64,000 nucleotides of DNA from the NCBI RefSeq assembly GCF_001971585.1, contig NZ_CP019323.1:1540053-1604052 (forward strand), read 5' to 3'. Each line of letters begins with the position of its first letter. Position 1 is the stretch's first letter. The notes under the pieces are model-generated. The model did no database searches and was not told where the DNA came from. It saw only the letters and a program-made list of their open reading frames with translations. Shown here piece by piece: positions 1 to 64,000 of the stretch. The position numbers were made by a program, and so were the translations under genes. This DNA is from Companilactobacillus allii. GTDB lineage: Bacteria > Bacillota > Bacilli > Lactobacillales > Lactobacillaceae.

Positions 1-2
1 CC

Positions 3-1094
3 ATGGTTACTGATGGTACTTCAAATACATTCCAAGCAGCACCTGCAATTTTAGATCAACAAGGATATACGACGGCTTCATTCCATGGGGATGTACCAAG
101 TTTTTGGAACCGTGATAATGCTTATAAATCATGGGGCTATGACTACTTCTTTAGTTCCAATTATTATAAGATCAAGAAGGATTACAACGTTGGATACGGT
201 ATGAAGGATAAAATCTTCTTGAAGGATTCAGCTAAGTATATTGAACAATTGCCACAACCATTTTATGCTAAGTTGATTACTGTAACTAACCATTATCCAT
301 ACACCTTGGATAAGAAAAATCAAAGTATTTCTAAGACTGATACAGGTGATAAAACTGTTGACGGTTATGTTCAGACAGCCAGATATTTGGATGAGTCTAT
401 AGGTGAGTTCATGAACTGGTTAAAAGAAACTGGTCTGGATAAAACAAGTATGGTTGTACTATATGGTGACCATTATGGTATTTCTGATAATCATAAAAAG
501 GCCATGGCTAAATTGACTGGTATCAAAGGCTTTGATGATTTTGATAATGCCCAATATCAACGTGTACCATTTATAATACATATGGATGGATTAAAAGGTG
601 GAATCAATCATACATATGGTGGTGAAATAGATGTTCTTCCAACTATACTTAATCTGTTAGGTGTTAGTGATAAGAACACTATTCAATTCGGAAGTGACCT
701 GTTGTCTAAAGAGCATTCTCAAGTTGTAGCCTTTAGAAATGGTGATTTTGTAACTCCAAAAGTTACCAAAGTAGGAAGTACGTTCTATAATACGAAGACA
801 GGTAAGGTAGATAAGAATATATCATCTACTGAGAAGGCAAAGCTTTCTAATAAAGTCACAACAGAGCTATCATTGTCTGATCGTGTTATTAATGGAGATC
901 TATTAAGATTCCATAAGTTGCCAGGATTTACTAAGGTTAATAAAAAGGATTACTCCTATAAGAAGAGTACTGCCTTGAAGAAACTTAAAGCGGCACGTAA
1001 GAAGGATGGAACCAGTATATTAGCTCAAAATGATAACAAGTCGCTTCTAGATTTGTATACAACAGATGCGCCAGAACTAAATAATGATAAGTAA
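3..1094 (+). CDS. ltaS: Lipoteichoic acid synthase, LtaS/sulfatase family (5' end outside the window)
   Basis: This is the C-terminal extracellular part of an LTA synthase, the enzyme that polymerises glycerol-phosphate from phosphatidylglycerol onto a glycolipid anchor outside the membrane. About 363 residues are visible, against roughly 620-700 for the whole family, so the five N-terminal membrane helices and the catalytic Thr lie left of the window. Visible family motifs are SFHGD with a following FWNRD (near residues 27-38), VTNHYPY (near 94) and YGDHYGISDNH (near 154), which carry metal and substrate ligands of the sulfatase fold. The ATG at position 3 is internal and is not the gene start. 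The tail after about residue 270 is Lys-rich and less conserved. A strong terminator follows at once. A paralogue acting as a primase cannot be ruled out without the N-terminus. Confidence 0.9.
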   Translation: MVTDGTSNTFQAAPAILDQQGYTTASFHGDVPSFWNRDNAYKSWGYDYFFSSNYYKIKKDYNVGYGMKDKIFLKDSAKYIEQLPQPFYAKLITVTNHYPYTLDKKNQSISKTDTGDKTVDGYVQTARYLDESIGEFMNWLKETGLDKTSMVVLYGDHYGISDNHKKAMAKLTGIKGFDDFDNAQYQRVPFIIHMDGLKGGINHTYGGEIDVLPTILNLLGVSDKNTIQFGSDLLSKEHSQVVAFRNGDFVTPKVTKVGSTFYNTKTGKVDKNISSTEKAKLSNKVTTELSLSDRVINGDLLRFHKLPGFTKVNKKDYSYKKSTALKKLKAARKKDGTSILAQNDNKSLLDLYTTDAPELNNDK

Positions 1095-1100
1095 ATAAGT

Positions 1101-1139
1101 AAGAGCTTTTGAGAATTCGTTTCTCAAAAGCTCTTTTTG
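1101..1139 (+). terminator. Rho-independent terminator of the LTA synthase gene
   Basis: A perfect 14-bp stem (1102-1115 with 1121-1134) around a TTCGT loop is followed by a T-run. It lies 7 bases after the stop codon and separates this gene from the rRNA operon. Confidence 0.93.
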
Positions 1140-1236
1140 TTTGTATATATAAGCGCAAGAAAGTAGTAGTATTAAAGAGTAATAGCCATCAATAGTGATG
1201 AATTTGAAAAAAAATGAACTTTTTTCGCAAAAAGGG

Positions 1237-1265
1237 TTGCATACATCTATTGTGATTGGTAATAT
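1237..1265 (+). promoter_or_regulatory. rRNA operon promoter P1
   Basis: TTGCAT (1237-1242), a 17-bp spacer and TAATAT (1260-1265) form a sigma-A type promoter about 295 bases before 16S. An AT-rich stretch just upstream could serve as an UP element. The rest of 1140-1236 holds nothing else that I recognise. Confidence 0.75.
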
Positions 1266-1352
1266 ATTACTTGTTGTTGCGACAGTGCAACGGCGACAAC
1301 GTCTTGAGAGCTTCCAACTCGATAGACATTGAAAAATTATTTTAAAAAGTTC

Positions 1353-1381
1353 TTGACTTATAGTTGACTACTTGATAAGAT
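1353..1381 (+). promoter_or_regulatory. rRNA operon promoter P2
   Basis: TTGACT (1353-1358), a 17-bp spacer and TAAGAT (1376-1381) make a second, stronger-looking promoter. The leader from here to 16S carries ACAAAGTTTTAAC at 1441-1453, which is exactly complementary to 3173-3185 downstream of 16S, so the two can form an RNase III processing stem around the 16S precursor. Confidence 0.8.
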
Positions 1382-1559
1382 AATTGAGTCGCTTGTTAAG
1401 AAGTTCACTTCTTGACAGACAGTAGACCTTTGAAAACTGAACAAAGTTTTAACAATCAATTGTGTAGGCCTTTTAATTAAGGTTAATTTGTAACAAAGTA
1501 ACAAGAAACATTGACGAAGTCAATGTTCGCTAGTTTTTAATTTTTGAGTCACAAACTTT

Positions 1560-3145
<1,586 letters not shown>

Positions 3146-3223
3146 AGTGCGAAAGCACTACGGAATACACAAGTTAAAACTTTGTTTAGTTTTGAGAGGC
3201 CTACTATAGCTTAATGCTTATTT

Positions 3224-3298
<75 letters not shown>

Positions 3299-3321
3299 TT
3301 ATATTTGAATAGTAGTACCAT

Positions 3322-3394
3322 GGGGGTTTAGCTCAGCTGGGAGAGCACCTGCTTTGCAAGCAGGAGGTCATCGGTTCGATCCCGTTAACCTCCA
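3322..3394 (+). tRNA. tRNA-Ala (TGC)
   Basis: The acceptor GGGGGTT pairs with AACCTCC (one G:U), the anticodon is TGC, and CCA is not encoded. It is the second spacer tRNA, 23 bases after tRNA-Ile. Confidence 0.97.
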
Positions 3395-3509
3395 TAGGTA
3401 AGGAAACTTACCAAACTCGTACCTTGAAAACTGGATATTAAGTAATATTATGAATTAAAGAAACACCGAAAACTGCGCGATAAAAATGACGCAAGTCATA
3501 TTTTGTCAA

Positions 3510-6426
<2,917 letters not shown>

Positions 6427-6502
6427 GTAAGTGGTTCGAAGTGTTTCTTATAATAATTCATATTAAACTTAATATCTAGTTTTGAAGGTACGAGTAACGA
6501 AT

Positions 6503-6622
6503 AGTGTGGTGGTAATGGCAAGAAGGATACACCTGTTCCCATGCCGAACACAGAAGTTAAGCTTCTTCACGCCAAAAGTAGTTGGTGGGAAACTACCCGC
6601 GAGGATAGGTAGCTGCCACGCT
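6503..6622 (+). rRNA. rrf: 5S ribosomal RNA
   Basis: This 120-base gene has the terminal helix AGTGTGG/CCACGCT and the conserved CCGAACACAGAAGTTAAGC core. It follows 23S by about 75 bases. Confidence 0.96.
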
Positions 6623-6627
6623 GTTAT

Positions 6628-6700
6628 TCCGGATTAGCTCAGTTGGTAGAGCATCTGACTGTTAATCAGGGTGTCGTCAGTTCGAGTCTGACATCCGGAG
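6628..6700 (+). tRNA. tRNA-Asn (GTT)
   Basis: The acceptor is TCCGGAT/ATCCGGA with discriminator G, and the anticodon GTT is at 6661-6663. It starts only 5 bases after 5S and is probably co-transcribed with the rRNA operon. Confidence 0.97.
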
Positions 6701-6734
6701 TCAAAGTATCTTAGGAAGACCTAGATGCTAAGAG

Positions 6735-6771
6735 AATACATCTAGTTCATATGAATTAGATGTATTTTTTT
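6735..6771 (+). terminator. Terminator after tRNA-Asn
   Basis: AATACATCTA and TAGATGTATT form a 10-bp stem followed by a T-run. It probably ends the main rRNA transcript. Confidence 0.85.
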
Positions 6772-6783
6772 ATAGTTTTTTAT

Positions 6784-6873
6784 GGAGAGTTGTCCGAGTG
6801 GCTGAAGGAGCATGATTGGAAATCATGTATACGGGTTTTGCCTGTATCAGGGGTTCAAATCCCCTACTCTCCG
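6784..6873 (+). tRNA. tRNA-Ser (GGA)
   Basis: This class II tRNA of 90 bases has acceptor GGAGAGT/ACTCTCC, a long variable arm, and anticodon GGA at 6818-6820. CCA is not encoded. Confidence 0.96.
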
Positions 6874-6885
6874 TTTATAAAAGAG

Positions 6886-6917
6886 GCGTATATCGTTGAT
6901 ATAACGCTTTTTTTGTA
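6886..6917 (+). terminator. Terminator after tRNA-Ser
   Basis: A GCGTATATC/GATATAACGC type stem is followed by seven T residues just downstream of tRNA-Ser. Confidence 0.75.
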
Positions 6918-7013
6918 CTCTAAATTATTCAAAGTAATCAATAATAATATTAATTTGGGTGTTATTTATATATGATAATATGGTATAATTTTAAATGTTG
7001 AAAAATTATATAT

Positions 7014-7087
7014 GCACCTATAGCGCAATTGGATAGAGTGTCTGACTACGAATCAGAAGGTTGTAGGTTCGACTCCTACTAGGTGCA
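7014..7087 (+). tRNA. tRNA-Arg (ACG)
   Basis: The acceptor is GCACCTA/TAGGTGC with discriminator A; the anticodon ACG is at 7048-7050. A TATAAT-like element at 6984-6989 may give it its own promoter. Confidence 0.96.
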
Positions 7088-7100
7088 CTAAATAGAATGA

Positions 7101-7145
7101 AAAGGGGACATTACTTTTAAATAAGTAAATGTCCCTTTTTTTGTA
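7101..7145. terminator. Terminator between tRNA-Arg and dapF
   Basis: AAAGGGGACATTACTT and its complement ending in ATGTCCCTTTT form a long stem with a T-run. The structure could work in both directions for the convergent tRNA-Arg and dapF transcripts, but its T-run is better on the plus strand. Confidence 0.85.
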
Positions 7146-7190
7146 CTTTTGAAATATATTTACAATGAATATAATGCAACTGTTTTATTA

Positions 7191-8174
7191 TTATATCTTA
7201 CTAATTGAATCTACAAATTCTTGGTAATATGTTTCTTCGCCAGTATCTAAAATGTCTATATCATTAACATTTGCAACGTGAAGATCATTTTCACTTATTG
7301 TTAATTCATGGGTGAAGGTTGCATTCCCAATCAAATGAATCTGACTATCTTCTTTTCGTTTGGCAAGCTTTATATTGGTTTTTACCATTCCACCAGGATT
7401 GAAAACAGTAATGTCTTCATCTTGATCAAAATAATTCTTATTTAACATAGCAAAAGCTAGGCTTGTAGCCGACATACCGGTTCCACAAGCATTAGTGAAA
7501 CCAACTCCACGTTCATATGTCTGAACAAATAGTTTGTTTGTGTCTAATATTTCACAGAAGCTAACGTTTACACCCTCTGGGAAGTATTCATTGGAACCGT
7601 TAAGATCATGTCCAATTCGTCCTAGATCATCTTCATCTACCTCATCAACGAAACTTATCAAGTGGGGATTAGGAACAGCTAGAGCGGTGAATTTTTGCCC
7701 TGGAATGAACTCTGGTATATCTTCGTCAATTAATTCTATTTTATTCATATATGAAAATGGTAAATCATCCTTAGCAAATGATATTGGAGAAATCTCAACA
7801 CTGTACGTTGGTACTTTATCGAAGAAATTCTCTGATTTTTTAACTGCTAAGTTAGTTTCAAGAGTTTCAACTTTGAATGAATCCTGATTGAATTTCTCAG
7901 ATAGATATCGACTAACGGTCCTTAATCCATTACCACACATTTTTGCTTCACTACCGTCGGCATTGATAACTCTCATTTGTCCGATACAGTCAGCAAATTT
8001 AGAATCATTGATGACAAGTAATCCATCGGCACCATCCAAAATATTATTATTGGAATCACACAATTTGATTGCAAGTTGTTTTAATTCATTATCAGATAAT
8101 TGTTTGTTTAGTTGTGTCTGATCTAGGATGAAGAATTGGTTTTCTGATCCATGCACTTTTAGAAGTTGGGACAT
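7191..8174 (-). CDS. dapF: Diaminopimelate epimerase
   Basis: DapF interconverts LL- and meso-diaminopimelate (DAP), the penultimate step of lysine synthesis and the source of meso-DAP for peptidoglycan. The 327-residue protein has both catalytic cysteines: C80 in MCGNGLRT and C230 in ACGTGMSAT. The length is typical or slightly long. The start ATG is preceded by GAGGTGA at good spacing. The gene follows the aspartokinase gene by 16 bases on the same strand, so the two form an operon that points away from the riboswitch-controlled lysine genes. It ends at 7191, facing the tRNA-Arg terminator. Confidence 0.96.
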   Translation of the reverse strand: MSQLLKVHGSENQFFILDQTQLNKQLSDNELKQLAIKLCDSNNNILDGADGLLVINDSKFADCIGQMRVINADGSEAKMCGNGLRTVSRYLSEKFNQDSFKVETLETNLAVKKSENFFDKVPTYSVEISPISFAKDDLPFSYMNKIELIDEDIPEFIPGQKFTALAVPNPHLISFVDEVDEDDLGRIGHDLNGSNEYFPEGVNVSFCEILDTNKLFVQTYERGVGFTNACGTGMSATSLAFAMLNKNYFDQDEDITVFNPGGMVKTNIKLAKRKEDSQIHLIGNATFTHELTISENDLHVANVNDIDILDTGEETYYQEFVDSISKI

Positions 8175-8190
8175 ATTTTCACCTCATTAA

Positions 8191-9546
8191 TTAATTGAAA
8201 AATGTATTGTAGATTGCACGTACGGCCTTATCGGCATCTTTTGATTGTGTTCCAATCATGACTGAAATGCGTGATGCACCTTGGTTTAGCATATGAATTG
8301 CAATGTTATTTTGTGTCAATGAATCAATTATTTCACCCATAGTGTCTATAGTATGGGCAAGTCCTTCACCAACTACCATTATAATGGCATAATCGTCAAT
8401 CCATTCTAAATAGTCTGGTTGGAGGACTTTTTTGATTTCGTTACAAAGATTTTTTATGGTCTCATCGGTTAATTTACTTTTATCAAAAATTATTGTTAAA
8501 TCATCAATACCTGATGGCATATGTTCATATGAAATATTATATTTATAAAATATTTGTAGAAGTTTTAATGTGAATCCGACTTCTTTATTCAACAGATAAC
8601 GGTGCAAATACAAGGCTGAGAATCTTTTTGAACTTGCAATTCCAGTAATTGGATTAGCTGGATTGAATAAGAATTGAGAAGGAACTATTAAAGTTCCTGG
8701 TGCGCTTGGATTATTAGTGTTTTTAACATTGACAGGAATTTGTCCTTCAACTGCAGGGATAATTGCTTCATCTTGGAAAACTGAGAATCCAGCATATGAT
8801 AATTCACGCATCTCCCTATAAGACATTTTTTTGATTGCCTGTGGATGATCAACAATATGATTGTTTGCTACATAGATTGCATCAACATCTGTGAAATTCT
8901 CATACATATCAGCATGAAACCCACGACTCAAAATGGCTCCAGTTATATCTGAACCACCACGTGTAAATGTGTAAATTGAACCATCTTTACTGTATCCAAA
9001 GAATCCTGGGAAAATTATTTTTGTAGTATCGAATGTTATTTTATCCAGATTGGAGTAGGTCTCTGGTAAAACATCAGCGTTGTTTGGTTCTCCTCCAACA
9101 AGGAACCCTGCATCTTTGGGATTCATGAATTTAGCACTGATACCTTGATTGTTTAATACATCAGCTAACATGATGGCATTTAAATATTCACCGTGTGCTT
9201 TAAATGTTGCCAGTAGATGATCATCATCGACATATGTTTCACTTGCTAAATTTAGAAGTTTAGTTTTAATAGTATGCATTGTTGTATCTTCTAATTTATA
9301 AAAGTCACTTATTTCTTGATATCTGGATGCTATTTGATCACATATTTCATGATAATCTTCTTTAGCTAATACTTTATTTGCATATTGAATTAATAAATCG
9401 GTAACTTTGATATCCCCATCAAATCGTTTACCGGGAGCTGAAGTTACAACCACTTTTCTATCGCTATCATTGCTTACGATGTCTATAACCTTTTGAAAAT
9501 GTTCACCATCTGCTAATGAACTACCGCCAAACTTGACGACTTTCAC
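8191..9546 (-). CDS. lysC: Aspartate kinase (class of B. subtilis YclM/ThrD)
   Basis: The enzyme phosphorylates L-aspartate, the committed step for lysine, threonine and methionine. The N-terminus carries the kinase signature VVKFGGSS, and TRGGSDITGA lies near residue 200. The last 150 or so residues hold two ACT regulatory domains (IVVGEGLAHTIDTMGEI, then INMLNQGAS-like AIHMLNQGASRISVMIG), so feedback control by an amino acid is expected. The start is taken as the GTG at 9546, because GAGGTGAT sits 6 bases upstream of it; a GTG at 9555 would overlap that ribosome site. It leads the lysC-dapF operon. A possible promoter on this strand is TTGTTT (9625-9620), 16 bp, TACACT (9603-9598). No riboswitch was seen in this leader. 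Confidence 0.95.
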   Translation of the reverse strand: MKVVKFGGSSLADGEHFQKVIDIVSNDSDRKVVVTSAPGKRFDGDIKVTDLLIQYANKVLAKEDYHEICDQIASRYQEISDFYKLEDTTMHTIKTKLLNLASETYVDDDHLLATFKAHGEYLNAIMLADVLNNQGISAKFMNPKDAGFLVGGEPNNADVLPETYSNLDKITFDTTKIIFPGFFGYSKDGSIYTFTRGGSDITGAILSRGFHADMYENFTDVDAIYVANNHIVDHPQAIKKMSYREMRELSYAGFSVFQDEAIIPAVEGQIPVNVKNTNNPSAPGTLIVPSQFLFNPANPITGIASSKRFSALYLHRYLLNKEVGFTLKLLQIFYKYNISYEHMPSGIDDLTIIFDKSKLTDETIKNLCNEIKKVLQPDYLEWIDDYAIIMVVGEGLAHTIDTMGEIIDSLTQNNIAIHMLNQGASRISVMIGTQSKDADKAVRAIYNTFFN

Positions 9547-9673
9547 ATAAATCACCTCATTAAATTTTAGAAAGCATTTAATACATTTTTAATGTAGAGT
9601 GTATCATTATTATGCATTAAAACAAGAAAAAAATTAAAATATTAGAAAAAGTAGACGAATTTGCTAATTATGC

Positions 9674-9702
9674 TTGACGTATTATTAGAGTTGTTATAAT
9701 CT
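9674..9702 (+). promoter_or_regulatory. Promoter of the lysine riboswitch operon
   Basis: TTGACG (9674-9679), 17 bp and TAATCT (9697-9702) place the transcript start near 9709, just ahead of the L-box aptamer. TATAAT at 9695-9700 is an alternative -10 with a shorter, 15-bp spacer. Confidence 0.7.
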
Positions 9703-9710
9703 TTTAACAA

Positions 9711-9953
9711 CAAAACAAAAGAGGTCGCGGTTAACATTAGTAAATAAGGGAGTCACTGCATGGCGTTGAACTTATTGAAAGGGGAAATCGCCGAAGCGTC
9801 GGAATTGTAGGATCCGATGTGCTGGGACGTATCAATAATATGATATGGACTGTCGCAACAAAAAGTCGTTGCGGTGCGCTTATGACAATTACGATGCAGA
9901 ATATTTTGTAATTTTGGATCTCTTTGTTTTAAGCAAAGGGATCTTTTTTTATC
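9711..9953 (+). promoter_or_regulatory. Lysine riboswitch (L-box) with intrinsic terminator
   Basis: The leader carries the conserved L-box blocks in order: AGAGGTCGCGG, GAAAGGGGAAATCGCCGAAG, GCTGGG and GGACTGTCG. These resemble the B. subtilis lysC leader. The aptamer covers about 9715-9890. A terminator follows: GATCTCTTTG (9917-9926) pairs with CAAAGGGATC (9934-9943) before a T-run. When lysine is bound, transcription should stop before lysA. The riboswitch governs the lysA-asd operon and not the divergent lysC-dapF pair. Confidence 0.93.
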
Positions 9954-9978
9954 CCGTCAGAAGAAAGGTTGTTTGAAT

Positions 9979-11277
9979 ATGATTAGTAAGGAATTAAAGA
10001 GTTCTAATGGACATTTGATTTTAGGTGGTGTTGATAGCGTTGAATTAGCACATAAATATGGAACTCCACTGGTAGTGTATGATGTTTCAGAAATTCGTAA
10101 ACAAATCAATGATTTTAGAGCAGCTTTTGATAATAGCGGTTTTAAATATGAGATTAGTTATGCTAGCAAAGCTTTTGCTACTGTTGCTATGTATCAAGTC
10201 TTGAAACAGGAACATCTTCATACAGATGTCGTTTCCGGTGGAGAGTTGTTTACCGCATTAAAGGCTGGATTTCCGGCAAACAAAATAAGCTTTCATGGTA
10301 ATAATAAATCTTTAGAAGAACTTGAGATGGCGGTTGATAAAAAAATTGGAGTTATCATCATCGATAACTTCAGAGAAATTGAATTATTAGAAAAAGTTCT
10401 ACAAGAAAAAGATGTATCTATCAATGTAATGTTGAGATTGACTCCTGGTATTTCAGCTCATACTCATAAGTATGATCAAACCGGTCAAGTTGATAGTAAG
10501 TTTGGATTTGATGTTGAATCTGGACAGGCTGATAAGGCATTAGAGTTAGTACTTAAAAATAAAAATATGAATTTGATTGGTATTCATGCTCATATTGGTT
10601 CTCAAATTTTTGGAATTGAGGGCTTCACCTTGTTAGCACATAAGATGGTAGAGATAGCTTCAAAGTGGCATAAAAATTATAACTTTACACCTGAAATTTT
10701 GAACTTTGGTGGTGGTTTTGGAATAAGTTATACAGAAGATGATGAACCGATTGAGCCTAGTGTATTTATTGAAAAAATAACAGAGATAGTTAAATCAGAT
10801 TCCAAAAAGGCTGGACTATCATTGCCAGAGGTCTGGATCGAACCTGGTCGTTCAATTGTAGGACCGGCTGGATACAATCTTTACACTGTTGGTTCTCGTA
10901 AGGATATTCCTAATCTTAAGTCGTATATTAACGTTGATGGTGGTATGGGTGATAATATTCGCCCAGCGCTATATCAGGCAAAGTATGAGGCTGTAGTTTC
11001 TAATAAGATGGACGCTAAAAAAACACAAGAGGTACACGTTTCGGGTAAGTATTGTGAATCAGGAGATATCTTAATTGATTCAATCGAACTTCCTGATGTC
11101 CAACCAGGAGATATCTTAGCAATGCTAGATACTGGTGCATATGGGTATTCAATGGCATCAAATTATAATCGTAATCCTAGACCAGCAGTTGTTTTTGTAG
11201 AAAATGGACAAGATAAGTTAGTTGTAAAACGTGAATCATATGAAGATTTGACTAGATTAGATTTGAATTATTTATAA
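9979..11277 (+). CDS. lysA: Diaminopimelate decarboxylase
   Basis: LysA is a PLP enzyme of the alanine-racemase fold that decarboxylates meso-DAP to L-lysine. The 432-residue product has the PLP lysine in YASKAFA (K64), HAHIGSQ, the phosphate-binding GGGFGISY, EPGRSIVGPAG, and CESGDIL with the catalytic cysteine. The ATG at 9979 is chosen because AGAAAGG lies 10 bases upstream; a TTG two codons earlier is only 4 bases from that site. It is the first gene after the lysine riboswitch and is followed by dapD after an 18-base gap, so it belongs to an eight-gene operon. Confidence 0.96.
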   Translation: MISKELKSSNGHLILGGVDSVELAHKYGTPLVVYDVSEIRKQINDFRAAFDNSGFKYEISYASKAFATVAMYQVLKQEHLHTDVVSGGELFTALKAGFPANKISFHGNNKSLEELEMAVDKKIGVIIIDNFREIELLEKVLQEKDVSINVMLRLTPGISAHTHKYDQTGQVDSKFGFDVESGQADKALELVLKNKNMNLIGIHAHIGSQIFGIEGFTLLAHKMVEIASKWHKNYNFTPEILNFGGGFGISYTEDDEPIEPSVFIEKITEIVKSDSKKAGLSLPEVWIEPGRSIVGPAGYNLYTVGSRKDIPNLKSYINVDGGMGDNIRPALYQAKYEAVVSNKMDAKKTQEVHVSGKYCESGDILIDSIELPDVQPGDILAMLDTGAYGYSMASNYNRNPRPAVVFVENGQDKLVVKRESYEDLTRLDLNYL

Positions 11278-11295
11278 AAAGATGGAGGAAAAGTT

Positions 11296-11994
11296 ATGAG
11301 TAAGATGGATGCTGAACAAATCATTAATTATATAGGTAATTCTAAGAAGGTCACTCCGGTAAAGGTCTATATAAAAGGGAACGTTTCAAATCTTGATATT
11401 CCCTCAAGTGTCAAATCATTTTTGAATGATTCAACTGGAATCCTGATTGGCGATTATTCAGAGATTGAACCACTACTTAAAAATATTACTGATTATTATA
11501 TTGAAACTATTGCTAAGAATTCTGCTGTTCCTATGCTTGATATCAAAAATATTAATGCACGTATTGAACCGGGAGCAATTATTCGTGATCAAGTTGAGAT
11601 TGGTGATAATTCAGTAATTATGATGGGTGCAGTAATCAACATCGGTGCAAGTATTGGTAAGGGAAGCATGATCGATATGGGAGCTGTTCTTGGTGGTCGT
11701 GCCATTGTAGGTGAGAATTCTCACATTGGTGCCAATTCGGTCTTAGCTGGCGTTATTGAACCTGCTTCGGCCAATCCTGTTAAAATCGGTAATAATGTAA
11801 CTGTGGGCGCAAATGCAGTAGTACTGGAAGGAATTCAAGTTGGTGATAATGCTGTTGTTGGTGCTGGAGCTGTAGTTACTAAAGACGTTGCACCAAATGA
11901 GGTAGTTGTCGGTGTTCCCGCTAAGGTCATTAAGATCAAAGATCAAAAGACTACAGATAAAACTCATATTGAAAGTACTTTAAGGAAGTTATAA
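11296..11994 (+). CDS. dapD: Tetrahydrodipicolinate N-acetyltransferase
   Basis: This enzyme (also called DapH) transfers an acetyl group from acetyl-CoA to L-2-amino-6-oxopimelate, which marks the acetylase variant of the DAP pathway. The protein has 232 residues, the usual size. From about residue 90 to 215 it is made of hexapeptide repeats ([LIV]-G-x4) of a left-handed beta-helix, including [17 protein letters not shown] and [13 protein letters not shown]. The N-terminal 80 residues are the short helical domain of this family. The assignment to the acetyl form, and not the succinyl form, also rests on the neighbouring M20 deacetylase and PatA-like aminotransferases. The stop lies 2 bases before the next start. 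Confidence 0.93.
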
Positions 11995-11996
11995 TC

Positions 11997-13151
11997 ATGA
12001 CTTTAACTTCAGATGATCTTATCCAGATTAGAAGAAACTTTCATCAAATACCAGAATTAGCGCTGCACGAAGTTCAAACACACGCTTATATAAAAGAGAT
12101 AGTTTCAAGTTTTTCACAGGAATTTTTAGAATTAAAAGAAATACCTGAATTACCCACTGCGTTGTTGGTACATGTAAAAGGGAGTGACCCAAGTCGAACT
12201 ATTGGTTATCGTGCCGATATCGATGCTTTACCAGTCACTGAAAATAATGACTTATCCTATGTATCAAAAAATAGTGGAGTCATGCATGCTTGTGGTCATG
12301 ATATTCATATGACTGTGGCTTTAGGAATTTTAAATTATTATTCTATTCATCAACCAAAGGATAACTTGGTATTTTTCTTTCAACCAGCTGAAGAGAGTGA
12401 AAGTGGTGGAAGAAAGGCCTATGATCTCGGGGCATTTACGGGTATTTATCATATTGATGAATTCTATGGTTTGCATGATAATGCAGATTTACCAACTGGT
12501 GTAATTGGATGTCGTATTGGAACTTTATTTGCTGGTACGACTGAGGTCAATGTCATTATTCATGGGAAGAGTGGACATGCGGCATATCCACATGAAGCTA
12601 ATGATGCAATTGTTATTGCTGCTAATTTCATTTCACAAATTCAAACGATAATTTCAAGAAATATTGATCCAACGAAGTGTGGCGTCATTACTTTTGGGAA
12701 ACTTGAAGCTGGTAGCATTAGAAATGTCATTTCTGGTACGGCCAGAGTTGAGGGTACGATCAGAGGATTGACACAAGACATGATCGAATTCATTCGTCAA
12801 AGAATAATTGAGGTCACTAAGGGATTAGAAATATCCTTTAATGCCAAGATAGATGTTGAATATAATCAAGGTGGATATTTCCCAGTTGAGAATAATACAG
12901 AATTAACGACTAGATTTATTAATTATATGAAAAAATCTGATGCTAAATATAAAGATGTTGCACCAGCTATGACAGGTGAAGATTTTGGTTATTTGCTAAA
13001 TAAAATCCCTGGTACGATGTTTTGGCTAGGTGTAGATAGTCCTGGTTCACTACATTCATCAGATTTTTTACCACACGAAAAGGCAATTGATGATGGTATT
13101 AAGGCGTTCACTGGCTTTTTAAATTACCGGATGAATTCGGAGGAGAACTAA
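11997..13151 (+). CDS. dapL: N-acetyldiaminopimelate deacetylase (M20 family)
   Basis: This M20 amidohydrolase removes the acetyl group from N-acetyl-LL-DAP. In 384 residues it shows the metal motif MHACGHDIHMT (near residue 94), the catalytic pair in PAEESESGG (near 130), a dimerisation domain with GKSGHAAYPHEANDA, and GEDFGYLL near the C-terminus. M20 enzymes as a group accept many N-acyl amino acids. The specific call rests on its place between dapD and dapA. The gene abuts dapA with no gap (stop at 13151, start at 13152), so translation is probably coupled. The symbol dapL is also used elsewhere for an unrelated aminotransferase; here it means the deacetylase. Confidence 0.92.
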   Translation: MTLTSDDLIQIRRNFHQIPELALHEVQTHAYIKEIVSSFSQEFLELKEIPELPTALLVHVKGSDPSRTIGYRADIDALPVTENNDLSYVSKNSGVMHACGHDIHMTVALGILNYYSIHQPKDNLVFFFQPAEESESGGRKAYDLGAFTGIYHIDEFYGLHDNADLPTGVIGCRIGTLFAGTTEVNVIIHGKSGHAAYPHEANDAIVIAANFISQIQTIISRNIDPTKCGVITFGKLEAGSIRNVISGTARVEGTIRGLTQDMIEFIRQRIIEVTKGLEISFNAKIDVEYNQGGYFPVENNTELTTRFINYMKKSDAKYKDVAPAMTGEDFGYLLNKIPGTMFWLGVDSPGSLHSSDFLPHEKAIDDGIKAFTGFLNYRMNSEEN

Positions 13152-14039
13152 ATGTTAGAAAATATAGATTTAATGACAGCAATTATCACTCCATTTACAG
13201 ATGATGGTAAGGATATTGATTTTGATGCATTGAAGAAATTGACGAATCATCTATTGGATACTGGTACAAAGGGGTTTGTCATCGGTGGGACTACTGGTGA
13301 AACACCAACTTTGACTGAAAGTGAGAAATTATCGCTATATCAACGATTTGTAAAAATTGTTGATGGTCGTGTTCCTATAGTTGCAGGTGTTGGTAGTAAT
13401 AGTACAAAGGCAACGATGGATTTTATAAACAAGGTAGCATTGATAAAAGGAATTGATATGGTGTTAGTAGTCGTTCCTTATTACAACAAACCCAACCAAA
13501 GAGGGATGATTGCCCATTTCAAGACTGTAGCTGATAATTCTCCATTGCCAGTAATGATCTATAACATTCCAGGTAGAACTGGTGTATTGATGGAAAAAGA
13601 AACTGTCGTTGAATTATCTAAATATAATAATATTGATGGTGTAAAGCAATGTAACACTATGGAAGACTTAGAATATATTGTTGAACATACGAACAAGGAC
13701 TTTGCTGTATTTAGTGGTGAAGATGCTCAAGCTTTATTTGCAAAAGTTATCGGTGCTAATGGTGTTGTTTCAGTTGCCTCACATATTTATGGTGAATTAA
13801 TTTCTGATATGTATACAAAACTTGAGAATGGAAATTATAAAGATGCTGGTGCTATTCAAAGAAAATTGACACCAAAAATGGCAGCGTTATTCATGTATCC
13901 ATCTCCATCGCCAACAAAGGCTGCATTGAATGAAACAGGTTTTCATGTTGGTGGTTGTAGATTACCGATTTTGCCATTAAATGATGATGAAAAAGCTATT
14001 TTATTTAAGCAATTGAACATTCAGGAGGCCATCAAGTGA
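13152..14039 (+). CDS. dapA: 4-hydroxy-tetrahydrodipicolinate synthase
   Basis: DapA condenses pyruvate with aspartate semialdehyde, the first step specific to the lysine branch. The 295-residue TIM-barrel has the Schiff-base lysine in DGVKQC (K165), the catalytic tyrosine in IYNIPGRTG (Y137), [11 protein letters not shown] near residues 45-55 and YYNKPNQRG near 110. The start has GGAGGA just upstream, inside the end of the preceding gene. Its stop overlaps the dapB start by four bases (GTGA), with AGGAGG positioned for dapB inside dapA. Confidence 0.96.
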
Positions 14040-14815
14040 TTAAAATAATTGTTTCGGGTTTTAGTGGATCTATGGGGCAAAAAGCCGTTCATATGATCAA
14101 TTCAACTGATGGATATCAATTAGTTGGAGTATATAATCCTGTTGAAAAAAATTTGGATCCTAATTCATATGATTATTTGGATTCATCTGTGAAAATATAT
14201 AACGATATGTCACAAATCGATATTGACGCAGATATCTGGGTTGATTTTAGTATCCCGAGTGCGGTTTTTGATAATACTAAATTTGCTATTGAACATGGTT
14301 ATCGTCCAGTTATTGGAACTAGTGGGTTAAGTGAAGATAAAGTAGAAGAATTGAAGAAATTGGCTGATGATAATAAGATAAGTGGAATTATTGCTTCTAA
14401 TTTTGGAATCTCTGCTGTATTGATGATGAAATTTGCTCAAGTTGCAGCCAAGTATTTTGATCAAACTGAAATAGTTGAGACTCATCATCAAGATAAGCTT
14501 GATGCACCGTCAGGAACAGCTATGAACACAGCACGTTTGATACATGAGGTTCAACAAAAAGATCAAGTAGAAAATAGTAATGAATCGGATCCATTAGGAA
14601 CTCGTGGTGGCGATTATCATGGTATTAAAATTCATGCGATTCGTTTACCAGGTTTTATTGCTGATGAAGAAGTTATTTTTGGAAGTACTGGTGAGAACCT
14701 TGTCATCAAACAAAGTACTACTGATCGTGAATCGTTCATGAAGGGCGTTAAACTCGCAATTGATGAAGTTATGAAACGTGATGAGTTAGTTATAGGGTTA
14801 GAAAAAATTATTTAA
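14036..14815 (+). CDS. dapB: 4-hydroxy-tetrahydrodipicolinate reductase
   Basis: DapB reduces the product of DapA with NAD(P)H. The 259-residue protein starts with the nucleotide-binding loop [12 protein letters not shown] and contains the family signature [15 protein letters not shown] near residues 150-165, with the catalytic His and Lys. The GTG start overlaps the dapA stop by four bases and has an ideal AGGAGG at 14023-14028. The next gene begins 18 bases after its stop. Confidence 0.96.
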
Positions 14816-14833
14816 TAAAGTGGAGATGTCACT

Positions 14834-16027
14834 ATGCCAGAGTTAGCAAAGAGTGTTTCAAGTATTTGTAATAAATTGGTCAAACCTCTCGGGGATGACA
14901 AGATTCTTGAATTTAATGCTGCAATTTCAGGTATTCCTGGGATTGTTAAATTAACATTGGGTGAACCAGATTTCAATGTTCCAGAACATGTTAAAGATGC
15001 AGCAATTAAGAGCATTGAGGACAATGATTCACACTATACACCTCAAAAGGGTATCCCTGGTTTACGTAAGGCAATAAGCAACTATTTGGCTACAGATTAC
15101 GATGTAACTTATGATCCAGATACTGAAGTCATTGTAACTATCGGTGCCACTGAAGCTATATATACCTCTTTATACACGATCATGAATCCTGGAGATAAAA
15201 TAATTGTACCTACACCTACTTTCTCAATTTATATGGATGACATAAAGATTCTAGGTGGTATACCTGTTGAGGTTGATACTTCTAGTGACGGTTTCAAAAT
15301 AACACCTGAAAAACTTCAACATGTACTTGAAAATGAAGGTGCTGGCGCTAAAGCCATGATTATTAATTATCCTGGTAATCCTACTGGGGTCGTATATGAT
15401 CGTGCTGAAATTGAAGCACTAGCTGAAGTCTTGAGAGATAAGGGGATATTTGTTATATCAGATGAAATCTATAGTCAATTAGTTTATGGAGAAAAACATG
15501 TTTCATTTGCTAATGTATTACCAGAACAAACTATTTTGATTAATGGATTGTCAAAGTCGCATGCGATGACTGGATACCGAATTGGATATATTGCTGCACC
15601 TAAAGACTTTGTCTCCGAGGCAGCTAAAGTACATTCATTTACTGTTACTTGTCCATCAAATCCAGCACAATATGCAGCACAAGAAGCTTTGGAAAATGGC
15701 TTAGATGATCCTATTGAAATGCGAAAAGTATATAAAAAACGTCGAGATTACATTGTTAAAGAGTTAAATAAACTGGGTTATGAAACCGTAGAGCCAAATG
15801 GAGCATTCTATGTATTCCCTAAGATTCCGGTAGAATTCAATTTAACTTCTGATCAGTTCTGTCGTAGATTGGCATCAGAAGCTAAGCTTGGTGTAGTTCC
15901 AGGGGATGCCTTTGGAGCAGCAGGTGAAGGTTATTTCAGAATTTCTTATGCCACTTCAATGGATCTTATAAAAGAGGGTATTAAGCGATTAACACAATTT
16001 ACTAACGAATTATTACAAAAAAACTAA
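14834..16027 (+). CDS. Class I/II aminotransferase, probable N-acetyl-LL-DAP aminotransferase (copy 1)
   Basis: This is a fold-type I PLP aminotransferase of 397 residues, close to the PatA group that transaminates N-acetyl-amino-oxopimelate in the acetylase DAP pathway. Visible motifs are KLTLGEPDFNVPEH, the NYPGNPTG stretch, SDEIYSQL with the PLP aspartate, and the PLP lysine in NGLSKSHAMTGYRIGY; FRISYA near the end carries the substrate arginine. It sits in the operon exactly where this step is needed. The following gene is a close paralogue, so it is not clear which copy does the lysine step. Spacing and SD (GTGGAG) fit the ATG at 14834. Confidence 0.9.
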   Translation: MPELAKSVSSICNKLVKPLGDDKILEFNAAISGIPGIVKLTLGEPDFNVPEHVKDAAIKSIEDNDSHYTPQKGIPGLRKAISNYLATDYDVTYDPDTEVIVTIGATEAIYTSLYTIMNPGDKIIVPTPTFSIYMDDIKILGGIPVEVDTSSDGFKITPEKLQHVLENEGAGAKAMIINYPGNPTGVVYDRAEIEALAEVLRDKGIFVISDEIYSQLVYGEKHVSFANVLPEQTILINGLSKSHAMTGYRIGYIAAPKDFVSEAAKVHSFTVTCPSNPAQYAAQEALENGLDDPIEMRKVYKKRRDYIVKELNKLGYETVEPNGAFYVFPKIPVEFNLTSDQFCRRLASEAKLGVVPGDAFGAAGEGYFRISYATSMDLIKEGIKRLTQFTNELLQKN

Positions 16028-16051
16028 TTTAATGAGTTAATTTGTTATAGA

Positions 16052-16066
16052 ATGTATAGTATACAT
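16052..16066. repeat. 15-bp perfect palindrome between the two aminotransferase genes
   Basis: ATGTATA-G-TATACAT is an uninterrupted perfect dyad in the only sizeable gap (59 bases) of the lysine operon, 21 bases before the second aminotransferase start. It could be an operator or part of an internal promoter. No matching -35 element at normal spacing was found. Confidence 0.5.
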
Positions 16067-16086
16067 AAAGATTAGGAGCACATGTC

Positions 16087-17277
16087 ATGCCAAAATTAGA
16101 TTCATCTGTTAAAGATGTTGTAAACGAAACAATTGCACCAATGGGGATTTCTCAGATAAGATACTTCGCACAAAAATTTGCTAAAATTCCTGGCATCATC
16201 AAATTGACATTGGGTGAACCAGATTTCAATGTACCAGAGCACGTTAAGCAAGCTGCCATTAAGAGTATTCAAGATGACAAATCGCATTACTCTGAACAAC
16301 GTGGAACAATTGGTTTGAGAAAGGCTGTTTCAAGCTATTTAAATAAGCAATACGATGTAACTTATGATCCAGAGTCTGAGGTTATCGTGACTATTGGTGC
16401 TACTGAAGCAGTATTCATCTCACTAGCCGCTATTATCAATCCTGGTGATAAGGTGATTGTACCTACGCCAACGTTTGCCTTGTATTTACCAATCATTCAA
16501 GTATTAGGTGGAATACCTATTCAAGTTGACACAACACCAGATAACTTCAGATTAACTGGTAAGAAGTTGGCAGAAGTGATCGATCAAGAGGGAGCTCAAA
16601 ATGTTAAGGCTTTGATCCTTAACTTCCCAGGTAATCCTACTGGTTTTGTCTATTCAAAGGAACAACTAGAAGAAATTGTCGATGTTGTTAAAGACAAATC
16701 TATGTTTGTTATTTCAGACGAAATTTATGCAGAATTAACATACGGTAGAAAGCATGTATCACTTGCCAAATTGATGCCCGGAAAAACGATTCTGATCAAT
16801 GGACTATCAAAATCACATGCAATGACTGGATATAGAATTGGTTATGTCGCTGCTCCAGCAGATTTTATTGAGAACGCAGGGAAAATGCATGCATATACTG
16901 TAACTGCACCGTCAAATCCAGCTCAATATGCTGCACAAGAGGCGCTTGAAAACGGAATTGAAGATCCAATCGAAATGAGAAAGATTTATCAAGAACGTCG
17001 TGATTATATTGTTGGTCAATTAAACGATATTGGGTATAAAACAATTTTGCCAGAAGGAGCATTCTACACTTTCTCCAAAATTCCTGATAAATTTAATATG
17101 AGTGAAGTTGAATTTGCTGAAAAACTTGCTGAACAAGGAAAAGTGGGAGTTACTCCTGGATCTGCGTTTGGTAAAGGTGGAGAAGGTCATTTTAGAATGT
17201 CTTATGCATCATCTATGGAAGATATTCAAGAGGCTATGAAGCGACTACGTAAATTTACAGAGTCACTAGAAAATTAA
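16087..17277 (+). CDS. Class I/II aminotransferase, PatA-like (copy 2)
   Basis: This 396-residue PLP aminotransferase is a tandem paralogue of the preceding gene; by eye more than half of the residues match along the whole length. It keeps KLTLGEPDFNVPEH, FPGNPTG, SDEIYAEL, the PLP lysine in NGLSKSHAMTGYRIGY, and FRMSYA. AGGAG lies just before the ATG. Differences cluster near residues 45-60, 110-130 and in the C-terminal third, where substrate side chains are read, so the two copies may have different substrates (for example N-acetyl-DAP against an aromatic or other keto acid). It is followed by asd after 24 bases. Both reading frames are intact, which argues against decay. Confidence 0.9.
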   Translation: MPKLDSSVKDVVNETIAPMGISQIRYFAQKFAKIPGIIKLTLGEPDFNVPEHVKQAAIKSIQDDKSHYSEQRGTIGLRKAVSSYLNKQYDVTYDPESEVIVTIGATEAVFISLAAIINPGDKVIVPTPTFALYLPIIQVLGGIPIQVDTTPDNFRLTGKKLAEVIDQEGAQNVKALILNFPGNPTGFVYSKEQLEEIVDVVKDKSMFVISDEIYAELTYGRKHVSLAKLMPGKTILINGLSKSHAMTGYRIGYVAAPADFIENAGKMHAYTVTAPSNPAQYAAQEALENGIEDPIEMRKIYQERRDYIVGQLNDIGYKTILPEGAFYTFSKIPDKFNMSEVEFAEKLAEQGKVGVTPGSAFGKGGEGHFRMSYASSMEDIQEAMKRLRKFTESLEN

Positions 17278-17301
17278 ATTAAGATATAAAGGATGAATAT
17301 T

Positions 17302-18366
17302 ATGAGTGAAGGTTATGAAGTAGCTATTTTAGGTGCAACAGGTGCAGTGGGAACTCGTCTGATTCAACAATTGGAACAATCAACGATTCCTGTATCAAAA
17401 ATTAGATTATTGGCGTCAAGTCGTTCTGCAGGTAAAAAACTTCAATTCAAAGGTAAAGATATTGTCGTTGAAGAAGCTAAACCAGAGTCATTTGATGGAG
17501 TAGACATTGTCTTAGCATCAGCTGGTGGAGCTGTTTCTAAGAGATTATTACCTGAAGCAGTTAAACGAGGTGCAGTATGCGTGGATAATACTAGTGCATT
17601 TAGAATGGAACCTGATGTTCCATTAGTTGTACCAGAAGTTAATGAAAAGGCTCTTTATAATCATCATGGAATAATCGCTAATCCCAACTGTTCTACAATT
17701 CAAATGATGGTAGCTCTTGAACCAATTAGAAAGGCGTTTGGTCTTAAACAAATAATCGTTTCAACTTATCAAGCGGCTTCAGGAGCTGGTCAAAGTGCAC
17801 TAAATGACTTTTATAGTGAAGCTCAAGACTACTTAGATGGTAAGAAAATGTCATCTGATATATTCCCAACTAAAGGTGATAAGGAACATTATCCATTGGC
17901 CTTTAATCTGTTACCACAAATTGATGTATTAGAAGATAATCTATATTCACATGAAGAATGGAAAATGATTCATGAAACTAAGAAGATCATGCTTGGTGAT
18001 ATGAATGATCCTAAGATTAAGGTTACCGCTACTTGTGTTCGTGTCCCTGTGCCTATTAGTCACGGTGAGTCTATCTATATTGAGGTCGAAGATAAAGATG
18101 GTGCTAGTGTTGAAGCAATCCAGAATCTGATCAAAGAAGCACCAGGTGCAGTCCTTCAGGATGATCCTAAACACCAAGTCTATCCACAACCAATCAATGC
18201 AACTGGTAAGCGTGATACATTTGTCGGAAGAATCCGTCCAGATTTAGAGAATAAGGGTGCCTTCAACATGTGGGTAGTTTCAGATAATCTATTAAAGGGT
18301 GCTGCATGGAATACAGTGCAGATTGCAGAGAGATTAGTTGCTGATAATCTCGTTGAAGTTAAGTGA
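17302..18366 (+). CDS. asd: Aspartate-semialdehyde dehydrogenase
   Basis: Asd reduces aspartyl-phosphate to aspartate semialdehyde, the shared precursor for DapA and homoserine. The 354-residue product has the NADP loop [11 protein letters not shown], the catalytic cysteine in NPNCSTIQM (C130) and [10 protein letters not shown] with the catalytic histidine region. The ATG at 17302 is preferred over the ATG at 17293 because AAAGGA ends 8 bases before it and overlaps the earlier codon. It closes the riboswitch operon: with lysC, every enzyme from aspartate to lysine is encoded in this window. No clear terminator follows, so read-through into azlC is possible. Confidence 0.95.
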
Positions 18367-18447
18367 AATTATAGATTTGGTCTTGTCTTAAGCATGAATA
18401 ATGCTATTTGATGAGGCTGTTTTTTGTTATTTTGGAAGGTGATTCTT

Positions 18448-19164
18448 GTGAGTGAAGCAAAAAAAGTTAACGGTTATACGACTTTTCAAGATGGAATTAG
18501 AAGTTGTTTACCAACAGTATTAGGATATTTAGGAATTGGATTTTCATTTGGTATTGTAGGTATTAATTCTCATCTCAACTTGTTTGAGATTACATTGATG
18601 TCTGCTGTGGTTTATGGTGGAAGCTCACAATTTGTATTGTGTGGTTTATTACTGGCCAATACATCAATCACCGGTATCGTTATGACGGTGTTTTTGGTTA
18701 ATTTACGGCACTTATTAATGAGTATGACTGCAAGTCCGTATTTTAGAGAAGAGACATTATTGAGTAATATTTCTATAGGTTCATTATTAACTGATGAGTC
18801 CTTCGCGGTATTTTCAACTGCAGTTGCACAGGATAAGCACTTCTCGTTAAGATGGATGGAAGGATTAAACATCACTGCATATATAACTTGGATTCTTGCT
18901 ACACTTTTGGGAGGATTAGTGGGTAATTTTATTAGTGACCCCGATAAGTTTGGGTTGGACTTTGCTTTAACAGCAATGTTTGCTGGATTGTTTCTAACGC
19001 AGTTTAAGTGGGAATTATCAAAGAATACTAAAAAAGCTATTTCTGTTGTTGTTACGGTAGGAGTTAGTCTTGTAATTCTCTTATATTTTGTAAGTTCGTC
19101 TGTAGCTGTGATTATTTCAGCTTTATTGGGATGTTTAGTAGGGGGTATTTTGGATGATAAGTAG
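18448..19164 (+). CDS. azlC: AzlC family branched-chain amino acid exporter, large subunit
   Basis: AzlC with AzlD forms an inner-membrane exporter of branched-chain amino acids in B. subtilis. The protein has about 238 residues and several hydrophobic helices, with the family hallmarks YLGIGFSFGIVG and VYGGSSQFV near the N-terminus and NLRHLLMS near residue 90. The GTG at 18448 is chosen since GGAAGGTGAT lies just upstream; an earlier in-frame start would cover this site. Its end overlaps the azlD start by 11 bases, so the pair is translationally coupled. The substrate has not been proven for members in lactobacilli. Confidence 0.9.
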   Translation: MSEAKKVNGYTTFQDGIRSCLPTVLGYLGIGFSFGIVGINSHLNLFEITLMSAVVYGGSSQFVLCGLLLANTSITGIVMTVFLVNLRHLLMSMTASPYFREETLLSNISIGSLLTDESFAVFSTAVAQDKHFSLRWMEGLNITAYITWILATLLGGLVGNFISDPDKFGLDFALTAMFAGLFLTQFKWELSKNTKKAISVVVTVGVSLVILLYFVSSSVAVIISALLGCLVGGILDDK

Positions 19165-19477
19165 AACCGTGTTATTAATATTAATCGGGAGTGCCTTAGT
19201 TACGTGGATTCCACGGATCACTCCATTTGTGCTAGGAAAAATGGTCAAATTTCCAGCCATTCTTAGTAGATTTCTAGGGTATCTACCACTATCTATTCTT
19301 TTTGCATTATTATTAGAAACGGTATTCAATAGTAAAGTTGGAGTTGTCCCAATTCCTAAAGTTGATGTCGTTTTGGCATTAATCCCCACCGTTATAACGG
19401 CAGTGGCTCTTAATGATCTAATGAAAACAGTAGTTGTAGGGATTATTTCCATGGCAGTAGTTAGATTGATCATTTAG
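19154..19477 (+). CDS. azlD: AzlD family exporter small subunit
   Basis: This 107-residue protein with four predicted membrane segments is the small partner of AzlC. The conserved TWIPRITPFVL stretch is near residue 17. The ATG at 19154 lies inside the end of azlC with a GGGGG-type ribosome site upstream. No terminator is evident in the 143-base gap that follows. Confidence 0.9.
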   Translation: MISRTVLLILIGSALVTWIPRITPFVLGKMVKFPAILSRFLGYLPLSILFALLLETVFNSKVGVVPIPKVDVVLALIPTVITAVALNDLMKTVVVGIISMAVVRLII

Positions 19478-19620
19478 TTAGGGTGAATGTTGAATTTAAA
19501 ATTTGTTTGTATGCTGGTTGATTCCTTATCTTAAAGTAAGTGTTGTAGTAAAATATAAATAGTAAACGTCACAAGTAACTAGAAGAATAAAAAATTGATC
19601 AATGGATAGAGGATGTAACT

Positions 19621-20937
19621 TTGAAAAAGATTTTTGAAACCTTTTCTGAAGGTGTACTTAATTTATTTGCCAATGTAGGTGTGGTTATACCGTATTTTTT
19701 CTGTTTATCATTGTATAATCATAATAAAGATATTGCGGTTTATGTATTGCCGTTCTTAATGCTTTACACGTTTCGATCAATTGGAATGTTATTGACTGTA
19801 TATATACCTTTTTCGGCAAGTACGATGTTGATAGTCTCCAATTTATTTGGAATAGTTGGTTCGTTGATGATTGTTGGCTCCTTGAATCCGGTTCTTGGTA
19901 TTTTAGGTGGTATTTTATTAGGATTAGCCTCAAGTTGGATCTGGCCATATTTTTTAACGGTTAGAACGAAAGGAAAAATCATTAACGATTTTCATATTAC
20001 AAAGCTACATTGGCAAGGTTCTATAATTGCAATGATGATATTGGGATTGGTGGAATTACTCTCAATAAAATTCAGTACTTATAACGTTGCCTTTATATTA
20101 TTGGCTGTATTCTTCCTGATATCATTGATTGGTAGTTACACCATGAAAAATAAAATAAGCTTTTATCATAACGGTGGATTACCAAAACACGACCGTAATT
20201 ATTCAATCATTGGTATTATATTCATTATTATTCTTGTGATGCTTGTCTTTGCAATTCGTTATTCAAGATTAAAGACTATTTCACATGGATGGGATTTAAT
20301 AATCGGGTTAGTTGCATTAGTTGGCTTGATTGTTTTGCTACTGTATCAATTAAAGATTCATCGTAATTTATATCCACTTAGTTTGGCATCAATCAATCGT
20401 GGGATAGTGATGAACTTCATACTCTTGTATACAATATTTGATAGTAGTTTGAGATTTGGATTCAGTACTTTGCTAACTGTTTACATAATTTACTTAGTTG
20501 GTTTTGAATTTGGTCCATTTATCTTAAAAAAGCATTTGAATATGAGATATCCGTTACTAATACTGGGCTTGATCCTATCCATTTTTAATATTACTTATTT
20601 TGTGGGTATATTACTTTGTTCATTGTTTGTTGGTTCAGATAATTCAATATTGAATAATTCATTGTATAATGATCCTAAAATTGAATCAGAACGGGCATTT
20701 CTGGTTAAATATCAATTATCTGCAGTAGGAAATATCTCGCAACAATTATTTTATATGATCATTGTTTATATAATTGGATATATGTATAACGTAGATGTTT
20801 TGAACTTTTTCAATGTTAATGGCAATGTCAATTCTAAATGGCTTTTGATAGTTAGATTAGCAGTTACATTTGGTGTCTTATTATCAGCAACTGCTACGTA
20901 CCTGGTTACTAGGAATATAAAAGAAGCTCAATCTTAA
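19621..20937 (+). CDS. Polytopic membrane protein, MFS-like, function unknown
   Basis: The 438-residue protein has about twelve hydrophobic segments and looks like a major-facilitator-type transporter, but I do not recognise a subfamily and no substrate can be named. The TTG start has AGAGGA about 7 bases upstream. The gene stands alone on the plus strand and converges on the ABC exporter genes. Its stop codon lies in the loop of a palindromic terminator shared with the opposite gene, and its last seven residues (NIKEAQS) are identical to those of that gene because of the palindrome. Confidence 0.75.
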   Translation: MKKIFETFSEGVLNLFANVGVVIPYFFCLSLYNHNKDIAVYVLPFLMLYTFRSIGMLLTVYIPFSASTMLIVSNLFGIVGSLMIVGSLNPVLGILGGILLGLASSWIWPYFLTVRTKGKIINDFHITKLHWQGSIIAMMILGLVELLSIKFSTYNVAFILLAVFFLISLIGSYTMKNKISFYHNGGLPKHDRNYSIIGIIFIIILVMLVFAIRYSRLKTISHGWDLIIGLVALVGLIVLLLYQLKIHRNLYPLSLASINRGIVMNFILLYTIFDSSLRFGFSTLLTVYIIYLVGFEFGPFILKKHLNMRYPLLILGLILSIFNITYFVGILLCSLFVGSDNSILNNSLYNDPKIESERAFLVKYQLSAVGNISQQLFYMIIVYIIGYMYNVDVLNFFNVNGNVNSKWLLIVRLAVTFGVLLSATATYLVTRNIKEAQS

Positions 20938-20958
20938 GATTGGGCTTCTTTTATATTC
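20913..20958. terminator. Bidirectional palindromic terminator with both stop codons in the loop
   Basis: Positions 20913-20958 form a 46-bp dyad with one mismatched pair (20928/20943) around the loop TTAA. The plus-strand stop TAA is 20935-20937 and the minus-strand stop is 20936-20934. T-rich flanks on both sides suit termination in both directions. The arms are coding on both strands. Confidence 0.9.
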
Positions 20959-21635
20959 TCTTTATTATTTAAGGTCATTTTTCCATCCATTATTTGATAA
21001 ATATTATCGGCAAATTCAGTCAATCGCAGGTCATGTGTAACGATAATCACTGAAATATTATGTTTATGAGCTAAGTCATGGAATATTTTCCCAACTTCCA
21101 AAACTCTTTGGCTATCAAGTGCTGCTGTGGGTTCATCAGCTAGCACCATATCTGGTTTCGTATACAACGCTCTGGCAATTGCTACACGTTGATTTTGGCC
21201 ACCGGATAATTCACCGGGATATTTGTTGATTAATTCATCGATATCCAATTGTTTAAGTAATGATTCGAGTGCCTCTTTATCCAGATTATGATTTTTTTTA
21301 ACTTTGTCGACTAATTGAAACTGTTCTTTAACAGTAAGATACGGTATTAGATTATATGCTTGTAGAATGAATCCGATGTTATTTAGTCGTAATGAATCAC
21401 GTTGTTTATTGGATAGAGACTTGATATCCGCGTTCTCTAATTGAACATTCCCACTTGACGGTGTTTGTAGTCCACCCGCAATAGTTAAAAATGTGCTCTT
21501 TCCTGATCCTGATGGACCAAGAACTAAGTTGAGTTCACCTTTTTTGGCAGTGAAATTAACGTCTTTTAGTACATGTACACGACTCGAACCTTCACCAAAG
21601 TATTTATTTATATTATTTAATTTTAATATTGTCAT
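20934..21635 (-). CDS. ABC transporter ATP-binding protein (MacB/LolD type)
   Basis: The 233-residue ATPase has Walker A GPSGSGKST (near residue 40), the signature LSGGQNQRVAIARAL and Walker B VLADEPTAALD. It is of the type that pairs with FtsX-like permeases to export peptides, drugs or lipoproteins, or to sense antimicrobial peptides. It follows the permease gene by 2 bases and ends against the opposite transporter gene with a 4-base overlap of stop codons. The permease is frameshifted, so the complex may not be functional unless the frame is restored. Confidence 0.93.
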   Translation of the reverse strand: MTILKLNNINKYFGEGSSRVHVLKDVNFTAKKGELNLVLGPSGSGKSTFLTIAGGLQTPSSGNVQLENADIKSLSNKQRDSLRLNNIGFILQAYNLIPYLTVKEQFQLVDKVKKNHNLDKEALESLLKQLDIDELINKYPGELSGGQNQRVAIARALYTKPDMVLADEPTAALDSQRVLEVGKIFHDLAHKHNISVIIVTHDLRLTEFADNIYQIMDGKMTLNNKENIKEAQS

Positions 21636-21637
21636 AA

Positions 21638-22700
21638 TTAACCTCCAATTACACTAACAGGATCTACTTTCAAAATTATTTTAATAGGTATTAAAGAACC
21701 TAGTAGTCCAGTGAAAACAAGTCCTAGACTGACTGCTGATAGGATAGGAATATTGAAACTCATCGGTACTGCGGAAGGAATTATTAGTGCGGTTATTGCT
21801 GTAAGAGCAATTCCGACCAGTAAGCCGCCAACAACTAAGGTCAATGATTGAGCAATTGTTGCAGAAATAAGTGTCTTATTTGGAATACCTTGTGCACGTA
21901 ATACCGCATAATTTTGAATTTTTTGAATGGTCAAAATATATAGGAAGACTGCGATTACGATCAAAGAAATGATCATTAAGAAGGCAATCATGAAAGTAAA
22001 CGTTGAATTCTGTGCCGAGTAACCTGGCAATTCGTCAATAAATTGTTTAGTAGAGTAAGTTTTTAACTGCGAATTATTGGCTTTGTAGTTACTTTTTTTA
22101 GAAACAATGGCGCTTGCAATAAGTGTATTATTAACGCTCTTCAGTGTTTTCCAAGTTGTTAAAGTACCGTATACAACAGGGGCAACATTTAATTTGGCAT
22201 TTTTGACGAATCCTACAATTTCATATTTTGTACTATTTGAGTTGAATTCTAGGTTATCACCAAGTTTGTATCCATCGTTTTTGAATTTTTCATCCACTAC
22301 GATTTGATTGCTACTTTTGATATTGTGCCCAGAAGTAAGCTTTAAATTTTTTGCAATGAATTGATTAGTGTGAAGTCCGATAAATTGTGCTGATTCTTTG
22401 GTTTTACCAGATTTTTTTTGCGACGACTGCAGCTTGTCCGATATATGCGTCGTTTTTAGATATTTTTGTATTCTTTACTTCATTTTTAGTAATTAATGAT
22501 TGAGTCAAGCTGGTATCAGAATCTTTATCTAATACGACACTTTTTATATTCCAAGATTCGATGGCGTCAGTATTTTCTTGAGCCAATCCCATTGCTAGAC
22601 TAGTTAGAATAAAGATTAAATAACAGATTAAAACAATCATCCCTATTATTAATCCGTATCTAAACTTTTCCTTTTTTATTTCTTTCATTGATAGAAACAT
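21638..22700 (-). pseudogene. FtsX-like ABC transporter permease, frameshifted in an A8 tract
   Basis: The permease reads in two frames. The first 98 codons (from 22700) give one membrane helix and part of the extracellular domain, then end at a TAA just past the tract. The rest, from about residue 97 on, continues in the +2 frame to 21638 with three further helices (FMIAFLMIISLIVIAVFLYIL, then two more). The switch occurs at a run of eight A residues (T8 at 22412-22419 on the plus strand). With seven A residues the sequence reads straight through as AKKSGKTKESAQ, to a total of about 353 residues, the normal length of this family. The cause may be mutation, phase-variable or transcriptional slippage, or a sequencing error. 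It abuts the TetR gene with no gap. Confidence 0.85.
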
Positions 22701-23225
22701 TTAATCATCCTCTTTTGCTAAAACATGTAAAACATTGTCTAATTTTTTTAAAATCATTTCTTGGGACTCAGGATTAATCATGATTTTTTTTAGCGCATCA
22801 TGAATTAGGACCTGTGTTGCCCAAAAGTATTCGTTTTCAATTATCACTTGATTATTGAAAGTGGAAATAAAAAAGCTCTCATTATAGAGCAGGTGCATCT
22901 TAACAATGGCATAGTAACGGCTATTGGTACTTTTGGTAATAAAATTTCTAATTTGTTCAACATAACTATCTGGAGTTAGGCCATCAGTTGTATCAGTTGA
23001 AACACTTTGATGTATTTCCTGTAATGCATGATGATAGATGTATTCATATGCATCGTTTAGATCCTTAAAGTATTTATAAAAAGCTCCACGTGCAATTTTA
23101 CTTTCTTTAACTATTCTCGACACTTTGGCATCGGCCAGGGTGTGATGTGAAAATTCATTTAAAAGAGCATCTAAAATACGTTCTTGCTTGTCCTTATTTA
23201 AATTCTTGAATGTATCAGAAGCCAT
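22701..23225 (-). CDS. TetR family transcriptional regulator
   Basis: The 174-residue protein has an N-terminal helix-turn-helix domain (KQERILDALLNEFSHHTLAD, then VSRIVKESKIARGAFYKYFKD). The effector domain has no recognisable specificity. AGGAGG precedes the ATG. It is the first gene of an operon with the ABC exporter, and a perfect 21-bp dyad lies directly upstream, so autorepression of the exporter operon, relieved by a ligand, is the likely scheme. Confidence 0.93.
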   Translation of the reverse strand: MASDTFKNLNKDKQERILDALLNEFSHHTLADAKVSRIVKESKIARGAFYKYFKDLNDAYEYIYHHALQEIHQSVSTDTTDGLTPDSYVEQIRNFITKSTNSRYYAIVKMHLLYNESFFISTFNNQVIIENEYFWATQVLIHDALKKIMINPESQEMILKKLDNVLHVLAKEDD

Positions 23226-23235
23226 AATTCCTCCT

Positions 23236-23256
23236 AAAGTGACAAGGTGTCACTTT
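23236..23256 (-). promoter_or_regulatory. Probable TetR-family operator
   Basis: AAAGTGACA-AGG-TGTCACTTT is a perfect 9-bp inverted repeat with a 3-bp centre. It sits between the -10 box and the ribosome site of the TetR gene, where binding would block transcription. Confidence 0.8.
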
Positions 23257-23271
23257 TAACTTATGTTATTG

Positions 23272-23300
23272 AGTATATTTACTATTGGATAAAGAGTCAA
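23272..23300 (-). promoter_or_regulatory. Promoter of the TetR-ABC operon
   Basis: On the minus strand TTGACT (23300-23295), 17 bp and TATACT (23277-23272) form a near-consensus promoter. The operator lies about 15 bases downstream of the -10 box. Confidence 0.85.
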
Positions 23301-23480
23301 TGGTTTTCACTTAACTTCCGATAAACGAAAATATATAAGATGTTATCGTTATATATATAAATGTAATAAAAATCAAAAAGCCCAAAAATATTTCTTGAAT
23401 AAAATTCTTGATTTTTTATAAAATATCCGATCCAAATTCATGAAACATTTAGGAAAAATAAATTTATATTAACCAATTGC

Positions 23481-23496
23481 ATACCATATATAGTGT
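23481..23496 (+). promoter_or_regulatory. Candidate NrdR box upstream of nrdD
   Basis: ATACCATATATAGTGT matches the NrdR consensus ACACTATATATAGTGT at 14 of 16 positions. A second, weak box may begin at 23506 (about 10 of 16). The remainder of the 23301-23584 gap is AT-rich; I see no gene in it. Confidence 0.65.
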
Positions 23497-23584
23497 GAAA
23501 CAAAAACACTGTACTACTAGATATTGATTTAATGGATTTAACCACATATAATTAATCCATTCAATTGAAAAGGGTTGTGTGACT

Positions 23585-25804
23585 ATGTACGAATTAAAAA
23601 GCCAAAATATACTGGATACTTTAAAGAGTATTTCAGTATTAAAAAGATCGGGAACCAAGACAGATTTTTATCCATACAAGATTGATTTTGTCTTAAATAA
23701 GTTGATTGACGATAAAGAAGTCATTAATAAAATTGAGTATGATTTGGTTTATAAATATCAAGATTCATTTTTGATTGAGACAAGCCAATTACATGATGAT
23801 CTAATTCTTTTAATGAACAAATACAATTACAAAGCTTCTTCAAAACAGTATCAAGAATATTTTCAACTTGAGCAAAAGAACTTTGAGGATGCTACTAATA
23901 TTGAAGAGAATATCAATAAACTTTTTGGCAATAACGAAAGAATTGTCCACGAAAATGCTAATAAGGACAGTAATATTTTTAATACACAACGTGACCTTGA
24001 AGCTGGGGTAACAAGTAGAGCTTTAGGATTGAAGATGTTACCAGAATTAGTTGCTAAAGCACATTTACGTGGTGATTTACATTGGCATGATCTGGATTAT
24101 TCTCCAGTTACACCAGAAACTAATTGTTGCTTGATAGATTTTGATGAGATGTTAACTAATGGCTTTAAAATTGGTAATGCCTGGGTGTCTTCACCTAGAT
24201 CCATTCAAACGGCAACTGCTCAGATGTCTCAAATCATTGCCAATGTAGCTTCTCTTCAATATGGAGGCTGTTCTGCAAACCGTATTGATCAATTACTGGC
24301 TCCATACGCACAATTGAATTATGACAAGCATATGAAAGATGCTAAAGAATGGGTCGCAAAAAATAGACGAGAAGAATTCGCAAAGGCTAAAACAAAAAAA
24401 GACATTTACGATGCAATGCAAGCCCTAGAGTATGAAATAAATACACTTTATTCTTCACAAGGACAGACACCTTTTACGACTATTAACTTTGGACTGGGAA
24501 CAAATTGGATCGAGCGAGAAATTCAGAAGTCTATTTTAAAAATTAGAATAAAAGGATTAGGAAAAGAACATCGTACAGCAATTTTTCCTAAACTAACATT
24601 CACTATCAAACGTGGATTAAATTTGAATCCACAAGACCCAAACTATGACATCAAAGAGCTTGCCCTTGAATGTTCCACAAAACGTATGTATCCGGACTTA
24701 TTAATGTATGAAAAAATTAAAGAAATTACTGGTAGTTTCAAGACGCCAATGGGATGTCGTTCATTTTTACAAGGCTGGAAGGATGAGACTGGTAAAGAGG
24801 TCAATTCAGGTCGAATGAATCTGGGTGTAGTAACTGTAAACTTGCCTCGTATTGCCTTGGAATCAAATGGTGATATTAATTTGTTTTGGGAAATTTTTGA
24901 CGAAAAAATGAAACTTTGTAAAACAGCCTTAGAATATCGTGTTGAGCGTACTAAAGAAGCTAAACCCGAAAATGCTCCGTTATTGTATATGTATGGTGCA
25001 TTTGGTAAAAGATTAAAGGCAGGTGACAGTGTGGATGAGTTATTTAAGAATCAACGTGCCACTGTGTCACTTGGCTATATCGGGCTGTATGAAGTTTGTA
25101 CTAAATTTTTTGGTGGCAGTTTTGAAGATAATAAGGATGCTCATGAATTTGCACAGAGCATTGTAAAGGCTCTTAGAGACAGATGTAATAAGTGGGCAGA
25201 GGAAAGCGGATATCATTATAGCCTTTATTCCACACCTGCTGAATCGCTAACTGACACATTTTGTAGAGATGATATTAACAAATTTGGGAAAATCACCGAT
25301 ATTACAGATAAGGAATATTATACGAATAGTTTCCATTATGATGTTAGAAAACATCCATCACCATTTGCTAAGTTAACTTTTGAAGAGATTTTTCCACACT
25401 ATGCATCGGGTGGATTCATCCATTATTGCGAATACCCTAATTTGAAACAAAATCCTAAAGCATTGGAAGCTGTCTGGGATTGGGCTTATGACCATGTCGG
25501 ATATTTGGGAACTAATACTTCGATTGATCAGTGTTTCAAGTGTGGATTTAAAGGTGAATTCAATGCCACAGCTAGAGGATTCGTTTGTCCACAATGTGGT
25601 AATCATGATCCACAGTTTTGTGATGTTGTTAAGCGTACATGCGGTTACTTAGGTAATCCACAACAACGTCCAATGATTCATGGTAGACACGTAGAAATTG
25701 CTTCACGTAAAAAGAATATGACACCGGAGATGATACAAAATGCTGCACAATACGAGGTATCCAAACAATCCGACACCCAAAGAATGGCTAGCCAAGAATC
25801 TTAG
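23585..25804 (+). CDS. nrdD: Anaerobic ribonucleoside-triphosphate reductase, large subunit
   Basis: NrdD is the oxygen-sensitive glycyl-radical enzyme that makes dNTPs without oxygen. The 739-residue protein begins with an ATP-cone regulatory domain (VLKRSGTKTDFYPYKI, about residues 15-105). The C-terminal part holds a zinc site with two CxxC pairs (CFKC and CPQC, about 644-665) and the glycyl-radical loop RTCGYLGNPQQRP, with the radical glycine near residue 687. Length is normal. The ATG at 23585 is preferred: AAAAGGG lies 10 bases before it, while the GTG at 23579 is only 4 bases away. The end overlaps nrdG by 65 bases. A candidate NrdR box upstream suggests control by dATP/ATP balance. 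Confidence 0.95.
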   Translation: MYELKSQNILDTLKSISVLKRSGTKTDFYPYKIDFVLNKLIDDKEVINKIEYDLVYKYQDSFLIETSQLHDDLILLMNKYNYKASSKQYQEYFQLEQKNFEDATNIEENINKLFGNNERIVHENANKDSNIFNTQRDLEAGVTSRALGLKMLPELVAKAHLRGDLHWHDLDYSPVTPETNCCLIDFDEMLTNGFKIGNAWVSSPRSIQTATAQMSQIIANVASLQYGGCSANRIDQLLAPYAQLNYDKHMKDAKEWVAKNRREEFAKAKTKKDIYDAMQALEYEINTLYSSQGQTPFTTINFGLGTNWIEREIQKSILKIRIKGLGKEHRTAIFPKLTFTIKRGLNLNPQDPNYDIKELALECSTKRMYPDLLMYEKIKEITGSFKTPMGCRSFLQGWKDETGKEVNSGRMNLGVVTVNLPRIALESNGDINLFWEIFDEKMKLCKTALEYRVERTKEAKPENAPLLYMYGAFGKRLKAGDSVDELFKNQRATVSLGYIGLYEVCTKFFGGSFEDNKDAHEFAQSIVKALRDRCNKWAEESGYHYSLYSTPAESLTDTFCRDDINKFGKITDITDKEYYTNSFHYDVRKHPSPFAKLTFEEIFPHYASGGFIHYCEYPNLKQNPKALEAVWDWAYDHVGYLGTNTSIDQCFKCGFKGEFNATARGFVCPQCGNHDPQFCDVVKRTCGYLGNPQQRPMIHGRHVEIASRKKNMTPEMIQNAAQYEVSKQSDTQRMASQES

Positions 25805-26321
25805 TCAAAAGTTCATTGCTGATTATAAACCGTTCAATTTTGTCGATGGTGAGGGAGTTCGTTGTAGTCTTTATGTCAGCGGTTGTCCATTTCATTGTCC
25901 AGGTTGTTATAACGTTGCAGCACAGAATTTTGGCTATGGTAAGCCATATACACAGGAACTTGAAGATAGGATCATAACGGACCTTGACCATGATTATGTT
26001 CAAGGACTGACTCTTTTGGGTGGAGAACCATTCATTAATACTCAAGTTTGTTTGCAGTTATGTAAAAGAGTTCGTAAGGAATTTGGACATGACAAGGATA
26101 TTTGGTCATGGACTGGATACAAATGGGAAGAATTGCAGAAAGAATCAGATGACAAATTAGAGTTGATATCGTTATTAGATATTTTAGTTGATGGAAGATT
26201 TTTAAAGGATAAGATGGATCTAACTTTACAATTCAGAGGTAGCTCCAATCAAAGAATTATCGATGTTCCGGAGACTTTAAAAACTGGCAAAGTTGTTATT
26301 TGGAGTAAATTGGTAAAATAG
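25740..26321 (+). CDS. nrdG: Anaerobic ribonucleotide reductase activating protein (radical SAM)
   Basis: NrdG is a radical-SAM activase that abstracts hydrogen from the glycine of NrdD. In 193 residues it shows the iron-sulfur motif CPFHCPGC (C49, C53, C56), DGEGVRCSLYVSGC before it and the LLGGEPF SAM-binding glycine motif near residue 98. The start overlaps the nrdD end by 65 bases in another frame. The N-terminal block YPNNPTPKEWLAKN matches what I know of the family, so the early ATG with GGAG 10 bases upstream is probably real. Overlap implies coupled translation. Confidence 0.94.
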   Translation: MLHNTRYPNNPTPKEWLAKNLSQKFIADYKPFNFVDGEGVRCSLYVSGCPFHCPGCYNVAAQNFGYGKPYTQELEDRIITDLDHDYVQGLTLLGGEPFINTQVCLQLCKRVRKEFGHDKDIWSWTGYKWEELQKESDDKLELISLLDILVDGRFLKDKMDLTLQFRGSSNQRIIDVPETLKTGKVVIWSKLVK

Positions 26322-26451
26322 ACTCAAATGAGTTCAAGCTTGTTTTATGCTTAGAACATATGATATTTATATTAAAATGGCATAAGTATGTAGGAATGTA
26401 TTAAAAATTTCGGCTTAATGTTATCTTTGTTTTAGATAAGGGGGTAATATT

Positions 26452-28251
26452 ATGAATTCAGACAAATTGAAACTGTATAGTACATTAACCATTGGTGTTG
26501 TTGCCTTTGTTTTTGAGTTTTTGCTAAAAGAACCCCTTTGGTCTCAAGTTATTATTAGTGTTTTAGGATTGATATTGGCACTGATTATGTTCGTTGATAT
26601 GATCAAGGTTTTGAGAAGTGGGAATTTTGGTGTCGATTTGTTGGCCATAACTGCAATTGCTGCAACAATATTATTGGGTCAGTATTGGGCTGGATGGATT
26701 GTTTTGTTGATGCTAACAGGTGGTGATACTCTTGAAGAGTATGCAGCAAATAAGGCTAAAAGTGAGCTAAAAACTTTATTAGATAATACACCTTCTAAAG
26801 CACACTTAATGATTGATGGTGTGGTTAAGGATAGAGATATTGACGATGTTAAAGTTGGAGATATTTTACTGATTCGTCCAAAAGAACAAGTTCCAGTTGA
26901 TGGTATTGTGATTGAAGGTGAATCAAACGTTGATGAATCTTCATTGACAGGAGAATCGGTTCCAATCAATATTTCTAAGGATTCACATGTTATGTCAGGA
27001 TCAATTAATAGTGAAGTACCATTTAAAATGAAAGCTGAAAAAATTGCTGCAGATAGTGAATATCAAGCGATTGTAAGATTAGTTAAAGAGTCCGCCACTA
27101 ATCCAGCACGTTTTGTAAGATTAGCTGATAAATACGCTGTTCCGTTCACTTTGATTGCGTATGTGATTGCAGCAATAGCATGGTATATCTCAAAAGATCC
27201 GATTAGAATTGCGCAGGTCTTGGTTGTCGCTTCACCATGTCCACTTATATTGGCAGCACCGATTGCTTTTGTATCAGGGATGAGTCGTACTAGTAGGAAT
27301 GGTATTATCGTTAAATCTGGAACGGCATTGGAGAAAATTTCATCGGCTAAGTCAATTGCCTTTGATAAAACTGGAACAATTACAAAAGGAAAATTAGTAG
27401 TTGATAATTTTGCTGTGAAAAATAATTTTGATGAAGACGAAGTGTTAATATATGCAGCGTCAATCGAGCAAAGTTCTAGTCATGTTATGGCACAAGTCAT
27501 TGTGGATTTTGCTGTAGATAAGGGATTGAAGCTTAAGAACGCTGAAAATGTTAAAGAAATAACGGCCCAAGGTATTGTTGGTGTAATCGATGGATTAGAA
27601 ATACGAGTTGGTCAAGAGGACTTCATTACGAATGAATCTGTCAATGAAGTAAGTGGTTCAGGTGTTTATGTGTCAATTGATGGTAAGTACGCCGGTGTTT
27701 ATAGCCTTCTTGATCAAATTAGACCAGAGTCTAAGGCAACAATTCAACGTTTAAAGGATTTTGATATCAAAAATATTATGATGATATCTGGAGACAAAAA
27801 AGAAGCAACCGAATCAGTTGCTTCAGAGGTTGGAATCACACAAACATATCCAACTAGTTTGCCAGCAGATAAAGTGAAAATCATTCAAAGCCTACATAAG
27901 GATTATCGCCCGGTTATTATGATTGGGGATGGCGTTAATGATGCTCCAGCATTAGCTTTAGCAGATGCTGGTATAGCTATGGGATACAAGGGAGCTAATG
28001 CCGCTAGTGAATCAGCTGATGCAGTTATTTTAAAGGATGATCTAAGTAAAGTGGGGGATGTTGTTAAGATCTCTCGTGATACTTTAAAAATTGCCCGTGA
28101 AGCTGTTTTGATCGGTATTTTCATTTGTATAATTCTAATGATAATTGCTGGATTCGGATTGATTCCCACTATAATTGGTGCGATGTTGCAAGAAGTAGTT
28201 GATACAGTGACTATTCTTTATGCATTACGTGCTAGAAGCGACAAATTATAA
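26452..28251 (+). CDS. Heavy-metal translocating P1B-type ATPase
   Basis: The 599-residue pump has the P1B core: a transmembrane metal-site motif SPCPLI (S261-P262-C263), the actuator loop SLTGES, the phosphorylation site DKTGT (from residue 305) and the hinge GDGVNDAPAL (from about 493). SPC in place of CPC or CPx-type CPC suggests the divalent-metal P1B-4-like branch (Co, Zn, Fe or Cd), but the ion cannot be fixed from sequence. There is no N-terminal heavy-metal domain, and the usual SEHP motif reads SSSHVMAQ, keeping the His but not the Pro. The gene has its own strong SD (AAGGGGG), with a small dyad TTATCT-N7-AGATAA (26421-26439) touching it. It ends with a 6-base antiparallel overlap with the glycosylase gene. 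Confidence 0.92.
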   Translation: MNSDKLKLYSTLTIGVVAFVFEFLLKEPLWSQVIISVLGLILALIMFVDMIKVLRSGNFGVDLLAITAIAATILLGQYWAGWIVLLMLTGGDTLEEYAANKAKSELKTLLDNTPSKAHLMIDGVVKDRDIDDVKVGDILLIRPKEQVPVDGIVIEGESNVDESSLTGESVPINISKDSHVMSGSINSEVPFKMKAEKIAADSEYQAIVRLVKESATNPARFVRLADKYAVPFTLIAYVIAAIAWYISKDPIRIAQVLVVASPCPLILAAPIAFVSGMSRTSRNGIIVKSGTALEKISSAKSIAFDKTGTITKGKLVVDNFAVKNNFDEDEVLIYAASIEQSSSHVMAQVIVDFAVDKGLKLKNAENVKEITAQGIVGVIDGLEIRVGQEDFITNESVNEVSGSGVYVSIDGKYAGVYSLLDQIRPESKATIQRLKDFDIKNIMMISGDKKEATESVASEVGITQTYPTSLPADKVKIIQSLHKDYRPVIMIGDGVNDAPALALADAGIAMGYKGANAASESADAVILKDDLSKVGDVVKISRDTLKIAREAVLIGIFICIILMIIAGFGLIPTIIGAMLQEVVDTVTILYALRARSDKL

Positions 28252-28869
28252 CCAACCATATGAATCCAAATCCATATCCTTTTTGTATATTTTGGATACA
28301 TACGGATTACCTTCAACGATAAAACGCATTTTTTTAGAAGTCCATGGTTCCTTATTTGGGACACCAATTCTAGGTGTTGCCAAGATGTTTTTGGGAATCT
28401 GGACTTTTTTTGTTGAAAAAATAAAATTATCTGAGTTTAAGAATGTTCCTGATAACTGCTTATCCCTTATACCAAAGGACCTGATCCATTTTGCTGGTCC
28501 ATTTGACACGTCAAATCCAGTTTTGTGGCGATTTTCTTCCATCATTTCTAGACCTTTTAGTGGTTGAATACCACGGATCAAGATACCGTTTGGAACACCA
28601 GCTTTTTGAATGCTGATATCCATATCAAGCCAGCTATGTATTGAATAGATATAAATGGTCCCACCAGGCTGGTATAAGGGATCATTAGCTTTAGTGTGTC
28701 GGCCGTTATAACTATGTGCTGCCATATCTTTTATTCCTAGGTATGCTTCTGTTTCTACAATGATACCTGAAAAAATTCCTTGATCAGAATTATACGTAAA
28801 AGTATGGCCTAGCATGTCTTTGGCAATGTCCATTGTTTCGTTATTTTCAAAGTAATTTTGTATATCCAA
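28246..28869 (-). CDS. mpg: 3-methyladenine DNA glycosylase, AAG/MPG family
   Basis: The enzyme excises alkylated and deaminated purines. In about 207 residues the family blocks are clear: MLGHTF, IVETEAYLGIKDMAAHSYNGRHTK with the catalytic Glu, GGTIYIYSIH, and VLIRGIQP-like GILIRGIQPLKG, then NGPAKWIRSFGI. The start is taken as the TTG at 28869, because GGAGG lies 5 bases upstream of it; the ATG at 28902 would put that ribosome site inside the gene. The 3' end overlaps the convergent P-type ATPase gene by 6 bases. Confidence 0.93.
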   Translation of the reverse strand: MDIQNYFENNETMDIAKDMLGHTFTYNSDQGIFSGIIVETEAYLGIKDMAAHSYNGRHTKANDPLYQPGGTIYIYSIHSWLDMDISIQKAGVPNGILIRGIQPLKGLEMMEENRHKTGFDVSNGPAKWIRSFGIRDKQLSGTFLNSDNFIFSTKKVQIPKNILATPRIGVPNKEPWTSKKMRFIVEGNPYVSKIYKKDMDLDSYGWL

Positions 28870-28995
28870 TATGTCCTCCAATAATTTTTTTGAGAAAAAC
28901 AAGAAAAAGACTTGTCACGTCTTTGTTCTTAATATATAATATTTTTTGTGCTTGAGAAAGAGTAACTTATCTAATACTTTTTATAAGCAGAAAAT

Positions 28996-29067
28996 GACCC
29001 GTTGGTCAAGTGGTTAAGACACCGCCCTTTCACGGCGGTAACATGGGTTCAAATCCCGTACGGGTCA
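28996..29067 (+). tRNA. tRNA-Glu (TTC)
   Basis: The acceptor GACCCGT pairs with ACGGGTC, the discriminator is A, and the anticodon is TTC. CCA is not encoded. Confidence 0.96.
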
Positions 29068-29073
29068 CTATTT

Positions 29074-29146
29074 GGAGGATTAGCTCAGCTGGGAGAGCAT
29101 CTGCCTTACAAGCAGGAGGTCACAGGTTCGATCCCTGTATCCTCCA
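29074..29146 (+). tRNA. tRNA-Val (TAC)
   Basis: The acceptor GGAGGAT pairs with ATCCTCC, the anticodon is TAC, and the gene lies 6 bases after tRNA-Glu. Confidence 0.97.
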
Positions 29147-29165
29147 TCATAAAGATGGAACTTAA

Positions 29166-29198
29166 AAAGATATTCACGTATGTGAGTATCTTTTTTTT
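29166..29198 (+). terminator. Terminator after the tRNA-Glu/tRNA-Val pair
   Basis: AGATATTCAC and GTGAGTATCT form a 10-bp stem with G:U pairing, followed by eight T residues. Confidence 0.85.
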
Positions 29199-29271
29199 GC
29201 AAATAAATGACAAGGCTTACATACTAGGTTATGATTGTGGTATTCAAATTTATCATAGGAGTGTGATTAAA

Positions 29272-29538
29272 ATGTTAGAACATCACTTTGCGCCAAAAGT
29301 AACTGAGGCTGATAAAGATAGGCTCGTTAAACTAATTAATGATAAGCCATGGATAGTTCCTTCAACAATGTTATTGGAAATTATTCCGGTATCAATTGTT
29401 GCTTATGGATTTTTTAGAAATTGTCGTTTAAGAACTAAGCTTAAAATTGAACGTGAAAAAACAATGCAAGCTTATATGAAACGTACTAAATCAGGTGAAA
29501 TGTCGATGGAAGAACAACATTTTTTGAAACGGTTGTAG
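29272..29538 (+). CDS. Small membrane protein, function unknown
   Basis: The 88-residue product begins MLEHHFAPKVTEADKDRL, has one hydrophobic segment (about residues 28-47, STMLLEIIPVSIVAYGFF) and a basic C-terminal part rich in Lys, Arg and Glu. ATAGGAG lies about 10 bases before the ATG. The open frame continues upstream through the tRNAs, but that part is not coding. I do not recognise a family. A terminator follows at once, so the gene is probably transcribed alone. Confidence 0.75.
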   Translation: MLEHHFAPKVTEADKDRLVKLINDKPWIVPSTMLLEIIPVSIVAYGFFRNCRLRTKLKIEREKTMQAYMKRTKSGEMSMEEQHFLKRL

Positions 29539-29548
29539 AATATAATAA

Positions 29549-29590
29549 AAGCACGAGATTGACGTAATTTTGTCATAATCTCGTGCTTTC
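29549..29590. terminator. Bidirectional terminator
   Basis: AAGCACGAGATT (from about 29549) pairs perfectly with AATCTCGTGCTT. It lies between the small membrane protein gene and the convergent amidohydrolase gene and serves both. Confidence 0.9.
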
Positions 29591-30376
29591 TTATATACTA
29601 ATAAGATTTTGTTGTAGATCTAATGCAATCTTTTTTAAATTTGATTGAGTTTCTTTGAATAATTTACTATCAAAATTAGTCAATGTCTCTTCGCCAAAGT
29701 CTCTATCCTCAATGTATTTATTGTAGCGTATCTCCACTTGCATACTGTTGATATGTTCATTTTTACCGAAATGTTTAGTTATTTTACCACCGGTAAATGG
29801 GAAATTATCAGAGACAGTGTATTTGTTTTCAAATAGTTTGTTAGTTAACCATAGGCGATTGATTGAAGTACTCGTGCCATCGTAGTCGTTACCAATAACA
29901 AAATCAGCCGGTGACATTTTTTCAAATCTAGGGTAATAGTAAAAACTGTGTAGATCTACTAAATAAATATCGTCAAACACTTCTAGTTTTTTGGTAATTA
30001 ATTCTGTCAGTAACTGGTGATACGGTAAATAATAATCATCCATTCTATTTCTTATAGTGATATTGCTCAAAGGAACATTGTACAGTGGATGATCAAAAGA
30101 ATTTTTATTAGGGATAGCGTTGTGCGTAGTATCCAAAAAGAAATTTTGCCTGTTTGGGTCAGCAACATAACGGTTTACATTGTTTTGAATAGTTGTAAAT
30201 CCCATGTCTGGTAAGAAATCATACAATTCCTTTAAGAACCAATCGGTATTAGTTAATCGTACATTAGATATTAAATCTTGCTTCATTTCATCAGGAACGT
30301 ATGTACCGCTATGTGGTAGGCTAAAAATGATTGGATAATCATGTAAAGTTGAGTTGAAATAATCAATTCTTTGCAT
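29591..30376 (-). CDS. N-formylglutamate amidohydrolase family protein
   Basis: The 261-residue protein matches the FGase/HutG-type fold. SLPHSGTYVP near residue 19, DWFLKELY near 46, NVNRYVADPNR near 65 and LVDLHSF near 119 are the putative zinc and substrate ligands. In histidine degradation the enzyme hydrolyses N-formylglutamate, but no hut genes are near, so the true substrate may be another N-acyl amino acid. It follows an integral membrane protein gene by 19 bases on the same strand, and GAGGA precedes the ATG. Confidence 0.8.
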   Translation of the reverse strand: MQRIDYFNSTLHDYPIIFSLPHSGTYVPDEMKQDLISNVRLTNTDWFLKELYDFLPDMGFTTIQNNVNRYVADPNRQNFFLDTTHNAIPNKNSFDHPLYNVPLSNITIRNRMDDYYLPYHQLLTELITKKLEVFDDIYLVDLHSFYYYPRFEKMSPADFVIGNDYDGTSTSINRLWLTNKLFENKYTVSDNFPFTGGKITKHFGKNEHINSMQVEIRYNKYIEDRDFGEETLTNFDSKLFKETQSNLKKIALDLQQNLISI

Positions 30377-30395
30377 CTAAGTCCTCGTTTCTAGA

Positions 30396-31070
30396 TTATA
30401 TTAAAAGTAGAAGGTTGCCAATAAGTCGATAGAATAGGTTTGATGTGGAAATCTGTTTGAATTTTTTTAGCAAAACGGCTACAACTATGAAAACAACAAT
30501 TGTGATAGAAGTTAGAATACTTACATATCCTAATAAGAATAATACCAAAGTTAGAACGACTAGTGTTACTAATTGAGCATAGTCAGCTTTTCCGCCATCG
30601 AAATAATCTACTAAAATCGCTGCAATATTCACTAGTAATAGTGGAACCACGAAGGTAAATGAGACAAAATGCATATATGTATACGCTATGGCAATTGACA
30701 TAAAGCTTGGTATGATAAAACTATCAATAAGTATCTGAATCAGTTTGTATTTTTCGCTGATGTATTTGGTTAGGAATAAGAGCATCAATTGAATGAATAT
30801 CAAGATAATAACGTTGATATTTAAACTTCTAAACGATAAGAAAATTATAATTACGTAAATTGCACTATAAAGTCCATTGAAATACATATTGGGCTTTAGT
30901 GTTCGGATATATTCCTTATAAAAGGCAATCATAGCTATCATAATGGCGAGAAACCAATTTATAGTGTAGTTACCTAAACTATGAGTGAAGATAAAAATAA
31001 ATGGGAAAACGTGATAACTGATGAACTCGATAACAGATACAATTAATTTCTTATACTTTAAATTGGCCAT
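30396..31070 (-). CDS. Integral membrane protein, function unknown
   Basis: The 224-residue protein has about seven hydrophobic helices and almost no soluble part. AAGGAGT stands before the ATG. It is co-directional with the amidohydrolase-like gene 19 bases downstream, which suggests a two-gene operon. No family was recognised. Confidence 0.75.
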   Translation of the reverse strand: MANLKYKKLIVSVIEFISYHVFPFIFIFTHSLGNYTINWFLAIMIAMIAFYKEYIRTLKPNMYFNGLYSAIYVIIIFLSFRSLNINVIILIFIQLMLLFLTKYISEKYKLIQILIDSFIIPSFMSIAIAYTYMHFVSFTFVVPLLLVNIAAILVDYFDGGKADYAQLVTLVVLTLVLFLLGYVSILTSITIVVFIVVAVLLKKFKQISTSNLFYRLIGNLLLLI

Positions 31071-31178
31071 AACTACTCCTTGTTTTATAAAATTATATTA
31101 ATGTAGAAAACGGACATCGTCAATTCAATATTTTCATGAAAAAAATTTGTTTTGAATTAAATCTGTGTTAATCTATTA

Positions 31179-31252
31179 AGAGGTTCCTGATGGGATCCTT
31201 TTTTTATTTGCCGTAAAAGGAGAAGCCCTGTAACCGAAAGGTGGAAAAAAAT
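31179..31252 (+). promoter_or_regulatory. SAM-III (S_MK box) riboswitch of metK
   Basis: The leader has GGTTCC with GGGATCC and the conserved block TGTAACCGAAAGGTGGA just before the start codon, as in the enterococcal metK S_MK box. The ribosome site GGTGG (31240-31244) is part of the conserved block. In this class, bound SAM pairs the SD with the anti-SD and blocks translation. Confidence 0.88.
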
Positions 31253-32449
31253 ATGTCAAAGAATTACTTATTTACTTCTGAATCTGTTTCAGAAGGACAT
31301 CCAGATAAAGTCGCAGATCAAATTAGTGATGCGATTCTTGATGCCATTTTAGCTAAAGATAAAGATGCACGTGTTGCCTGCGAAACAACCGTTACTACTG
31401 GCTTAGTATTGGTTGTCGGTGAGATTTCAACATCGGCTTATGTTGATATTCAAAACGTTGTTCGTAATACTATCAAAGAAATCGGATATGATGGTACAAA
31501 TCCTGGTTTTGATGGTAATAGTTGTGCTGTTCTAGTTGCACTTGACGAACAATCACCTGATATTGCACAAGGTGTTGATGATGCGCTTGAAAAACGTGGA
31601 CAAGATAAAGATTATGATCCATTGGATCAAATCGGTGCTGGGGATCAAGGTTTTGTATTTGGTTTTGCTACAAACGAAACTAAAGAATACATGCCACTTC
31701 CCATTTCATTAGCTCATAAACTTATGCGTAAAACCGCAGAAGTTAGAAAGAACAAAACAATTGACTACTTGATGCCAGATGCAAAGTCACAAGTAACAGT
31801 TGAATACGATGAAAACGACAAGCCAATACGTGTTGATACGATTGTCTTAAGTACACAGCATAAAGCTGAAGCTACTCTAGAACAAGTACAAAAAGATATC
31901 AAAAAATACGTTATCGACGAAGTTGTGCCAAGTAATTTAATTGATGATAAGACTAAGTTTTTGATTAATCCAACTGGTCGCTTTGTTATTGGAGGACCTG
32001 AAGGTGATTCTGGTCTAACTGGTAGAAAAGTTATTGTTGATACTTATGGTGGATTTGCTCGCCATGGTGGTGGTGCATTTTCAGGTAAGGACGCAACTAA
32101 AGTTGATCGTTCTGCTAGTTATGCTGCAAGATATATCGCTAAGAATCTTGTTGCCGCTGGAATCGCTGAAAAGGTTGAAATCCAAATTGCTTATGCCATT
32201 GGTGTTGCAAGACCGGTTTCAATTCACGTAGATACATTTGGTACCAGTGATTATTCAGAAGAACAGATTGTTGAATGCATTGATAAGTATTTTGATTTAA
32301 GACCATTGGGTATTATTGAGATGCTTGATTTGCAAAGACCAATTTATAAACAAACAGCTGCATATGGCCATTTTGGACGTACAGATATTGAACTTCCATG
32401 GGAAGAACTTGATAAGGTTGATGACATCAAGAGCTTCTTCAAGGATTAG
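31253..32449 (+). CDS. metK: S-adenosylmethionine synthase
   Basis: MetK makes SAM from methionine and ATP. The 398-residue product has the hallmarks [17 protein letters not shown] near the N-terminus, [10 protein letters not shown] (about residue 118) and [17 protein letters not shown] (about 270). The ATG at 31253 is the true start; an in-frame GTG at 31241 lies inside the S_MK ribosome site. Translation is expected to be repressed by its own product through that riboswitch. A strong terminator follows. Confidence 0.97.
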
Positions 32450-32458
32450 TAGGTGATT

Positions 32459-32513
32459 ACAGAGGCGTTCCTTTGAAGCAATTGCTTTTAAAGGAGTCTC
32501 TGTTTTTTTTTTG
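32459..32513 (+). terminator. Terminator of metK
   Basis: A long stem (ACAGAGGC with the end TCTCTGT, inner TCCTTTGAAGCAA/TTGCTTTTAAAGGA) is followed by a run of T. The next gene starts only 34 bases later. Confidence 0.9.
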
Positions 32514-32546
32514 CAATTTTTAGATTTTGGGGAGGAATTATTTTTA

Positions 32547-34025
32547 ATGGAACAAAAAAATAAATCAAATATAGCAATTGTTACCACAGCAATTTTTATT
32601 GCTACATTTATGACGGCGGTCGAAGGAACGATTGTTTCAACGGCTATGCCCACAATTATTGGAAGTTTACATGGGGTTAAATTAATGAATTGGGTTTTCT
32701 CAATTTATTTGTTAATGACAGCCGTGTCCACACCAATTTATGGTAAATTATCAGATATTATAGGGCGTAAACCAGTTTTGTTATTTGGACTAGGATTATT
32801 CATCGTGGGATCAACGCTTTGTGCAATGTCTAATTCAATGATGACATTGATAATGGCACGTGTTATTCAAGGATTAGGATCAGGGGCTATCCAGCCACTA
32901 ACATTTACAATTATTGCTGATATTTATCCATTGGATAAACGTGCCAAGATTCTTGGATTCAATGGTTCGGCGTGGGGAATAGCTGCAATTTTGGCTCCTT
33001 TACTAGGTGGATTCATTGTTGAAAAATTGAGTTGGCATTGGATATTCTTGATCAACTTACCTGTTGGATTGATCACAATGGCTTTAATTTGGATCTTCTT
33101 AAAAGAAGAGAAGCGAGAACATGATAAGGTGAAAATTGATTACACCGGAACAGCATTATTAGTTCTGATACTTTTACCATTAATGTTAGCTTTACAAAAT
33201 CTAAGTTCTGCCAATGTATTTATTCCTATCGGATTAGTACTTGTTTCAGTTATTTCAGTATTTTTGTTTATTAAAGTTGAAAAAAGAGTGGCAGATCCAA
33301 TCTTGCCATTACAATTATTTAAAAATAAAACATTTATCATTCAAAATATTATTGCATTACTAGTAAGTGGTTTTTTGATTGGATTTGAAGCTTATATTCC
33401 AACATGGATGCAAGGAATTCTCGGACTAAGTCCTTCTATGGGAGGCTTTGCGGTAACACCAAGTTCAGTTGTCTGGATCATTGGATCGTTTTGGGCTGGA
33501 TCATTGATCAAAAAAATGGCTCCCAATCGTGTTATCTATATAAGTCTGATTTTTCTTGGATTAGCCAACGTAGCATTATTATTTGCAAACGTTTCATCAC
33601 CATTTGTATATTTCTGTGGTTTGGCTGCAGTTGCTGGATTAGGATTTGGACTAACGATAACGACGACGACTGTAACAACGCAAACTGTTGTTGCACCTGA
33701 AAATGTCGGTGTTGCAACTAGTTTTAACACCTTATTACGTACGATTGGTCAATCAATGATGGTTTCAGTTTATGGTATTATTCTTAACACTGCCTTAATT
33801 AAAGGTGCAGCTGAGAATAAAAAAATAACTGTCGATATGATGAATCAATTGATTGATCCACAAACCGCCAGTTCCTTACCAGTAGAGCTTTTACCCAAAA
33901 TGAGACAAATTCTTTTTTCTGGATTGCACAATATGTATATCGCATCTCTAGTATTATTAATATTAGGCCTAATTTTAAACGCCTTTGAGCTTAAGAATAA
34001 GAAAATTCTTGGTTCTGAACAATAG
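32547..34025 (+). CDS. Drug:H+ antiporter, DHA2 family (14 helices)
   Basis: The 492-residue MFS protein has 14 predicted helices, motif A GKLSDIIGRKPVLL near residue 65, motif B RVIQGLGSGAIQP near 105 and GSAWGIAAILAPLLGG (motif C-like) near 145. It belongs with QacA/EmrB/LmrB-type multidrug efflux pumps; substrates cannot be told. The ATG at 32547 has GGGGAGG 11 bases upstream. No regulator gene is adjacent. The last 51 bases overlap, in antiparallel, the PAP2 phosphatase gene. Confidence 0.9.
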   Translation: MEQKNKSNIAIVTTAIFIATFMTAVEGTIVSTAMPTIIGSLHGVKLMNWVFSIYLLMTAVSTPIYGKLSDIIGRKPVLLFGLGLFIVGSTLCAMSNSMMTLIMARVIQGLGSGAIQPLTFTIIADIYPLDKRAKILGFNGSAWGIAAILAPLLGGFIVEKLSWHWIFLINLPVGLITMALIWIFLKEEKREHDKVKIDYTGTALLVLILLPLMLALQNLSSANVFIPIGLVLVSVISVFLFIKVEKRVADPILPLQLFKNKTFIIQNIIALLVSGFLIGFEAYIPTWMQGILGLSPSMGGFAVTPSSVVWIIGSFWAGSLIKKMAPNRVIYISLIFLGLANVALLFANVSSPFVYFCGLAAVAGLGFGLTITTTTVTTQTVVAPENVGVATSFNTLLRTIGQSMMVSVYGIILNTALIKGAAENKKITVDMMNQLIDPQTASSLPVELLPKMRQILFSGLHNMYIASLVLLILGLILNAFELKNKKILGSEQ

Positions 34026-34619
34026 AGTTGTAAAAGTTATGATAATCGATGCTAATAAATAACCTCCAACAACATCACTAGGATAATGAACCCCTAGAAA
34101 TATTCTGCTGTATCCAACCAATAAAACAATTGTAATGGCAACAATGCTAGCAATTACTTTGACACTTAGTTTTTTGAAAATGAGTAAGGCAACAATTAAT
34201 AGTGAAATATAAAGTGCAAATGAACTTGCAGAGTGACCACTAGGGAAACTGTAACCACCAGCGTATACATAGTGATGGTGCAGTGGGCGTGGTCTTCTTA
34301 TATTCACTTTGATTGTATGATTTAGCCAAGAAACTATAATTTGGTTCAGTGCTACGAAAAATGCAGCACTGAAATTCCTTGATACAGATAATACAATTAC
34401 AGAAATAATAGTTAGAACTATGATTGTGTTAGTGTTTCCAAAAGAGGTCATAAATCTAAAGAACCACAATGAAAATGAATTGTGGTGATAAACTTGGTTG
34501 ATGACAAACTTGTCAAATAGACTAATAAAGTGAGATTTTGTTGCAACGGAGAAACTCCAAATAGTAAAGCAGATTATTAGCAATATATTAGAAAAAAGCA
34601 CAAATTTTGATATTTTCAT
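33975..34619 (-). CDS. PAP2 family membrane phosphatase
   Basis: The 214-residue protein has about six helices and the three phosphatase signatures: KVNIRRPRP, YSFPSGHSAS and SRIFLGVHYPSDVVGG. Members dephosphorylate undecaprenyl pyrophosphate (PgpB/BcrC type) or phosphatidylglycerol-phosphate; the exact lipid is not fixed by sequence. The ATG at 34619 is chosen over the TTG at 34634, though the ribosome site (GAGAG) is weak. The 3' end overlaps the convergent MFS gene by 51 bases, so both C-termini are coded by the same DNA. Confidence 0.9.
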   Translation of the reverse strand: MKISKFVLFSNILLIICFTIWSFSVATKSHFISLFDKFVINQVYHHNSFSLWFFRFMTSFGNTNTIIVLTIISVIVLSVSRNFSAAFFVALNQIIVSWLNHTIKVNIRRPRPLHHHYVYAGGYSFPSGHSASSFALYISLLIVALLIFKKLSVKVIASIVAITIVLLVGYSRIFLGVHYPSDVVGGYLLASIIITFTTLLFRTKNFLILKLKGV

Positions 34620-34698
34620 TATTTTTACTCTCAATTGTTTAAATTTTGTTTAAGAAATTATATAATAATGCATAGGTATTCATGTGGGGTAAAAGAAT

Positions 34699-35979
34699 AT
34701 GACAATTACACGTCGTCAGCGTATTCAAGAAGAAAATCGCTTAACTAGATTAAATAATAAAAGCGTTAAAAGTTCAAATATAAGCAAAAATGTTACATTT
34801 TTGGGTGGAAGCCTAGTTTTAGGCGGAGTGGTTACTTCACTTGCAAGTGTAGAAACTACTGTGCCAGTCTATGCTGAGGCTACATCTGCAATTAGTGCAA
34901 TTAGTGCAATTAGTGCAACTAATACAGTCGATACAAGTACTGATATTGTTACACCACGTGGTGTTGGCGATACAAACTTTATAAACTATATTGGTAATTC
35001 AGCACGCAAATTGGCCAATAACAATGATATCTATGCCTCAGTAATGATTGCACAAGCAATGGTTGAAAGTGGCTGGGGTACTAGTGGACTTGCTAGTGCA
35101 CCTAACTATAATTTATTTGGTATTAAGGGTTCGTACAATGGTGAGTCAGTTAATATGGGAACTCAAGAAGATGATGGTACTGGTAGTCTTTATTCGATCA
35201 GTTCTAATTTTAGGAAATACCCATCATACAAGGAATCTCTTGAAGACTATGTGTCTTTAATTAGAGGTGGAGTTTCAGGTAATCCTGAGATTTATGCTGG
35301 AGCTTGGAAGAGCAATACTACTTCTTATGAAGATGCTACAGCATATTTGACAGGCCGTTATGCTACTGACACTACTTATGCAGACAAATTGAATGCAATT
35401 ATCAAGAAATATGATTTAACTAAGTTTGATACAGCCGATGGTTCACAGGATCAAACTTATGTATATGCACAAGGTGACACACTACAGTCGGTCGCCGATA
35501 AGTTCAATATGACTGTTGAAACATTGATGGATCTTAATAATTTGAAGACATCTAGCTACGTGTATCCAGGTAAGACGTTAACAGTTCTTAAGGTTATTGG
35601 TAATGATAATCAAGAACAACCAGTCACTGTGAATAATTTGTCTAACGTTGTTGGAACAACTAGTTCAGATTCAGACACTACTTCAGATGTTTCGGATGTA
35701 TATGGTAAGAGTCAAGCACCAGTTATCGTTCAAGACGAAACAAACGGAGTTAAAAAATATGACTCTTCAAATAGTTCATCCAATGTTGCAGTTGCAGTTA
35801 AGAACACTTTAACATCAGATGATTCGAATAGTAACTCAAGTGATGATACTGTTACCGTTCAAGATGGTGACACGATTGATTCTATTGCTGCACAGGCAAA
35901 TACAACGACTGATCAGATAAAGCAAGACAATGATTTAAATTCTGATTTATTAGTTGTCGGACAGAAGTTAATGGTATAG
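34699..35979 (+). CDS. Secreted N-acetylglucosaminidase (GH73) with two LysM domains
   Basis: This cell-wall hydrolase has 426 residues. A long signal peptide (about residues 1-56, hydrophobic FLGGSLVLGGVVTSLASV, cut near VYAEA) is followed by an Ala-Ile-Ser linker with three 9-base repeats. The GH73 domain (about 95-240) has MIAQAMVESGWGTSG with the catalytic Glu and NYNLFGIKG. LysM 1 is about 251-297 (YVYAQGDTLQSVADKF), then a Ser/Asp-rich linker, and LysM 2 about 384-426 (VTVQDGDTIDSIAAQ). LysM domains bind peptidoglycan. It is likely an autolysin for cell separation. It is a single gene followed by the leuS leader. Confidence 0.93.
   Translation: MTITRRQRIQEENRLTRLNNKSVKSSNISKNVTFLGGSLVLGGVVTSLASVETTVPVYAEATSAISAISAISATNTVDTSTDIVTPRGVGDTNFINYIGNSARKLANNNDIYASVMIAQAMVESGWGTSGLASAPNYNLFGIKGSYNGESVNMGTQEDDGTGSLYSISSNFRKYPSYKESLEDYVSLIRGGVSGNPEIYAGAWKSNTTSYEDATAYLTGRYATDTTYADKLNAIIKKYDLTKFDTADGSQDQTYVYAQGDTLQSVADKFNMTVETLMDLNNLKTSSYVYPGKTLTVLKVIGNDNQEQPVTVNNLSNVVGTTSSDSDTTSDVSDVYGKSQAPVIVQDETNGVKKYDSSNSSSNVAVAVKNTLTSDDSNSNSSDDTVTVQDGDTIDSIAAQANTTTDQIKQDNDLNSDLLVVGQKLMV
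34888..34914 (+). repeat. Three tandem copies of a 9-base unit in the autolysin linker
   Basis: GCAATTAGT occurs three times in a row, coding Ala-Ile-Ser each time. The unit is a multiple of three, so copy-number change would keep the frame. Confidence 0.9.
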
Positions 35980-35989
35980 TATATAAAGC

Positions 35990-36226
35990 AACGGAAATAG
36001 TAAATTTAAAAAGAATTTCAGAAAGTACGTGGTTAATGTGAACGTATAACTTTTTAAATTGAACTCATCCATTTAATTTAACTGCTGAATTTAGTAGGTG
36101 GTTACGAATCGTCCGCGTTAAGGATTTTGAGAGTCACTTCTTTGTGGAGTGGAACTTAGGTGGTAACGCGATAATTCGTCCTATGATATCTTTAATTTAG
36201 ATATCATGGGACTTTTTTATTATCGT
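35990..36226 (+). promoter_or_regulatory. T-box riboswitch of leuS (leucine specifier)
   Basis: The 270-base leader has the T-box core AGGTGGTAACGCG at 36158-36170 and a terminator at 36177-36219 (TCCTATGATATCT with AGATATCATGGGA, then T-run). On the 3' side of stem I the bases GAACTCATCC offer CTC (36064-36066), a leucine codon, as specifier. Uncharged tRNA-Leu should stabilise the antiterminator. A CTC specifier would read tRNA-Leu(GAG); the tRNA-Leu gene seen in this window is CAG. Confidence 0.9.
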
Positions 36227-36249
36227 GAATTTTTTTTGGAGGGTGTAAA

Positions 36250-38670
36250 ATGTATAATCACAATACAGTTGAGAAAAAATGGCAAAAGTACTGGAAGGAA
36301 AATCAAACTTTCAAGACTACTAATGACAAAAACAAAAAGAACTATTACGCACTAGATATGTTCCCTTATCCATCTGGACAAGGTCTACATGTTGGACATC
36401 CAGAAGGGTATACAGCTACTGATATTCTTGCACGTATGAAGCGTGCTCAGGGATATAACGTGTTACATCCAATGGGTTTTGATGCATTTGGATTACCTGC
36501 TGAGCAATATGCAATGGATACAGGACATAATCCTGCAGATTTCACTGAGAAGAATATCCAAAACTTCAAGCGTCAAATTAATTCATTAGGATTTTCATAT
36601 GATTGGGATCGTGAAGTTCAGACTACTGATCCTAAGTATTACAAGTGGACACAATGGATATTTGAACAGATGTACAAAAAAGGTTTGGCTTATGAAGCTG
36701 AAGTTCCAGTTAATTGGAGTCCAGATCTTGGTACAGTTGTCGCTAATGAAGAGGTTATCGACGGTAAAACAGAACGTGGTGGATTCCCTGTAGTTAGAAA
36801 GCCTATGCGTCAATGGATGCTGAAAATCACAGCCTATGCTGACAGATTGCTGGATGATCTTGATTTGATAGATTGGCCAGAAAGTATCAAAGAAATGCAA
36901 CGTAACTGGATCGGTAGATCCATTGGGGCACATATTGACTTTGCAGTTGATGGCTTTGATGATAAGAAAATCACAGTCTTCACAACTCGTGCTGATACTG
37001 TGTTCGGAGTTTCATATATAGTGTTGGCACCAGAAAATGATCTAGTTGACACAATTACTACAGATGAAAATCGCGAAGCAGTCGAAGCATATAAAGCTGA
37101 GGCCTCACGTAAGTCAGATCTTGATAGAACTGACTTGAATCATGATAAAACCGGTGCTTTTACTGGTTCATATGCAATAAACCCTGTAAATGGTGAAAAA
37201 GTTCAAATTTGGATTTCTGATTATGTTCTTGCTACTTATGGTACAGGTGCAGTTATGGCTGTTCCTTCAGGTGATCAACGTGATTATGAATTTGCAAAGA
37301 AATTTAATTTGCCTATCGTACCAGTTATTGAGGGTGGAGACCTTTCTAAAGAGGCCTATACCGGTGATGGTGCTCATATCAACTCTGGATTCTTAGATGG
37401 ATTACATAAAGATGATGCAATCAAGAAAATAACTGAATATCTAGAAGATAACGGTTGTGGTAAGAAGTTCGTCAATTACAAACTTCGTGATTGGTTGTTC
37501 TCACGTCAAAGATATTGGGGTGAACCAATTCCTATTATCCATTGGGAAGATGGTGAGACAACTCTAGTTCCTGAAGATGAATTACCTTTGAAGTTACCAG
37601 CAGAAGCAGATATCAAGCCATCTGGTACAGGTGAATCACCACTCGCTAACTTGACTGACTGGGTTAATGTTGTTGATAAGAACGGTCGTAAGGGCCGTCG
37701 TGAAACTAATACGATGCCACAATGGGCTGGTAGTTCTTGGTATTATCTAAGATATATTGATCCACATAATGATGAAAAACTTGCCGATTATGATTTATTG
37801 AAAGAATGGCTACCTGTTGATCTATATATTGGTGGTGCAGAACATGCGGTACTTCACTTGTTGTATGCAAGATTCTGGCACAAAGTATTATATGATATGG
37901 GTGTAGTTCCAACTAAAGAACCATTCCAAAAGCTATTTAACCAAGGAATGATTTTGGGTGATAATCATGAAAAGATGTCTAAGTCAAAGGGTAATGTTGT
38001 CAATCCAGATGATGTTGTCGAGTCATTTGGTGCAGATACTTTGAGAGTTTACGAAATGTTCATGGGTCCATTGGATGCATCTATTCCTTGGTCAGAAAAT
38101 GGACTTTCAGGTGCTCACAAATTCCTTGATCGTGTGTGGAGATTATTCATAAATGATGATGATTACAGCACACTTCGTGAAGGATATGTAGTCGATACAA
38201 ACGATGGTAAATTAGATAAGATATATAATGAAACAGTTAAAAAGGTAACTGAAGATTATGATGCATTGCGTTTCAATACAGCAATTTCACAAATGATGGT
38301 CTTCGTTAATGAAGCACATAAAACTGACTCTATGCCTAGAGAATATGCTGAAGGATTCGTTAAGTTACTTGCGCCAATTGCTCCACATATGATGGAAGAA
38401 TTATGGAGTAAGTACGATCATAAAAATTCAATCAGTTATGAACCATGGCCAACTTATGATGAAAGTAAGATGATCTCAGATACTGTTGAATTGATTCTTC
38501 AAGTTAATGGTAAATTACGAGACAAGATGGAAGTTCCTGTCGGAATGGGCAAAGAAGAAATTGAAAAACTTGCTCGTGAAGATGAAAAAGTCCAGAAATT
38601 TACTGAAGGTAAAAATATTGTCAAAGTAATTGTTATTCCTAATAAGATTGTAAATATCGTTGTTAAATAA
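36250..38670 (+). CDS. leuS: Leucyl-tRNA synthetase
   Basis: The class I synthetase has 806 residues, the usual length for bacteria. HVGH (47-50) is its HIGH motif and KMSKSKGN (near 575) its KMSKS motif. The CP1 editing domain lies about residues 220-420 with [12 protein letters not shown], and [15 protein letters not shown] follows. GGAGGGTG precedes the ATG. Expression depends on the T-box leader directly upstream. A terminator follows. Confidence 0.97.
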
Positions 38671-38687
38671 CATTTTTTATTTCAATT

Positions 38688-38723
38688 AGAGATTATGATG
38701 TAAAAATCATGATCTCTTTTTTT
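38688..38723 (+). terminator. Terminator of leuS
   Basis: AGAGATTATGAT (38688-38699) pairs with ATCATGATCTCT, followed by seven T residues. Confidence 0.92.
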
Positions 38724-38784
38724 AAGATTTCGTTGCATTTATTGAAAATTAAGAGTAATTTAAGGTTTCTGAGTTCACAATTTT

Positions 38785-38792
38785 GCTATAAT
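38785..38792 (+). promoter_or_regulatory. Extended -10 promoter of the flippase gene
   Basis: TGC-type extension before a perfect TATAAT (38787-38792) lies about 31 bases before the start codon. No good -35 box was seen, which is usual for extended -10 promoters. This part of 38724-38823 is otherwise empty. Confidence 0.65.
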
Positions 38793-38823
38793 TGAGAAGA
38801 TAGTTTTTAAGGTGGTGCAGGAC

Positions 38824-40488
38824 TTGAACAAAAACCGTGATGATGAAGAGGTTACACCAGTTCTAAATCCTGAAGCTTCAACACAAGATACAATGTTGAA
38901 GGGTTCAGCTTGGATGACTGCTGGTAGTATTTTTTCACGTATTTTAGGTGCGATATATATTATTCCATGGATGGCCTGGATGGGTTCATCCTATCCGCAA
39001 GCCAATGCTTTGTATGCAAAAGGGTATAATATCTATAGTTTATTTATTATTATTTCTACTGCTGGTATACCAGGAGCTATTTCAAAGCAGATTTCACATT
39101 ATAACGCTTTGGACGAATACTCGACTGGTAATAAGTTATTCAAACATGGTTTAAAAATAATGACCATAATGGGTGTAGCTTTTGGAATATTAATGTATTT
39201 TGGTGCACCGTTAATGGCAGCCATTTTTGCTGATGGTGATCCAAGAAGTATTCCAGTTATTAAGTCATTGGCAATTGCTGTCTTGATAATTCCAATCCTG
39301 AGTATAATGAGAGGGTACATGCAGGGATATTCTGACATGGCACCTTCAGCTATTTCTCAATTTATTGAACAGATTGCTAGAGTTATCTATATGCTTGGCG
39401 CAACATATTTAATAATGGAAGTTAATAACGGTAGTTATATTAGCGCAGTTGTTCAGTCAACCTTTGCGGCTTTTATTGGTGCGGCATTTGCTATAGCTAT
39501 TTTGGCATTCTCATTTATAAAAAAGCTTCCTCATTTACGATCTTTGTCTAGAAATGGGAAAGCCCCTAAAGAATTAAACAAGAATTTTACTAGAGAAATT
39601 TTTGAGCAGGCAGTTCCATTTATTATTTTGGACGCTGGTATCACTTTCTTTAATTTATTTGACCAATCAACATTTAATCAATTTATGAGAATGTTTGTAA
39701 AAGCCACTGGTGATCAATTGGATAATTACTATTCCTTATTTGGTTTCCAAGCTAACAAACTGATTATGATTATTGTTTCATTATCAACTGCCATGGCAGT
39801 TACAGCTATTCCCATTCTTTCTGGGCTGTACTCTAAGGGAGTTAAAAAAGATATTGAGAATCAGATTTCTAATACATTAGAGTTGTTTTTCTTTGTCATG
39901 ATTCCCGCATCCTTGGGGATGTATGCTGTGTCACAACCATTGTGGACGACATTCTATCGTTATGATCAGTTGGGTATTTTAATGCTACAATTTAGTTCAG
40001 TTATCTCAATATTGTTAGGATTATTTACGGTTCTTTCGGCTGTTTTACAAGCTTTGTATCGTAATGGACTAGCAATTAGATACTTTGTTTATGGATTTAT
40101 TGTAAAGGTAGTAGTACAAATTCCAATGATTGGATTATTCCATGAATTCGGCCCATTAGTTGCAACAAGTATAGGTATGGGTGTTGTTTGTTGGTTGATG
40201 ACCAAAAAGCTGCATGATATTTATCCATTTGATACTAATCGATTGTCGCGTAGAATAAGTGGTATCATTCTGTTCTCATTGATTATGTTTGCCGTAGTCG
40301 TTCTTATCAACTGGATAGTATTCCATTTTGTAGGAAACTCTAATCGAGTATTGAGTATGGTTATCTTAGTTGTGGAAGCTGTTATTGGTGGTTCGATCTA
40401 CGGATACCTTGTTTTGAAGACACAATTAGCGGATAAGATACTTGGTAGTAAAGTTGAACGCATTAGACGTTTAGTTAAAATTAAGTGA
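38824..40488 (+). CDS. murJ: MurJ/YtgP-type polysaccharide or lipid II flippase
   Basis: The 554-residue membrane protein has about 14 helices and belongs to the MOP superfamily branch of B. subtilis YtgP, which flips lipid II. LKGSAWMTAGSIFSRILGAIYIIPW near the N-terminus and TAGIPGAISKQISHYNA near residue 80 are characteristic. The N-terminal 25 residues are acidic and cytosolic. The start is taken as the TTG at 38824, since AAGGTGG ends 8 bases upstream; the GTG codons at 38812 and 38815 lie within that site. It is a single gene between two terminators. A Wzx-type role for another polysaccharide cannot be excluded. Confidence 0.85.
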   Translation: MNKNRDDEEVTPVLNPEASTQDTMLKGSAWMTAGSIFSRILGAIYIIPWMAWMGSSYPQANALYAKGYNIYSLFIIISTAGIPGAISKQISHYNALDEYSTGNKLFKHGLKIMTIMGVAFGILMYFGAPLMAAIFADGDPRSIPVIKSLAIAVLIIPILSIMRGYMQGYSDMAPSAISQFIEQIARVIYMLGATYLIMEVNNGSYISAVVQSTFAAFIGAAFAIAILAFSFIKKLPHLRSLSRNGKAPKELNKNFTREIFEQAVPFIILDAGITFFNLFDQSTFNQFMRMFVKATGDQLDNYYSLFGFQANKLIMIIVSLSTAMAVTAIPILSGLYSKGVKKDIENQISNTLELFFFVMIPASLGMYAVSQPLWTTFYRYDQLGILMLQFSSVISILLGLFTVLSAVLQALYRNGLAIRYFVYGFIVKVVVQIPMIGLFHEFGPLVATSIGMGVVCWLMTKKLHDIYPFDTNRLSRRISGIILFSLIMFAVVVLINWIVFHFVGNSNRVLSMVILVVEAVIGGSIYGYLVLKTQLADKILGSKVERIRRLVKIK

Positions 40489-40492
40489 AAAT

Positions 40493-40521
40493 AAAAGCTG
40501 ACCGGTTTGGTCAGCTTTTTG
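40493..40521 (+). terminator. Terminator of the flippase gene
   Basis: AAAAGCTGACC and GGTCAGCTTTTT form an 11-bp stem with a short loop and T-run. Confidence 0.93.
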
Positions 40522-40578
40522 TGTAGAAAATTTGTGATGGATCAGATTGCTTATAAATAAGAAGATGGAGGTTATATA

Positions 40579-41454
40579 ATGAATTCTATTCGTTTACATT
40601 ATTTTTGTGATGTTGCCAGATTACGAAGCTTTTCAAAAGCAGCTGAAGAAAATTACATTTCACAAACGGCAATTAGTCAACAAATTGCTAAGTTAGAAGA
40701 TGAATTACAAATAACTTTATTAGATCGATCAAAGCTTCCTATTGAATTAACAAGAATTGGACAGGTAGTGTATCATCGTTCAAAAATAATATTGGAACAG
40801 TATAATGTTTTGAGAGGTGAAATTGTTCAAATGAAACAAACGGATAAGGTAGTGACGGTCGCATATCCCAATGGAGCAGTTGAACCAGTAGAGAAATTTG
40901 TGTTACCAAAAATAAAAGAAATTGTTGGTCTAGAATTGTTTTTAGTAAAAAGTGATTTGAATGATATTCAAGATAAATTATTAAATAAGACCGTAGACTT
41001 GGCGATTACATTTGATTCTGAAATTACCGAGACGGGCCAGTTATCTACTTTGGATTTAACAAGTGGAAATTATGATGTTGTAGTTGGTGAGAACCATCCC
41101 TGGTATTTTATTGATGAAATCAAGCCAGAACAATTAATAAATGAAAAGGTGATCTATGTTCAAAATCGGCCTAACACTAATTCATATTTAAAAATGAAAG
41201 ATCATTCACAAGCCGACAATGTTCCATTGAATATAACAGCTACGGTTTCTGATATTGATACCGCATTACTATTAGTTCAATTGGATAAGGGAATTACTTT
41301 TATGCCTGATTATAAATCTTTAACTAATGAATATAAGAATTTACATCGTGTAAAATTATTAAATAGTCAACATAAATATAGAATTTGCTTAGCTTGGCGT
41401 AAAAATGATCAAAATGGAAACTTACAAAAAGTGATAGACAAATTCGATAGATAG
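40579..41454 (+). CDS. LysR family transcriptional regulator
   Basis: The 291-residue protein has the LysR winged helix-turn-helix at residues 1-60 (YFCDVARLRSFSKAAEENYISQTAISQQIAKLEDEL) and a periplasmic-binding-like effector domain at about 90-290. The ligand is unknown. GATGGAGG precedes the ATG. It lies upstream of, and in the same direction as, an NmrA-like oxidoreductase and a flavoprotein. These are its likely targets; a 10-bp inverted repeat brackets the promoter of the first. Confidence 0.92.
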   Translation: MNSIRLHYFCDVARLRSFSKAAEENYISQTAISQQIAKLEDELQITLLDRSKLPIELTRIGQVVYHRSKIILEQYNVLRGEIVQMKQTDKVVTVAYPNGAVEPVEKFVLPKIKEIVGLELFLVKSDLNDIQDKLLNKTVDLAITFDSEITETGQLSTLDLTSGNYDVVVGENHPWYFIDEIKPEQLINEKVIYVQNRPNTNSYLKMKDHSQADNVPLNITATVSDIDTALLLVQLDKGITFMPDYKSLTNEYKNLHRVKLLNSQHKYRICLAWRKNDQNGNLQKVIDKFDR

Positions 41455-41487
41455 AAGCATTCACTTATGAGGTACTAAATTTCGATG

Positions 41488-41530
41488 TTGGTATTTGATA
41501 AAATATTCACATATGATTGATTTATCAAAT
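41488..41530 (+). promoter_or_regulatory. Promoter and inverted repeat before the NmrA-like gene
   Basis: TTGGTA (41488-41493), 18 bp and TATGAT (41512-41517) form a promoter. ATTTGATAAA (41493-41502) and TTTATCAAAT (41521-41530) are a perfect 10-bp inverted repeat with an 18-base centre, one arm at the -35 box and one just after the -10 box. It is a candidate LysR or other operator. Confidence 0.6.
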
Positions 41531-41547
41531 TAAAGGTGGTACTTACT

Positions 41548-42483
41548 ATGGATAAATATGTTTTTACTGGAGTAGACGGTAATTTTGGTAGAATTGCTGC
41601 TGAAACTGCTTTGAAACTTTTAGATAAATCTCAATTGATATTTACTGCACCAACACAACAAGGCGTTGAAAAGTACGCTAAACAAGGCATTGAAACAAGA
41701 ATAACTGACTTTAATGACTCTGTAGGATTAGCCAAGGCATTTACTGGTGCTACTAAAGTATTGTTAATATCTATGCCTTTTGTTGGAACTAAACGTCAAC
41801 AAGCACATAAAAATGTCATTGATGCATGTTTAGCTTCTGGTGTAAAACAAATTGTCTATACATCACTTGTTAATGCTAGTGACCCAACCAATCCTAGTAT
41901 AGAGAAAATTGATCATGCATGGACTGAGTCATACGTTGAAAATACTAAACTTGATTATATTTTCTTGCGTAATTCTCAATATGCTGAAGCAATGATCTCC
42001 AATTATTTTGCTATGTTGGAACAAGGTGTGCTATCCAATAATCAAGCTGAAGGAAAGATGGCTTACATTTCTCGCCAAGATTGTGCAATTGCCGCAGCAT
42101 ATGCAATGGCATCTAATTTGGAACATTCTATTTTAAATATTAATGGACCAGAGTTAATTACTATTTCTGACTTAATTGCTATTGGTAACGAAGTAACCGG
42201 TAATAAGTTAGCTTATCAAGAAGTTAGTGATGAAGAGGACTATGCTGTTTTTGATAAAATGGGAGTTCCAAGAAATACAGATGGACAATTCAAGAAGGGG
42301 AGTTCGGCACCATTTTCTTCTGATGGGATGGTAACTTTTGGCCAAGCTATTCGTGAAGGCAAAATGAGTACTTTCTCAGATGACTTCTTGAAGCTAACCG
42401 GTTCTAAACCACGTACTGTAAGAACAATGTTTGAGCATGCTGATGATTATCAAATTGGTGCTAGACATTCAATTGATGCTTAA
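41548..42483 (+). CDS. NAD(P)-binding oxidoreductase, NmrA/QorB-like atypical SDR
   Basis: The 311-residue protein opens with a Rossmann fold (YVFTGVDGNFGRIAAETALKLL) like the QorB and NmrA families. VYTSLVNASDPTNPS (about residue 110) and FLRNSQYAEAMI (about 145) follow, so it could be a quinone reductase or a redox-sensing protein. No catalytic Tyr-x3-Lys of classical SDRs is evident. The ATG at 41548 follows AAAGGTGG at 8 bases. The flavoprotein gene starts 17 bases after its stop, so both form an operon. Confidence 0.85.
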   Translation: MDKYVFTGVDGNFGRIAAETALKLLDKSQLIFTAPTQQGVEKYAKQGIETRITDFNDSVGLAKAFTGATKVLLISMPFVGTKRQQAHKNVIDACLASGVKQIVYTSLVNASDPTNPSIEKIDHAWTESYVENTKLDYIFLRNSQYAEAMISNYFAMLEQGVLSNNQAEGKMAYISRQDCAIAAAYAMASNLEHSILNINGPELITISDLIAIGNEVTGNKLAYQEVSDEEDYAVFDKMGVPRNTDGQFKKGSSAPFSSDGMVTFGQAIREGKMSTFSDDFLKLTGSKPRTVRTMFEHADDYQIGARHSIDA

Positions 42484-42500
42484 GTTGGGATGGTGATAAA

Positions 42501-43976
42501 ATGACTGATATAAAAACAGATATTTTAGTTGTTGGTGCAGGAGCTTCAGGAATTGGTGCTGCTTTATCGGCAGCTGAAAAAGGAGCAAGTGTTGTTCTAC
42601 TTGAAAAAGGTGACAAATTTGGTGGAGCCGGTATGTTTGGTGCACAAGGATTATTTGCCGCGGGTAGTGAATTACAAAAGGAAAATAATATTGATTATTC
42701 ACCAAAAGATGCTTATCAAGAGATGATGAATTATACACATTATCGTTCCAATACAAGATTGACGCGGGCAATTATCAATAAGTCAGCTGATACAATTTCT
42801 TGGCTGTCGAAAAATGGATTAGAAACAGAATTGGTTAATAATACGCAAGAGGTTCATCAAAACCATCCACGTGTTTACCATCAATACATTGATAAGTTTA
42901 ATGGGTTTCAAAAACTGATAGACAAGTTTATAAGTAATGGTGGTCGATTATTTACAAAAACTGTAATTAAAAAATTTAATTATACTGATGGTAATATTGT
43001 AAATGTAGTTATTGATAAAGATGGTCATGAAAGTACAATCTATTGTCAAAAGATCATCTTTTCCGATGGTGGATTTGTTGGTAATTCTGAGATGGTCGAT
43101 AAATATTTACAAATAAGTAGTAAGAATCTTTTTAGCATGGGTGAACGCAAGGCTACAGGTGATGGAATTAGGATTCTGGCTGAATTAGGTGCAGATACTA
43201 GTGGTATGGGTGTTTTTGAAAATCACGCTGCGTCAGTAGTTTCAAATACTGATCCTAAGTGGCATAATGACACAATTTTTACACTAACTAATTTGCCATT
43301 TCTATGGTTGAATCGTAATGGTGAACGTTTCGTCAATGAAGATATTTGTTACGACTTTGCCCTATGGGGAAACATTACATATACTAATGGTGGGTATTAT
43401 TATTTTATTTTGGATCAAAATACCATAGATTATTTGAAATCTAACCAATTAGATTGGACAAATTCTTTTGAAAGAACATTCACTACTCTTGCTCATACTC
43501 CAGTTACTCATGTTGTTGGTCCTTTTCCAAATATTGAATCTGATATTCAAGAATCAATCGATAAAGGTGCTACGGTAGTAGGTAAGGATGTTTCAGAACT
43601 ATCCAAATATTTAGGATGCAATCCAGACACCGTAAATAGGAATTTAAATGAATATAATAAAATTATTTCTGATAACAATGATTCTGATTTTGGTAAGTCT
43701 ACAGAGTTTTTGAAATTCCCAGTTTCTAAAGGTCCATTTTATGCAATCAAAGCACAGTCCACTACGCTTGGAACTATTGGTGGTGTCAGTGTTAATGATA
43801 ATCTACAAGCACTTGATAAAAATGGAAGAGTTATTAAAAATGTTTACGCTACTGGTAATAACGCCAGTGGGATGTATGATACATCATATCCAACGCTTGA
43901 AGGTATAAGTTGTGCATTTGCCTGGAATTCAGGACGACTTGCTGGTGAAAGTGCTAAAGCAACATTAAATAAATAA
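42501..43976 (+). CDS. FAD-dependent reductase of the fumarate reductase flavoprotein family
   Basis: The 491-residue protein has the FAD-binding loop VVGAGASGIGAAL (about 9-21), LLEKGDKFGGAGMFGAQG (about 32-50) and the C-terminal FAD segment VYATGNNASGMYDTSYPTLEG. It resembles soluble fumarate reductase/ketosteroid-dehydrogenase-like flavoproteins. There is no FMN-binding domain or iron-sulfur subunit, so the electron donor and substrate are unknown; a role as an anaerobic electron sink is possible. It is co-transcribed with the NmrA-like gene and ends at a strong terminator. Confidence 0.85.
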   Translation: MTDIKTDILVVGAGASGIGAALSAAEKGASVVLLEKGDKFGGAGMFGAQGLFAAGSELQKENNIDYSPKDAYQEMMNYTHYRSNTRLTRAIINKSADTISWLSKNGLETELVNNTQEVHQNHPRVYHQYIDKFNGFQKLIDKFISNGGRLFTKTVIKKFNYTDGNIVNVVIDKDGHESTIYCQKIIFSDGGFVGNSEMVDKYLQISSKNLFSMGERKATGDGIRILAELGADTSGMGVFENHAASVVSNTDPKWHNDTIFTLTNLPFLWLNRNGERFVNEDICYDFALWGNITYTNGGYYYFILDQNTIDYLKSNQLDWTNSFERTFTTLAHTPVTHVVGPFPNIESDIQESIDKGATVVGKDVSELSKYLGCNPDTVNRNLNEYNKIISDNNDSDFGKSTEFLKFPVSKGPFYAIKAQSTTLGTIGGVSVNDNLQALDKNGRVIKNVYATGNNASGMYDTSYPTLEGISCAFAWNSGRLAGESAKATLNK

Positions 43977-44021
43977 AAAATATCGCAGATAGTGTTAAAA
44001 AACACATTTGCGATATTTTTT
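43975..44021. terminator. Bidirectional terminator between the flavoprotein and nnrD
   Basis: AAAAAATATCGCA and TGCGATATTTTTT pair across an inner AGTGTT/AACACA helix. A/T runs on both sides serve both convergent genes. Confidence 0.92.
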
Positions 44022-44029
44022 CAGTTCAT

Positions 44030-44869
44030 TTATTTATTAGAGGTGAATTTTTTCATATATTTTGGAATTTTACTAATTAAAGTTGAAGGTAAGACAACAT
44101 AATTACTTTTATAAATTTGATCAGCAATGTAACTATGAAGGAATAATCCAGTCTGTACAGTTACCAATGAATTTCCAAATTGACCAATAAAACCTGCAAG
44201 AACTCCAGTGAGTGTGTCTCCCATACCACCAGTTGCCATACCAGCATTTCCAGCCTGAATTTGAGATACTTTATTTTGATAATAAATCTCAGATAAATGT
44301 TTTTTAACAATCAAGGTAGCATTGGGGGCAAGTTTATTTATTGCTTTCAAATTGTTTTCTTTGGTTTGTTCTGGAATCGATAAATTGGATAGGCGCTGCC
44401 ATTCACCTTGATGTGGTGTTAATATCAAATTATTAATGGATGTCAAATCAATATTGTTTTCTGCTACAACACTTAGTGCAGAGGCATCCATAATAATCGT
44501 AGTATTCTCATCGCAATATTTTATGATAAGTTGAATAATCTTGTCAGTAGAATCTGATGTCCCTAGTCCTGGTCCAAGTACTATAACGTTATTTTGGATT
44601 ATGGCAGCTATTAATTCTTGTGATTTATTATAGTCAATTGTCATTGCTTCTGGAATCTCAACGTTCAAGGCAGTAAACTTCTCAGGGATGGTTGCAACCG
44701 TGACTAATCCGGCCCCAGTGTGAATCGCTGCTGATGCTGAAAGTATTGCTGCACCGCCAAAAGGCAATGATCCTGCAATAATTAGCACACGTCCATAATT
44801 TCCCTTATACGATTCGGTATTTCTGACTTTAATTACCGTAGATAATACAGATTTATTGATTTTTTCCAT
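44030..44869 (-). CDS. nnrD: ADP/ATP-dependent NAD(P)H-hydrate dehydratase
   Basis: The enzyme repairs hydrated NAD(P)H. In 279 residues it shows the ribokinase-like YjeF C-terminal domain with GRVLIIAGSLPFGGAAILSA (about 22-41), VLGPGLGTSD (about 95), LTPHQGEW (about 150) and the nucleotide site GNAGMATGGMGDTLTG (about 208). The epimerase domain found fused in some species is absent. The ATG at 44869 is preferred, with GGAGG about 9 bases upstream. It is a single gene facing the flavoprotein terminator. Confidence 0.93.
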   Translation of the reverse strand: MEKINKSVLSTVIKVRNTESYKGNYGRVLIIAGSLPFGGAAILSASAAIHTGAGLVTVATIPEKFTALNVEIPEAMTIDYNKSQELIAAIIQNNVIVLGPGLGTSDSTDKIIQLIIKYCDENTTIIMDASALSVVAENNIDLTSINNLILTPHQGEWQRLSNLSIPEQTKENNLKAINKLAPNATLIVKKHLSEIYYQNKVSQIQAGNAGMATGGMGDTLTGVLAGFIGQFGNSLVTVQTGLFLHSYIADQIYKSNYVVLPSTLISKIPKYMKKFTSNK

Positions 44870-44937
44870 TACAAGAACCTCCAATTGTAGTATCATTTAA
44901 TATTGTAAGCCATAACAAATGTGTTTAACAAGATAAT

Positions 44938-45022
44938 GCCACTGTGGCGGAATTGGCAGACGCGCAGTGTTCAGGTCGCTGTATGGTTAATCCATGTACA
45001 AGTTCGAATCTTGCCAGTGGCA
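44938..45022 (+). tRNA. tRNA-Leu (CAG)
   Basis: This class II tRNA of 85 bases has acceptor GCCACTG/CAGTGGC, anticodon stem CAGTG/CGCTG and loop TTCAGGT, giving CAG. CCA is not encoded. It is solitary. Confidence 0.94.
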
Positions 45023-45062
45023 TATTGAGAATAAAAGAGAACAAAACAAGCATATTTATTTG

Positions 45063-45099
45063 TAGGAACGTTGATAAATCAGCGTTCCTATTTTTTTAC
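45063..45099 (+). terminator. Terminator after tRNA-Leu
   Basis: AGGAACG and CGTTCCT pair, with inner TTGAT/ATCAG, followed by seven T residues. Confidence 0.85.
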
Positions 45100-45183
45100 T
45101 ATGTGATAATTAAAGAAATATAAAGCTATTTTGCACGTTGAATTTAATTGTTTCTCACAGTTTAAAAAAATCGTATCTTTAGG

Positions 45184-45214
45184 TTGCTCTAAAGTAGTCT
45201 TCATAGTTTATGAT
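45184..45214 (+). promoter_or_regulatory. MerR-type promoter with 19-bp spacer
   Basis: TTGCTC (45184-45189), a 19-bp spacer and TATGAT (45209-45214) give the overlong spacing typical of MerR-activated promoters. An imperfect dyad TAAAGTA-N7-TAGTTTA lies in the spacer. A second dyad, CTTTAG-N6-CTAAAG, overlaps the -35 box. Confidence 0.65.
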
Positions 45215-45248
45215 AGTAGTATTGATTGGGAAAGCTGGTAATTTAATC

Positions 45249-45680
45249 ATGAATAGTAAACAAGTTTCTGAAATAATGGATCTACCTGTTGCGACTCTGC
45301 GATATTATGAAAAAATTGGAGTAATACCACCGATAGGCCGTGACAAAAATGGATATCGAGATTATCGACCAAATGATTTGAATTGGATATTTTTAACTAA
45401 ATGTTTGAAACAAGCAGGATTATCACTTAAATTATTGAAGGAATTTGCGGATCTTAATCAAAAGGATGAAGATACTAGCGAAGAACGAAAAGATATTTTA
45501 CGTGAACAACTGGATGATCTTAATGATAAGCTAGATGAAATGAATAAGACACGTGACTTATTAGTACATAAAATTGACACATTTGATGATCATATGGTCA
45601 AATTTGAATCTGGTGAGATGGATGAAGATCACGTTGAAGAATTGTGGACGATGGGTGAGTTTCAGTCGTCTAAGAAGTAA
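45249..45680 (+). CDS. MerR family transcriptional regulator
   Basis: The 143-residue protein has the MerR helix-turn-helix and wing (VSEIMDLPVATLRYYEKIGVI, then GYRDYRPNDLNWI) and a long coiled-coil dimerisation helix of about residues 75-120. There is no cysteine cluster for metal binding, so it may belong to the NmlR/AdhR-like group or sense another signal. The ATG at 45249 is chosen although its ribosome site is weak. It lies behind a promoter with 19-bp spacing and probably controls itself and the macrodomain gene 43 bases downstream. Confidence 0.9.
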   Translation: MNSKQVSEIMDLPVATLRYYEKIGVIPPIGRDKNGYRDYRPNDLNWIFLTKCLKQAGLSLKLLKEFADLNQKDEDTSEERKDILREQLDDLNDKLDEMNKTRDLLVHKIDTFDDHMVKFESGEMDEDHVEELWTMGEFQSSKK

Positions 45681-45723
45681 ATATTAATAGTTGTTATATG
45701 CGTCAAAAGGGAGCATTAGAAAT

Positions 45724-46254
45724 ATGTCAGAGTATTTATCTGAAGGAAGTTCTATAAAGGCAAAAGTATGTGACATTACAATGATCAAGTGTGATGCGAT
45801 TGTAAATGCCGCAAACAAAACACTATTAGGCGGTGGTGGAGTTGATGGGGCAATCCATACTGCTGCTGGTCCGAAATTATTGGAAGAATGTATTGCTCTT
45901 AATGGATGTGAAACTGGTGAGGCCAAGCTGACTAGGGGATACAATTTACCGGCTAGATACATTATTCATACAGTTGGACCAATTTATTCTGGATCTGATA
46001 AAGATCCAGTAATGTTGGCTAATTGTTATAAAAATTCTCTAAATGTAGCTAAACAAAACAATCTTCACAGTATAACTTTTGCAGCAATTTCGACTGGTAT
46101 ATATGCTTATCCTATTGATGATGCAGCAAAAATCGCCTTGAACACTATTAAAGATTGGATTGTAGCCAACAAGAATTACAAAGTTGAAGTTTTAATGTCT
46201 TGTTTTGACGGAAAAATCAAAGGTTCATACGATAAATATTTGGCTTTTCTTTAA
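45724..46254 (+). CDS. Macrodomain protein (ADP-ribose/O-acetyl-ADP-ribose hydrolase-like)
   Basis: The 176-residue protein is a single macrodomain of the MacroD/YmdB type. DAIVNAANKTLLGGGGVDGAIH (from about residue 24), with the key Asn and Gly-rich loop, GYNLPARYIIHTVGP (about 70) and AISTGIYAYPIDDAA (about 120) are present. Such enzymes remove ADP-ribose from proteins or deacetylate O-acetyl-ADP-ribose. The ATG at 45724 has AAAGGGAG about 10 bases upstream. It follows the MerR regulator, which may control it. No ADP-ribosyltransferase or sirtuin gene is next to it. Confidence 0.92.
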   Translation: MSEYLSEGSSIKAKVCDITMIKCDAIVNAANKTLLGGGGVDGAIHTAAGPKLLEECIALNGCETGEAKLTRGYNLPARYIIHTVGPIYSGSDKDPVMLANCYKNSLNVAKQNNLHSITFAAISTGIYAYPIDDAAKIALNTIKDWIVANKNYKVEVLMSCFDGKIKGSYDKYLAFL

Positions 46255-46359
46255 AAAAATCTTACGATTGCTATTAAATGATGGTTATTTGTTGTGCAAA
46301 CCACTGTGAAAATAGCATAATTATTGTAGTGATTTTTTTTAGAAGGGGAGATATGAATT

Positions 46360-46764
46360 ATGATTAAAGAATTTAAAGACTTTATCAGTCGCGGTAATGT
46401 GATGGATCTGGCAGTTGGTGTAATTATGGGTTCTGCATTTACCGCCATAGTACAATCACTTGTTGGTAACTTAGTTAATCCGTTGATAGGAATATTTTTA
46501 GGTAAAGTCGACTTAGCAAATTTAAAGGTTGAAGTTGGAGAAGCAACGTTCAAATATGGGGCTTTTTTGGAATCAATTATAAACTTTATAATTATTGCCA
46601 TCGTTGTTTTCTTATTGGTCAAAGGGATGAATAAGGTTATTAATGCTAGAAAGTCAGCCGAAGATGAAAAAGAAGAAGAAAAGGAATCTTCAACAGATGA
46701 AATGATCATGTATCTAAAGAAAATTTCAGAATCAATTGATTCTAATAAAGAAGAACAAAAGTAA
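46360..46764 (+). CDS. mscL: Large-conductance mechanosensitive channel
   Basis: MscL forms a homopentameric pore that opens on hypo-osmotic shock. The 134-residue protein has the conserved N-terminus [27 protein letters not shown] (first helix and pore), a second helix near residues 70-92 and an acidic C-terminal bundle. AGGGGAG precedes the ATG. A terminator follows. The 105-base gap before it holds only A/T-rich sequence. Confidence 0.96.
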
Positions 46765-46765
46765 T

Positions 46766-46794
46766 GGATTTGCTATATTGGCAAATCTTTTTTT
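46766..46794 (+). terminator. Terminator of mscL
   Basis: GGATTTGC pairs with GCAAATC(T), followed by seven T residues. Confidence 0.85.
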
Positions 46795-46862
46795 GTTCAC
46801 TTGTATAATTAACTGCGTTAGAATTAGAAAGTTATTGAAAAATGATTGGGAGGACAATTATT

Positions 46863-48863
46863 TTGGAGACTGTATTTCTAGTTTTGTTGCTAGTTGCAGC
46901 GGTAGTTTTAGCTAATGCAATTTATGCACGTTTCAATATTGTTCCAGTAGCATTTTTGCAAATTGGTGCTGGATTAGTTTTGTCTTTTGTACCATTGTAT
47001 AAAAATTTTGAATTAGAGCCGGAACTGTTTTTGTTTGCGATTATTTCTATGTTAATGTTTAACGACGGTCAAAATACTAATATTAGAAGACTTATGCATC
47101 AAATGGGAACTACCTTGTCTCTGTCAGTTGTACTGGCAATAATTACGATTTTGGTAGTGGGAAGTGTTACCCATGTTTTAATTCCACAATTCTCATTAGC
47201 TTTGGCATTAGCTTTAGGAGCAATTATTACACCAACTGATGCTGTCGCAGTTTCGTCTATAACAAGTAAAGTGCTAGTTCCCAAAGAAGCTATGAATACG
47301 CTAGAAAACGAGTCGTTATTTAATGATGCCTCTGGTATCGTGGCTTTTAATTTGGCAATTGCTTCAATAGTAACTGGTAAATTTTCAGTAGTTAGTGGTG
47401 TTGAGAGCTTTATGTATGTATTTATAGGCGGTATTCTTGTTGGCTTAGTTATGGGCTATATAATTGTCGCCATTAGAATTATGCTGATTAATATGCGCGT
47501 TGATACGCCATCAGTGATTGTTCCATATACTCTCTTAACTCCATTTGCAGTTTATTTGATAGCTGAATCAATTGATGTATCAGGTATTCTAGCTGTTGTT
47601 GCAACTGGATTGATTCATGGATTACAACAAGATAGATTACGTTTAACAACTTCTAGATTACAGATAGTTATGGGAACGACCTGGTCTATTATTTCCAGTA
47701 TTTTAAATGGAATTGTATTCGTGTTATTAGGATTGTCACTGCCTGAAGTTATACAAAATTTACAACAACGAGATACGGGTTCAATTGCTATTTTGGTAGG
47801 TTTAGGTTTTGTTTTGTATATAATGATGACGTTATTAAGATTCATCTGGACTCAATTTGATTTTGCTAAGATTCGTGCTTGGAATTTTCACGATAAGATT
47901 ATGAACAGTTTGGTTATGGCTTTGAGTGGAGTACATGGAACCATAACTTTAGCAATGGCTTTTTCTTTGCCATTGACCATAAAAGGTCAACCTTTCGCGT
48001 ATCGGAATGATATTATTTTTGTGGCAGCAGTGGTTATTTTAATTAGTTTAATTGTTCCTACACTAGTTTTGCCATTTATTCTTCCCAAGAAAGTATCCGT
48101 TGTTGATGGGGATGACTTGTCACGAGCAAAGTCTGAAATGGTACGTGATGCCGTTAAAATGGTTCAACATCAATATGGTGATTCACTTGAAAGTGGAGAA
48201 ATCATCAGAATTATTGGAAGCCAGCGAACAGTGGAAAAGCGTCCTAATAAGTCTGTAATGTCTAATTTATTTGATGAGACTTTTAAGATTGAAAAAGCCG
48301 TTATTGAAGATATGTTAAGTAAGGGTGAAATAACGATCCAAGAGTTCAATCTTTATATGATGATGTTACGTAAGACGATTATTGATCACTCAAATGGTTT
48401 TAGAAAACAAATGATTTTTATTATAAGATTTACCGTTATTGCCAAAATATCTCTGAGTAAAAGTGCTAGAAAGCGTCGGAGAGAAATAAGAAAAATTAAG
48501 AAAAGAAAACGCAGTAGTAGTCGTGAAGATGCGACCGAACGTAACTATCAGTGGGGCCGTATGCGATCAATTGAAGCTGTTCCTTACAAAAAGGTAATGT
48601 TATATTTAACTTCTGTGATGACAGAAAAAAATGAGGTTGAAGTTGAACTAGTTAGACGATCATTTGATCAAAGACATCGCAGATTATCTGGTTCTCGTGC
48701 ATCTCAAGCTAATCAAAATGAACTATTAGTCACAGTATTTCAACATGAACATAATTTTGTTCAGTCTAAAGTTTCTAGTGAAGAGTATAGTCATGAGTTA
48801 GGAAATGAACTATATCAACAAATTTCTACTGATCAACTTGTAAGTTTCCAAACCTTTGATTAA
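46863..48863 (+). CDS. Na+/H+ antiporter, CPA1 family
   Basis: The 666-residue protein has about twelve helices in the first 410 residues and then a long cytosolic tail. The ion-site motifs are IITPTDAVAVSSI (about 125) and ENESLFNDASGIVAF (about 150), with both essential aspartates. The tail (about 430-666) is highly charged, with KSARKRRREIRKIKKRKR near 540; it may be regulatory. The TTG start is supported by GGGAGG 9 bases upstream; an earlier in-frame ATG at 46842 would contain that site. The stop codon is the outer edge of the shared terminator with brnQ. Confidence 0.92.
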   Translation: METVFLVLLLVAAVVLANAIYARFNIVPVAFLQIGAGLVLSFVPLYKNFELEPELFLFAIISMLMFNDGQNTNIRRLMHQMGTTLSLSVVLAIITILVVGSVTHVLIPQFSLALALALGAIITPTDAVAVSSITSKVLVPKEAMNTLENESLFNDASGIVAFNLAIASIVTGKFSVVSGVESFMYVFIGGILVGLVMGYIIVAIRIMLINMRVDTPSVIVPYTLLTPFAVYLIAESIDVSGILAVVATGLIHGLQQDRLRLTTSRLQIVMGTTWSIISSILNGIVFVLLGLSLPEVIQNLQQRDTGSIAILVGLGFVLYIMMTLLRFIWTQFDFAKIRAWNFHDKIMNSLVMALSGVHGTITLAMAFSLPLTIKGQPFAYRNDIIFVAAVVILISLIVPTLVLPFILPKKVSVVDGDDLSRAKSEMVRDAVKMVQHQYGDSLESGEIIRIIGSQRTVEKRPNKSVMSNLFDETFKIEKAVIEDMLSKGEITIQEFNLYMMMLRKTIIDHSNGFRKQMIFIIRFTVIAKISLSKSARKRRREIRKIKKRKRSSSREDATERNYQWGRMRSIEAVPYKKVMLYLTSVMTEKNEVEVELVRRSFDQRHRRLSGSRASQANQNELLVTVFQHEHNFVQSKVSSEEYSHELGNELYQQISTDQLVSFQTFD

Positions 48864-48912
48864 TTTCCAACAAAAAAGAGACCGATACGGTCTCTTTTTT
48901 TGTTGGAAATTA
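48861..48912. terminator. Long inverted repeat, bidirectional terminator
   Basis: Arms of 23 and 24 bases (48861-48883 and 48889-48912) pair with one bulged base around GATAC. The core is AAAAAAGAGACC/GGTCTCTTTTTTT. The TAA stop codons of the antiporter and of brnQ are the outermost bases of the two arms. Confidence 0.95.
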
Positions 48913-50298
48913 ATATTTTTGTGTAACTTCTTCGTTATTTGAAACGAATACTCCCATTTTACCAAGTACCATACCAAGGACAAAACCTAGTAAGGTAGGT
49001 GTTACCCAACCAAGTCCCATACTGGCGAATGGTAGGTATTGATGATAAACATTTAATACTGTTTTAACAAAGCCAGTCTGCAATACTGCAGGTGCGGCAT
49101 TAAACATATCAAGAACAGCAGGTAGTACTGTGAATGCAATAGTCATTTTATAAACGACACCTTTATATGACTTAGTATGAACGGTCAATGATGTTAAGAT
49201 CAAGGCAAGTGATAGTGGGTAAAGTAACATAAGTACTGGCAATGACCAACTGATGATTGTATCTAGTCCAGCGTTTGCAACTACAAATGAAACGAAACAT
49301 GTAACACGTAACCATCCTAGATAACTTACTTTAGGGAACAATTTGTGAAAGTCTTGTGCAAATGATGCAACCAATCCAAGAGCTGTTGTGAACACACCTA
49401 ATGTAACTAAGACACCAAGTAATGCAGCACCAAAGTTGCCGAAGTAATCACCAACGATACTTGATAGTGCATCGCCACCGTTTGCTGATAATTTCATTTT
49501 GTTCAAACTGAAGGCACCTAATAAAACTAATCCTAAGTAAACTAAAACCTCAAGTGAGATAGCCATGGTACCGGCTTTAGCAGTAACTGTAGAAAGTTCC
49601 TTATTCTTGTAACCTAATCCTTTGACAGCACGAACAAATGTAACGGATAAGGCAAGTAAAGCTACAGCATCGACTGTATTGTATCCTTCTAGTAAACCAC
49701 TAACAGTAGCGGTTGTTTGATAAGCGGTAGTAGGCATGTGATTTAAGCCACCCATAGGATTAACAAATGCGACTACAAAGATAACTGCTAATAATGCCAA
49801 GAAGATAGTATTTAAATATTTACCAACATATTTAACCAATCTATTTTGGTGAACACTCAAGACGTAAGCAAGACTGAAAAATACAGCTGTGAAGATCAAC
49901 ATACTAACTTGATTGTATTGTGCTGGTAGAAATGGTTTTGCGGCCATTTCAAAAGCCGTCGCTGCAGTACGTGGAGTACCAAAGAAAGGTCCAATGGTTA
50001 AATGAACTAAAACAAGAAATAATGCGGCATAACGTTTTCCAACTGGGCGGGCTAGATCATATAGACCGTCACTTTTTGTTACCACAACAGCTAGAATTGC
50101 TAGTAGTGGGAATAATGATCCAGAAATAGCAAATCCAATTGCGGCAGCAAACCAGTTGTTACCAGCCATTTGTCCCAAGTGAACTGGGAAAATTAAATTA
50201 CCTGATCCAAAGAACATCCCGAAGATAAGTGAGCTAACAACCAATAGTTGTAAGAATTTACTCTTGTTTGATTTTGATTCCAATAAATCGTTTTGCAT
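48910..50298 (-). CDS. brnQ: Branched-chain amino acid:cation symporter
   Basis: BrnQ (LIVCS family) takes up Leu, Ile and Val with sodium or protons. The 462-residue protein has about 12 helices and the family N-terminus FGMFFGSGNLIFPVHLGQMAG. The ATG at 50298 follows AGGGGGA at 6 bases. Two layers of control are visible upstream: an isoleucine T-box (50416-50660), and a 44-codon Ile-rich ORF that overlaps the start of brnQ by 41 bases in another frame. Confidence 0.95.
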   Translation of the reverse strand: MQNDLLESKSNKSKFLQLLVVSSLIFGMFFGSGNLIFPVHLGQMAGNNWFAAAIGFAISGSLFPLLAILAVVVTKSDGLYDLARPVGKRYAALFLVLVHLTIGPFFGTPRTAATAFEMAAKPFLPAQYNQVSMLIFTAVFFSLAYVLSVHQNRLVKYVGKYLNTIFLALLAVIFVVAFVNPMGGLNHMPTTAYQTTATVSGLLEGYNTVDAVALLALSVTFVRAVKGLGYKNKELSTVTAKAGTMAISLEVLVYLGLVLLGAFSLNKMKLSANGGDALSSIVGDYFGNFGAALLGVLVTLGVFTTALGLVASFAQDFHKLFPKVSYLGWLRVTCFVSFVVANAGLDTIISWSLPVLMLLYPLSLALILTSLTVHTKSYKGVVYKMTIAFTVLPAVLDMFNAAPAVLQTGFVKTVLNVYHQYLPFASMGLGWVTPTLLGFVLGMVLGKMGVFVSNNEEVTQKY

Positions 50299-50392
50299 AA
50301 GTGATCCCCCTAAATGAATCGTATAAATTTGTTTTTTTAAGTCTTATATTTATCTGACTAATCTGTATAATGCCACTAATATCAGAATCCAT
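50258..50392 (-). CDS. Ile-rich upstream ORF overlapping brnQ (candidate leader peptide)
   Basis: A 44-codon ORF begins at an ATG (50392-50390) with an excellent ribosome site (AAGGTGGTGA). It reads MDSDISGIIQISQINIRL at its start: six isoleucines in the first 16 residues, three of them from the rare codon ATA. It overlaps the first 41 bases of brnQ in the other frame and ends inside it. It lies between the T-box terminator and brnQ, so it is translated only when the T-box permits read-through. Ribosome movement over the Ile codons could modulate access to the brnQ start. It has no similarity to a known protein family that I recognise, and being expressed is an inference from the SD and start. 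Confidence 0.55.
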   Translation of the reverse strand: MDSDISGIIQISQINIRLKKTNLYDSFRGITYAKRFIGIKIKQE

Positions 50393-50415
50393 AATTCTCA
50401 CCACCTTAAATTTGA

Positions 50416-50660
50416 AAAAAAAGAGCCCTTCTCCCGATAGGGAAAAGGGCTCCAATAGTAGAACGGTACCACCTTTTTGAGTAGCTAAAAAACTACTCGC
50501 TTTAATCGCAAACTGATTAATTTGCTAGCCATATATTGGTGGCAACCACGATAACCTACATATCGGTATCGAGCTCAGAAATGATTTTCAAAATTCCCAT
50601 AACGACCACTTCCCATTAAACGTGGCTCACTGTGCGTAGTTGAGATTTCTACTTTTTTCT
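50416..50660 (-). promoter_or_regulatory. T-box riboswitch of brnQ (isoleucine specifier)
   Basis: On the minus strand the leader has the T-box core AAAGGTGGTACCG (50475-50463) and a strong terminator at 50452-50416 (GAGCCCTTTTCCC with GGGAGAAGGGCTC, then T-run). In the specifier loop GAAAATCATTTC offers ATC (50585-50583), an isoleucine codon. The antiterminator should form when tRNA-Ile is uncharged. Confidence 0.88.
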
Positions 50661-50688
50661 TCAACGCTTGTTTGATTTGTTGTTGCCA

Positions 50689-50717
50689 ATTATAAGCACG
50701 GAAAAAGTAAATTGCAA
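50689..50717 (-). promoter_or_regulatory. Promoter of the brnQ T-box transcript
   Basis: On the minus strand TTGCAA (50717-50712), 17 bp and TATAAT (50694-50689) form a near-consensus promoter directly upstream of the T-box. Confidence 0.8.
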
Positions 50718-50837
50718 GAGGATTTATTAATTTAATTCTAATTGTTTTTTTCCTTCTATAAATATCTTTTTGAAAAAGTTTGAAATATGGTAATTCAGCA
50801 ATGAAAAGGTTTACATGAAGAAAATATCCAATATACA

Positions 50838-50867
50838 CTTGTATTAATATAAGAACGGTGTTAAATT
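50838..50867 (+). promoter_or_regulatory. Candidate ArgR operator and promoter of argGH
   Basis: CTTGTATTAATATAAG (50838-50853) is a 16-bp palindrome with one mismatched pair, of the type of ARG boxes. It covers the possible -35 box TTGTAT (50839-50844), which is 17 bp from TAAATT (50862-50867). Binding there would repress argG. Confidence 0.5.
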
Positions 50868-50912
50868 AAATTACACAAAATTAATTTTTTTCTAATCGGA
50901 GGAGAACGTATT

Positions 50913-52139
50913 ATGACAGAAACAAAGAAAGTAGTATTAGCTTATTCAGGAGGATTGGATACATCAATTGCCATTCCTTGGCTGAAGAATAAAGGATATG
51001 ACGTCATCGCTTGCTGTATTAATGTTGGTGAAGGCAAGGATGTTGATTTTATTAAAGAAAAAGCAATCAATGCTGGTGCAATTAAGGCCATCGCAATTGA
51101 TGCAATAGACGAATTCGCAGAAGATTATGCACTTGTTGCGTTGCAAGGACATACTCTTTACGAAGGTATTTACCCGCTACTCTCCGCTCTCTCCCGACCA
51201 TTGATTAGTAAAAAATTAGTAGAAGTAGCAAAAGAAGAAAATGCCGATGCAATTGCACACGGTTGTACAGGAAAAGGAAACGATCAAGTCCGTTTTGAAG
51301 TTTCTATTCATGCTCTAGCCCCCGACCTAGAAGTATTGAGTCCTGTTCGTGACTGGCATTGGGCTCGTGAAGACGAGATCGACTATGCTAAAAAGCACAA
51401 TATTCCAGTTCCTATTAATCTTGATTCACCATATTCTATCGATGCCAATATTTGGGGTCGTGCCAACGAATGTGGAGTTCTTGAAGATCCATGGGCAGAA
51501 GCACCAGAAGATGCCTTTGGTATTACTAAGCCAATTGAAGAAACACCAGATGAACCAACAAGTGTTGAGATTACATTTGAAAAAGGTATTCCAGTTGCCC
51601 TTGATGGTATTGAAATGAAGTTTGCTGATATTATCAAAGAACTTAATACTGTTGCTGGTGAAAATGGTATTGGTCGTATCGATCATATCGAAAACCGTTT
51701 GGTTGGTATTAAATCTCGTGAGGTTTATGAAACACCAGGTGCTGAAGTATTGATGAAGGCACATAAAGAACTTGAAGATCTTACACTTGAAGGTGGATTG
51801 GGTCACTTTAAGCCAGTTATTGAAAAAGAATTGACTGAACTTATTTACAATGGTCTTTGGTTCTCACCACTAATGAAGTCACTTCTAGCATTTCTTGATG
51901 AAAGTCAAAAAACTGTTAATGGTGTTATCAAGATGAGATTGTTCAAAGGTAATACATGGATTCAAGGACGTAAGTCACCTAACTCATTGTATGATTTGAA
52001 TCTTGCTACATACACAGCTTCAGATTCATTTGATCAAGAAGCAGCTAAGGGATTCATTAAACTTTGGGGTCTTTCAACTCAAGTTGCAGCTCAAGTTGCT
52101 CAAAAAAATGAGAAAGAAAACACCAAAGAGGTGCAATAA
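50913..52139 (+). CDS. argG: Argininosuccinate synthase
   Basis: ArgG joins citrulline and aspartate with ATP. The 408-residue protein has the PP-loop [12 protein letters not shown] (10-21), [14 protein letters not shown] (about 115) and [12 protein letters not shown] (about 172). GGAGGAG precedes the ATG. The stop shares one base with the argH start, so translation is coupled. No other arginine synthesis genes lie in the window, so the pair may use citrulline from another source or genes elsewhere. Confidence 0.96.
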
Positions 52140-53518
52140 TGAGCACACAAAAGCTTTGGGGTGGCCGTTTTCAAGCTCAAGCAGAGTCTTGGGTCGATGA
52201 ATTTGGCGCTTCAATTAATTTTGATCAACTCATGGCTGATGAAGATATCGAAGGTTCATTGGCACACGTTAAGATGCTCAAGAAAACTCAGATATTGAGT
52301 GCAAGTGATTGTGATCAAATAATTTCTGGTTTAAAGGAATTACAAGAGGAGTTGCACGCAGGTAAACTTAAATTCACAGTTGAAAACGAAGATATTCATA
52401 TGAATATTGAAAGTATTTTAACTGAAAAGATAGGTCCAGTTGCTGGTAAACTACACACAGGTCGCTCACGTAATGATCAAGTTGCTACAGATTTTCATTT
52501 GTATGTCAAAAATCGTTTGCCACAGATCGTTGCTGAAATTAAAACTATCCAAAAAACTTTGGTAAGTTTGGCAGAAGACAATGTTGAAACTATAATGCCT
52601 GGATACACTCATTTACAACATGCACAACCAATCTCTTATGGTCACTATTTAATGGCATATTATTCTATGCTAAAACGTGATGTAGAGAGATTTGAGTTTA
52701 ACATGAAACATGCAGATATCTCACCACTTGGTGCAGCAGCATTGGCTGGAACAACTTTCCCTATTGATCGTGAGTTCACTGCTAAAGAGCTTGGATTTAA
52801 CGATATCTATGTTAATTCACTAGACGCCGTATCTGATCGTGATTTTGCTTTAGAGTTTTTGAGTAATGCATCTATTTTGATGATGCATTTATCAAGATTT
52901 TGTGAAGAAATCAGTATGTGGGTCAGTTATGAATTCAATTATTTGGAATTAAGCGACAAATATACAACTGGTAGTTCTATCATGCCTCAGAAGAAGAATC
53001 CTGATATGGCAGAATTGATCAGAGGTAAGAGTGGTCGTGTTTATGGACACTTGATTGGATTGTTATCGACTATGAAGTCATTACCATTAGCTTATAATAA
53101 AGACTTGCAAGAGGATAAGGAAGGTACTTTTGATACTGTCAAAACCTTACTTCCAGCCTTGAAAGTATTCAATGGTATGATATCGACAATTAAAGTTAAT
53201 AAAGATAATATGTATCATGCTACCGAGAATGACTTTTCGAATGCTACTGAATTGGCTGATTATTTAGCTACTAAAGGTATTCCATTTAGAGAAGCACATG
53301 GCATTGTTGGACAATTGGTATTGAAGGGGATTGAGACTCATAAAAATCTCCAAGATATTTCAATGGAGGAGTTTAAGAAAATTTCACCTCTTATTGAAGA
53401 TGATATATACAATGAATTGAAACCAGAGGTTGCCGTAGAGAGACGTAATTCTCTTGGCGGTACAGGTTTTAAACAAGTTAAGATGCAAATTGAATTAGCA
53501 AAAAAAGATTTGAACTAA
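52139..53518 (+). CDS. argH: Argininosuccinate lyase
   Basis: ArgH splits argininosuccinate into arginine and fumarate. The 459-residue protein has the fumarase-superfamily signature [12 protein letters not shown] (about residues 278-290), [12 protein letters not shown] near 110 and [12 protein letters not shown] near 155. It overlaps argG by one base, with AGAGGTG upstream. A strong terminator follows. Confidence 0.96.
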
Positions 53519-53521
53519 ATT

Positions 53522-53571
53522 AAAAAAGGCGAGGCAAAACACAATTAACGTGTTTTGCCTCGCCTTTTTTG
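53522..53571. terminator. Terminator of argGH (bidirectional)
   Basis: A perfect stem of about 20 bp (AAAAAGGCGAGGCAAAACAC with its complement) around AATTAACGT ends in a T-run. It also stands at the end of the convergent ASCH gene. Confidence 0.95.
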
Positions 53572-53575
53572 TATT

Positions 53576-53962
53576 TCACAGTGCTTTCACTTGCTGCTGT
53601 AAAAAGTAATTCAATAAGTCAGCTTTATCAGGTTTGTCTAAGTAGATGTAGGATCTAGGTACTTTAAACTTTGGAAAATTTCTTTGTACGGTATCCAATG
53701 ATATTTCATTGGCAAGTTCGGTATGGGAGATAATAGACATTTCATATCCATCTTCAACCGTTCTAGGCTTTCCTAAATTCAAAAATAGACTTATCGACTT
53801 ATCTTCACCAGATGAGTAGATTATTGCTTGACATTCAGTGTGCAGAAACCTTTTGCGATGTTCTACAGTTTGTTCACCAAGAATTATCTTCCTTGCATAT
53901 TCACTTCTTAGGGACAAAAGAATTATTGGTAATTTAGGATTATATATCTCCGTTAACTTCAT
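53576..53962 (-). CDS. ASCH/PUA-like domain protein (second of a pair)
   Basis: The 128-residue protein has the ASCH-like opening ILLSLRSEYARKIILGEQTVEHRKRF (about residues 13-38), which forms the RNA- or nucleoside-binding cleft in this superfamily. The rest is alpha/beta without further motifs. The ATG at 53962 lies inside the end of the upstream ASCH gene (23-base overlap) with GAAGG 8 bases before it, so the two are translationally coupled. An upstream in-frame extension of the frame has no ribosome site. The function is unknown; members have been linked to RNA modification or nucleoside hydrolysis. Confidence 0.8.
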   Translation of the reverse strand: MKLTEIYNPKLPIILLSLRSEYARKIILGEQTVEHRKRFLHTECQAIIYSSGEDKSISLFLNLGKPRTVEDGYEMSIISHTELANEISLDTVQRNFPKFKVPRSYIYLDKPDKADLLNYFLQQQVKAL

Positions 53963-54407
53963 CGTAAACCTTCTCGAATACTTCACATAAACAAGGGATA
54001 TCATCGTTAAATTCTTTTCCAGCAGCAAGGTATTCTTTAGTGAAGAAATCTTCATGAATAACACGCCAATATTTTAAGCTACGGTCACCTTCACCTTCAT
54101 GATAAGCATGTTCTGCACTTACTTGTTTGAAGGGGACAATCTCTGTTACAAGAGTTTTAGTTATACAAACTGGTAATTCCTTGTCATCGAGAATAATGTT
54201 ATAGTCTCCAGTTGTTGGCATATATTCTGTTTTTGTATATAAATCGTATGCTGAAGTTGTCGCCGTTTTGATACCTTTATCGACTAAATTGGCCAGAGTT
54301 TTGGGATCACCGCCAAAAATAGTGATGTCTCCGATAGGGTAGTCTTCACGCGGACTTTTATTCTCAAGAAACTTGTCCCAGTAAGCTTTAATAATTTTTT
54401 TATCCAT
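53940..54407 (-). CDS. ASCH domain protein (YhfF-like; first of a pair)
   Basis: The 155-residue protein belongs to the ASCH domain family. YWDKFLENKSPREDYPIGDITIFG leads into the core, and LVDKGIKTATTSAYDLY carries the family G-K-T/S-A-T signature. Related ASCH proteins include bacterial amidohydrolases acting on N4-acetylcytidine, but the class to which this one belongs is not settled by sequence. GGAGG precedes the ATG at 54407. It overlaps the second ASCH gene by 23 bases. Confidence 0.88.
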   Translation of the reverse strand: MDKKIIKAYWDKFLENKSPREDYPIGDITIFGGDPKTLANLVDKGIKTATTSAYDLYTKTEYMPTTGDYNIILDDKELPVCITKTLVTEIVPFKQVSAEHAYHEGEGDRSLKYWRVIHEDFFTKEYLAAGKEFNDDIPCLCEVFEKVYDEVNGDI

Positions 54408-54484
54408 GAAGCAAACCTCCAAATATATGAATATATATAAATAATATCATTATTCATATCTTGAAGTTGGTAAATATTTGGGAA

Positions 54485-57403
54485 TTAAATGGCATCAACT
54501 AAGCTCCAATTCCACTCACTATTGAATTCACCATATTTAGGTAGTCCGTCGTATTGAAATACGAGAGCTAACTTTTGTTTAACAATATCTGTAAAGTCTG
54601 TTTTTGTGACCCAATTGCCATCTTTGGGATCAGTACTTGTTCCAATATTTAAGTTGTCGTCGGTTAATTGATCATCCCAATAAACTAGATGGTTGAGTTT
54701 CATTTTTTCGTATTTAATATTTTGAAAATTATTTATTTCCAAAAGTAAGTGCATGGAATTACCAGTATTAGCACGATAATCAGTAACCTCTAATTTATCT
54801 TCAAACTGTGGATGAATTTTTGAACTATCATTACCTGCAAGTATATGTTCACCAAAGCTTATTTCTGTTGGGGTAGATAGACCAATTGTTCCTTCTTTAC
54901 GTTGAAAGTACATTGTGTCAGACCCTTGTAGATCGTTGTCATCGTATATAGTCATAGTTAATTTATGAGGTTTCAAGTCAGTTACATGTGATATATCAAG
55001 TTTGGGTATTTTCCAGAGGACTTCTTTTCCGGGATGTGGATTATTCAAATCAGCATCAGGAATCAAGTTTTCTGGTCCATCATCAATTGTATAAGACATC
55101 TTCTTTAAAGTAGAACTATTAAGGTCAGTCCAATATCCATGCAAACTGAGGCTCTCACCATTTGGAGTAAACGGAGCATTTTGAGTAGCGTGGGGTGAGG
55201 TGATAATTAGTTGAGGCTCATTTGTTGCTGCTCTAGAGATATTTATTGAAGATCTTTTAACAACTGATTTATTTCCTTCTTTATCCATCATCCAGACGTT
55301 CACTGTATGTAGTCCTGGTTTGTAATCCTTTACTGAAATTTTCTCATTCCAATCATGGGGAACACCGTCAATTCTATCATTGGAACTTTGAGAATAGCTA
55401 TTGATCTTCTTTTTGCTATCAAGAGTTTCATCGTCCATGGTCCAATATAGATCTGTTGATAAACTATCAAAATCATACCAACTACCTGACAGATTGTAAT
55501 TATGGCTATCCGGTTCAATCATATCCGGTTCATCCAGAGTACCGTTTTGATCAAGAATTACTACTGGAGCAAATTTTTCATCTATTATATCGAAACTTCT
55601 GGAATATCGTATAGTTTCAGTGTCATCGACCTCTAAAATTTTAGGATCAGTTCGCATTGTCATTCCTGCATCCCATAGGTAGGTTTTTTCATCGATAAAA
55701 TTTGCAAATCCTTTTTTCTTGTAAATACGTCCTAACCGTTTACCAGCACCAGGCTCGTTTCCTTTGTCACCTGGATCTTCAAAGGTTCTAAAGGAGTTAA
55801 ATAGTCCCTCAGGAACATTACCGGGCTGATACCACGGAGTACGTCGATATTTATCGTTCATATGGTGCTTCCATGGGTTACCAGTGAATTTTGCTTGTAA
55901 AATACCAGTGAACACTAGTGAAAGGATTCCTCCAGAGGCCGTGTAACCTTTGAATTGATGACTAGAGTTAGTAGTTGTTCTAGCAGCCCAAGCAGCTGGA
56001 CTGTCACTTTTATTCATGTGGAAATTAACTCTGGCATGGATACTATCGGATTGAGCATACATTCCACGATTATTTCCCAGAGATCTCAGTGGTACATATC
56101 CGCCATGATAGATTTTTTTGCTCTTATCATATTCTTGAGCATAGTCTTTGTTGAAGGCAATGTCGTGAAAAACAAATCCAATGAAGTCTTTGAATTCTTT
56201 ATCACCGATATTCTTGTAATTTACTTCTGTTACCATTTCACCAGATTTATTGAATTTGATAATAATAGTTATTTCGATCTTATATTTTATTTTTCCAGCA
56301 ATATATTGTTGCTGAAAAGTTAATTTTTGCTGTTCATAACCAGTATCAGGGTCCTCTTTATAAAATAATTTTGGGATAGTCAACATTGCAACAGTTGATC
56401 CTAGATTGTCAGGTCCCATCATTGAGGGCATTGAACGCTGGTCTGTCACGTGATTATAGTTGTGAATATCTGTGGTAACAAAAGTTCCTTTAGAGCCTGT
56501 AACGTCATCTTTTTGCTGACCATCGCCCATATTGTGGGTATAAATATGACGTCCTTTGGTTATAAATTCTTTTCCTATTTCACCATTGTCTTTTTCATCG
56601 GAACTTGTCGTATGAAGTTCTTCTTTGTCATTGGCTTTTTGAAGTACAGTCGCAAAGTTAGGTGCTGTTAGGCTATTAAATCTTCCACTTTTACCACGTC
56701 CGGTGTCCTTTTGATAGGCTTCTTGAACTTTCATTTCTTTTCTGGCATAAAAAAAGTCCCCAAAGTACAAGAAGGGGGTAGCTTTATTACCACTAGCATA
56801 TTCAAGCGTTGGTCCTTTACTTAAGCGAAGTGTGTAACTTTGTTTCCATGAAAAATCGTCGTCTTTATTGTTTTGAGTATTAGTGACTTCTTTAGTCTCG
56901 TCAACAGTGTTGATTTCTTTTTCATCATTATCTGAATCGGCATTTTCTTCATCATTGTTAACAATTTTTTCTTTATCAGTATTCAATTCTTTTGTTGTAA
57001 GTATATTTCCATCGGAATCAGTAATTGAAATACTGAACGAATCGGTTTTGTCTAGTTTGAAGTTAAATGTACCTTGTAATTTTTTATCGGCATGGTTGCT
57101 TAAATTAAGAGTGATAATGTCAGTTTCTTTATCTAAAGTGACGTTTTTACTTCCAAGTTCACTTTTAAAAACGTCTAAATCAAACTTTGATGGATCTGAA
57201 CTATTTATCTTCAATTCTGTTTTATCAGAATCCAAAGTGTAATTAATACTTCCTTGGTAAGTTCCATCCAATTCTGTAATATCAGTTATTTCAGCTGAGG
57301 AATTTGTGGTAGTGGCTGCATAACTATAAATTATATTTGTACAGAGTGTTGATAAACTTAAGATTAATATTAGGAATAGAGATAACAAGCTTTTCCTTTT
57401 CAT
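54485..57403 (-). CDS. Large secreted surface protein with C-terminal WxL-like domain
   Basis: The 972-residue protein starts with a signal peptide (about 1-30, SLLSLFLILILSLSTLCT, cut near SYA). An acidic, Asp/Glu/Asn-rich linker spans about 120-185. A large region of unknown fold covers about 190-640, then Ig-like repeats about 640-830 (DYKPGLHTVNVWMMDKEGN is typical). The C-terminus has ISFGEHIL, LEVTDYRANTG and ends in EWNWSLVDAI, which fits a WxL domain that binds peptidoglycan non-covalently. No LPxTG anchor is present. WxL proteins usually sit in csc clusters with DUF916 partners; none is adjacent here. It is a single gene with its own promoter. Confidence 0.82.
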   Translation of the reverse strand: MKRKSLLSLFLILILSLSTLCTNIIYSYAATTTNSSAEITDITELDGTYQGSINYTLDSDKTELKINSSDPSKFDLDVFKSELGSKNVTLDKETDIITLNLSNHADKKLQGTFNFKLDKTDSFSISITDSDGNILTTKELNTDKEKIVNNDEENADSDNDEKEINTVDETKEVTNTQNNKDDDFSWKQSYTLRLSKGPTLEYASGNKATPFLYFGDFFYARKEMKVQEAYQKDTGRGKSGRFNSLTAPNFATVLQKANDKEELHTTSSDEKDNGEIGKEFITKGRHIYTHNMGDGQQKDDVTGSKGTFVTTDIHNYNHVTDQRSMPSMMGPDNLGSTVAMLTIPKLFYKEDPDTGYEQQKLTFQQQYIAGKIKYKIEITIIIKFNKSGEMVTEVNYKNIGDKEFKDFIGFVFHDIAFNKDYAQEYDKSKKIYHGGYVPLRSLGNNRGMYAQSDSIHARVNFHMNKSDSPAAWAARTTTNSSHQFKGYTASGGILSLVFTGILQAKFTGNPWKHHMNDKYRRTPWYQPGNVPEGLFNSFRTFEDPGDKGNEPGAGKRLGRIYKKKGFANFIDEKTYLWDAGMTMRTDPKILEVDDTETIRYSRSFDIIDEKFAPVVILDQNGTLDEPDMIEPDSHNYNLSGSWYDFDSLSTDLYWTMDDETLDSKKKINSYSQSSNDRIDGVPHDWNEKISVKDYKPGLHTVNVWMMDKEGNKSVVKRSSINISRAATNEPQLIITSPHATQNAPFTPNGESLSLHGYWTDLNSSTLKKMSYTIDDGPENLIPDADLNNPHPGKEVLWKIPKLDISHVTDLKPHKLTMTIYDDNDLQGSDTMYFQRKEGTIGLSTPTEISFGEHILAGNDSSKIHPQFEDKLEVTDYRANTGNSMHLLLEINNFQNIKYEKMKLNHLVYWDDQLTDDNLNIGTSTDPKDGNWVTKTDFTDIVKQKLALVFQYDGLPKYGEFNSEWNWSLVDAI

Positions 57404-57425
57404 TGCGGGGGAATCCTCCGTTGAT

Positions 57426-57475
57426 TCTGATTTGTTTAATCAGATTATCATATGCTTAAATTTTTCACAATTCAA
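57426..57475 (-). promoter_or_regulatory. Promoter and leader dyad of the WxL-like gene
   Basis: On the minus strand TTGAAT (57475-57470), 17 bp and TATGAT (57452-57447) form a promoter. A perfect 7-bp inverted repeat (TCTGATT-N5-AATCAGA, 57426-57444) follows at the transcript start, just ahead of the GGAGG site, and might be an operator or an mRNA hairpin. Confidence 0.65.
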
Positions 57476-57549
57476 AAAACATAATTTTTTTATTAAACTT
57501 TTTGAAATGATTTATTAGAATAATAATTTATTTTATTTTTTATATACGT

Positions 57550-57593
57550 CAAAAGAGGCCTGAATACAATATTCAGACCTCTTTTTTTTATAT
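57550..57593. terminator. Terminator of the two-component operon
   Basis: AGAGGCCTGAATA and TATTCAGACCTCT pair around CAA with an A/T run on each side. On the minus strand it ends the ciaRH-like operon. Confidence 0.92.
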
Positions 57594-57596
57594 TAT

Positions 57597-58925
57597 TTAA
57601 TGCTTAATTGGTAGTTCAAAAATGAATTCACTGCCGGTTGGTAAATTGCTTCTTACAAATATTTTCCCATGATGATTATTAATTATTTGTTGAGCAATGG
57701 CTAGTCCCAATCCGTGACCACCACTATTATGATTTCTTGATTTATCAACACGATAAAATCTTCCAAAAATCTTCTTCTTATCAGTATCACTTATACCAAT
57801 ACCAGTATCAGAGACAATTATTTGATACTTTGAACCATCAATATAGTCATAGATCCTTATGGTCCCATTTTCCGGTGTGTACTTTGTTGCATTGTCTAAA
57901 AGTATTATTAGAACCTGTTTGATCTTATCCCGGTCAACATTTAATTTAACATCATTTTTATGATGAATGTTAACTTGGAATACCTTGTTTTGTGAGTTGA
58001 TGATTTCTTTAAATGGCATAATGGGATCTTTTAAGAAGAACTCAGGGGTGGTTATCTTATAGTCCATCTTAGTTGTTGCCTGATCTGAGCGGGCCAAAAT
58101 AAGTAGATTATTCGTTAAAGAGTTAAGTCGATTGACTTCATCCAGTGAAACAGAGATCGACTCGGCTTCGTCAATGATGGTTTTGTGAGGTTTAGTCAAC
58201 ATGTATTCTAACTTACCTTGAATAATAGTTAGAGGCGTACGTAATTCATGTGCGGCATCGTTAACAAATTCACTTTGTTGTTTCCATGACTTGATTATAG
58301 GAAACATACTGATCCTAGTAAGTACATAGGACAAAATCAAAGCGATGATCCAAAAGATGAAGAAAGTAATGATCAATATTTTTTGGAAGTTATTCACTGC
58401 TTGGATTTGAGTATCAATATTTTGCATTATCAACACATAGTTGCCAGCATACATGGGATTATTGTTTGTTTTCGAAACTTTAATTAATAAGGCACGAAAA
58501 CTCATCTTTTTTATAGTAAGAGTTTGTTTCTTATTGATATTCTTTTTATTCAATTTGATATGTTTTAAGACTGAATATCTATTACCTAAGCTTGTCTTAT
58601 TCAATAATTTACCACTACTGCTAAATACCAAAATAGAAGCCTGAAATGGCGCTTGAGGATCGGGCTGTCGATTATTTTTTTCATTACTAGTGTCTGGTCC
58701 ATGTGGTCCATCTTGTGTTTTTTTCTGCAAGGTCGGTTGTTTTTTTACTGAAGCAACTTGGGATTTAATATCAGAATCAATACTTCGATAGGTTGAACTT
58801 TGAAATAAATTAAAAATTATTATACCAAGAGTAAGAAAAAGAATAGCAAAGGTCGCCATTATGGATAGGAATAATTGAAACTGTTGTCTACGAGTTATCC
58901 GGTTCTGTCTAGTTTTGACTTTCAT
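57597..58925 (-). CDS. ciaH: Sensor histidine kinase, CiaH-like
   Basis: The 442-residue kinase has two membrane helices (about 17-45 and 165-195) flanking a basic extracellular domain of about 120 residues. The H-box is DAAHELRTPLTI, the N-box IILLDNATKYTPE, then DTGIGIS and GGHGLGLAIA. The name rests on its partner, which closely resembles streptococcal CiaR. The ATG at 58925 overlaps the regulator stop by 17 bases, so translation is coupled. The signal is unknown; in streptococci CiaH responds to envelope stress. Confidence 0.85.
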   Translation of the reverse strand: MKVKTRQNRITRRQQFQLFLSIMATFAILFLTLGIIIFNLFQSSTYRSIDSDIKSQVASVKKQPTLQKKTQDGPHGPDTSNEKNNRQPDPQAPFQASILVFSSSGKLLNKTSLGNRYSVLKHIKLNKKNINKKQTLTIKKMSFRALLIKVSKTNNNPMYAGNYVLIMQNIDTQIQAVNNFQKILIITFFIFWIIALILSYVLTRISMFPIIKSWKQQSEFVNDAAHELRTPLTIIQGKLEYMLTKPHKTIIDEAESISVSLDEVNRLNSLTNNLLILARSDQATTKMDYKITTPEFFLKDPIMPFKEIINSQNKVFQVNIHHKNDVKLNVDRDKIKQVLIILLDNATKYTPENGTIRIYDYIDGSKYQIIVSDTGIGISDTDKKKIFGRFYRVDKSRNHNSGGHGLGLAIAQQIINNHHGKIFVRSNLPTGSEFIFELPIKH

Positions 58926-59601
58926 CTTGAAAAATATACCCAACGTTTCTAATAGTTTTAATTAAGTAATCATTATTTGATGGACGCATTTTTTTACGAA
59001 GGTTACTCATATAGACTTCAACAACCGTGATTGAAGTATCTGAATCAAATCCCCAAATACGTTCAAAAATTTGATCCTTAGTTAGAATGGTATTTTTATT
59101 TTGTAATAGATAAACTAGTAGATCATATTCCTTACCATTCAATAAAATAGCCTGTTGGTCAGCAAACACTTCATGATTATTCAAATTAACCTTGATGTTG
59201 TTGATTCTCAATATCGAATCGTCAGCCAATACACCACTTCGCTTGAGCAAGGCTTTAACACGAGCTTGTAATTCTTCACGGTGAAATGGTTTAGTCAAAT
59301 AGTCATCAGCACCTAAATCAAAGCCATGAACCTTATCATCTAATTCTGCTTTGGCAGTAAGAATTAGTACAGGAGTTGTAATCTTGTTAGCTCGAATATC
59401 TTTTAATATGTCATATCCATTCATCCCCGGTAGCATCAAATCAAGAATTATTAAATCGTGAACATCTTCTATAGCAGCAAATTTGCCACTAAGACCATCA
59501 TTTTCAATATCAACTTCGGCAATGTCGGAAAGAAACGATGCGACATTACTAGCCAGGTTCTCATCATCTTCCACAACAAGAATCTTAATATTTTTTTGCA
59601 T
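58909..59601 (-). CDS. ciaR: Response regulator, OmpR family, CiaR-like
   Basis: The 230-residue regulator has a receiver domain with the phosphorylated Asp in IILDLMLPG (D54), followed by LTAK and the GADDYLTKPF lysine, and a winged helix DNA-binding domain from about residue 130. The stretches LLKRSG, IWGFDSDTSITVVEVYMSNLRKK and TIRNVGYIF match what I recall of pneumococcal CiaR. GAGGAG precedes the ATG at 59601. An exact CiaR-type repeat lies 73 bases upstream, in the divergent promoter of the glycosylation operon, so direct control of that operon is likely. Confidence 0.88.
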   Translation of the reverse strand: MQKNIKILVVEDDENLASNVASFLSDIAEVDIENDGLSGKFAAIEDVHDLIILDLMLPGMNGYDILKDIRANKITTPVLILTAKAELDDKVHGFDLGADDYLTKPFHREELQARVKALLKRSGVLADDSILRINNIKVNLNNHEVFADQQAILLNGKEYDLLVYLLQNKNTILTKDQIFERIWGFDSDTSITVVEVYMSNLRKKMRPSNNDYLIKTIRNVGYIFQDESQN

Positions 59602-59673
59602 AAATTTTCTCCTCAGTATTAGTAGTTCCCATACACTTTGATCAATAAGTTTATTATAAAGCATTTTTTTAAC

Positions 59674-59706
59674 TTTAAGCTTAATTTAAGTTAGCTTGGA
59701 TAATCT
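59674..59706 (+). promoter_or_regulatory. CiaR-type direct repeat and promoter of the glycosylation operon
   Basis: TTTAAG-CTTAA-TTTAAG (59674-59690) matches exactly the streptococcal CiaR recognition pattern TTTAAG-N5-TTTAAG. Ten bases later TAATCT (59701-59706) can serve as the -10 box. There is no separate -35 box, as expected for an activated promoter. Confidence 0.75.
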
Positions 59707-59737
59707 GTTCACATTGTTAAGAAAGGATGTTAAGCAG

Positions 59738-59827
59738 ATGAAAAAAAGACTTAGAAAGTTTAGTCCCATTTTCTTCTCGGTCCTCGTTTATTTCTTCATT
59801 TGTTTTTTAATTAATATTGCCTTTTAA
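59738..59827 (+). CDS. 29-residue membrane micro-protein
   Basis: The ORF starts with AAAGGA 10 bases upstream and encodes MKKRLRKFSPIFFSVLVYFF followed by nine more hydrophobic residues: a basic N-terminus and one helix. It is the first ORF after the CiaR-type promoter and lies 17 bases before the PMT-family gene. No family was recognised. Its small size makes the call depend on the ribosome site and position. Confidence 0.55.
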   Translation: MKKRLRKFSPIFFSVLVYFFICFLINIAF

Positions 59828-59844
59828 GGAATGGAGTTTGATAA

Positions 59845-62193
59845 ATGATGCAAAATGAACCGACGCGTACTACAAAAAAGCAAAAGGTGAGTCTATGGAC
59901 TAGGATCAAATTGATTAAGTATGATTATTGGTTAATAGCCATTCTAATTTTAGCGACCTTTTTATATACATGGAACATTTGGGAGGCTGGTGAAGCCAAT
60001 AGCTTTTATACTGCGGCTGTTGTCAGTATGACCAAGAGCTTTAAAAACTTCTGGTATGCCAGTTTTGACCCAGCTGGATTTATTACAGTTGATAAGCCAC
60101 CCGTTGCACTTTGGTTTATGGCAATTAGTGTCAAGATATTTGGTGTTCATGGTTGGAGTTTAGTTTTATCATCAATTCTATTTGGAATTGGTTCGGTATA
60201 TCTGATGTACAACCTTATTCACAGGCGATTTGGTAAGATACCTGCTAGATTAGCGGCCTTGATTATGACATTAACGCCTATTGTTGTTGCCGATTCAAGA
60301 ACTAACAATATGGATGCAACATTGATATTTTTCTTATTATTATCGATATATTTTGTTCAAAAAGCGGTATTTAAGAATCAGCAACGATATTTATGGATAG
60401 GCTTTTCATTGATGGGTATTGCTTTCAACGTCAAAATGTTACAGGCCTTTATGATTCTACCGGCCCTATATCTTTATTATTGGATTGCTACTAATATTGG
60501 CTGGAAGAAAAAATTAGCTCATCTGGGAATCGCTACAGTTTTCCTAGCGGTGTTTACATTGATTTGGCCATTATCAGTTGATATGACCAATCCATCCAAT
60601 CGTCCATATGAAGGTGGTTCTGAAACTAATTCAGCGTTGGAGCTTGCCTTTGGATATAACGGTACGCAACGTTTGTTAGGACAAACAACTGGTACTGGTG
60701 GAGCATTCCCTGGTATGGGATCGAGTTCCAAGAAGAGTGCTAGTTCAAAAGCTCCTGGATCTTCGTCGAAGAAATCTTCAAATAATCCACCGGCAAAGCC
60801 AAGTTCATCAACTTCTAAATCATCATCTAAAAAGCCAACTGGAACGCCTCCAACGAATAAAACTGGAAATGGTCCTGGAGGTAGTACGAAAGGAGCTGGT
60901 ACTGGTGGTGCTGGGGGTGGAGCCTTTAGTATCGGTAGTGTTGGTCCGTTTAGATTATTTGGACTAGATTTAGGACCTCAAATAAGTTGGTTATTAATTA
61001 TTTCTATTTTAGGTCTAATATCCAGTTACTTTTATTTCCGTGGTTCACGTATGAAGAAGTGGTGGTCTCTTACACCACAACGTAAGGAATTATGGCTTTG
61101 GGCTGGTTGGTTAGTTCCAGTATATGGATTCTTCTCAGTTGCCAGTTTCTTCCATCCTTACTATACAATCATGCTTGCACCAGCGATTGCTGCATTAGGC
61201 GGTGTTGGTATTTATACAATGATCAAGCAGTGGAAAGAAAAATCTCTTTGGTCAATGATTTTGCCAATAGCAATACTATCAACAGCTATATTACAAGCGT
61301 GGTATGTTGCACAGTATTATTCAATAATAGCTTGGGTATTATTGGGCGTTGGTGTCTTGATATCAATTCCATTATTCGCCCTACCTTGGATTTCTATAAA
61401 TTTGAAAAACAAGCACATTTGGCCAATTTCTGGAGTTATTTTAATAATGTTGGCACCGACATTTTGGTCATTAACACCAACAATAGCTGGTGAATCTGCG
61501 CAGATTCCTACTGCAGGACCTTCATTATTAACATCCAGTGGTGGAATGACTACTGCCGGAGGTATGGGAGGTTCAGTTGATTCTACGTTGCTTAAGTATT
61601 TAAAGAAACATCAAGGAAATGCTGAATACTTATTTGCGACAGATGATTCAAGTACAGCTGCACCTTACATTATTTCTACTGGTAAAGCAGTCATGTCTAT
61701 TGGTGGATTTAATGGAACAGATAAAGCTATTACATTAAAACAATTTAAAAAGTTAGTTAAAGAAGGAAAAGTTAAGTATTACTATTCAGGTGGTAAAACT
61801 GGTGGTAGTAATACAGCGATTGTTAACTGGATTAAGAAGAATGCCAAAAAGGTCAAATTAAGTGGCAATAATTCAGCAACATCCTCAATCACCACATCTA
61901 CAAAAACAAGTTCTACATCTGCAAATGAAATGGGAACACCGCCAACATCTGGAAATGCGCCAAGTGGAGCAGGTGGAAATTCTTCAACAGCACCAACTTC
62001 ACAAGGAGCAACACCACCATCAGGTTCCTCAAGTAAAAAGATGAAAAAACCATCAGGTTCATCAAGTAAGATGAAGAAACCTTCTAAGAAACCATCTAAC
62101 ATGGGTGGTGCACCTGAAGGAATGACTGGTGGAATGACCGGTGGAATGGGATCATCTGGAACTCTTTATGATCTATCAGATATCTATGATTAA
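59845..62193 (+). CDS. PMT-family (GT-C) membrane glycosyltransferase, YkcB-like
   Basis: The 782-residue protein has about 12 helices. WEAGEANSFYTAAVVSM (about 47-63) holds the acidic residue expected for GT-C catalysis, and FITVDKPPVALWFMA follows. Such enzymes move a sugar from polyprenyl-phosphate to a cell-envelope acceptor outside the membrane. Two low-complexity stretches are inserted: about 282-362 (Ser, Lys, Pro, Gly) and about 672-769 (Ser, Thr, Pro, Lys, Met, Gly), which ends GMTGGMTGGMGSSG. Between them is an extracellular alpha/beta domain. It resembles B. subtilis YkcB in my memory. It is followed by a GT2 gene after 25 bases; the CiaR-type promoter is upstream. The acceptor is unknown. 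Confidence 0.88.
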   Translation: MMQNEPTRTTKKQKVSLWTRIKLIKYDYWLIAILILATFLYTWNIWEAGEANSFYTAAVVSMTKSFKNFWYASFDPAGFITVDKPPVALWFMAISVKIFGVHGWSLVLSSILFGIGSVYLMYNLIHRRFGKIPARLAALIMTLTPIVVADSRTNNMDATLIFFLLLSIYFVQKAVFKNQQRYLWIGFSLMGIAFNVKMLQAFMILPALYLYYWIATNIGWKKKLAHLGIATVFLAVFTLIWPLSVDMTNPSNRPYEGGSETNSALELAFGYNGTQRLLGQTTGTGGAFPGMGSSSKKSASSKAPGSSSKKSSNNPPAKPSSSTSKSSSKKPTGTPPTNKTGNGPGGSTKGAGTGGAGGGAFSIGSVGPFRLFGLDLGPQISWLLIISILGLISSYFYFRGSRMKKWWSLTPQRKELWLWAGWLVPVYGFFSVASFFHPYYTIMLAPAIAALGGVGIYTMIKQWKEKSLWSMILPIAILSTAILQAWYVAQYYSIIAWVLLGVGVLISIPLFALPWISINLKNKHIWPISGVILIMLAPTFWSLTPTIAGESAQIPTAGPSLLTSSGGMTTAGGMGGSVDSTLLKYLKKHQGNAEYLFATDDSSTAAPYIISTGKAVMSIGGFNGTDKAITLKQFKKLVKEGKVKYYYSGGKTGGSNTAIVNWIKKNAKKVKLSGNNSATSSITTSTKTSSTSANEMGTPPTSGNAPSGAGGNSSTAPTSQGATPPSGSSSKKMKKPSGSSSKMKKPSKKPSNMGGAPEGMTGGMTGGMGSSGTLYDLSDIYD

Positions 62194-62218
62194 ACTTAAA
62201 TGAAAGGAATGAGTAGTC

Positions 62219-63184
62219 ATGGCTCAATTAATTTCAATTGTCTTACCGGTCTTTAACGAAGAACCAGGTATACAGGCAACTATTGATACATTATTAAATT
62301 TCACGGAGCAACAAAAGGAGGATTATGAACTGATTTTCGTTGATGACGGTTCAAAGGATAATTCAGCCCAAATCATTCATAAAGCAATTGAACAAAATCC
62401 TAGTATTAAACTAGTTGAGTTTTCACGTAATTTTGGTCATCAATTGGCTATAACTGCGGGTCTTCAATATACTCATGGAGATGCCGTTGTAGTAATGGAT
62501 GCAGACCTTCAAGATCCACCAGAGGTAATCCCAAGGATGATTGAGAAGTGGCATGCAGGATATGACATTGTTTATGGAAAGAGAATGCAAAGGGATGGTG
62601 AAACGGCTTTTAAAAAGTTCACCGCCGCAATGTTTTATCGAACCTTCAAAAAACTAGCAACTATTGATATGCCACTTGATACTGGAGATTTCAGGTTGAT
62701 GAATCGCAAGGCTGTTAAACAATTGCAAAAATTACATGAACAAGATCCCTTTGTTAGAGGACAAGTTACCTGGATAGGATTCAAACAAACTAGTGTTAAA
62801 TATCATCGTCAAGAACGTATCGCAGGTGAAACCAAGTATCCTTTGTCCAAGATGATCAAATTAGCAATTGATGGAATCACGTCATTTTCAATGAAACCAT
62901 TACAGTTCGCAAATATGTTTTCGATTATTCCTTTAGTTAGTGGTGTGTTTTATCTTGGATATTTATTCACGACTGGCAACTATACTGCGTCCTCAGTTGG
63001 TGTAACTATATTATTATTCACACTTGGATTGCTGCTATTATCCATAGGAATCCTAGGAAGTTATCTTGGCCGTGTGTTGGACCAAGTCAATAATCGACCA
63101 AGGTTTATTGTCAGTGAAACCCAAGGATTTCAAGAGCGTAATAAAGGAATTCATCACTTGGAAACTAGACAGATTCGTAACTAG
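62219..63184 (+). CDS. Polyprenyl-phosphate glycosyltransferase (GT2), YkcC/GtrB-like
   Basis: The 321-residue enzyme has a GT2 domain (SIVLPVFNEEPGIQATIDTL, FVDDGSKDNS, VVMDADLQDPPEVIPRM with the DxD motif) and two C-terminal membrane helices (about 230-255 and 262-285), as in DPM1, GtrB, ArnC and CsbB. It should load a sugar from a nucleotide donor onto undecaprenyl-phosphate for the GT-C enzyme encoded just upstream. No GtrA-type flippase gene is present. The ATG lies after a GAAAGGA site. The stop is 7 bases before a micro-protein ORF. Confidence 0.93.
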   Translation: MAQLISIVLPVFNEEPGIQATIDTLLNFTEQQKEDYELIFVDDGSKDNSAQIIHKAIEQNPSIKLVEFSRNFGHQLAITAGLQYTHGDAVVVMDADLQDPPEVIPRMIEKWHAGYDIVYGKRMQRDGETAFKKFTAAMFYRTFKKLATIDMPLDTGDFRLMNRKAVKQLQKLHEQDPFVRGQVTWIGFKQTSVKYHRQERIAGETKYPLSKMIKLAIDGITSFSMKPLQFANMFSIIPLVSGVFYLGYLFTTGNYTASSVGVTILLFTLGLLLLSIGILGSYLGRVLDQVNNRPRFIVSETQGFQERNKGIHHLETRQIRN

Positions 63185-63191
63185 GTGAAAA

Positions 63192-63314
63192 ATGACACAG
63201 ATTTTGATTGGAGTAACTAGTTTATTAGTTATTGTTGGTATTCTAGTGATACCAACGGATGCTAATCAGTCAAGTAAAGATAAGGAACGAAACAAAAGAA
63301 AAGAAGGGAAGTGA
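63192..63314 (+). CDS. 40-residue membrane micro-protein
   Basis: The ORF encodes a hydrophobic helix (about residues 3-21, ILIGVTSLLVIVGILVIP) followed by a highly charged tail ending KDKERNKRKEGK. Its ribosome site AGGTG overlaps the stop codon region of the GT2 gene and is only 4 bases from the ATG, so translation may depend on coupling. No family was recognised. Confidence 0.55.
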   Translation: MTQILIGVTSLLVIVGILVIPTDANQSSKDKERNKRKEGK

Positions 63315-63419
63315 CGATTAGTTCTCTCACAAATTTTAATATGATTAACTTAGTGTTTTAACATGTTGAAACAAATTTCAACTATTTGAAGTTGAATGCT
63401 TTTTAAACTCACGCTAGTG

Positions 63420-63545
63420 TGTTAAAGTAGTGATAAATTTGGTAGGTAACGCAATTGTCATGGACAATTGAATACCAGATTGAACATGAACTATCCCATT
63501 CATTGAAGAAGCTGATGATAACCCAGTCATCAGCTTTTTTTTGTA
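63420..63545 (+). ncRNA. Candidate structured RNA (small RNA or 3' UTR) ending in a terminator
   Basis: A nested hairpin lies at about 63441-63475: GGTA/TACC outside and CAATTGTC-ATG-GACAATTG inside. About 30 unpaired bases follow, then a strong terminator AAGCTGATGA/TCATCAGCTT with eight T residues (63505-63543). No ORF is seen. It could be an independent small RNA, with TTGAAT-N17-TAGTGT at about 63391-63419 as a weak promoter, or the 3' end of the glycosylation operon. The layout of a hairpin, a single strand and a terminator resembles regulatory RNAs. Confidence 0.45.
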
Positions 63546-63546
63546 T

Positions 63547-63590
63547 AAAAAAATAGGATTTTCACAAAAGTGAAGATCCTATTTTGAGCA
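63547..63590 (-). terminator. Terminator of guaC
   Basis: On the minus strand ATAGGATCTTCAC and GTGAAAATCCTAT pair around TTTT, with a T-run after. It faces the plus-strand terminator just upstream. Confidence 0.88.
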
Positions 63591-63613
63591 TCAAATTGAA
63601 TATTTGAGTAGTA

Positions 63614-64000
63614 TTAGTCACCGTTATAAATAGAATTTTTAACGATTACGTAATCAACTTTTCTAAGTGAATCAAGAGTCTTTCCACCAGCATATGAAAT
63701 GGCTGATTGGAGATCTTCTTGCATCTCTGTCAATGTGTTTACAATGGATCCTTTATAAGGAACCAACATCTTTTTACCTTCAACGTTCTTATAAACGCCT
63801 TTTTGGAATTGAGATGCAGAGCCAAAGTATTCTTTGTACTCTTGACCATCTTTTTCAACAATTTTACCGGGAGACTCAGTATGTCCAGCAAATAGAGAAC
63901 CAATCATTACCATACTTGCTCCAAAACGTACTGATTTAGCGATGTCACCGTCATTTCTTATACCACCATCAGCTATAATGGGTTTGCTTGCGGCTTTTGC
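63614..64000 (-). CDS. guaC: GMP reductase (3' part; 5' end outside the window)
   Basis: GuaC reduces GMP to IMP with NADPH in purine salvage. The last 129 codons are visible, from about residue 197 of a 325-residue enzyme. [22 protein letters not shown] and [16 protein letters not shown] are the phosphate-binding loops of the IMPDH/GMPR barrel, and [21 protein letters not shown] and [12 protein letters not shown] are typical of the GuaC branch, in contrast to IMP dehydrogenase. The frame is open through the right edge of the window. Confidence 0.93.

Follow-up and report, generated by a model that had tools for sequence, protein, structure and literature searches.

In the established T-box step, uncharged tRNA-Ile lets transcription pass the terminator. 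Transcription attenuators of the trp/his/ilv type carry codon-rich leader peptides, and in translational attenuation of the ermC type the ribosome site of the gene is sequestered and is opened by a ribosome that is stalled in the leader. ErmC-type attenuation is mentioned in the available text of PMC2965389, and for the ilv genes of S. aureus a leucine-rich attenuator peptide was reported, according to the title of the study (PMC5794164). In B. subtilis, transcription of rtpA (anti-TRAP) is under control of a Trp T-box and the complete translation of RtpLP, which contains three Trp codons, prevents translation of rtpA (PMC2311275). The tRNA-dependent ribosome stalling at rtpA was attributed to Chen and Yanofsky 2003, 2004 (PMC11255114), both statements being taken from the available portions of these papers. 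A sequence-only reading of the DNA analyzed here had claimed that no peptide-based step is known behind a T-box, which the portions just cited contradict, as rtpA has one (PMC2311275; PMC11255114). The available text of a study on T-box-controlled transporters (PMC2494555) and that of a paper on an L. lactis Met T-box (PMC7058034) mention neither a leader peptide nor an open reading frame. A literature search, whose coverage mostly leaves out subscription papers, returned no ORF behind a T-box except that of rtpA, and the cases described below for Ile, Tyr, Met and Val did not appear in it; peptide strings searched in the literature with a six-letter fragment gave noise only.

Organization of the brnQ locus

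The window, i.e., the whole stretch of DNA analyzed, comprises 64,000 nucleotides of the Companilactobacillus allii genome. The brnQ region lies on the minus strand, in the order promoter-like site, T-box, terminator, leader Shine-Dalgarno sequence, leader ORF and brnQ, with the following features:

50689..50717, minus strand: promoter-like site (TTGCAA, 17 nt, TATAAT) upstream of the T-box, 10/12 matches
50442..50673, minus strand: T-box leader of brnQ, Rfam RF00230, 91.7 bits, E 1.2e-20
50583..50585, minus strand: specifier codon AUC (Ile) of the T-box, GAA-N-NNN position, by eye against the alignment
50422..50453, minus strand: intrinsic terminator of the T-box, 14 pairs and a T-run
50398..50407, minus strand: Shine-Dalgarno sequence AAGGTGGTGA of the leader ORF, from the anti-SD duplex
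50258..50392, minus strand: leader ORF of 44 codons and a stop, MDSDISGIIQISQINIRLKKTNLYDSFRGITYAKRFIGIKIKQE, ATG at 50392-50390, stop ending at 50258
50369..50392, minus strand: conserved core, codons 1-8, M[DE][ST]DI[ST]xI, from the comparison of relatives' leaders
50306..50311, minus strand: brnQ Shine-Dalgarno sequence AGGGGG, inside the leader ORF
50258..50298, minus strand: out-of-frame overlap of 41 nt, the leader ORF frame reaching into brnQ
48910..50298, minus strand: brnQ, branched-chain amino acid carrier of 462 aa, TIGR00796 335 bits, PF05525 393 bits, ATG start at 50298

The covariance-model match of the T-box is full-length (positions 1-219 of 219) and scores 1.3 bits below the gathering score of 93. 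Promoter-like sites are not in excess in the brnQ region (3 versus 3.1 in shuffles). The sequence-only reading had described an Ile-specific T-box with its terminator, followed by a 44-codon ORF with a strong ribosome site, and both were recovered, the anti-SD duplex energy being -13.6 for the leader ORF compared with -11.2 for brnQ. Its further statements, that Ile makes up six of the first 16 residues, three times encoded by ATA, and that the ORF ends 41 nt inside brnQ in a different frame, proved to be accurate. The terminator scan of the leader returned a single terminator, that of the T-box; the interval from the leader ORF to brnQ showed none, so that any control exerted by the leader ORF would be translational. 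The possibility that ribosomes pass from the leader ORF into brnQ by programmed frameshifting was considered and rejected, the frame relation being +1 in Companilactobacillus and +1 or +2 in Enterococcus. Other leaders observed in the window are a leuS T-box, a lysine riboswitch and a SAM-III riboswitch (35977-36186, 9711-9889 and 31171-31255, respectively).

Conservation of the leader ORF

In one scan of named genomes, 22 brnQ loci were fetched by BrnQ protein similarity and thus independently of the motif. The same ORF start and motif are found upstream of brnQ in 18 of these, namely in 15 Companilactobacillus loci and in Enterococcus durans, lactis and songbeiensis. The Ile leader word is absent upstream of brnQ in three of the 22 loci (L031, L033, L038), and in Enterococcus timonensis (L041) a different short ORF (MYPIMKCLQQRGKKC) was seen by eye behind the T-box; the module is therefore dispensable.

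The conserved part of the leader is confined to codons 1-8 and the remainder is variable. In the 11 distinct cores of the motif-independent set (window included), 42% of the codon differences are synonymous in frame versus 8% and 1% in the other frames, and third positions hold 109 of the 161 base differences. Ile is present at codons 5 and 8 in all 11 cores, encoded by ATT at codon 8 in 11/11 and at codon 5 in 10/11. The sequence-only reading had asked for a conserved Ile-rich ORF with synonymous changes; the start, the ribosome site and Ile codons 5 and 8 are conserved in this manner, and the overall Ile density and the ATA codons are not. A wider set comprises 36 related Ile leaders, some of which were retrieved with patterns in which most residues of the core are fixed; in its 21 distinct cores Ile occupies codons 5 and 8 in 21/21 and 20/21, respectively, and Ser3 is encoded by TCT, TCA, TCC, AGT and AGC. 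The frame test on these 21 cores (0.46 versus 0.06 and 0.013) is biased, since the fetching patterns leave third positions free, and it was therefore repeated on the 11 cores fetched without the motif, as given above. Judged from these sequence comparisons, the brnQ leader ORF is under selection as a peptide and is no chance ORF.

The arrangement of the leader ORF relative to the gene is conserved as well. The leader ribosome site is stronger than that of the gene in 36/36 Ile leaders, and the frame is free of stops from codon 9 until past the gene start in 34/36 (0.35 expected from shuffles), or in 11 of 13 representative contexts when it is considered that the 36 rows are related. The two exceptions are L094 and L133, in which the leader ORF ends before the gene. 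In all 16 Companilactobacillus brnQ leaders tabulated (window included) the overlap is 41 nt. The start-to-start spacing of leader ORF and gene is 61-94 nt in 35/36 Ile leaders and 152 nt in L133. The distance from the terminator to the leader ORF is variable, with inserts at several loci, and as the start-to-start spacing keeps to this narrow range despite these inserts, ORF and gene behave as a unit. The inserts between brnQ T-box terminator and leader ORF in L021, L029, L030, L032 and L037 are repeat-like and of variable length.

Distribution of the Ile module across genes and taxa

Genome samples were drawn at three taxonomic levels and are not complete. With a strict pattern, 28 of 397 Lactobacillaceae genomes match, compared with 0/397 for the reversed pattern; three of the 28 matches are due to chance as judged by context (L090, L091, L100), the brnQ context of 17 Companilactobacillus matches was assigned by position and the other eight contexts were read. 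The matches precede brnQ, in Companilactobacillus and in one other genus, and genes for an HpaH-like hydratase, an MHS-type symporter and an OppA-like protein; the order sample adds Enterococcaceae brnQ and an Fe-ADH. A wider pattern matches in 33 of 395 Lactobacillales genomes, of which nine are real by context (the window's own, G013, G026, G092, G720, G678, G684, G532 and G531), L131 and the locus-less matches in G651, G469, G482 and G590 being left aside; the remaining matches inspected lie inside longer reading frames or do not have the right context. In the class sample, 5 of 398 Bacilli genomes match, which are the window's own and four chance matches by context, i.e., no real member outside the Lactobacillales was found in these 398 genomes, of which 359 lie outside the order. 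The genome of the window encodes a second, diverged Ile copy before the hydratase gene (MESNISEGQ..).

All upstream devices read for the Ile module are Ile-specific, being either an AUC T-box (by eye) or an attenuator peptide rich in Ile, the latter in two gene contexts. T-boxes were called upstream of the module in L007, L035, L036, L076, L092 and L096. In L094, L095, L098, L099 and L133 a separate leader peptide precedes the module, ending by eye in ..IIIIRIII, ..IIIIRIIS or ..AIIIRTRI. No T-box was found in L094 and L133, the two of these five attenuator loci that were scanned; a terminator was called in L094, and in L133 the scan called none and an imperfect one is seen by eye. Ile-rich attenuators before the MHS-type symporter apparently stand in for the T-box in lactobacilli. 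These attenuators, ..SNIIIIRIIS, ..SNIIIIRIII and ..ADIIIIRIII, were observed in L094, L095, L098 and L099 at approximately 1300-1370 of the oriented locus.

Leader ORFs behind T-boxes for other amino acids

The genome of the window contains 24 T-boxes, the specifiers of which were read by eye. An ATG ORF of at least eight codons with a ribosome site between terminator and gene is found at five of the 24, i.e., at brnQ (Ile), the hydratase gene (Ile), a second brnQ (GUA, Val), metQ (AUG, Met) and the gene of an NhaC-family transporter (UAC, Tyr). No ATG leader ORF is present at the 11 identified synthetase T-box genes (leuS, proS, valS, pheS, tyrS, serS, argS, alaS, glyQ, trpS and ileS), where the valS interval was judged by reading the sequence as the scripted gene start covered it. 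The ORF is also absent at seven further T-box genes, which are those of an ABC permease, hisZ, trpD, a metE-like gene, asnA, a second MetQ lipoprotein and an amino-acid permease. One gene of the 24, L139, has no family match and is presumably thrS. Thus, leaving this one gene without assignment, a leader ORF occurs at 5/12 identified non-synthetase T-box genes versus 0/11 synthetase genes; weak GTG/TTG frames at L006, L012, L013, L015 and L139 were set aside in this count. Separately, at the ABC amino-acid permease locus (L001, own genome C1:248134, plus strand) the T-box, whose specifier reads CAC by eye (His), is succeeded by another, incomplete T-box-like copy of antiterminator and terminator before the gene.

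These leader ORFs carry one word per amino acid, and each word contains the amino acid of its T-box (Ile, Tyr, Met or Val). The Tyr word T[CS]GGNPRY is found in nearly all cores, one core having Ala as second residue, and the stop codon usually follows directly. Thirty-five genomes match; of the 30 loci retrieved from them, 26 have the strict core, while the Tyr ORF is lost in L174, L176 and L201, and L173 reads TSGGTPLY. The Met word [YL]K[PS]PMW[YF]S is present in four leaders, its DNA recurring at one further site in G013, and the Val word SNGGL[VI]RV in six leaders, being lost in L208. A CGA codon (Tyr, Val) or a CCC codon (Met) stands directly before a cognate codon, and AAT, CGA and TAT are fixed in the Tyr cores. 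The in-frame synonymous share is 0.76 for Tyr and 0.80 for Val versus at most 0.03 out of frame, values that lean upward as the cutting patterns leave some third positions free; the three distinct Met cores are too few for a frame test. With strict patterns, which miss variants, the Tyr, Met and Val words were found only in Companilactobacillus, in two genomes each among 295, 181 and 181 sampled genomes, respectively. The Tyr (0/26) and Met (0/4) ORFs do not overlap the gene, and four of five Val ORFs counted do. T-box leader ORFs with cognate codons most likely act as translational second stages. In Companilactobacillus, repeat-like, hairpin-rich blocks were additionally noted after Met T-box terminators (L148, L151, L153, L154, L156, L160, L168-L171).

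Predicted accessibility of the gene's ribosome site

The energy needed to open the ribosome site of the gene was compared between the free leader and a leader with a ribosome that has the cognate codon in its A site, in a crude thermodynamic model at 37 °C with a fixed ribosome footprint of 32 nt. With the cognate codon in the A site, the predicted opening energy drops by at least 2 kcal/mol in 21/26 Tyr, 3/4 Met, 3/6 Val and 4/4 hydratase leaders. Among the other Ile leaders a drop of this size at Ile5 or Ile8 is seen in 1/32 only (L112, at Ile8), and in L030, L042 and L036 a ribosome at Ile5 raises the opening energy. For brnQ of the window no hidden ribosome site is predicted; an ermC-type sequestration is not supported here, the site being already accessible in the free leader (2.4; z -0.1 versus shuffles) and barely changed by stalls at Ile5 (1.8) or Ile8 (2.5). 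Hence, a hairpin actuator would not be used by brnQ.

In the hydratase profile the predicted energy is 4.2 when codon 4 occupies the A site, reaches its minimum of 2.0 at Ile5 and rises to 3.9 one codon and 7.4 two codons later. The Tyr profile is broad, with a mean of 6.4 seven codons before Tyr, 3.8 six codons before, 1.5 at Tyr and at most 1.6 after it. The site is also opened by a ribosome at the stop codon and, less strongly, by one up to six codons before Tyr, so that a Tyr stall would lengthen the open state rather than be its sole cause; five Tyr leaders do not fit the hairpin-opening pattern. Shuffle tests covered 15/36 Ile, 13/26 Tyr, four Val and four Met leaders and gave sequestration z values of 3.5 and 4.0 for the hydratase and means of 1.7 for Tyr (n=13), 1.2 for Val and 0.8 for Met. 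One brnQ of another genus has a sequestration z of 4.1 and its site is not opened by Ile stalls. The Tyr consensus fold (RNAalifold, 26 leaders) contains a local hairpin of five pairs only and shows neither covariation nor compensatory changes. Within this model, two actuators would fit the data, which are occlusion for leader ORFs that overlap the gene and a hairpin for those that do not.

Proposed mechanism and alternative explanations

The leader ORF is probably translated into a conserved leader peptide, which would add a check of Ile at the level of translation behind the T-box, with translation, stalling, occlusion and the physiological effect being inferred from the arrangement described above. 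In a first step, uncharged tRNA-Ile would allow readthrough of the brnQ T-box terminator. Ribosomes would then bind at the site of the leader, the stronger of the two, before that of brnQ. If Ile is plentiful, they would pass codons 5 and 8 and sweep across the ribosome site and the start of brnQ, as the frame is open 41 nt into brnQ, and initiation at brnQ would be low. If Ile-tRNA is short, they would stall at Ile codon 5 or 8, leaving 46-55 nt between the edge of the ribosome and the brnQ ribosome site, which would be free. Both steps would respond to one signal with one sign. For brnQ, occlusion is favored over an RNA-fold switch because no fold switch is predicted, the leader site is the stronger one and the frame is open across the gene start, a geometry that permits blocking of the gene start by completed leader translation. 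Occlusion cannot hold in the same form for L094 and L133, whose leaders stop before the gene, and the 41-nt overlap could instead follow from a conserved N terminus of BrnQ. For the hydratase leaders and most Tyr leaders, a hairpin is predicted that holds the ribosome site of the gene and would open with a ribosome at the cognate codon. The two-stage sensor that the sequence-only reading had put forward thereby gains from the conserved start, ribosome site and Ile codons and from the cognate ORFs at Tyr, Met and Val T-boxes; a version of it based on an RNA-fold switch is not predicted at brnQ.

A plain codon counter leaves the conserved non-Ile residues unexplained. These residues are conserved across five gene types, Ser is kept with both TCN and AGY codons, and each of the Tyr, Met and Val classes shows a fixed word with CGA or CCC just before a cognate codon, all of which would suit a nascent-peptide sensor, in which M[DE][ST]DI[ST]xI itself helps to arrest the ribosome and the stall needs the peptide together with Ile and not just an empty A site. 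We regard this as rather unlikely, as only 4-7 residues would be made at an Ile stall, which is short for contacts in the tunnel, slow codon pairs would also explain the fixed neighbors, and the conservation is partly built in by the search patterns. The accessible brnQ ribosome site and the strong site of the leader ORF would also be expected if the ORF were a plain helper that stabilizes or clears the mRNA or tunes basal brnQ translation and does not sense Ile. This is improbable, since it explains neither the peptide-level conservation of codons 1-8, nor the association with Ile-controlled genes, nor why the words for Tyr, Met and Val include the amino acid of their T-box.

Some positions are fixed beyond coding need, such as ATT rather than ATC in the Ile word and AAT, CGA and TAT in the Tyr word, as might be the case in a DNA or RNA element, i.e., a regulator or RNA-protein site, that is an open frame by coincidence; the in-frame synonymous share (0.42 versus 0.08 and 0.01) largely contradicts such an element, and Ser is encoded by two unrelated codon sets, making it very improbable. 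Short frames do occur in AT-rich leaders, as illustrated by the weak GTG/TTG frames at L012, L015 and L139 and also at L006 and L013; nevertheless, a chance ORF is already refuted by conservation across Lactobacillaceae and Enterococcaceae and by the reversed-pattern control of zero. Returning to the translational Ile check, a more general form of it can be put forward tentatively, and we consider it somewhat doubtful as a whole: the leader ORFs may belong to a portable, amino-acid-specific leader-peptide module of the Lactobacillales, with an Ile word placed before unrelated genes and behind two unrelated sensors and with sister words for Tyr, Met and Val. Fixed neighbors of the cognate codon, CGA and CCC among them, might then confer hypersensitivity to the charging of one tRNA, and uptake would be gated twice by one signal.

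Comparison with known systems

In comparison with transcription attenuators of the trp/his/ilv type, the leader shares a short ORF with cognate codons and differs in that brnQ has no terminator between leader ORF and gene; the attenuator peptides in L094, L095, L098, L099 and L133, which are of this type, lie upstream of the Ile module and are distinct from it. With S. aureus ilv the leader would have in common a peptide-based control of branched-chain amino acid genes in Firmicutes, the peptide there being Leu-rich and acting on biosynthesis genes, as the title of that paper indicates (PMC5794164). The Tyr and hydratase leaders would resemble the ermC type, as the ribosome site of the gene is predicted to be sequestered and to be opened by a ribosome in the leader. 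In contrast to ermC, the signal would be tRNA charging and not a drug, and brnQ is not predicted to work in this way.

As in rtpA, the brnQ leader has an ORF with its own ribosome site between terminator and gene and conserved codons for the amino acid of the T-box. In both, the T-box would act on transcription and a short ORF with cognate codons on translation, so that one tRNA signal would be read twice. The cases described here differ from rtpA in the amino acids (Ile, Tyr, Met and Val), in the genes, which are mostly transporters, in the bacteria and in the peptides, which are unrelated and have fixed non-cognate residues. Furthermore, nearly all Ile ORFs run into the gene, those for Tyr and Met stop short of it and mostly have a predicted hairpin, and the Ile module also follows attenuators other than T-boxes.

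As far as found, the double reading of one tRNA, at transcription and then at translation, was previously described for one operon (rtpA). Here it would be a repeated design, mostly of genes for amino-acid uptake, with one peptide word per amino acid and perhaps two actuators. The occurrence of leader ORFs at 5/12 non-synthetase versus 0/11 synthetase T-box genes makes the worth of a second gate testable, and several short leaders are offered for the study of tRNA-specific ribosome stalling. The principle is known from rtpA, and the Ile, Tyr, Met and Val cases would be a new form and a large extension of it.
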